DNA of 40,000 nt, taken from Cryptococcus deneoformans JEC21 (taxonomy: Eukaryota > Basidiomycota > Tremellomycetes > Tremellales > Cryptococcaceae). Position 1 is the stretch's first letter, and each line of letters opens with the position of its first letter. Location of the stretch: assembly GCF_000091045.1 (NCBI RefSeq), contig NC_006679.1, forward strand, positions 243,941-283,940, read 5' to 3'. Position numbers and translations under genes: made by a program. The notes below the pieces were generated by a model that was not told the DNA's origin, searched no databases, and saw only the letters and a program-made list of their open reading frames with translations. Positions 1-40,000 of this stretch are shown one piece after another.

Positions 1-669
1 CCGGAGTACTTGCAGCCATACCTTGAAAAGTTTCCTCTCCAGGCAGGCCCCTTGCTAACGTCTGTCAAGGACCTCTCTCTCTGTACGTCTCGTTATGTGG
101 CCATAAAAGGTGTATGCTGATTCAAGCGGCTTGTCTTATAGCTGTAGGATGGTGTGACTTGCGTATTGTGCCTCTGTCAGGAGATGCTTCGGACTGGGTA
201 GTCATGGTGGGCCACAAGCGAAAAGAAGTAAGCTCTTTCTGGACCCGATCTAGTTGAAGGCACAGCTCATGTCATAATGTAGGATCCTCTTCGAGCAGTG
301 TTGCCCTTACCGCTCCATACAACATCACTGCGTCCCTCAGTACTCAAAGCCATCTTTAAAGATCTCGCATCAATAGAAGTGGCTTCCCTGCCGGAACCTA
401 TATCGCCGTTTGCGCCTACCCTCGACGAACTGAGAGAACAGCTCGGTCAAACGCAAACATCAGACGACGCTGGGAAGTTGCAGGAGGAGCAGCAGGAGAG
501 TGAAAAGAAGGAAGAGAGTGAAAGGACGGAAGAAGGCAAGCCTGGAGAAGAGAGCGAAGAGTTTGACAGGGAGACGATTTACATGGCTATTGTGACTGGG
601 GACTCTACTGTGGTGTACTATAAGCTGTCCAAGGGGATCAAGAAGCCTGCAGACATCCCGGATGAGTAG
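1..669 (+). CDS. SEN15: tRNA-splicing endonuclease subunit Sen15-like (5' partial)
   Basis: Likely a structural, non-catalytic subunit of the nuclear tRNA-splicing endonuclease heterotetramer. The exons read 1-82, 142-227 and 283-669 in one continuous frame, joined by two GT-AG introns of 59 and 55 nt; the coding start lies before the window. The visible 184 residues contain a GWCDLRIV stretch, an acidic Glu-rich linker near the C-terminus and a closing block with TGDSTVVYYKLSKGI, which resembles the C-terminal strand region of Sen15 family proteins (known family pattern: a D-x-T-hydrophobic-Y-Y-x-L block followed by a basic, proline-containing tail). Translation ends at TAG 667-669. The Glu/Lys-rich linker (about 35 residues) is longer than I expect for yeast Sen15 and is probably disordered. 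The identity rests on recognition of this short block only; missing N-terminal sequence limits certainty. Confidence 0.66.
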
Positions 670-969
670 TCGTCCGAGTGTGCGATGGATATAGGGTAAG
701 AGCTGGGAGTGGAAAGATACAGAGATGATTGCCTGCAATGTTGTACAGTGTCTAGTAGATTTGCAGCATGTACCCATAGTCAGCATGATGTATGCATGCA
801 TTCAGCCGTTTCCGAGGATAGTCAAACATGCTGCACATGCACTCACGAACGGCATGTCGGTCGTGGCTACGCTGCGTGCTCGCTCGTCATTGGCAAGCAC
901 AATTCGTTTTATTTATCAGCAGCCTTTCACGACGTTTTCCGCATCCATCCCGCTCTCTTCCCCACCAGG

Positions 970-2630
970 ATGTCCGCCGCCACCACTCTCCCGCAGTGGC
1001 CGCCCGCCCTCGAAGACGACCAGCTCCAGTCGCTCACACTCCTCGCATCCGTATGGTCCCTCGCACACGGCTTCACGCTCCTCCCCCACGCCCCTGCACA
1101 CCCACCCACATCCACCATCCCCGCCCCCCTCTCGCTCCTCCCGACCCCCTTTCCCCGCCAACTGTACGACCTCGCTGTGTCCCTTCAGCCAGTCTACAAC
1201 GCCCTCTATGCCCGTATCGCCCTGGACTGGGAGTTTCTCGATCGGGTAATGGGCGGATCGGTCAGCAAGGTCGACGATTTCCAGGGCGAGCTTTGGAGAG
1301 GATGGAAGAGCGTGAGAGATCAGTTGGTGCAGAGGAAGCAGCTGGGACTGTTCAGGAGTGATTATCTCTTGCATGAGCAGGACGGAGGGCTGGGTATCAA
1401 GCAGGTTGAGTTCAATACTATCGCTGCCAGCTTTGGCGCTCTGAGCCAAAGAGCCGGTGAGCTGCACAAGTAGGTTATGCCATTCTTCATCTTCCATGAC
1501 CCGGCTGACAGACATACAAGGTACCTCGCCAAGGCTAGTCGCAACTATTATGACATTTCTCCTCAGCTCTCCAACCCCGCCAACTATCCTGCCAACGAAC
1601 CACTCAAAAAGTTGGCTACCGGTCTGGCTGCAGGATGGAAAGCCTTTGGCGATGAACAAGCTGTAGTGCTCTTCGTCGTTCAGGATGGAGAGCGGAACGT
1701 GTTTGACCAAACCTGGCTAGAGTTTGAGCTTTTGGAAACGTATGTCTTTTGCATCTTCTTCTTCATACACTGATTGCATGCTCTAACACTCTAAGCAGCC
1801 ATGGCATCCATTCTGTCCGTCGAACATTCTCTGAATTATCCACCCTCTCCCTCCCTTCCTCCTCCGATCTCATCCTTCCTCCTTCATCCCAGTCTTCCGA
1901 ACCCCTCCGCGTTGCTCTTATCTACTACCGCTCCGCCTACACCCCTACCGACTACCCCACCGAAAAAGAATGGACTACCCGCATCGTCCTCGAAAAGAGC
2001 ACGGCCATCAAATGCCCCAGTATGGCTCTCCAACTGGCCGGCGCAAAAAAGATCCAACAAGTCCTCACCGAAGACGGTGTTCTCGAAGATTTCCTCTTGG
2101 GTCCCGAACGACCTGATGTCGGGTTCGGCAAGGGAGCGGGTAGTTTGACAAAGAAGGATGTAGATGACCTCCGTTCTACGTGGATAGGTCTTTACCCGAT
2201 GGACAACTCCGCTCTAGGGCAAGAGGCGAACAAGCTCGCACGCCAAGAACCTGAGCGGTTCGTCCTCAAACCCCAACGGGAAGGCGGTGGAAACAACATT
2301 TACCGCGAATCTATCCCGCCCTTCCTCGAGTCCCTCGCTGCCACCCCCGTTATGGAAGGCGAACCAGACAAGAAGGAAGGTTATATTCTCATGGAGCTCA
2401 TCCAGCCTCCTGAAAAGTTGGAGAACTGGCTCGTCAGAGGAGGGGAAGGGAAACCCAGAAAGGGAGAGGTGGTCAGTGAGTTGGGAGTGTATGGTGTAAC
2501 GCTCTTTGGTGGAGAGGAGACGCTTAATGAGCGGGCGGGAACGTTGTTGAGGACCAAGGGAAGGGAAAGTGATGAAGGAGGTGTGGCTATTGGTATTAGC
2601 TCCATTGACAGTCCTTTGCTTGTGGATTAG
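970..2630 (+). CDS. GSH2: Glutathione synthetase (eukaryotic type)
   Basis: Second enzyme of glutathione synthesis: joins gamma-glutamylcysteine and glycine with ATP in the cytosol. Three exons (970-1469, 1521-1739, 1799-2630) give 516 residues, close to the usual 470-500. The first ATG of the frame that begins the conserved sequence (MSAATTLPQW) is at 970. Family marks that are visible: HEQDGGLGIKQVEFNTIAASFGAL near residue 135-160 (substrate site), THGIHSVRRTF near 240 (the permuted substrate domain), the ATP-grasp glycine loop KPQREGGGNN at 397-406, YILMELIQP from 435, and the C-terminal GVAIGISSIDSPLLVD, equivalent to the Gly-rich alanine/glycine loop and terminus of eukaryotic enzymes. 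Both introns are canonical and phase-consistent. It sits alone between SEN15-like and PDS5 on the same strand with its own leader of about 300 bp. The identification is secure. Confidence 0.95.
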
Positions 2631-3013
2631 AAGTTGTAGATAAAAATATGGGATTTTGCTATATGCATACGCGAATTGCTGCTTCCGTGTCCGACGTGAG
2701 GTGCTGTTCTGGCTTGTTGTTGCTCGCTGCGGTCCTGTGGAACTTTGCAGGCAGCGTTTGGAGCCTCTCATTATTGCGCGAAGAAACAAAATGACAATGA
2801 TGGTGAGAGGCTTGTTCTTTGCTCCAAAGAGATTATTAAATGGCGGTAGAAGAGATGTAGTCACGTGACTCGAAGCGCGACGCGTTCGAAGATTGAGAGA
2901 GGCGGCGGCAGTTGAGTCACCCGTCAAACGCTTCTCATCATCTCCATCCTTCATCCGTCTTCTTATCGGCCTTTGCTCTTCCTCTCTGGCATCGGCTCAG
3001 CAGATCTTTCACG
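2631..3013. other. Intergenic region GSH2-PDS5
   Basis: This holds the 3' end of GSH2 and the PDS5 promoter. No gene was seen. A palindromic E-box is the only clear element, and the 5' leader before PDS5 is CT-rich. Confidence 0.6.
2860..2869. promoter_or_regulatory. Palindromic E-box GTCACGTGAC upstream of PDS5
   Basis: A perfect 10-bp palindrome with core CACGTG lies about 145 bp before the PDS5 start codon. In fungi such sites are bound by bHLH factors of the Cbf1/Pho4 type (family knowledge). Function here is inferred from position only. The identical 10-mer recurs at 33046-33055. Confidence 0.4.
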
Positions 3014-6000
3014 ATGGCGCCACGGACCTCTTTGGCAAAATTGGACTTCAAGGAGCCCCTCCTACAGCAGGGCAAACGCGAAACGTCAGACGCGCTTCTC
3101 AAGAGATTAAAGGTCCGTGAAATCGCGTCTTACGCGTCAGCTTGTGCACAGCGTGCTGATACCAACGGGTGGTCTATAGACTCTGAGACAAAAGCTGGCT
3201 GCGTTGGAGCAAGATATGACTGACACCAAGTCTTTGGATCCTATCCGAAAGCCACTGATTCAGCAGACATTGCTACATCATAAAGAGTACGTGCTGTCTT
3301 GGAAGGATGACGATATCAATATACTGGGCGTGCTGATATGTCGATAGCCGTGGAGTCAAAGCTTATACTGCTTGTTGCTTGGCTGACCTCTTGAGGCTGT
3401 ACGCACCAGATGCACCTTACAGTGATGTTCAATTGCGAGTAAGTCGCACAAGTCTATGCCATGGCAGGTAGCAGCTGGTTGACTAACGACTTTGTCATTC
3501 TTTAGGACATCTTTCAATTTTTTCTCACTCAACTTCAAGTAAACTTACGTCCCTCTACATCTGCACCTCAGAACCGCCCTCAAGCCAAATCAAAAGCCAC
3601 CGATGCATCGCAAACCACCCTCATGCAAAGAATAACGGATATCCCTTATTACACGGATTATTATTACCTCATCGAAAGCCTCGCCACGATCAAGAGTATT
3701 GTCTTGATTTGTGATGTGCCTGGGTCTGAAGATCTGATGGATGGATACTTCAATGGGTTCATGGAGATCGCAAGGCCTGACATGAACAAGACTTTGATGA
3801 GATACATGAGAGACGTTTTGGTCGCTATTATCGAGGAGGCGAGCTCTTTACCGGCTGGAGTGATGGACTGCATCATCGGCCAGTTTGAGATGTATGCTTC
3901 GGTGAGTATCTCTCGTGAAGACTGTGACTGTTTGGCTGACTCAATGGCTAGAAACCCGAGACGCCATCTTTCCAGCTCACAGTCGATGTTTGCAACGAGG
4001 TTGCTGACAAGCTAAAGAGACCTTTTTATGCTGTACGTGATAATGTGGTTATCATCACTGGTCTCGCTGACGTTGTACTAGCACTTTTCCGAAATTCAAC
4101 TAGCTCATGGCCGCGATCCATCTCCTAATGATCTCAAGATCCTTTCCCAATCACACGATCTTCTTCTGACCATCAACCGTTTCTGTCCCGACACTCTTCT
4201 CAACACCGTACCCCTTTTAGAAGAAAATCTCAAGGCAGCGGATGAGATTCCACTCCGACAACTATCTACTCGCACCCTTGGCCATCTCTTCGCCCAGCGT
4301 GCAGGGTCGGATGATCCCGCAAAGCGCTATCCTTCAACCTGGCGAGCATGGTTGCTCAAGAAAACGGACAAGGCGGTGCAGGTCAGATTATCATGGGTGG
4401 AAACCACTCAACAGATTTTAGTAGCCCATCCCGAGGTTAGAAGAGAGCTCGAAGGTATGTATCTCACGTTTTCGGATCGAGTTTATCAAGCTCACTGCAG
4501 TTCAGACGCCATGGTGGGACGTTTTGAGGATCCTGATGAAAAGGTTCGCGTAGCAATTTGCAAGGTGATTGGATCCCTCGATTATGAAACAGCTCTTCAT
4601 CATGTTCGGGCAAAGACGCTGCAGGTGGCTGGAGGTCGTATGCTTGACAAGAAGGTGAGTAAACTCTACAAGAAAAAAAAAATACATAGTAACGTTCGTT
4701 TAGTCGGCAGTGCGGGCAGAGGCGGCTAATGCCTTGGCAAAGCTGTACGAACTTGCCTATTCCGAGATGTGTGTTAAAATCATGACAGTGGCAAACGAAA
4801 TGTCGCGCTAACAATCAATCAAGTGAGGCGAATAATTCCGAGGTTGTTGACCAGTTCGCCTGGATCCCTCAAGCGATGATAGCTGCTTTGTTCAGAGGCG
4901 AGGCTACAAACGAGATGCGGTAAGTTCATTGAACATCTTCCCTAACATTTCCGGCACTCATCTATCAACAGCATCCAGATCTCCACGATTTTCAAAACTT
5001 CTATCATCCCTTTGCCCCAAGATGCCGAAGAAGAGCAAGCCTGGGTTGACCGTCTGCTACTAATATCTATGCATCTGGACGAAGATGGGATGACGGGTTT
5101 GAAGAGGATGACGAATTTGATTGGCTATGCCCAAGGAAACTGGCCATTCTCGGCCTTTGCTGGACTCCTAGAAAGTTACGGAGTAAGTGAAGGATTCTTG
5201 TCTCGAGGCAACCTCGAAAGAGACTAATAAACATCTAGGGAGGGGAGAACGAGCAAAGTGAACAGATCAAGGGTCCTCTTAATTTCTGCATCAACATGAT
5301 TGCCCGTATGCTATCTCTGCCAATTACTCAATACACCTGCTTACGTCTCGACAGGGACAGTTTATGGCGAGCCAGAAAAGGCAAAGAAGGACCTTTTATC
5401 ATTCGCGGACATCAGTGAGCCTAGGCTCTACAAACTATACAAGACTTGTGTCGATATTACTTCAAGTCTTTCAGCTATTGTCAAAGCCCGCGTAAATGTC
5501 TCTCATCACGCGCCAAAGATATACAGCTGATATCGAAACTAGAATGAATTCCTGCGCCGAGTTCACCAATCACACGAGGATCTTCTTCCCACCTTGACCG
5601 CTCTGGTTGATATGTCCGCTTGGAACGTCCTCAACCACTCTTCTATTCCACCTCTGATCAGGCGTCTCCAAAGAGCTGATTCTGAGGACATTGCTTCCGC
5701 CGCTGCACAATTCTTGGGGCTTATGGCGAAGGAAGGACCGCCAATGTACAAGAGTCACGTGCAAAAATTAGTAGCAGCTGTCGCGGACAAGAAGAATGAC
5801 AGACTCGTGGAAATTGGCTTCCAAGGTTTGGCAGCAGTCTGCAAAATATACCCAGAGGTTGCCCCAACTGACAGGTGGGTGCCGATAATGAAGCCACAAA
5901 CCATGTGCTAACGATTATCAGCCGAACGATCGAGAGGGCTATCAATGTCGCGCAAGAAGGGACGCCACGACAAGCCAAATTTGCGACTCGCTTCCTTGCC

Positions 6001-8028
6001 CGATCCAAAGATGCTGCATCTCACTGTTCCAAGCTTATCGATGTAAGCTTGTCAATCTTCGTGGAAGGGGGAGGCACTAACACAACTGCAGGCCATTCTC
6101 AAGTCCGTGTCTAAGGAAGTCGATGGAGAAAGGCAATTGACCTTACTTACGGCGCTTTCAGAACTCGCCAGGTCTGCACCCAAGACCTTTGAGCGCAAGA
6201 GTACAGAGATTATCAAATACGTGATGAATGAAGTTCTTCTCAAGACCTCGCCTTCTCAAGAAGTAAGCTGAATTTTTTCACGGTGACAAATAATTACTAA
6301 ATGCTATCTTCGATAGGTGGATGGAGACGAATGGGTCCCCCTTGAGACTCTCGAACCTTTAGACCACGCGAAAACTATCGCTCTTCGAGTTTGTACTCAC
6401 TGGAGTCTTGCTTTTGCTCGTGATGAGGATGCTTCTGCGTTGATTCGCCCCACTTTAACCTTGTTGTCGGCAGTACTGAGCAATGACGGTATGATCAATG
6501 AAAATACTCGAGAGGGGTAGGTGACGTTAATTGATGTTTGAACGTTTGCTGACAACGAGCAAGTGGGCCGGCGAGATGTCATATGCGACTTCGTGCATCA
6601 TTATGTCTTTTGAAGTTGGCGCATGTCAAGACTTTTGACAAAATAGTCAGCCAGCCGACGACCTTTGAACTGGTTGGCGGCACTGTCCAGGTGAGTCATA
6701 ACCCTGCGATGTGGAGCGGTGTCAGTTCTAAACAATCATGCCTAGGATCCATGCTACATGGTTAGACACTTGTGGCTGAAGAAACTTCAGGCAGTCTTGT
6801 TGCCTCAAAGGTTATTGCCCAGATGGAATTTGATGCCTGCTTTAGCTGCCATGGATCCTGATCAGGACAATGTCTCTCTCGTGAGTCGTAAATAGTCAAG
6901 CTTCGAAGCAATAGAGAACTGACTCGGGCATAGGCAAAGAAGATTCTGTCAGCTATTCCTGCATCTTGCGCTCGCTTGTCATCAGGTGAATACCATCTTC
7001 CGTTAACCAGTCCGTGACTAATTGCAGTTGCAGCCGAACGCATTGAACGGATTGAAATGCCTTTCGCTCGTTTACTCCACCTTTTGACTCACCATCCCGA
7101 CTTTGAATGGCATGAGCCTGGAGAAAATGAGGAAGACGAGAAGAATAAAGAAGGGATTACCAGTATGCAGAATTTGAAGGACATAGCGAGGTGAGTATTG
7201 ATATATCACGCCTTTTTGGTTTGGGGTAGTCCTATATTCACATTGCCATCCAGGTTCATCGAGTTGTACTTGGACTGTTTGGCACATCGCGACAACGTCG
7301 GATTACTGTTTGCTATCGCTGGACACCTTAAGGCTGTACGAGATAGGTTTTCCGACAACAATAAGGTATGCCCAATATATTACTTCAACAAGCTTTTCCG
7401 CTTAATCCTCTTGATCAGCCTCTCTACTCTCTTTCCGAGCTTGCTCAAATTATAATCCGTAATCGCGCTGAGAAACATGGTTGGTCTGTTCCCGTTTACC
7501 CTGGAAAGATTTCAATGCCTCGGGACATCTTCCACAATGCCGAAACTCCAGAGGAGAGGACAAAGGTGCTGAGAACGCAATATCTAAGTGAAGAAGTCAG
7601 AGGTTGGGCCCGAGGATTGGGCAGGCGAGCAGTGGCTGTACCTAGTGTAGTAAGCACTGTAGCTGGTCTGTAGGCGACATCATGCTGACATGACATAGCG
7701 ACGAGTAACTGAGAACAATAGCTCACCTCGCAAGCGTACTAAGTCTTCCACGAAGGCCTCTCGCAAAAAAAGACGTCAGTCCGAGACATCTGATGAAGAT
7801 TCTGATGCATCCTCGAGCGAGTCCGAGGTAGAGTCTGAGATTGAAGTAGAAGATGAGCCGGAGCAAGATGGAGAGGAAGAAACTGTCCTTGGGCGAGGCG
7901 GTAAGCGTGGTGCCAAGACTAAGGCGAACCGTGCTGTAGGGAAGAAAGCTCGAAGAGAAAAAGCAGAAAAGAAGAAGAAGGATGAGGAGATGGATGTGGA
8001 TGAGGGTGAAAGTGAAGCCTCAGAGTAA
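3014..8028 (+). CDS. PDS5: Sister chromatid cohesion protein Pds5
   Basis: HEAT-repeat regulator that binds cohesin's kleisin and controls loading, release and maintenance of cohesion in the nucleus. I infer 23 exons: 3014-3112, 3195-3286, 3348-3438, 3506-3901, 3952-4032, 4082-4454, 4506-4654, 4704-4768, 4824-4919, 4972-5182, 5239-5305, 5355-5491, 5543-5874, 5922-6042, 6092-6262, 6317-6516, 6564-6690, 6746-6880, 6934-6985, 7028-7190, 7254-7365, 7419-7649, 7699-8028. They give 1276 residues with all phases consistent. Family marks: CCLADLLRLYAPDAPY near residue 55-70, TDYYYLIESLATIKSIVL near 135, EDAMVGRFEDPDEKVR at about 377-392, DIFHNAETPEERTKVLRTQYL in the helical C-terminal part. The last ~110 residues are an alternating acidic and Lys/Arg tail, as in other Pds5 proteins. 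Intron 19 (6986-7027) is only 42 nt and could instead end at 7033. Identification secure; individual small exons less so. Confidence 0.93.
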
Positions 8029-8198
8029 TTTCCTTCCGGAAAGGTATACATCAAGTAGCTTTCGCGCTTTCGTTTTGTCTGGATACTTCCTAATTAGTTT
8101 ATATATTTCCTCGGGCTTGCCGAAATGCTGATAATTGGGATTTTATGAATGTATATTAAATTATCATACATATGCTGCTTTGCCCGCATTTCTTCATA

Positions 8199-9215
8199 TC
8201 ATGTGAAGTACGGTGACATTTCGTCTTCTTCGTCAATATGTCCCAGACCTGGGCCTGTTCTTTCTAATTGTTGAGAAAGTACCTCGTCGTGTTCATCCTC
8301 GGTGTCTATGGGTAATATCAATCGAAAACTATTGCCTATCAGTCCCTTACTCAATAGGGGGCGAATTCAGATACTCACGCATCTTTCTCATTAGAGTAAA
8401 ACCGATGTAACCGCTTCTCTCTCAAGAACCCCAGCTTGTCATATAGTGCTAAACTCGTCTCGTTATCATACTCTGTTTCAAGCATGACTTGCTTGGCCCC
8501 CCGCTTCGCCATTTCCTCTACCGCTATTTCCACAAGCCTCCTTCCTATACCTCGTCTTCTATAATCCTTTGCGACGCTAAGCATGCCGATATAGCCCCTG
8601 TTGGTGCCTCGATGCATGTCCTGTTTACATATTATGGTCGCTATTGCTCTGGTAGAGGTTGGGGAAGGGAAGACCAGAAATGTTAGATGCGGCCTTCGAA
8701 AAGGTCAGCTGCTATTTGATCGTCATGATCTACTGCGATACACGTACCAATCGAACAAGAAATATCGATAGGTATAGACTGAATCATGAGCTTTAGCTAG
8801 AACAGACCAAACGTACCATTATATCTACACTTTGTCAGTTATATGCCTCGAAAGGAAGACAGCACGGGATGGCTTACGGTTCGGACAATTCTTCCTCTAC
8901 GAGTTTCATTATGTTCTCTAGATCCTTCTCTTCTCCACGAAATGTTCTATAAAACAGCTTTTCCCCCTTACCATCTTTGATAGTTTCGGTAGGAAGTTCA
9001 GGTACCTCGCGTTCTTTTCCCTTTGGTTGGGATGGAACGGACCTAGACTGACTGGGCTCTTTGGTTACTGAGTTGGCGGAAGCGGGGCTACCAGGACGAG
9101 GGGGTATGGGAGGTGGAGGTTCTATATCCCGAGGTGCCAGTGATGGAGCATGAGACGTCGAAGATGCCCCTCGAGTATTTTGGAGAGATTCTATCCCATG
9201 GGTAGCTGAAATCAT
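8199..9215 (-). CDS. MAK3: N-alpha-acetyltransferase NatC catalytic subunit (Naa30/Mak3)
   Basis: GNAT-fold enzyme that, in the NatC complex on ribosomes, acetylates N-termini starting Met-hydrophobic. Five exons on the minus strand: 9215-8878, 8824-8817, 8778-8748, 8693-8379, 8328-8199, giving 273 residues. Residues 1-90 are a Pro/Ser-rich extension absent from yeast Mak3. The catalytic domain starts with FYRTFRGEEKD and contains the very conserved SEPYNVYTYRYF block, the acetyl-CoA loop RRRGIG at 171-176 (R-x-x-G-x-G/A), VMLETEYDNETSLALYDKLGF and RLHRFY, all typical of Naa30. The second exon is only 8 nt (8817-8824) and is needed to restore PYNV. The C-terminal ~40 residues are acidic. The neighbour PDS5 converges on it (170 bp apart), and ARP6 diverges from it. 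The start at 9215 is the first ATG of the open frame. Confidence 0.9.
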
Positions 9216-9594
9216 CTTTAAGGCTTTTTAGTTTTGACGAGCCAGTTTGAGGTCGAACTTGTCATGCTGTCAATAGGACCGACCAATGGATTTGTTGTTG
9301 TTCTTCAAGCCAATGCCCATTGTCGACACAACAGGTCAGGGACTTCATGTACACACTGAGATCGGGACAAAGACGTGGTTAGCCAACAGACAACTGCAAA
9401 CAACGCGGATATTAGCCGAAACGTTAATAGTCGGCTATTCGCCGAAGGTAATTATAAATTAACTAATACGCTCTGCATACGATGAGGTCAAGAAGACGAT
9501 AGACGACATTTTGATCTGTAGATTGTTTACAACTTTCAACTCATAGTTTACACGCATCTGACAACCCAGTACTGTGGCCCTGGCCTTCACAATA
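9216..9594. promoter_or_regulatory. Divergent promoter NAA30/ARP6
   Basis: A 379-bp non-coding gap between two divergent starts. It contains an inverted repeat TAGCCGA (9413-9419) / TCGGCTA (9431-9437), followed at once by a third, overlapping-type copy TTCGCCGAA, then an AT-rich stretch (9449-9470). I see no gene here. Confidence 0.45.
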
Positions 9595-11560
9595 ATGGCC
9601 ACACCTCCGGTCCTTATAATAGACAATGGGGCTTACGAGATCAAAGCGGGTATATCGGGAGTCGATTGGGAGCCAAGGTGCGTAAACTGTCTTTCAGGAC
9701 TTTTGATGGCGACTGAACTGAGCTGATTGTATTGTAGAGTATTGCCCAATTCCATAGCTAGATCGAGGACTGAGAAGAGGGTTTATGTAGGGGATGAGAT
9801 TGATAACTGTAAAGATCTTTCTGGTATCGTCTATAGACGGCCGTTTGAAAAGGCGCGTACACAGTTAACTGGTGGCCAAATGAGATTGAGGAACTAACGC
9901 TATTTGAAGGGAATGTTAGTAAACTGGGATGCTGAGAGAATAATATGGGATCGATTATTTTCACCCTCTGTGTTAAACGTACCCTACATTATTGGTTAAA
10001 CAATTGTCACGCTGATTGAAAACAATTAGATTAACCCTACTGAAACTTCCTTATTGGTCACTGAGCCCTATTTCAACCTCCCCAACATAGCAGAAACGTA
10101 CGACCAGATGATCTTCGAGGAATTTGAGTTTCAGAGCTATTTCAGATGTGCCCGTGAGTTGTAAGGCGTGTCTGCCTGGAGTAACGCTGATACCCTCGTC
10201 AAGCTGCTGCTCTGATACCGTATGGTGGATTATATGAGTCTGATCAAGGCATTCCTCCTCAATGTACAATTGTAATCGATATGGGTTATTCATATACACA
10301 CGTCGTACCTATACGTGACGGTCAGATCGTCTGGGAACACGTTAAGCGGTACGTTTCGCTCGTATACAAGCAGGCTCCAATAAAACTGACTAGCCGTTTT
10401 TATTAGAATTGATGTCGGGGGCAAGCTCTTAACAAACCATCTCAAACATCTCATATCCTTCAGACAGTGGAACATGATTGACCAGACTCATGTCGTCAAT
10501 TCTGTAAGAGAAGCATGCGGTTATGTGAGCTTGAATTGGAAAGGTGACCTTGAGACCTGCAAGTATGTCCATCCTGCTTTTTTTCTACGTTGTTTGAGCT
10601 GACAGATAACGTAGAGCGAAACCGAGGAAGAACCCAATTATTCAGGAATATGTCCTCCCTGACTTTTCAGCCAACTCGACTTCACGTACGGGTTATATCC
10701 GATCTGGGCCCAATGCTGCTCCACCAGAGGAGACAAACGGCACAGGAGAGGTGAACGGTAAACAAAAGCCAGAGGAGGAGGAGCAGGTGCTTTGGATGGG
10801 GAATGAACGATTCGCCGGCCCGGAACTCCTATTCCATCCCTCAGACATTGGTATGTGGTTACAACCGAAATGTAATGCTATGAAACTGACCGTAAGATGC
10901 AGGACTAAAGCAAACTGGCTTGCCAGAAACAATAGCATATGTAATCTCACAAATGCCTGAAGAGTTAAGAGGCATGTTCTGGGCTCATATTGGAATAATT
11001 GGCGGTTTGGGTAACATCGAGAATTTGGGAGAACGATTGTGAGCGAAATAAACGGACTGATAACTTTCGAATCTAATGAATGCGCAGAGAGCGAGATTTA
11101 CAGGCTCTTTGCCCTGTCGAGTACGAGATCGGTATCTATGAAGCATTTGAGTATGTTTTTTTTTCTTTTTCGTCTCCTTCCTACAATTGCCCCCTCTAAC
11201 TTTTTTTCCATCAGTCCCGCAAGTCTGGCGTACACTTCCGCTACAGCTTTGACTTCATCAGAAGTCTACATGTCAACTTATCCAGTAACTCGAACGGAGT
11301 ATTTTGAACAGGGCTCTTCCCTCTGCAGACGGAAATTCGGGTCGTTCGGTGCTCCGGCTTACAACATTGATCCACCTGGTTTCTCCTCAGGAGTCGATGC
11401 CAGAACTGAAGTCAGCGATGACGAGATGGAGATGAGATATGCTATGGGTCTGGAAAGTAAGAAAGGCGGGAAGGGGAAGAGAAGAAAGGAAGAAGAAGAG
11501 GTGACAAGTGGGAACTGGGGCGGCAGGAGACGGAGAACGACGGGTCTCGGGGGGTTTTAG
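9595..11560 (+). CDS. ARP6: Actin-related protein Arp6 (SWR1 complex)
   Basis: Nuclear actin-related protein that, in the SWR1/SRCAP remodeller, helps exchange H2A for H2A.Z. Ten exons (9595-9677, 9738-9852, 9910-9978, 10030-10153, 10204-10348, 10407-10562, 10615-10850, 10903-11038, 11088-11150, 11215-11560) encode 490 residues; yeast and human Arp6 are about 400-440. Marks: [13 protein letters not shown] at the N-terminus (actin phosphate-1 loop), [38 protein letters not shown] (phosphate-2), INVGGKLL-type [37 protein letters not shown]. These distinguish Arp6 from Arp5 and actin. Intron 2 (9853-9909) starts with GC rather than GT; no GT alternative keeps the conserved FEKGMLVNW frame. After the Arp6 fold there is a ~70-residue tail with a Lys/Glu stretch and an Arg/Gly-rich end ([13 protein letters not shown]). 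Confidence 0.93.
9853..9909 (+). other. ARP6: GC-AG intron in ARP6
   Basis: The donor reads AAG|GCGCGT and the acceptor TTTGAAG|GGA, with a CTAAC branch sequence at about 9894. Joining at these sites gives [11 protein letters not shown], which matches the Arp6 family; no GT donor nearby preserves the frame. Confidence 0.7.
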
Positions 11561-11905
11561 GCGTGTTTGACTGGAAGTCGTTGCCGGTGTTTTGTTCGTT
11601 GTAGCATATCACCGTGCATACAGTAGCATTTCGGCTGCCTCATACCTTTTGATTAGACAGCCCTTGATTGTTTTGAGCTATTATGCAGAAGAAGAAAGCG
11701 AGGCGAGGTCAGGGTCAGGGCGGAGGTTGCCGCTGTGCCATGAAGAAGGTCCCGGCGATGACGCGGTAGTGGTTTCTCTCTTCGCGTGTGGTGGGCTGAA
11801 CCCCCTTCTCCCTCCAGCGTGGCACTTTGCATCCACCTTTTTCCGTCCTACCTTTTTCTCGACCCAAGTATCCTGTTTGCCCATACCCCAGTAACATCTA
11901 CAGGC
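11561..11905. other. Intergenic region ARP6-ERV29
   Basis: This holds the 3' end of ARP6 and the promoter and leader of ERV29. No gene was seen; the open frames across it have no family resemblance. Confidence 0.5.
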
Positions 11906-13388
11906 ATGTCCCAACGCATTCACCTCAACCCTAACGTCCCTCGTCAGTCGCCTATGATGGGCGGCATCGGCGGCGGGTACGCCCCGGACCCCATCTCCCG
12001 GCCAACCGAGACCCAGAGGTTCAGCGACAATGAGATGCTTGCAAACATCCAAAAGTGGAGTAGCAAGGTTGAAGATGTGATCGAGACTTACACTCAGGTA
12101 AGTTACGTGCTCGTAGCCGTCCCCGAGCTTCCGCGGCTAGGATTCGGCTTGTGATTGGGAGACGAGCAGAGCGTATGAGATGCTGATTGAAAATAGCCCA
12201 TCCGACCGTATGTGCCTGCCTTGGCCAGGTTCCTCATTGTTGTTACTTTCCTTGAGGGTGAGGATGCTGTTGATTCTGTGTCTGGTATCAGCAGCTGACG
12301 GATGGGCTGCAGACGCTTTGAGAATCCTTACTCAATGGGGTGACCAGTTGTGGTACCTTCAAAAGTCTGTTACATTTGGTTTCTGAACAAACTACTCGCT
12401 GACAATTTGTTGACAGGCATCGACACTTTCCTTGGGGCATTTCCCACTTGTTCCTCTTGATCAACGTCGTGGTATGTCACTTTCGTTAATACCCATTTGT
12501 ACCATCCCGGCAAAAGCTGAAAACTTCTGTACCAGGCCATGCTTGCTGGTTCCTTCGGTGTCATCTCCAAAAGGTACCCCGAATACTCTGTCTTCTGCCT
12601 TCTCGGAGTGGTTGCTACTCAAGGTATGTTGTCCGTTTCCTGACAACGGTCAATCAAAGCTGATGGTTCCCAGGCATTGGTTACGGTCTCCTTTTCGACC
12701 TTTCTTTCTTCCTTCGCAACCTCAGTGTTGTTGGAGGTCTTCTCATGGTTCTCTCCGACTCTTTGCAGAAGAACAAGAAGCTATTCGCTGGCTTGCCCAC
12801 TCTTAGCGAGACTGACCGACGCAAGTAGTACGTCTTGTTTATATCCGATCCGTTCAAAGTCATTAACCTGTCCACAGCTTCCAGCTTGCCGGCCGAATCC
12901 TCCTCATCTTCCTTTTCATTGGTTTCGTCTTCCAAGGCAACTGGTCCTTCGCCCGTGTCATCGTCTCCATCGTCGGTTTGGGCGCCTGTGTCATGGTCGC
13001 CGTGGGCTTTAAGGCCAAATGGAGTGCCAGTTTCCTTGTCGCTCTTTTGAGCATCTTCAATGTCTTCATTAACAATTGGTGGAGCGTCCACGCTGCTCAC
13101 CCTCAGAGGGACTTTCTCAAGTATGACTTGTGAGTAATATTTATACACATGCCATGCGTATAAGTGCTGATGGCATCGCATAGCTTCCAGACCTTGTGTA
13201 AGTGCGAATGACGTGAGACTGGGAATTATAGCTGATTTCGTCATCATAGCCATCGTCGGTGGTCTCTTGTTACTTGTCAACATCGGTCCTGGAGGGTTTT
13301 CCATGGACGAGAAGAAGAAGGCAAGTAGCCAGACTAACAATCGAGTGTGTGCGGCTAACAGGGAGTTGACCTTTGGCAGGTCTATTAA
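11906..13388 (+). CDS. ERV29: ER-Golgi cargo receptor Erv29/SURF4
   Basis: Multi-spanning COPII cargo receptor that packages soluble secretory proteins at the ER and cycles back from the Golgi. Ten exons: 11906-12097, 12197-12257, 12313-12364, 12417-12471, 12536-12623, 12674-12827, 12878-13129, 13184-13197, 13250-13320, 13380-13388; 315 residues. Family marks: [90 protein letters not shown]; several hydrophobic helices span the chain. Exon 8 is 14 nt. The final intron begins with GC (AAG|GCAAGT) and, with the acceptor at 13379, the protein ends KKKVY, a KKxx COPI-retrieval signal as expected for this family. An alternative acceptor at 13361 would add six residues and destroy the signal. The N-terminal 30 residues (Pro/Gly-rich) are variable in the family. 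Confidence 0.94.
13321..13379 (+). other. ERV29: GC-AG terminal intron of ERV29 with tandem acceptors
   Basis: Donor AAG|GCAAGT is the classic GC-intron consensus. Two CTAAC branch sequences lie at 13334-13338 and 13355-13359, followed 23 and 20 nt later by AACAG (ending 13361) and GGCAG (ending 13379). Both acceptors are in phase and reach the same TAA at 13386-13388. Only the second gives the KKVY terminus. Confidence 0.72.
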
Positions 13389-13611
13389 AAATGCCTGCAA
13401 TGAGCAATGTAGCAAAGGGGAAGACAATCAAGATAATCGTCACAGTTTATGCATACATCAAGAGTTTGAATTATTATCTCTTCATTTTTGCCTAGTTTTT
13501 TTAATCTCAGATGATGCAATCGCTGTAGAACAGGCTACATCTAATCTATTCGATAATTATATTTATACAGACAGACAACAATTGTTTTTGGTTACCAGAT
13601 CCGTAAGATAA

Positions 13612-15032
13612 TTAAGCGGAGATTTTGATAACCTGCTTCTTACCAGACACCTCGCCATTCTAAGTTCCAAGTCAACGGTTACTCAGCTAACAGAGATCAA
13701 TCAGTGAAACCCACCTTCAGGGCATCGAAGGCCTTGACAACGTCTTCAAAACCACCGGCAATGACGACAGGGTTGGGCTTGATGCCAAACTTGGTAATTA
13801 ACTCGGGAGTCTTGGCGAAGATTTCTTCACCAAAGGCTCGATCCTCCTTGCTGGCGGGCCAAACTTCAGAGTTGGGGATACGAGGTGTGAAGATGAAATC
13901 CTAGACGCAGTATGTCTCAGCATATGGCACAGTCACAAAACATAACCCACAACACTCACAGCACCGAAGAGTGTGTACATGACAGACCATTCAATCCTGA
14001 GACCAGGATTGATCTGCTTGACCTCGTCGGGAACAGCGAGGATACAATTGAGCTGCTTGCCCTTCTTGCCCATCATACCAATGGTGACCTTGAAAGTGTC
14101 ACCCTCAGAGATGGTATCAAGAGCGTACTCAACACCACCTTCGGTAATCTTCAAAGCCTCGGCAATAGCCTTCTCCTGGTCACGGTAAGAAATGGTAGCG
14201 TCGGCACCGTAAGACTTGGCGAGGTCGAATGAGTGAGGGGAGCAGACACCGAGAACTTTGTAGCCCAGGGACTTGGCCACCTGGATAGCGAAAAGGCCGA
14301 CAGAGGTGGAGGCGCCGTAGACGATGTACTGCGCAAAAAGGTCAGAGAAATACATGTATCAGTGATGAGGTAAGAGACTCACCCAGGGGTTACCAGAAAC
14401 CTTGGTGTCGCCGGGGGGGAAGGCCTTTCCTTGTCGCTGAATGACAGTCTACAATACCCGCTAAGCATTTGCGTTTATTTACATGTCCAAAAGTGCACTT
14501 ACTTGACAAGCAGTGACCCAAGCGACACCGAAAGTGGCGGCGTCCTCCAACTTCATACCCTCAGGAACCACGAAGCACATGTTGCTGTCGACAGCAGCAT
14601 AATCGGCGTAAGAGCCCTCGTCCTTGAAGTAACCACCGTGGACGGTACCGGCAACCTTGTCACCGACCTTGAGAGGGGTTTTGAGGTCAGATCCAACCTT
14701 GACAATGGTACCGGCATAGTCACAGCCGTTGATGACACCAGGAAGTGAGAGGAACTCTGCATGCTTCCAGTCGGTGGGGTTCTAGAGAAAAGTGTGAGCT
14801 GTCAAGTTGTCCCCGGAAGAGGTTATGGTTAACATACTTGTGCAGCGTACTCGACTTTGATGAGGACCTGGTTGGCCTTGGGTTGAGGGACTGGGATCTC
14901 CTTGATAGCGAGTGTGTTGTCCTGTAGAGTTCTTTAGCTGAATCCGGAAATTTCGGTTGGTTGGTCGACAGCTCGACTGACCTCGGTTTGGACCCAGGCG
15001 CGCATAGTTTGAGGGATCTGAGGGACAGACAT
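13612..15032 (-). CDS. Medium-chain dehydrogenase/reductase, ToxD/trans-enoyl-reductase-like
   Basis: Probable NADPH-dependent oxidoreductase of the zinc-free MDR superfamily. Seven exons (15032-14982, 14921-14838, 14781-14503, 14448-14383, 14328-13960, 13900-13715, 13659-13612) encode 360 residues, the usual length. Start ATG 15032 opens MSVPQIPQTMRAWV, typical of the family. Domains: GroES-like fold at 1-150 with NPTDWKHAEF and GCDYAGTIVKVG; Rossmann fold from about 185 with YGASTSVGLFAIQVAKSLGYKVLGVCSPHSFDLAKSYGADATISY (substrate/nucleotide loop). NPTDWKH is characteristic of ToxD-like and stand-alone enoyl reductases in fungi. No zinc-binding Cys cluster is evident. There is no polyketide synthase nearby, so a secondary-metabolite role is not supported; a general quinone or enal reductase is as likely. 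The ERV29 3' end converges on it, 223 bp away. Confidence 0.85.
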
Positions 15033-15814
15033 TATGGAAGAGTTGTTAATCGGTGTGGGAGTAAAACGAGATTGTTGACATTTGTTGGGAGAGAAAGAGG
15101 AAATATCTATGGCAAGGGAACTGTAATATACGTAGGGACTCGGAGGTGGAAGCGAAAGGAAGAAGGCGATCTGCTAATGTAATTTCCGGTGGAGGACGGT
15201 GGAGGTCCTCGGCACCGGCTTTATAGTAAAGCCTGATATAAAAGAAATGTGGAGGAGGCTTTGTAAGGCAGCAAGAATAGTTTACGTAGCCTGATTTGTC
15301 ATGCAACTGAACGACTACCTTCATTCTCGACGTCCTTGATTATTCATTTGCATTTGCGTCTGTATTCACCTTCGATGGCGTGTAAGAGAATACAGACACG
15401 GACAAGAGTAAGCTGCGCTTTGCTGGAGGAACAGTTGATTCTCGATGTTAAAGTGGAGGATGCTTGAGTAAGCAAGCAGACATGGGTGGGACATAGAAAG
15501 TAAGCGCTTATTAAGAAATAATGAAGCGAATAACTCCTCGGCTGGGCATCTTGCTGGGCTTTCGCGATAGAGACAGCTGAGGTGGAGCGAAAAATACGAT
15601 ATTTTACCGTCCAATTGCACCGAACTTTCCTTTCAGATGTCATGTCCAACCTCGACCAAACAGTATGTGAATAATTATATAATGGCAATTGGTAAACTGA
15701 GATATACATACATAATGCGCCGTCTACATACAACGAATATTCTTCCACTCTACAATCAAAAAGGTTTTGGTCTACAAATAAAGTCGTTGCTTAGCCATTA
15801 GCATATGCACAGCA
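15033..15814. other. Intergenic region between MDR gene and the 15.8-16.8 kb gene
   Basis: This is the upstream region of the MDR gene and the downstream region of the next minus-strand gene. A 134-codon frame (15344-15748, minus) crosses it, but its Cys/Ser/Leu-mixed composition and lack of motif suggest chance. I see nothing else. Confidence 0.5.
15220..15225 (-). promoter_or_regulatory. TATA-like element upstream of the MDR gene
   Basis: TATAAA on the minus strand, about 190 bp before the ATG at 15032. A second AT-rich TTTATATC element lies about 15 bp further upstream. Position fits a core promoter with a moderate leader; no transcript evidence. Confidence 0.35.
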
Positions 15815-16803
15815 CTACTCAGTGTCGATGGAATCAATTCGGTTCCAGTCGACATCCATGTCCACATCTCCAATAAAGTGATGTTGTTGCTTTTGTGATG
15901 GTTGCGAATGTTGATGACTGGGCATACCTAACAAGGCATTTCGCTCAAAATCTTCCATCATCTTGGCCATCTCGGCTTCCCTTTCCACCTCTTCAGCTTC
16001 TGCAGCTTCCCTCGCCCATATGTCTTCTTCTATCTCGCTTCGCTCATTCCACGGGCCGTCTTCGACATGTTGATCCAGTTTTCTCAAGAGTTCTCTTTCT
16101 TCATTCTTCATTGTCTCGAGCTCTTCTTCCCAGAACTCGGGGAGGTTGGGATCTGATCCGCCTGTTTCTTGTTCTTCGGAGACGAGAGCGGCGTGGTTTG
16201 CCTTTTTTCTTTGTAAGATTACTATCCGTCTGAATATCTGTTGCGACCATCATAAGCATCACTAAAGTAAATTTATTTAGTAAGTACACATACCTCTTCG
16301 TCGTCTTCCTGAGCCTTCCGCTCGGCCTCATCCTCATCCAGCGTAACACCACTAAGACCAAGACCATCGATTCCGCGCCGTCGATTCAAATTCGCGTCTC
16401 TTGCCTTTCTTCTTCTTTCCCTTTCTTCCATCCGTCTGGAGAACCTTTCCCTCCACATGGCACCTTCTAAAGGTGTTGTCCCTTCCGAAAACAGATCGGT
16501 GTCGCGCGTCCCTAGATCTGATGGGCCAGCGGTTAGGGAAGACGGTAATGACTTCCTTGCTGACCGCTGAAATCTCGTTAACAGCTTGCTTTTACCCGAG
16601 ACAGGAGACGACCGAAAAAGAGGTGCGGGATGTGGCAGTTGCCTTGAGCATGGCGTAGGAGATGAGTGGGGTGGTGAGGAGGAGGATGCAGGCATTGATG
16701 GGCAAACGTTTGAAAATGAGTGCGGGTGTGTGTAAGGGTTGAGTGGAGATGAAGAGAATGGGTAGTTCGTGACAGGTGGAGGGGAGGTGAAGGGGTATCG
16801 CAT
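15815..16803 (-). CDS. Uncharacterised protein, possible RPA-interacting-protein-like N-terminus
   Basis: Two exons (16803-16294 and 16237-15815) encode 310 residues; the acceptor at 16238 is chosen because it restores the acidic C-terminal frame. Residues 1-70 are Ser/Pro/His-rich and probably disordered. Residues 110-140 read TTPLEGAMWRERFSRRMEERERR, a Trp followed by a basic helix, which recalls the W-K-x-x-[FY]-x-x-R-C-x-x-R-[ML] start of RPA-interacting proteins (importer of replication protein A), but the zinc-binding C-terminal part of those proteins is absent. The C-terminal half has long Glu/Ala-rich helices (residues 195-290) that could form a coiled coil, with FWEEELETM and an acidic end. 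The start is the first ATG in the open frame; an upstream GT-AG pair (16938 to about 16899) may be a leader intron. Function is unknown. Confidence 0.6.
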
Positions 16804-17200
16804 AGTCGTGTGTAAGGGCAAATAGTGGATGTGTCCGGGGATCTTTGAGAAAACAAAAGGTCAAGCATGCAGGACGAAAAAGACGCGTCGATGAACATCT
16901 ACAATGTTGACGGGGGGGTAAGAGCGGAGTTCAACTTACCTCCGCAAACATGGAAACCCTCCGTCGGATGTCCTGAGGACGTCCTCGAACCCATGCAGCG
17001 AGGACGTTTCTAGGACATCCGTCGGGTGTCCAGATCTCAGTGCGTTACACGGCCACTTCGGCTGCGGCCCAACCTTGCAACAGCTAACTATTGGGGTAAA
17101 CAAGATAACATGCATGGCGCTTGATCGTATTGCGATAAAATGATCCTACATCGTCAATACCCAAAAACCTTCTATATGGCCCCCTAACAAATTGAACCAT
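16804..17200. other. Intergenic region with inverted repeat
   Basis: Contains a probable leader intron of the minus-strand gene to the left (GTAAGT donor near 16938, TAG acceptor near 16899), a G-rich run near 16911-16918, the inverted repeat annotated separately, and the 3' flank of the UNC-50 gene. No gene seen. Confidence 0.45.
16966..17020. repeat. Imperfect inverted repeat (22-nt arms, 11-nt loop)
   Basis: Arms 16966-16987 and 16999-17020 pair at 18 of 22 positions (nine perfect pairs at each end). The left arm also holds a perfect 12-bp palindrome GAGGACGTCCTC. The motif CCGTCGG(A/G)TGTCC occurs as a direct repeat at about 16961 and 17019. A hairpin in either RNA or a remnant of a small mobile element are both possible. 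Confidence 0.6.
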
Positions 17201-18401
17201 TCACTTCCAGCTTTGCCGGAAGTAAAGCTCCAACGCGTGCTTGGCAGTGTTGAATCCCAATAGACTTAAAAGATATCTTGGTGACGCGTCAGTAGAAATG
17301 CAGACTGGATGACCATCAGACTTACCCGCCAAAGATAGGAAGCAGAGGAGAGAGTAAGATCTGCGAGCGAGCTACGAATGGGAGTGCAGCGTAACCCAAG
17401 TAGGTGACATATACATATTGAACTTGAGCGATCAAGAACAGTGTACTAACAGGGGTATGATTAGCCGAAATAACATACGGTTCGCATGCTGGTAATACTT
17501 ACTTTCCGGCCCAGAGACACACCCAGTTGTCTCGGACGACTAAAACGGCCAATGGCAATAGTCCAACGTAGACAGTCAAGAACATTGGGAAGAACGAGTT
17601 CACAGCGACATCGAACGCATATGCAAATTCCACCCTGTTATCTGATGCTGAAGCATGGGGAACAGAGGGCGCGAGGAGGAGGCGGTTAGAGAGGAAGTAG
17701 AGGATTGTCGCGACGGCGAGCGAAGAAAGAAGGAAATCTCGAAAGATCATGAGAAGAGGCAAGGTTATGAGGTTTGAGAAAGGGAGGCGGTATACGAGTG
17801 ACCAAGCGACACCGGCAGCTGCGTTCAAGGGTCAGCACCACAATGTCAGATAACCGATCAGCGGGGTGTTATACCTGCTAAGCATCCTGCTATCAGGATG
17901 AGCATTGCTGGGCTAATTACAAGTCAGCATTGTTTCCGGTGAGCGTGTTGCTCCTCATCCACTCACTCGTCTCGCGCCCACTGATTCTTCGTTTGCTTGC
18001 TATTATACGAACGTGCTCCGTCAAGCTCCGATAGTCTTATAGTAGGACGAACACTCACTGATGGTATGTCTGTTTATACACTCTTCTAGGGGCAACGACC
18101 AAATATGTCAGTTGCCAAAAAGCCAGCTCAAAGTCCTGCATAATGCCTTCATCGTCAGCCCAACCGCAGCCCATTTTCTGGATGTCTGGAAACGTACCAT
18201 GCTCCTGAATTTCGTTAATCTCTTCAACTGCGTAGACAATCCTCCTCTTCCTGTTCCCAGTCCAGTATCCATCTCTATGCCTAGACCCATATTTCTTGAG
18301 CCTCCAAACCCTGCACCGCCCGAAAGATCCCATCTTCGAGAATCACCACCGGTTGAAGAAGGGTGTGATGATCCCGAAAGAGGCAAAAGCGGAGACGCCA
18401 T
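17201..18401 (-). CDS. GMH1: UNC-50 family Golgi membrane protein (Gmh1)
   Basis: Multi-spanning Golgi/ER membrane protein; yeast Gmh1 interacts with the Arf exchange factors Gea1/2. Seven exons on the minus strand (18401-18198, 18135-18059, 17999-17967, 17912-17875, 17818-17503, 17445-17326, 17276-17201) encode 287 residues, within the family range. Marks: LTKFRSMDFELAFWQLTYLVVAPRRVYKQTYHHKQTKNQWARDDPA (highly conserved entry segment, residues about 57-105), VEFAYAFDVAVNSFFP, WAGNTLFLIAQVQYVYVTYLGYAALPF, and a short cytosolic C-terminus. Five to six hydrophobic helices are visible. The first ~55 residues are Gly/Ser-rich and variable. Start ATG 18401 is the only one that precedes the conserved part in frame. 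Secure. Confidence 0.93.
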
Positions 18402-19294
18402 TTTTGGACGCAGACGGATGGATGACAGCTTGTAAAGTTACTAGCCCCTTGACGGCTCGAATGCGTGTTTTTGGATTGAAATGGGGTGTTGAAATATAAA
18501 ATGGATAAAAAAACTACAGATAATCCTTGAAGCTACTTGAAACTCGAGACTCCTCTGCTGCGTGGTTGGTTCACCGGCGCTCGGATTTGCTGTTGCTGAG
18601 AATACTCTCTTGTAATTTATTATGTAGTCGGTAATCATTAATGGTTACGTAATATTTTTCTTAATCATAGATGTGGTTTGGTATAGGCGCGGTAAATGTC
18701 AGAGTTAAAGATACATTCTATTAGGTAGGGATGTAAATCCTTCCAATAAACATCATGTAGATGATAACTCTACCTTCAGTGCAGAGACACTGTAAATGAG
18801 ATCATTTTACCGTCCTACGTCAAGTATAATAAAGTGGAACCGTAGATGGATGGATAAGAAGCTTAAGACTACGAGTAATAACAATAATTAATTATTCCGC
18901 GGTATTTTGATTCCATTTAAACCAAGCTTCGTTATGATAGCAAGTAAGCTGAATAAATCATGCATACGGCACAGCCGTTGTTCTCAAAGACATTACACAT
19001 ATCCGGGTCAAACATCACAATAATCGCTTGAACAAGGAAAATAAAGAAACTACAGGAGATGAATACTTATAATTGTTGACCTACCCTAAACGGAACCGTG
19101 AGAGGAAAAGTGAAAGGCTATGAGCTAAAGTACAGTCACACATAGTCAAGCTAGCATATGGGATCAAAATGAGAAAGTCAAAAAGAGGCTCAGGAGACGT
19201 CATGTTCATCAAGTCGTAAGTTCGTTAAATCGTCGTACAAATCGGTCGAATTCGGTTCGTGTTTAAATGATCTGACTCAAAGGACAGGGTATGC
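18402..19294. other. AT-rich intergenic region
   Basis: This 893-bp stretch holds the UNC-50 promoter and the 3' flank of the Rab-like gene. It is richer in A/T than its surroundings, with ATTAATTATT-type runs near 18886-18896. No convincing frame, tRNA or repeat was seen. Confidence 0.5.
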
Positions 19295-21984
19295 TTATAC
19301 GCAACACCCAGACTTCTTCTCCTTGTCCAAACCCCTGGGGTTTGTTGAAGGATCAACGAGGATAACACTGTCCTTGTGTCTCAGCACTCTCTCCCTCTCA
19401 ATCTTGTCTTTCCGTTCCACGAGGATTGACGAGATGGCTTTAAATAGTTTTTCCACGCCTGAGTTGACAAATCAGTACCGGCTCCAGATAAACAAGACGA
19501 GCTGACTTACCTTCACCTGTGAGAGCACTGCACTCTCCCAATCTGACATTCTCCACTTGAACGCCCCATTCGTCCTCCACTTCTTCCAATTCCCCTATCA
19601 ATCTGGGATCCCTTCCCAGGCTTCCAGCTCTACTTCTGACCTGATTTACCTTATAAGATGGATTTCCAAGGACCGGCAAAGACCTATTGGTACCCCCCAA
19701 AAGTTCTTCGGACTCTCTCCTTTTCACTCCTGCCCCAAATTCACCAAGAGCCTCTGCCACACCAGGTCCTTCGCCCATTTTCCACCCACCTCTGGACCAT
19801 TCGTCAGATTTCCGACGAGCGTTACGATCGGAACCATATGAAGGAAAGAGGGGGCTGCTTTCAACCCTAGTTCGTGGTGAGGAGGGAAGTTGAGGGGGAT
19901 TGAAAGACGACGACCCAGGTGACGAAGTCTGAAGTGGCGGAGGGGAGGGTGCTTCTGTGAGCTGATGTAAGCTAGATATGGCACCACTCATGCTGACTGT
20001 CCGGTTCAAACCCAACACCTCAGATATGCCTGAGATAGAAAATCTACCCCCGGATGAACGATGACCAGGTGAAGAGGTCGGAGAAGCTAATAAAGGGCCG
20101 ACAGGCTCAGTAAAAGTCGCCGAAGTCGGACCAGTTGGTGACTGCAATGTGGGGAACTCTAGCCGCGAAGGAGAGGTAGCAAGACTGGTAGATGCAGAGT
20201 TAGTGACCTTAACAGGAAAAGGTTTTGCACTGTGTCTTCTTGATCGTTTTTCATTTGCAATCTCCTTCGCTTTGCTTTTTTCTGGAGAAACTGGGATGTC
20301 TTTCGGACTGGGGAAGGGCACAGACGCCAGTGGGCGTGGTGAATCAGCAGAATGCCTGGAAGAAGAACTGATAGGCGCTGAGCGAAGAGTAGGTTCGGTA
20401 ATGTGAGAGCTATAAGAATGAATCCGGGTGGACGGCGCGCGGGAAATGGTCGGGGTTGGTGAGGGGGAATCAATACGAGAAGTAGAGGTTGAAGAGCGGA
20501 AAAGACTTCTTTGTGGCGGTGAAGTCATCGGCGTAAGGACGGGTGGTGGTGGAGACGGCGGGCTGATCCAGGACCTAATCATCTCTTTGGCAAAATCGAA
20601 CCTATGTCTCGTCAGTTCGTTTCGCCAAGAATCACAACCATACTCACTCCACCTCCCTCCTATCGTTTAAGTCAATCTTTGCTCCAGCCACAAAGATGAC
20701 GGTCTCTTTTGGTACACTTCTTCCCAACTCCTCAAGCCAGCTTCGAACATCTTCGAAACTCTGTTTGTCAGAGATGTCGTAAACCAACACACATACGTGT
20801 GCTCCTCTGTAATAGATGGGGGCCATAGAACGAAAGCGTTCTTGCCCAGCAGTGTCCCAAATTTGAAGTTTGACCCTTACACCAGAGTGCACAAGCTTGC
20901 GGGTATGGAGAGAAGAGCCGATTGTGGCGGGTGCGGGAGTAACAGAGAATGTGCGAGTGGTGTATCTCAAAATCAGTGACGTTTTGCCCACGCCTTGTGA
21001 CCCAAGCAATACAACTTTCGCCTCCAAACCGTCAGGCCCTCCAAGATCTGGTAGCGCCAAATCACTTGCACTAAATGCTCTTGGGGTGACAGATCCAGAT
21101 CCGGCATCTGAAAATGCTCGGGAAGGACCAGGTGACCCCGACCTTACTTGGCTATAAGAGCTTGCTCTAAGGACACTGGTCGCTCTGAGCTTCCTTTCTC
21201 GGGAATCAGCACTCCGGCTTTCGGCCATACGGACAGATACAGGCCCGTGAGGATAAGCTGTTTGACTTCGTCTAGGGCGCGGTGGTGGTCCCATCGATTT
21301 CGGTCTGGGCGGTTTGGGATCAGTAGATGAAGATGACTTTACTCTGGCCTGTGAGGGTGTTCCACTTGACGTGCCAAGCTTTGGAGAAGGCGTGCGATGC
21401 GAAGGAGATGAATCGAAAGATTCAATGTCTATGGACAGTGTGGGCAATCGCCGAGGAGTTGTGCTAGTACTTCCAGACGACTCGCCGGAGTGAACGCTAC
21501 TAGGCTCAGCTTCGGTCCCCAGTACATCATACCGGTGGTAAGAGTGGTCATCCGCTGGTGGCGCGAGTTTAATCATCATCGTTGGTCCTAAAACCTTTCT
21601 TCGAGGGGGTGAAGGCTCTGGGGTTGGCGGTAACGGAGTCTGAGGGTGTATATCCGGGGTAAGATCTGCCAAGCCCACCGCTGAGCCCTGGGGGGCAGAT
21701 GGCGACGTCTCAGCATGTGGCATAATAGCATTCGTAGGCACTACATCTGGCTGAGCCGGGCCAAGAGCTGAGAATGTCTGTTGCTGAGGCATAGGGTAAG
21801 AAGATGTATGTCGTTGCTGAAACGTGGAAAACGATGTTCCTTGCGGTGGCAAAGGGATGGGCAGAGCGATATGGGGAGGCACAGGAGGGAGTTCAGCGTG
21901 GGCGGGGACAGAGCCACTGGACGATGTGAAGAGCTCCGTATCTGAGAATGGCCGGTGTGGAAGCGGGGTAGCAAGGACGCTCAT
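19295..21984 (-). CDS. Rab-like small GTPase with long N-terminal extension and large internal insertion
   Basis: Three exons (21984-20648, 20601-19511, 19458-19295) encode 863 residues, four times a normal Rab (about 200). Residues 1-320 are Pro/Ser/Thr-rich and disordered. The G domain starts at about 323: G1 GSQGVGKTS (328-336), G2 Thr in ATIGSS, G3 WDTAGQE (376-382), RabF-like FRSMAPIYYRGA, VLVYDISDKQSFEDV. G4 reads GAKID (434-438) where Rabs have NKxD, so the Asn is Ala. The chain then runs FAKEMIRSWIS and enters a ~330-residue Ser/Pro/Arg-rich insertion before GECSALTGEGVEKLF (G5, SAL instead of SAK, 804-806). The C-terminus is SGCCV, a prenylation-type end. The sequence is nearest the Rab5/21/22 group. 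Membrane trafficking is the likely area; altered nucleotide specificity or weak binding is possible. Start ATG 21984 is the first in the frame. Confidence 0.88.
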
Positions 21985-23985
21985 GGCCGAGCTTATGATC
22001 CTGTTGCTGGACGAGAGATATGAATGGTAAAAGTCGAGGACCCGAAGTTGGATAAAAATCTAGTTGCCGATCTGAGCGCGGAACAGGAACAGGCGTCAGC
22101 ATGGATCAATACGAAAGTACGGTCCGCGCCCGCTCACAGATCACAGAGGTACAAACACGCGGCTCGTTCCGATCAGCAGCGTAAAGCTAGAAGCAGGGCG
22201 AGATGTCGACTTGAAGTCTAAAAGCCAGTCAGCCTGCAATCGACCAGTAGCCATGACCTATGATCCATGTCGCTGACTCACTTCCAGGATTAAGCTGTAG
22301 ACACAAAGGAGAAGAGTCAGCACTGTCGGGATCACGAGCGGCGCAAATGAGTAGATGTGACAGGAGGTGTAAAGAGCGTCGGATTTTGACCAGCAAAATC
22401 GCCTTGAGTTGAGCCCAGCTCTTACCGCTATCGAGCAGCAGAATATGAAGAGGAAGGAAAGAAAGAGATGCAAGTGGACACGGTTGATATACCGACTCAC
22501 CTTCACTCGATACTCCAGATACAGTAGTCCCTTCTGGCCCGCACAATCACCCTTCTGGTCTTGAGATGGGTATATGATTGCCCCCTTTCACACCGAAAAT
22601 GACGTCTTTTTGTTAAATCAAACCCCGTAGCACCTTTGTCCTGCACAGACAACGCTGTCTAGGAATCCGATCGTAAAGGCGTAATGAAGACACTGTTGAG
22701 ACGTTACCGAATGGATTGTCTCCCTCTATCACCAGTAATGGCCTAATGTGCAATTGCCACGATGGTCACAAAGGGAAATATCGCGAATAGCCATATACTC
22801 TTCTTCCGGGCGGCAAATTGACTGTCGGTGAAACCGAACGCAAATTTGATAGTTATGTCGTGTGTGATCTGTTATCGGATCAACAGAAGCCAGATGACGA
22901 GTGGGGTTCTTTCTTTATCGCGCGCGAATGGGCTAGCGATGGAAGACAAAAAGGTGTTTGTTGATGTGGGAATGATGGTGTTTGAGGCCCTCCTTCTATC
23001 CCTTGTCCGTTTCGTGGCTTTGATTCTCTAACTTCAGCCTTCCTTGGCTTACTCGCGCAGATGATGTACGTCTGCTCAATCCCGTCGGTAGACGGTGGTA
23101 CGCACAAAATACTCGTTTGCTTCTATTCAGCCGTCGCAGCTGACAGTGGGGCGGTTTGCCCGACCGGTAGAAGACAACCTCGGATGCCGATCCAACACAA
23201 AGGACCCCTCCACGCTATTGATATGCGGCTCGTGCTCGGCCTTTTCCTTGTTCCCAATGCCCTGGCCCTTCTCTTCTACCTCTCACTTCTTGCTCGTCGC
23301 TTTGGAGAATCCTGAGTTCTGCAAAGGTCGTGTCGTCGCGACGCAGGAGTGTTGCTGACAAGATTAGCGCTTCGGCTTGTTGGTTGTCGTCGAAAGGGTG
23401 ATGATGCGCAAACAAGGTGCGGTATACAAGACAAAATCGAATACGATGGTATATGGGAACGGGGACCCAAAAAGCAAGAATATACAGGGCCCTCTCGCCT
23501 GGGGGATCTATGTTACAGGAAGACAAATCTGATTCGCTTTACTATCAGAATCAGGACGTGAAGGATTATAACGGCTCCCTAATATAAAGAGGAGAGCCGC
23601 CAGATCACGAGAGAAGGCAACTAATAATAAGATGCCTTGTGTTTGCCAAAACACGGCGGCCCACTCAGGGACAATCTCAGGGAACTCAAGTTCCGCAAAG
23701 ACAACGGTGCAAATGGGCGTGCCTTGCGATAAAAATCACTCTTCTATTATTATTTTCAAAGTGGACGCAACGGTAATGACTGCATACGCATAGAGCAGAA
23801 AGCTCCATATAATATGCTTTTATCTACAAAAGCCGTCCGGGAATCACAACTATGACAAGATTATACTATGCATATGACAATAAATACAACTTTTCCATAC
23901 AGATCTCCCTCCATCTCCTAGCTCATCGCCTTTTGGGAACTAGCACACGGTACTCGGCAACTGCGGACAGTAAAATCTAAAAAAT
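21985..23985. other. Long gap: putative leader of the Rab-like gene, 3' flank of ATE1
   Basis: Two kilobases without a convincing gene. On the minus strand 22500-22200 there are good splice signals (GTGAGT near 22500, a CTACAG acceptor near 22294, another GTGAGT near 22280, GATTGCAG near 22232) that could be introns in the 5' leader of the Rab-like gene. On the plus strand, ATG 23224 opens a 30-residue hydrophobic peptide (MRLVLGLFLVP...), which might be chance. The remaining frames lack family resemblance. Confidence 0.4.
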
Positions 23986-25897
23986 CTACCCAAGAAACAT
24001 GATCCCCTTCTCCGCCGCTATTCCTGTTACCCTATCGCGTTCATTCGCGATCCATTCTTTGCCCACTGCGGCCAACATTTGCCTGACAGTCTCGCGTACA
24101 TAATAACTATCAACAAATTCCAGTTCCTGTTAAGGGTTGAGTGAAGGGTGAAATGGAGATAAGGCGCGTCAGTTGAATTTTCTTTGATCTTATTCTTGAT
24201 TTTCCTTAATTTTCCACAAAACACTCACTGATATTTGGAACAATTGTTTTCCGCCAAAATGGCTCTTCCGCAAACTCAGCAAAACCAGAACCTCGTCTAC
24301 TTCTTTTTCGGAAATGGTTGCAGGGTCGGCGAATCCTGGAGGAGGGGGTGTAGGTAAATAACCTGGTTCACCTTCTTCATCCGAATCTTGATCGCCATCA
24401 GGGCCGACCTCGTTTGAAGTGGCGACGATGGGCGATTTTGGAGCGGATGGTACATTTAACTTCTTTGTTTGTGACTTTTTCACCTCAGCCTCAATATCTT
24501 TAAAGGGAAAGTATCCTCTTGGGTGATTGACCAGGTACATTTCAAGATCGCGGGTTAACTCATGGAACTCATTCGTACCCTACACATCCATCAGTCGAAC
24601 ATCACCACCATCGTTCATATTTTTCAACTCACAGGATCCAGCAAATAACTCGGGGCATACTCCGACTTGTACTTCATCTTTTGGCAATTTGGTACCCAAT
24701 ATCCCATATATACCCATTTCATACCCGTACCGCTAAACTCTTTGCCGGCCCCAGCAGCGCCGAGCCGTCTTGCGAGGTTGATTTCATATAGGGCCGTTAG
24801 TTTGCCGAGGCTTGCCCATGCCCAGTCAGGATTCCAGATGCAATATACTGAAGATACCCCAAGGGGCGTTATGTCGAGCACAGATATGGCAATGAGCTGG
24901 CCATCGACTTTGTACACTGGTATTCATGTATTCATCAGTCCCCGTAACACATCGGGCACTACTTTGACTCACAGAGATGGTAAGGGCCATAATTCTCCGG
25001 CAGCCTTCCTTCTTGCACCCCCTTTCTTCCCGTTTCTTCATCCTCGTATTTGATAGGGGTTACAATTAACGGACCAGAACATAGAAAACGGTCGAATCCC
25101 TTCATGGTGACATCTTCAGGCTTGTCATGGTGTACGCTTATTTGGTAAGTCTTGTACATCTTGAAGGCTTCTTCGGTGGCTTTTGCGGGTACAATTTGAG
25201 TCTAGAATTCAAGTGAGTTCTGAGCAATATATACGTCAACAGTGTCACTTACCTCGAATCGATGGACAGCATCATTCTCTCTGCCGTACCCCACTTCAAA
25301 TTCGTGGACTTCTGACACAATGTCTCGACCGCCTCCGTTTGCTCTTCCTTTTCCCACTTTCCCCTTTGCCCCCTTGCTACTCTCTTTCTGCCTCTCTGCA
25401 ACCATTTGCTCGCCTGGCTTTACGCCTTGCTCCAGGTAACGGTTGAACCGGTTCACAACTTGATTCTGTTTCTTGTTGGATTTGAAATTGAAAGCATCAA
25501 GACGGATAGTGTATTGTGGACAACAGGTGCTGGCCATGTCTGGGCTAAATGAACCTAGTTAGCACAAGTACAAATATCCCGCTATTCATAGACGTGCTGG
25601 TAGACATATGTGCCAGATCGACGCCATCCCCTGTCCATGAGCATTTGGTAGTACTGATATCAATGTTAGCAATCGCATGCAAGGGGGAAATGTTCACATA
25701 CCTGCGGGCTAAGTTGCTTTGCGACCACTTCATGTGCATCATCAGATCACTGCGCCATATGGGATTACACTACATGAAAACTCACTTCCATATTTACTTG
25801 ATTCTTTCTTGCGGCTTCTTTCGCCTGGAGGACTACAATAGCCACAAGTCCCGTGGGAGTAGCCGTAAGGGCAGAGGATAGTTGGAGAGGCCTTCAT
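23986..25897 (-). CDS. ATE1: Arginyl-tRNA--protein transferase Ate1
   Basis: Transfers Arg from Arg-tRNA to N-terminal Asp, Glu or oxidised Cys, marking proteins for the N-degron pathway. Eight exons (25897-25786, 25728-25703, 25653-25598, 25544-25253, 25201-24973, 24916-24633, 24579-24229, 24126-23986) encode 496 residues; yeast Ate1 is about 500. Marks: N-terminal CPYGYSHGTCGYC (Cys9, 18, 21), SKYGM, DRGWRRSGTYVY, CCPQYTIRL (Cys72-73; in yeast the CxxC and CC cysteines bind a metal or Fe-S cofactor), KTYQISVHHDKPE, FLCSGPL, VLDITPLGVSSVYCIWNPDWAWASLGK and MKWVYMGYWVPNCQKMKYKSEYAPS. Exon 2 is 26 nt. Intron 3 (25545-25597) has a GC donor. Inserted acidic and Pro-rich segments lie near residues 390-430. 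Secure identification; the exon 2 and 3 borders were chosen to fit the family. Confidence 0.93.
25545..25597 (-). other. ATE1: GC-AG intron in ATE1
   Basis: On the minus strand the donor reads TACCA|GCACGT and the acceptor TTTAG|CCC, with a GCTAAC branch sequence before it. Joining gives YVYHPDMASTCCPQY, matching the family; the nearby GT (CAC|GTCTAT) would break the frame. Confidence 0.6.
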
Positions 25898-26504
25898 GGT
25901 CGCGGAATGCATTTGCTTTGATTAGGCCGGAATCGCCCGGTGAAAGCGGTACACTGCAGGAAGAGATTGGTGCAGCGACTTCTTTTTCTCTTTCTTAAAC
26001 GTTTGGATATGAACTACAAGTAGATTAATTTTTTTTGGAAAAAGGGTTTTTTACTCGGGGGATTGGGATAGGTGGTCGGGCGGTGAGGGTGAGGATTGAG
26101 TATCAATCATCAAACCACTTGTCCTCCAAGGTGATGATGCAAAAAGAAAAAGGTGAAGCCAGAGACGGCGGATTGCTCCGCATTCGTCACCTTTTAATCG
26201 GCAATGACCGAATCCATTATTTAGCCGACGGACGATAGATGATCGCTCAGCAGTAACAAATGGACCGTCGGGCTTTGACGTCAGGCTGATGAAGCAAAAA
26301 ATGTCTTCGAGCGGCCTCGGCAGTCACCTCGTCGTCACACTCTGGGAACGCGACGGAAACTCAGCCCGGCTTGGTAATCCAAAAAAGACTATTTTTGCAT
26401 ATAAGAGACGTTAGAAATGTTGAAATGCATAAAGACTAATTAATACCCCTAAGGCAACATTGTCGTCAACTGCTCAGAAACGCATCATCAGCTTCTCACG
26501 CATC
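25898..26504. promoter_or_regulatory. Divergent promoter ATE1/SDR
   Basis: A 607-bp non-coding gap. A TATA-like CATATAAG at about 26397 lies ~105 bp before the SDR start. No gene was seen. Confidence 0.4.
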
Positions 26505-27263
26505 ATGTCCACACCTCGTAAGATCGCAGTCATCCTTGGCACAGGGCCCGGTCTGGCAACATCCATCGCATCTCTACTCACCCCCACCCACTCTCTCGTT
26601 CTCCTTTCTCGATCACTCCCTGGTTCGCTCTCTTCCCTCCCTCTTCCCAAGATCGACCCTTCCAACATCCTTGCTCTCTCTTCCGATGGCTCTCCAGACT
26701 CTTTGAAGATTGCCTTTGAGGAGATGGACAAGAAGTGGCCCAGTGCCAGGGTAGATGTGGGAATCTACAATGTAAACGCGAAATTCGACTTGAGGGGGTT
26801 CTTGGAAAAGTCGGAAGCGGATTTGAGAACTGGGCTTGAAGCTGGTGTGGTGACCGGATGGAACTTTGCCCAAGCTATCATCCCTCGCTTCCTCGCCAAC
26901 CCCGCTCCGTCGACCTTGTCGTCTCAGGACAAGGCATCCAGAGAAGCGCGTGGTACGCTTCTCTTTACAGGGGCCACCATGTCACTCAAAGCAGGTGTAC
27001 AGTTTTCATCGCTTGCGCCCGGGATGTTCGCCCGTCGTGCACTCGCTCAATCGCTCGCGCGTGAATTTAGCCCCCAGGGAGTGCACGTAGCACATGTGAT
27101 AATCGATGGGGTTATGGACACCCCTCCTGTGCAGCAGTGGCTAGGTGAGGATACGGAGGGCAAGAGGATAAGGACAGATGAGGCGGCGCAGGTGTACTTG
27201 GATTTGATCAACCAGAAAAAATCGGCTTGGACTCATGAGATTGATTTGAGGCGAGTGGTTTAA
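26505..27263 (+). CDS. Atypical short-chain dehydrogenase/reductase family protein
   Basis: Intronless, 252 residues, the normal SDR length. The frame is open from 26460, but the first ATG is at 26505 (MSTPRKIAVILGTGPGLATSIA), giving the nucleotide-binding GxxxGxG-like GTGPGLA at the expected place. YNVNAKFDLRGF corresponds to the NNAG-type loop, and LLFTGATMSLKAG holds the Ser of the catalytic triad region. Where classical SDRs have Tyr-x-x-x-Lys, this protein has FSSLAPGMFARRALAQSLAREF, so neither Tyr nor Lys is present. In related bacterial and fungal proteins the sequence is commonly F/A-AxGKFALRxLAQS, so Lys to Met is a further loss. HVAHVIIDGVMDTPP follows, as in that subfamily. It may be non-catalytic or use another mechanism. 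The absence of introns is unusual in this intron-dense window. Confidence 0.85.
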   Translation: MSTPRKIAVILGTGPGLATSIASLLTPTHSLVLLSRSLPGSLSSLPLPKIDPSNILALSSDGSPDSLKIAFEEMDKKWPSARVDVGIYNVNAKFDLRGFLEKSEADLRTGLEAGVVTGWNFAQAIIPRFLANPAPSTLSSQDKASREARGTLLFTGATMSLKAGVQFSSLAPGMFARRALAQSLAREFSPQGVHVAHVIIDGVMDTPPVQQWLGEDTEGKRIRTDEAAQVYLDLINQKKSAWTHEIDLRRVV

Positions 27264-27591
27264 TTATTTTGTTTGGTGCTCAAAAGAATCTAAACTAATA
27301 ATGATATTAGGCCGGATATTGAGAAGTGGTAAACTATCAGATACATCGTAGAGAAAATTGACGAAGACCAAAGTGTGATCTGCAAATATGCCATGTATAC
27401 ACCAAAATAATTCACGAGCTCTGCTATACGCAAGACTGAACCGAGCTCTATTATATAGTAGACCGAATAATACTTACAACGATATTTAAACAACATGACT
27501 ACAGACACGTGCTTTTTGAAACAGTGGCTGATGAAACACCTGATAACCCCTGTACCACAGGAATACCGCAAAGGAAGTCGCTTTCAAAATT
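27264..27591. terminator. Convergent 3' region, SDR and membrane-protein gene
   Basis: A 328-bp AT-rich gap between two stop codons on opposite strands. Transcript ends for both genes must fall here; no gene was seen. Confidence 0.4.
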
Positions 27592-29750
27592 TCAGGACAG
27601 CAGCCTTTCCTTTTCCTTCATGGCTGCTTCCGCCCGGGCCCTTAGTTCTTCCTCCCCCGTCCCCGACCCAATACTAAACCCGCTCACCCGAGTTCTCGTC
27701 AGCTCCAAGGCGTTTGGCCGAGGAGGTGACGCCATATCCGACTCCCAACTCGATCCATGTCTCTTCAAAGGCGGCAGCATACTTGGTATACTGTGCCGTC
27801 CCGAAAGCGCTGGGCTGTGATCACCGTGATTATAACTGTCTCGTGCAGAAGCAGGCGATGGTGTTTCGCGGTAGGTAGGGGGAAGCTCGACGACGTGGTT
27901 GTGCCCATCTGGAAGTCGAATGGTGACGTCGGCATCACCAGCGTCAGAATGTACGACGTAGACGTTGCGCATGCGAGAGGTGGGCGTTGTCCCAGGTGTT
28001 GGCGACGAGCCCGAGTCTTCCGCACCTGGGCTATTCAGAGAGTGGTACGAACCTGGTCGAGGGGAAAAAGATGAGTAGCGCCTGTGGGAGCCACTGGGAG
28101 GGGTTGGGCTTTGGACGGTAGGCGGCAGAGGCATGGAACAGCGTGAATTCCAAGATGTTTCCTGGATATGCGAGGATCTGTCTCCCGAACCAGTAGGACT
28201 CATGTGTGTAGCAGAGCGGGCCGTGTTTTCGCTCGCTTGTGAACCTAAAGGACGGAAATCCGCCATACTGATGCTATCGCGGTACCCACTAGGCAGATCG
28301 TATGGATTGATGTATTCACCTACGTTATCTTGACCGACTGAAGAGCGGGGGAATGCTCGATCACGGGACGAAGTAGAAGCAGAGTTGGGGCTTTCTCGGT
28401 TAAGGATTGGGCTTAATTTGGGCTGCGGATAAGCACCAGAAGGGCCTGGTAAATGGGGATCGTAAAGAGTCGAAGGTGTGTCAAAGTCCATGGGAGGAGT
28501 AGAGTTTGCGTTGAGAGGTTTGCCAAAGATGGAACCGGAAGCGGTGCGATATGATGCTGGACGTGGATTTGCGTAGAGGTCTTCAGTCGAAGGCGACTAT
28601 GGTTGAGGGTAAGCTCATTTTTTGAAATATCTTGTAATGATCTACTCACTGTCATAGGACCTGATCTCCGACCAAGACACCACATGACTAGGCCTGCACC
28701 AATAGCACCCAGCACGAACGCGCCTGCTATACTGCCGGCCAAGATAGCGACGCCATAGCCGCTCTTTGTCTTGCTCTCCTCTTGTCCTGTGGCCACGGCC
28801 AGACAGCTCAGATCATCACTTTGCCCCGAATGCAGTGGCCCGTACACCCAAGAATTTCCTTCACTGTCATACATGGCTGCCATGAATGCTTGACCGTGAG
28901 TGAGTCGGACGGTGTAGTTGACAGAGGAGCCGTCCGCAGAAGTGATGTTGACTGGAGGGTGGGCAGCCGGAGCAATGATGAGGGTATAGGGTGCAGTCCC
29001 GTTGTTGGGGGAAAATCGGAGATCCGAGCCTTTGAAGTAAAATAAAGAAGGTCAAAAGTCAGGGCGTCACCTTAGGTGAGAGAAATTACTCACATGCGGG
29101 CGGCCAGGCGTTTATGGCGATATCTCCGGAGACGCCTTCGACAGTAACGTCCAGCGTTTCACTTGCTGGTGTTACCCAGGATCCGAGAACATCTGGTGTT
29201 CTGCATGTTGAAGATTCATCCTCGTACGACTCAGCGGTAAGCTCTGACGGTACAACGGTGTAAAGGTCCTATACGTAAGTGATGTCACGAAATTAGCACT
29301 GGAGCACAGGCAGGCCAACAGGCATCCATGCATGTTCAAACTTACCTGACATCCACCTGACACCCCGTTGGCCGCCCACATACATGCGATAAATTGCGTG
29401 CCATTCCCCCATGGATGAGAGATTGTCTGTTCAGTGCTCATATCGCCCATATCCAGACTAGCCGAGTACACCCTTTCGTATTGTGTTCCTGCACCATCAT
29501 AAAGCTGTTCATGCACGAGAGCGACCAAAGTGTATGGCGCTGATGGATCAGAGGTCTGTGCGCTTGTTGAGCTGATTTTTGTCAGAGTAAGCGGTGTGGG
29601 GCAGGTGTATGTAATGGGCAACACGAGATTGGAGCTGGTGAAGGCGAATTGAAACGCCTGTATTTGATCGCCAGTGTTGGGAGTTGAAGTTTCTGCGACA
29701 CTCGGCGGGATGAGCAGGGCGAGGGGTGTGAGGAGGCGGAGAGCACGCAT
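27592..29750 (-). CDS. Type I single-pass membrane protein, function unknown
   Basis: Four exons (29750-29346, 29268-29094, 29029-28650, 28596-27592) encode 654 residues. Residues 1-20 (MRALRLLTPLALLIPPSVAE) look like a cleaved signal peptide. The ~265-residue ectodomain has several N-glycosylation sequons (NGT, NIT, NYT) and scattered Cys residues. One membrane helix at about 285-310 (GVAILAGSIAGAFVLGAIGAGLVMW) is followed by a 340-residue Ser/Pro-rich cytosolic tail containing ELPPTYRE (PPxY at 559-562, a possible WW-domain ligase docking site) and a charged C-terminal helix. This layout is common in basidiomycete sensor-like or cell-surface proteins of unknown role; I recognise no named family. 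It diverges from PDC. Confidence 0.82.
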
Positions 29751-30461
29751 GGCGGCGACAGGGTAGGCGAGAAGGGGCTAGGGGTGGAACAGGAATGTGT
29801 CTTGAGAGGGGGGGTGAAATGGATTCACTATATTCGGGGAAAAGGGGAGAGACCGATGCTGCCCGAAAGGGCAGGGAAGCGATGCTGCAGTGCGCGTGGC
29901 GATCAGATGATCGAGATGAAGGATGGATTTGGGCGGGCGATACAAAGGTGGTCGTGAGAGATCCAGCAGCTCCGGGATACTTTTTATTTTTGTGCTTTGG
30001 AGCGACTAGAACCAGGCTTCCCGGCGTAACATGGGACGGCGCGCAGCTCGCCAGAAGTAATGGGCTAGTCACACTGCAGTAGTACAACTCCAGTTTCAGG
30101 GAAATTCACCCAATCTCTCAAGGCGTGCCTGATCCGCTTATGCAAGATAAACTTTCCATCCCGAAGTCTTCCATCTTATCCGCAGCAAATTATGGCGTTG
30201 CCCGAAACTATCCGAGTGTCCCCAGATTCTCCACGTGCTCATTGGAAATCCAGGCCAGCCCTGAGTCGAGCGTGGGAAAGCGGCTTGAAAGCGGGACCCA
30301 TTCGTTGCCGCCGTGCCTTCCGAGACCCGTCCCCACTTTCCGTCGTCATAGTCGACCATTGCGGTTACTCCCGACTACGTTGCCCTACGTCCTATATATG
30401 CCTGCAGAACATCTCTTTTCAACTGTCTACCACACATCCAACCACATCAGCAACAACAACA
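29751..30461. promoter_or_regulatory. Divergent promoter, membrane-protein gene and PDC
   Basis: A 711-bp non-coding gap. The PDC side carries a TATA box and a CT/CAA-rich leader typical of strongly expressed genes. No gene is seen. Confidence 0.5.
30393..30399 (+). promoter_or_regulatory. TATA box of PDC
   Basis: TATATAT lies 63-69 bp before the PDC start codon, followed by a pyrimidine-rich stretch and a CAACAACAACA leader just before ATG. This fits a highly expressed glycolytic-type promoter. Confidence 0.6.
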
Positions 30462-32797
30462 ATGTCCGATAACGAACAAGTAGCCTTCTTCACTTACATC
30501 CTTGAGCGTCTCAAGCAGTGCGGCGTCAAGCAGATCTTTGGTGTTCCCGGTGACTTCAACTTGACTGCGTGAGTATCTATGATCCCAGACGTGTAGCCTA
30601 TACTGGAGCCTGGCTCACCTCTACTCAGCCTTGACTATATCGAGAAGGACCCGGAACTCCAATGGGTCGGCAACGCCAACGAGCTCAACGCTGTGAGTTA
30701 TTTTGAGGCCATCCAATCTAGCCCGTGGTGGGCGTGGGAAACGTGGGAATCGTAAGCTAACTTGTTAATGCGATAGGCCTATGCTTCTGACGGTTATGCC
30801 CGAGTGAAGGGCACTTTGGCCGTCGTAATCACCACTTTTGGTGTCGGTGAGCTCTCTGCTCTCTGGTAAGCTTTCCGTGGACATCAAGGGACCATGAGCG
30901 CTTGCTAACGTGCTTCAAGTGGTATCGCTGGTTGTCTCTCCGAGCGAGTCCCCGTCCTTCACATTGTTGGTGCCCCCAGCACTTCTTTACAGGTAAGCAA
31001 TCACTTCATAGACCTGCAGCACCTACTAACATCCTCATAGGCCAAGCAGTCTCTTTTGCACCACACTCTTAACCTTCCCGAATCGTTCAGCACCTTCTCC
31101 TCAATGAGCGCGCCTCTCTCATGTTCTCAGGCCCTAATTAATAACATTGAGCCCAAGACTCCTACTTCTTGGACTGAAGCATTCGATAAGACTCTCAAGG
31201 CTGTCCTTGAGCAGTGTCGACCTGGTTATGTCGAAGTTCCTACAGACGCTGTTCACGCCAAGGTTTCGGCCGAGGGTCTTAAGCAGCCCCTAGTACGTCA
31301 CACTATTCCCTTCACCCTGAGTATGTTGGTAAAATGAGCTGACTTTATCTTTAGCCTCCACCCCACTCTGCTCCCCCTCCCGAGTCTATGGGTACTTCCC
31401 TCTCTAACACCAGCGCCTCAGCCGCCTCCCGAGGCGCGGCGCAAGTTTCGCTTAGCACTGCACCCACCAATGTTCCCAGTGCTCCCTCCTCTGACGATGT
31501 GACAGCCCACGTTGTTGAGGATATTACTAAGCGATTCGGTGAGGCTAAGAAGCCTATCATCCTTGTAGATGCTTGTGCCGGCAGGTTCGGTATGGCTATT
31601 GAGGTTAGAAAGCTGGTCGATGCCTGTGGTATCCGATTCTTTGAGAGTGAGTGTTTTTTCCCCTCCACAGCGACCACCTCGCTAACAGATCGTAGCGCCA
31701 ATGGGTAAGAGTTTGATGGACGAGCGTCACCCACTCTACGGAGGTTGTTACGCCGGTGCCAACTCTCTTCCTACCGTCCAAAAGGAAGTTGAGTCTGCCG
31801 ACTTTGTCCTTTACGTCGGTGCCCTCAAGTCCGACTTCAACTCTGGATCATTCTCCGTCAACATTGACCCCAAGGTTATCGTCGAACTTCACTCTTTCAC
31901 CACCACTATCGGGTACGCTTCCTATCCTACCACCGATATCAGGACCATTTTGCCTCTTCTCAGGCCTGCCTTTGAGAAGCTCGGTCGGGGTAAGCAATCC
32001 GAGGGTCAGAGTGTTGAGCAAAAGGTTGAGGATAAGAGCGTCGACAGCCCTGTGGTGCCCGATCCTAAGGGTGATGAAATCAAGCACGAATGGTTATGGC
32101 CTCGAGTTGGCAAGTGGTTCCAGGACACTGGTACGTAATTTCTCCCCTGCTTTAAGAACAATCCCTTACTTTCTGAGACAGATATCATCATCACCGAGAC
32201 TGGTACTTCCTCCTTTGGCCTCACCAACGTCGTCCTCCCTTCAAATTCTACTTACATTGCCCAAATCCTTTGGGGTGCCATCGGTTGGTCCGTCGGTGCT
32301 TGTCTCGGTGCCGCCATGGCAGCCAAGGAGAACGGTAACAACCGAAGGACCGTCTTGTTTGTCGGTGACGGTTCTTTGCAGTTGGTAAGTCCTCTTTGAC
32401 AATTATTATTCCTCTGCCCTGGCTAACATGGGTTCTATAGACACTTCAGGAGATTGGTACCATGCTCCGCCGAGGCGTCCATCCTTACATTTTCGTCCTC
32501 AACAACGATGGCTACGAAATTGAGCGACAGATCCACGGCTGGACCGCCGAGTACAACGACATTCAGCTCTACGACCACCAACTCCTCCTCCCCTTCCTTG
32601 CTGGTAAGAAGACTAAGACCCCTTATCAGTCTTACGCAGTCCACACTCCTCAAGAGTTTAGCAAACTTCTCGATGATGAAGAGTTCAACAAGCCCGACAG
32701 GTTGAGGTTGATCGAAGTGTTTATGCCTAGGGGTGATGCTCCTGCTGGTCTTATCAGGCAGGCCAAATTGACCGCCGAGGCCAATGACAGGATCTAA
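30462..32797 (+). CDS. PDC1: Pyruvate decarboxylase
   Basis: Thiamine-diphosphate enzyme converting pyruvate to acetaldehyde and CO2 in the cytosol; feeds ethanol and acetate formation. Nine exons (30462-30568, 30629-30692, 30777-30865, 30920-30992, 31041-31292, 31355-31646, 31696-32130, 32182-32384, 32441-32797) encode 623 residues against ~563 in yeast. Catalytic marks: GVPGDFN (Asp31), [16 protein letters not shown] (Glu54), HHTL (His118-119), the cofactor motif GDG 499-501 to NN 526-527, and GYEIE (Glu533). The extra length comes mainly from a Pro/Ser/Ala-rich linker (about residues 196-240) between the first and middle domains and a charged stretch near residue 400-430. CAACAACAACAATG gives a good start context. 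The name follows fungal usage; an indole-3-pyruvate decarboxylase cannot be fully excluded. Confidence 0.95.
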
Positions 32798-32925
32798 TCG
32801 GTGAAAGGAATTAAAGAAAAGAAAAAGAGATCGCCAGCTGTAGAGGTTGATCTCGAAATGTCAGAAGTCTCAATTAACGAATCGTACTTAGTTGTTTCTC
32901 CTCAGAATATGTTTTAAGAATGTCA

Positions 32926-33144
32926 TCACTCTTGTATCCCTTTTACACTTTCTTGCGCGTTCTTTTTGGATCCGTTGCTTTTAACTCTCCCGGCTTCTTC
33001 CTCATCCTTCTGCTGCTTCGCCGCATCCTTCCATGTTTGAACCTTGTCACGTGACCGATTCTTCAGTGAGGGGTTGAGGTCATATGGACTTGGTCGCCTA
33101 CGTACGTAGTAGACCTGAGTCACTGCACGACATACGTATCCCAT
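32926..33144 (-). CDS. Small hypothetical protein (doubtful)
   Basis: ATG 33144 opens a 72-residue frame (MGYVCRAVTQVYYVRRR...), with a short hydrophobic start and a Lys/Glu-rich second half (VQTWKDAAKQQKDEEEAG). The composition looks protein-like, but there is no recognised family and the frame sits inside a convergent 3' region. It could be a real small gene or chance. Confidence 0.25.
   Translation of the reverse strand: MGYVCRAVTQVYYVRRRPSPYDLNPSLKNRSRDKVQTWKDAAKQQKDEEEAGRVKSNGSKKNAQESVKGIQE
33046..33055. promoter_or_regulatory. Second copy of palindrome GTCACGTGAC
   Basis: Identical to the E-box at 2860-2869, but inside a convergent 3' region and within the doubtful small frame, so a regulatory role is uncertain. 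Confidence 0.25.
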
Positions 33145-33306
33145 AACAGCGAGCAACGAAGATATTTCTTTCTATTCCCTCGTTTCATGCTTGTTCCGTC
33201 TGCCAGCGGGTCAGAGGTTACCTATAATACTTGGGTTACATCTTTTTGTCTATCTACTTTCACGCAAAATTATACTTTGATTATACTTTCGTTACTTATA
33301 TTATAT

Positions 33307-36300
33307 CTACGCCATCGACTCATCTTTGTCTCTCCAGCAACCAGACAGCCTGAACCCTTTCCCAGATGTCTTCACAAACTTCTCCTTCAACTGTCCCACC
33401 CAAATTTTATCCAACTCATAAACTACATAGCCCATCGCCGCCATTAGGCTCATGAAGATACAGTTGACTCCCAAGATCATCATATTGCCATTCGCGCTAT
33501 CACCCGATTGTTTGGTGATATACGACGCAATGTCGCGGAAATAGAGCAAACTGGCTGTGAAGGTGACAACGACGACCAAGATGAAGAGCCATTTCAGGGA
33601 CGTTCGGACGCCCGGGAGGTGATATCGACCTTGTCGCCCACTGTTTGACTCTTTGTCGGTTGTTTCAGAAGAAGACCTTTTGGAGAGAGACCGAATTCGT
33701 GGGTGAAGAAGGGCGTACCAAGACCCTGCTATTGTGAGAAGGAAAAGGAAAAATAGGAAGTTGACGATGGCGAACGCCCCTTCGGCGTCAAGACTTTCTG
33801 CTACTTCTTTCATGGATTTTTGGGAGGAGGCGACATCAGGCAAGCTAGAGAAGGACGTGGACGATCCAGTACCGACAATGTATATTAGGCTCATCATCTG
33901 GCGAATAATGAGCACGGCGCCGACCAATTGGATGGAAAAAATGAGGATACGCAAGTATGTCCAGCGGGTTGAGCGACGCCAGAAAACTCGAGGAGTGGAG
34001 AAATGGCGACCCATAATGAGTACCCGTAGACTGCCTCGGCCATATTCTTTGAAGTCCTGCCACATATGTTTCCAATAATTTGTCCCTTTTGGTTCAGCAG
34101 CGACGCTCAGTGTCTTGTGAATGAGAAGACCCATCATAGGGATGCAAATAATGCTCCACATGCTGATAAATGCAAAGAAAGCTGTGGGCTCAAACGATAG
34201 GTTCTTGACGAGATCTGAGAACCAGCTTTGGGTGACGGAGAGATCAACTGGGGTACTGTTGCTAATGGCACGCTTGGTGAGTACTGCTGTTCCTGCAGCT
34301 ACGCTGAGCATTTCGAAGAGCTGACGAGAGACTTCGATATATAGTGCTAGAGTCGCTACAACAAAGAAGGACCATACAGGTGCGATTTTGAGGATGTGCC
34401 AGGATGCCTTCACAAGGGTCACTGGTCCCAGCGCAATCCTTGAATTGTATAAGGCTCTGTTGATACTGTCCTTTTTCTCATCACCAGTTATCTTGCCCTC
34501 CTTGGCCCTCCCACCTCCACTCCCTTGGTCACCATCCCGTTTTTTCCCGTTCTCCTTGGATTTCGCATCTCTGTGCTTCACCTCATCTCGTTCATTCTCT
34601 CTTTTCTCATCAGCTTCTCGCCCTTTCGCCATATCTTCAAGTCTCTGCTCGCGCAGCTCCTTCTTGGACATCTCAGGGATTATCTCTTCATCCAAATTCT
34701 CTTTACGACCTCGTCTATCCTCGTGCCCGAATCGCCTGTGCTTCTTCCTTTTTTGATCGGTTTCGTGCTGCCTGTCAGGTTGTGTTTTGGGACTAGACAG
34801 TTCATCCCCTGTACGAGATGGTGGTGCGAGAGGCGGCCGTTGTCCCTCAGTCGAGTCTGCTTTCTTTTCCTGGCTCTGGCTATCCGCTGCGGCAGGTTCA
34901 TCATCACTTTGTTGGTCACTTCCCGCCTCGTGAGTGGATGGTTTCTGTGCCTGATCTTCGTTTGCTCTTTGTTGACGTTCCCTGTCAGACTGATTCTTCC
35001 AATGATCCCGCGCGACTTCAGCAGGGGTTCGATCTGTGGATTCGGTTGACACCTCATTCTCATTTTCGGAAGAGGTAATTTCAACCGGCGACCTTAGAGG
35101 ATCGGGACTATCGGTTCCTTGTTCTGGAGAAGGCTGTTGGCGGGGAGATAACTGTAATGGAGGTTGTCTGCTAGGCTGCTGCGAGGCAGGCTCATGCGTG
35201 TCTTCATCTGACGTGATGTGGATAGAAACAATGTCGTTCGTGTTATCTGGCTCGTACCCAAACGGTATCCTGCCAAGGTCTTCTGCGTCTCTGTCCGAAT
35301 CGTCGGCTCCTTTATTTTTTTGTCTCCTTGCATACTCCTTTCTGTGGTTGATTTGAATGTCATCCTCGTTGCGCTGCCTCAGCCTCGCCTCTTGATACTC
35401 GTGAGCAAGCGCCGGATTGTCAGCTAAGGCATTCTTGATTGCCACTGTCTGGTCAGCCTCCATATTCTTTATGTTGATCATTTGTGCATGAGTCTGATCA
35501 GCAAATTCCTCTTCGTCAGAGGAATTGATGGCGGTGCTTCCACTCAAGGGCGGAATGGACTCGCCATCATTGTCAATAGGTTTGTTCGTGACAATGCGGG
35601 TGGGGACCGCGCGTTGTCTCGGAACAACGACATTGTCTTGGTCAGGGGAAATGGGATCGGCAAGCTTCTTGGGACTACGAGGCATAGTTGCTCGTACTAT
35701 GTCTGTGTCCGCCATTCTCTCTGATTCAACATCATCTTGGCTGAAATTAAAGGGCTTCATATCCATTTTTGTTGTCTCCTCCATGATCCTCTCTCCACTT
35801 TCTTCATGCCCGCTTTCATCTAAGTAATGTGCCGTTTCGGCTAAAAGACGCTGCCTACGCTCATTAGTCAGATGTTCCACATCGATCTCGTCGTAGGTAT
35901 CAGTCTCGCCCAGAAAGGAGGGGTTATCGCTCGCTGGTCCCTGACGATCCTCGTATGACATAAAATCAAGGGTACGAGGACCACTAACACTTTCCAATCT
36001 CCGGCGTGCTGCTTTGGCACGTTCGAAGTCTGTTCCAGTTTCCTCTATCCTTTCCCTTTCTTCGAAAGGAACGGAGTCGAGCTGTGGTCGTTCTCTTTCT
36101 CTGAGCAAGTCTTTGGATCGCACAAGTGCGTTTCCATCAACCTCAGCTTCCTCTTCGCTGTCTGATGACTCGTGCGGCACCGAGCTTAGTGCTGGTCGTT
36201 CCCGCTCGCGAACACGTCCTAGTAATGCTCCAGTAGAGGAGGGTACGAGCTGAGAACTCCTCTCCTCTATAGTCTGTCGGTCGTGGAGAGACATTGAGTC

Positions 36301-39300
36301 GATTACTGGCCGTTCTGGGGCTGGCTGGCTGGGAGCTCTGTTGGAAGGCACGATCTGTGATTCTGTCATCTCTTCCTTCTCACCGTGCGACGTAGAACCA
36401 AATGCAGCTTGCCGTCGCCTTCCGCTTCTGATGCCCAATTGTACACTCGTGGTCGCTGGCCCACCATCGGAGTGTTCTTCCAGGTCGTAATCAGCTCGGA
36501 GAGCAGGCGGCAGGCTGCCTGTGAGCTCATATTCTGCTATCTGTTCTTCGCTGAGATCGGTCAGATCGAAAACAGGGCGATGGCGATCTACGTCTGGTAT
36601 CTGACGAGCAATATCAGAAGAAGGTTGGGAGTCCATCTGAACTTGCTTGTTTCCTACTAATGGCTCCTGCTGTCGAGCCTTGAGGGAAGCAATAGACTGA
36701 GGTCCGACAGTCCCTGTGCCCCTTTCGGTAATGGAGTCCGAATCAAGAACCTGCACTTGTCTTTCCCCAGCTCTACTGTTCGGCTGCACAAGGTCTGATC
36801 CTATAGCTTGTCCATTTTCTGTCTCGTTGAATGATGCAGAGTTTACGATAGCCATTGGCCTTTTCTTTCCTTCTATTACCATGCCCGATTTTGTGAGCAT
36901 TTCTTCATCGGCCCCATCAAATTCATGCTCGGCCCGTATTGCAGCAGGCAAATAATCTGTTTGTTGGTGTGTTTCAATTTCTTGGCCCGTCGACTCGTAA
37001 TGGTCAGCTAGTAAACGATGATCGCTGATATCTGATGATTGGTTAGCACTTAGAGGGGCTTGTTGTTGGGCGAAGTGGGTCCACCTACTTTGCAATGCAT
37101 TGGGGGCAACCGTCAAAGGGGTCTGTCGCCTTGCGACAGCATGACTACGCGTAACAATTTGATGGTCAGAGTTGGCCGAAGGGGGTTGAAGTTCAATGGA
37201 CTTTCGAGCGGTAATGATTTGACTTTGGTGATCATCATTCATTACCGCCTCCTCTACCTGTCTATCCTCTGCAGAAGGCAGACGGACGTTGTTGAGATCA
37301 AGCAATTCACGACTATGGCTTTCAACTGCTTCAGATTCGCTGGGTAGCTGTGTCAAATTTGTACTCTCTCCAGCGGTCTCCCTTTCCCGCTCCCAATGTG
37401 CCCTGCGCTCAAGAGCTGCTCTCTTAGCTGCTTCAGCAGTTGTTAACTCGGTCTCGGTCTCTTCGTCTTGTGTCATCCACCTCTGAAGTTGTACGCCTAC
37501 GATAGGAGGTTGAATCTTTTCTATTTCGATTTCCGGTTCTTGGGCGGTATTATCGGATATGCGCTGACTGTGAGCCACGCTTTGAGACTCATCAGACTCC
37601 TGTTCAGGCGTAGACACAGGTGGCCCTACTTCTCGCCTTGTCGCCAGCCCGGCCACTTCGGCGGGGTTCTCAGGGTCAGGATGCGAAGTTACTATATTTC
37701 CGTCAGGTAGCGCTCGGCATGTAGGAGCGTACCATCTCACCATGTGATCCAGTCTCACTTCTCAAAGTGTGCAATCCTTCTCCTTCATTGGTTTCATCTA
37801 CTGTAAACCAGATACCAGTCAACGAACGGCTCTGTGTAGAAAACAGAAAACAAAACGGACCTTGATCTTTTTCTTCGGCTTCAGTCTCCTCCCGTGTTTC
37901 CTCCTTCTTTGGGTGGCGTCTCTCTCGTAGATGCAGTCTATTTGCTTCCAGTTCCTCCATGCTCCTCGCACTTGGAGCTAAAGCTCGGGGGGCCTGTATT
38001 GGTTCTGCTCCCCACGTTCCGTGACAATTAGTCAGCTTTATATTTCATTTCTTAAGTTGAGCACTTACGGCGAGGATCGGCTACTTGACCTGGACGTCTA
38101 GATGCCAGTAGGTCAAGCCTTGGATCTATCTTTCGCTCTTTAGGTTTTTCTTGACTCTCGTCCTCGCGTAACTTCTCTGTAGAAGCAGCTAATGGCGATG
38201 CATCCGGTTTGCGATCATCAGCGTTAGTTGATGCGAGCTCCAATACCGGTGCATGTGTATCCTGGTCGTGCAAGGTACTTGTCTTTTGAGGCTTGGTAGG
38301 TTGCCGGACTTCAGCCGTTACTCTGACATTATCTTCCAATGCGATCTCCTCCTTTTCGGTGCGCAATCTGATGTTAGATTCATCAGTTTGTGCGTCTTCC
38401 CTTTTTGCCTCCTCTGTTTTGTCAAATTTCTCCTTTATTTTTTCTCGAAGAGATTTCCGCTCTCGTGTCACCTCATCAGGCGGATCCCCTACATCCCCCC
38501 GGCCGCCCTCAGCCATCAATCTCTGAAGCTCGTCAGCCTCTTTCTCAGCAGCTTTATGGTTAGACAACATTCGCAAACGCCTACTGGCGATGTCACGGCG
38601 TTCGTTCGTCGTTAGGTTTGGGTTATCGTACTCGTCTTCAATGTCCTCGAGCCGAGTCTGGAGGAGTTCCTTATTATAGCTACGCTGGCGACGAAATGGT
38701 TGCATTTGATTAATTTGATCTGACGTAGCAAGATTGATCGGAGCTGTATCCTGGAAATACTGCTCGTCATGAAAAATGCGTCCCTGTCTCGTTTCCTGTC
38801 GCGGTTGTTGCTGTTTTGAAGCTTTTGTCTTCTTCACCCGCGCTGCTTCTTGCACCTCGTCCATCTCTTCTTCGTCATCAATGTATTCATTGTACTGACC
38901 GGCATCAGCCATACGCTGCTTGTTCTTCTTTGGTTTCCTTTTAATGCGCGTTGTATCAATAGGAACTCTGCGAAGGCGTTTCTTGCCATTGCTATCCGTA
39001 TATTTCTCGTACACAGCCTCCTCTGAGCTTTCATCTTGAGCTTGGTCTTCTACCACTTCATCCCCTCGCTCCATGCTTCTCTTCCTTTCCCTGTTTTTCG
39101 CCTCTTCTTCAGCTGCCCTTTTATTTTCCTTTTTCGTCTTCTTCTTCTTCACAAGCTTTTTATTCTGTTTCTTACCGTTCTTATCATTCTCTCCATCCTC
39201 CTCCTCTTCTCCTTCCTCTTCCTCCTTTTCTTCCGTCTCATCACCGCTTAATTGCTTCCTATTTTCTTTCTTCTTTTCCTTTCTGTTAGTTCTCTTGGGT

Positions 39301-40000
39301 ACTTCACCTTCTGTTCGATTATTGTTTTTCTCTTTGTTCTTTTTGCTGGAGTTTTTAGCTTCCACTTTCTCATCTTCAGACTCTTCGATCTCTTTTTCGA
39401 TCTTCTTTTTGACAGTTTTTCCTGTTTTCGGATCCCCAACAAGTATTTCCACCTCTTCCGATTTCTTGACCTTTTCAGTACTGTTTTCCTTCTTTTCTGC
39501 CGTCTTCTCAATTTTCTCCTTCTTCTTTGGCTTTCCCTTTGGCTTTTCATCTTCAACGATGTCCTCGTCCTCAAATGCCGCCTTGACTTCGTTTTTCTCT
39601 TCTTCCTGTTCTTGTTCATTGGCCGTTTCCTTCTTCTTTACATTCCGGATTTTGACCTTGCTGTCCGAGTCATTCTTCTTCATCCATCGAGCCTCATCAA
39701 CTTCTTCTATATCAAAAGAAGTAGTAGGTCTGGACGAGACCTCCTCAAATCGTACCTTGGAGGTCATGGGGATTTTAATTGGCAACGGAGGAATTGTAAC
39801 TTTGGAATGCTTTCTGTCATCAGCCTTCATCTTCTCCTCTAGGTCAACCCCTCCCTTTCTAATTTGGTTAACTTTGTTGGGGGCTTTGAGGGGCGAGAGC
39901 AGTATGGGAATCTGATCGTCACTGCGATCCTTTGGATCTCGCACGTAGATCGGGTTGAGATTCTGCTTCAATGTTAGCTGTATAAAGATCTCACTTTTCT
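33307..40000 (-). CDS. Giant charged, disordered protein with C-terminal multi-pass membrane region (5' partial)
   Basis: Four exons on the minus strand (40000-38069, 38004-37861, 37800-37741, 37691-33307) join in phase into 2172 residues, and the frame is still open at the window edge, so the true N-terminus is outside. Residues 1-300 (in-window) are Lys/Glu-rich with long charged runs; 300-1790 are Arg/Glu/Ser/Gln-rich and predicted disordered, with a degenerate repeat around RPxxDSxxxxxR. From about 1790 the character changes: six hydrophobic segments at roughly 1816-1833, 1882-1902, 1960-1984, 2017-2040, 2078-2097 and 2115-2136, then a short basic tail. No family was recognised. The layout suggests a membrane-anchored scaffold with a very long cytoplasmic or nucleoplasmic arm (inference). 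Exon joins are supported by three good GT-AG pairs, including GTGAGA at 37740. Splitting into two genes is the main alternative. Confidence 0.72.
35930..36600 (-). repeat. Degenerate protein repeat within the giant gene
   Basis: Translated copies, in order: RPVFDLTDLSEEQIAEYE, RPVIDSMSLHDRQTIEER, RPALSSVPHESSDSEEE, RPQLDSVPFEERERIEET, PRTLDFMSYEDRQ. They are spaced irregularly and differ at the DNA level, so this is an old, diverged array rather than a recent tandem duplication. Confidence 0.55.

Follow-up and report, generated by a model that had tools for sequence, protein, structure and literature searches.

The minus strand at the right-hand end of the window (the whole stretch of 40,000 nucleotides of Cryptococcus deneoformans JEC21 analysed here, C10:243941-283940, from a 14-contig genome of 19,051,922 bases) encodes a giant protein in which a long charged arm precedes six membrane segments, and which carries an invariant Kex2-type site, L-x-K-R, in its predicted first lumenal loop. 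The protein is real and conserved and, as far as these searches go, undescribed; its novelty lies in the combination of its parts, and the function proposed for it is hypothetical. Directly observed are the open frame, the six segments, an N-terminal membrane segment in the relatives, an alternation of charge across the membrane domain and the invariant L-x-K-R. The explanation that we favour, to which we give about even chances, is that of a seven-pass protein cut by Kex2 in the late Golgi, whose cytosolic arm, pinned at its two ends, would act as a cortical scaffold at a post-Golgi membrane.

The list of open reading frames contains two long frames on the minus strand, one running from 37761 to 33307 and the other from the window edge to 38052, and two short exons sit between them. 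Joined, the four exons make one frame whose 5' end lies beyond the window edge. Among the 16 splice combinations tried, the eight with an acceptor before 37800 keep the frame and end in a single terminal stop, giving 2145-2172 residues in the window depending on splice-site choice, whereas the frame was broken in all eight with an acceptor before 37831. The sites that keep the frame are, for the intron between exons A and B, the donor GTAAGT at 38068 and an acceptor before 37977 or before 38004; for that between B and C, the donor GTCCGT at 37860 and the acceptor before 37800; and for that between C and D, a donor GTGAGA at 37740 or GTGAGA at 37758 and the acceptor before 37691. On the minus strand, the probable exon A, which encodes charged arm, was placed at 38069..39962 from its open frame, its donor and the splice signals at the window edge, and exon B at 37861..37977 from the frame, the splice sites and the agreement of its junction residues with P0004, the C. 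deuterogattii protein. The acceptor of exon B is uncertain (37977 or 38004); that before 37977 suits P0004 better, which reads 'NPRPPSARSM' where the window reads 'DPRPPSARSM'. Exon C lies at 37741..37800, and its alternative donor at 37758 keeps the frame with 6 residues fewer. Exon D (33307..37691) is open without internal stops and ends at the stop codon 33307-33309; read alone from 37691 to 33307, it supplies the last ~1,460 residues, including the later arm, all six membrane segments and the tail.

The frame of exon A is open to 39998, and the stretch 39963-39994 resembles the end of an intron, with GTGAGA at 39994, CTAAC, and CAG before 39962. Because of these signals, and because P0004 aligns to the window frame only from residue 13-14, the first 12 frame residues at the window edge may be the non-coding end of a further intron. 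With the acceptor before 37977 and exon A starting at 39962, the protein has 2151 residues in the window; residues are numbered here on the 2163-residue reading, with the frame from 39998. Directly past the window edge the genome reads N, and the start of the gene thus lies outside the sequence seen. The initial annotation had taken the four exons as one gene, a reading supported by the frame, which is kept through all introns, and by the annotated relatives. The 2172 residues that it counted correspond to one of the eight in-frame combinations, but both the acceptor before 38004 and the first 12 residues are doubtful.

Protein searches returned 17 different proteins (P0001-P0017), of which P0001 is the window's own. 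The 11 of these with names come from Cryptococcus (5) or Kwoniella (6), and K. shandongensis belongs to the Cryptococcaceae. Two of the protein searches scored only the ~8,000 candidates sharing most words, while the third, with 6,977 candidates, reported no limit of this kind; relatives in other fungal families may lie beyond the sensitivity or the length limits of these searches. The C-terminal domain had a single match in its own 19.05 Mb genome, the gene itself, which is apparently single copy. A profile search for the membrane domain as a standalone protein, among proteins of ~0.55-1.75x the domain length (7,994 candidates sharing most words), returned one protein, P0017, whose end is a broken-off membrane domain. 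The database model of P0012 (C. gattii VGV, 3589 aa) begins with another protein, which bears numerous repeat-domain accessions (WD40 by Pfam number), and this fusion is probably a gene-model error.

The six membrane segments of the C-terminal domain score 1.87-2.25 by mean Kyte-Doolittle hydropathy over 19 residues. Segment 1, the second of the whole protein if the N-terminal segment of the relatives is counted, starts at residue 1805 and lies at 34330..34386 (1.87); it is followed, all on the minus strand, by segments 2 at 34120..34176 (2.17), 3 at 33904..33960 (2.08), 4 at 33724..33780 (2.25), 5 at 33544..33600 (2.10) and 6 at 33421..33477 (1.97), and by a C-terminal tail of 37 residues, much as the initial annotation had described it. 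Charges were summed over 14 proteins, window included, with P0001, P0005 and P0017 left out and P0009 dropped since its first segment was missed and its loops were shifted. The sums of K+R/D+E were 164/110 before segment 1, then 55/57, 157/47, 36/50, 97/28 and 19/27 in loops 1-5, and 114/52 in the tail, such that a basic excess recurs on every second stretch (arm end, loops 2 and 4, tail), although the contrast between the stretch before segment 1 and loop 1 is less sharp than elsewhere. This alternation is what the positive-inside rule leads one to expect if the arm, loops 2 and 4 and the tail are cytosolic, which is the topology predicted here. N-glycosylation sequons occur in the first lumenal loop of 8 of 15 proteins (the loop of P0009 being misplaced) and are not conserved.

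Ten of the relatives extend to the N-terminus (P0004, P0008-P0016), and in every one an A-x-R-E-A stretch leads into a hydrophobic run. In the nine that start with this stretch the run lies near residues 11-31, with scores of 1.88-3.01, and the residues after it are basic or of mixed charge; in P0012 the A-x-R-E-A start falls in the region of residue 966-968, inside the fused model. Since the relatives carry a hydrophobic segment N-terminal to the arm, the arm would be a loop anchored at both ends, with its N-terminal anchor seen only in relatives. This segment and the charge alternation together point to a protein of seven passes, with the N-terminus outside, the C-terminus inside and the arm as a cytosolic loop. 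The membrane-tethered arm proposed before is thus retained as a membrane-anchored charged arm, but not its free end, since the relatives add an N-terminal membrane segment.

The arm itself, disordered-looking and predicted to be cytosolic, was delimited by composition in tenths, charge and hydropathy at 34387..39962 (minus strand, introns inside these coordinates), and its ~1,790-1,800 residues in the window agree with the ~1790 residues of charged low-complexity sequence first estimated. The charged fraction is 0.24-0.58 per tenth of the window arm, and in seven of seven full-length relatives measured the charge peaks in the third or fourth tenth (0.48-0.62 charged). Short islands stand out within it, on the minus strand. 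Alignment with seven full-length relatives revealed 'LNPIYVRDP' at 39930-39959 and 'VYEKYTDSNGKKRLRR' at 38967-39014, both in exon A, which also contains a K/E-rich block. Further along, 'RPVFDLTDLSEEQIAEYELTGSLPPALRADYDL' lies at 36481..36579, its pattern being present in 5 of 10 proteins searched (window included), and 'RRFGHEDRRGRKEN' at 34696..34737, shortly upstream of the membrane domain, where FGH[EN].R recurs in six of the 10 proteins, again counting the window; neither pattern arose in 200 local shuffles of the window arm. An SPI-x-L island was found in 9/9 full-length relatives searched, an LTDL...YE-x-TG-x-LP stretch in 5/10 proteins searched (window included), and a YEKY island is kept in the alignment of seven relatives and the window. 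The order common to the relatives across the introns is LNPIYV, YEKY, then LTDL and FGH where present. Compared with C. deuterogattii, the arm is 59-66% identical per 200-residue block (two blocks aligned at 115 and 50 of 200 positions only) and the membrane domain 78%, so the arm, judged by this alignment, is conserved yet faster-changing than the membrane domain. An internal repeat pair, RERERP-x-L, is weak, with a score of 60 against maxima of 49, 50 and 55 in three shuffles. Opposite the K/E-rich portion of the arm runs a 291-residue open frame (window 39040-39915, plus strand) that looks like a by-product of codon composition.

The predicted first lumenal loop contains L-T-K-R-A at 34267..34281 (minus strand). 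In alignment A4, whose 16 rows include the same gene twice (window and P0001), the L, K and R are identical in 16/16 rows and an A follows the R in 15/16, with T, A or S between L and K (P3); the linker around the site is variable and has insertions in Kwoniella. L-x-K-R was present in 17/17 database proteins, the window's own (P0001) being one of them. Its probability in a shuffled loop is 0.012 (20,000 shuffles drawn from 15 loops), although the rows come from two related genera, are not independent, and owe part of their identity to shared descent. The next-best dibasic pair in the window's domain, kept in 13/16 rows, falls within a loop predicted to be cytosolic. In the excerpted text of PMC8528282, the Kex2 motif is given as Arg at P1, preferably Lys at P2, any residue at P3 and an aliphatic one, preferably Leu, at P4, and Kex2 is located in the late Golgi and prevacuolar compartment; an excerpt of PMC6339444 describes high conservation of the KEX2 site (KR or RR) across fungi. 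The site found here has Leu at P4, Lys at P2 and Arg at P1 in a linker whose exposure we judge from its variability, its insertions and its form, a coil between helices, in a poor AlphaFold model (the second, pLDDT 48.4), and the charge counts, by their alternation, would place loop 1 in the lumen. The kexin P domain was found at one place in the genome, in two pieces. Cleavage in the late Golgi is proposed as the step that would best account for a protease optimum kept invariant in a predicted lumenal linker, and L-x-K-R would be the point of the cut.

Searches for a known family agreed with the earlier impression that the protein belongs to none with a name. No Pfam family reached the cut-off with the window frames, full-length P0004, P0008 and P0009 or 8 domain sequences; no NCBIfam family did so, where cut-offs were shown, with 8 trimmed domain sequences or seven full-length relatives; and PDB sequences gave no near match, the best profile match (E 0.32) being a chance one to rhodopsin. 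The initial annotation had asked whether a search of the C-terminal domain would reveal a transporter or an Ndc1/Pom-type family, and Pfam reached neither. Pfam includes nuclear-pore anchor families; the matches that it gave for the window frames, full-length P0004, P0008 and P0009 and the 8 domain sequences were all at chance level and well short of cut-off, with none to an Ndc1/Pom-type family and none to TMEM16 (anoctamin). Transporter and channel families gave only weak Pfam or NCBIfam matches, far below cut-off where bits were shown, and no DNA-binding domain reached the Pfam cut-off in the window arm, P0004, P0008 or P0009. Both AlphaFold models are of low confidence (pLDDT 45.3 and 48.4), so a remote fold relationship, for example to channels, may exist; with the second as query, Foldseek found nothing at E <= 0.001.

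A handful of scattered matches were treated as chance. CysZ (NF003433) appeared at E 6.7e-4 in one of 8 trimmed domain sequences, and, when the seven relatives that supplied these sequences were rescanned at full length, only in P0008 (E 0.082, 12.5 bits against a cut-off of 140); FILTED (NCBIfam) appeared in 2/8 members, with a best E of 0.0042. P0010 gave two more NCBIfam rows over its N-terminal segment and the charged residues at its start, LIC_11490 (E 8.8e-4, 19.4 bits against a cut-off of 100) and ArsS_fam_HK (E 0.0069). SP_C-Propep, DUF6704, DUF4271 (best E 0.0039, 1/8), UPF0182 and similar rows were each confined to a single or a few members and were far below cut-off where this was shown.

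In the favoured explanation, the short N-terminal segment would cross the membrane first, leaving the N-terminus outside; the charged, disordered arm, ~1,800-2,300 residues long and cytosolic, would come next, and then the six segments, with the C-terminus inside. The protein would leave the ER and be cut by Kex2 after L-x-K-R during passage through the late Golgi, giving a two-pass chain with the arm and a five-pass chain, which may remain associated. The arm would then form a cortical scaffold at the plasma membrane, endosome or vacuole and gather partners via its short conserved islands. We chose a scaffold at a post-Golgi membrane because the arm has islands and no recognised domain; such a role is what one assumes by default for a disordered arm and is hypothetical, and topology, cleavage and location are likewise inferred. 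A bolder version, possible but doubtful in our judgement, is a cortical coat of the Cryptococcaceae in which the convertase-split seven-pass protein forms a polyampholyte brush grafted at two points (a loop of ~1,800-2,300 residues) and assembled only after passage through the Golgi.

The initial annotation suggested that the protein tethers its arm to the ER, nuclear envelope or plasma membrane. A multi-pass anchor with a long charged cytosolic arm suits tethers generally, and the plasma membrane is still a candidate, but a protein that stays in the ER system with its arm as an uncut polyelectrolyte seems unlikely to us: the invariant optimum Kex2 site in the predicted lumenal loop (16/16 rows) would be purposeless there, Kex2 acting in the late Golgi and prevacuolar compartment, and no Pfam family was reached at cut-off. 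Still less likely, we believe, is a channel or transporter whose transport unit is formed by the six C-terminal segments and whose cytosolic region is oversized. An array of six segments with both ends inside and a short last outer loop is indeed the order of a six-segment channel, and a structural likeness to an SK channel chimera was found, at chance level only (Foldseek E 5.3, from a poor model); however, no Pfam or NCBIfam family reached cut-off (among full-length proteins CysZ gave at most 12.5 bits against 140), the best PDB-sequence profile match was at E 0.32, and segment 4 is without a row of basic residues.

The same lumenal cut could instead be the first step in a regulated release, followed by intramembrane cuts that free the arm as a soluble regulator. 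This follows the logic of SREBP/ATF6, in which a subtilisin/kexin-type lumenal cut lies beside a cytosolic part, and the conserved islands could act once freed; yet after a single cut the arm would still be held at the N-terminal segment and at segment 1, so two more cuts would be needed, and Pfam found no DNA-binding or other domain in the arm, which makes release improbable. Lastly, exons A-C could be a separate transcript, with two genes read as one. Seven models begin inside the arm, among them P0001-P0003 and P0005-P0007, P0007 being an NCBI model of C. depauperatus, and the fusion of P0012 to a further protein illustrates that models at this locus can be wrong. The 1,200-odd residues upstream of the membrane segments share exon D with them, so this possibility could touch the upstream exons only; against it, none of the three introns breaks the frame, P0004, P0008 and P0009 each cover the same region in one protein, and the islands conserved upstream and downstream of the introns keep the same order. 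We regard it as very improbable.

Ist2-type ER-plasma membrane tethers share with it a multi-pass domain and a long disordered cytosolic region. The disordered part of Ist2 is a free C-terminal tail and its fold is that of TMEM16, whereas the arm of the giant protein lies between two membrane anchors and the protein has no Pfam family match. SREBP and ATF6 are membrane-bound regulators with a lumenal subtilisin/kexin-type cut beside a cytosolic part held by membrane segments, and a putative cut of this type beside a membrane-held cytosolic part is the likeness here; unlike them, the giant protein is without a recognised DNA-binding domain, and its arm is held twice and is far longer. Six-segment ion channels have six segments, both ends inside and a short last outer loop, which resembles the order and predicted sidedness of the C-terminal segments, but there is no sequence match and segment 4 has no voltage-sensor-like charges. 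Kex2-processed fungal precursors (K2PP effectors and KEX2-processed repeat proteins; excerpts of PMC8528282 and PMC6339444) share the canonical L-x-K-R / KR site, predicted to encounter Kex2 on the secretory route; they are secreted as there described, whereas the giant protein is multi-pass, with its bulk predicted to be cytosolic, has a single conserved site and lacks repeats between sites.

We thus have a very large, apparently single-copy and nameless protein, found by these searches only in the family to which a human fungal pathogen belongs, and its invariant Kex2-type site narrows the question of its function to whether it is cut and where it goes. If the favoured explanation is true, a fungal proprotein convertase would act, unusually, on a polytopic membrane protein with a mostly cytosolic bulk, and the protein would offer a study system for a disordered chain tethered at two points.

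The adjoining plus-strand gene, at ~31-32.8 kb, carries the domain of a thiamine-pyrophosphate enzyme and probably corresponds to CNJ00950 / CNAG_04659, a pyruvate decarboxylase listed in an excerpt of PMC3617100. The numbers CNAG_04658, CNAG_04660, CNJ00960 and CNJ00940 occurred in no main text searched, a weak absence since they were guessed from that of this neighbour. Elsewhere in the window, a 471-residue stop-to-stop frame at 20644-22059 (minus strand) has a Ras/Rab domain only at residues 348-471, its upstream part being a long extension or intron sequence, and at 1728-2630 (plus strand) a match to Pfam GSH_synth_ATP marks an exon of a glutathione synthetase of the eukaryotic kind.
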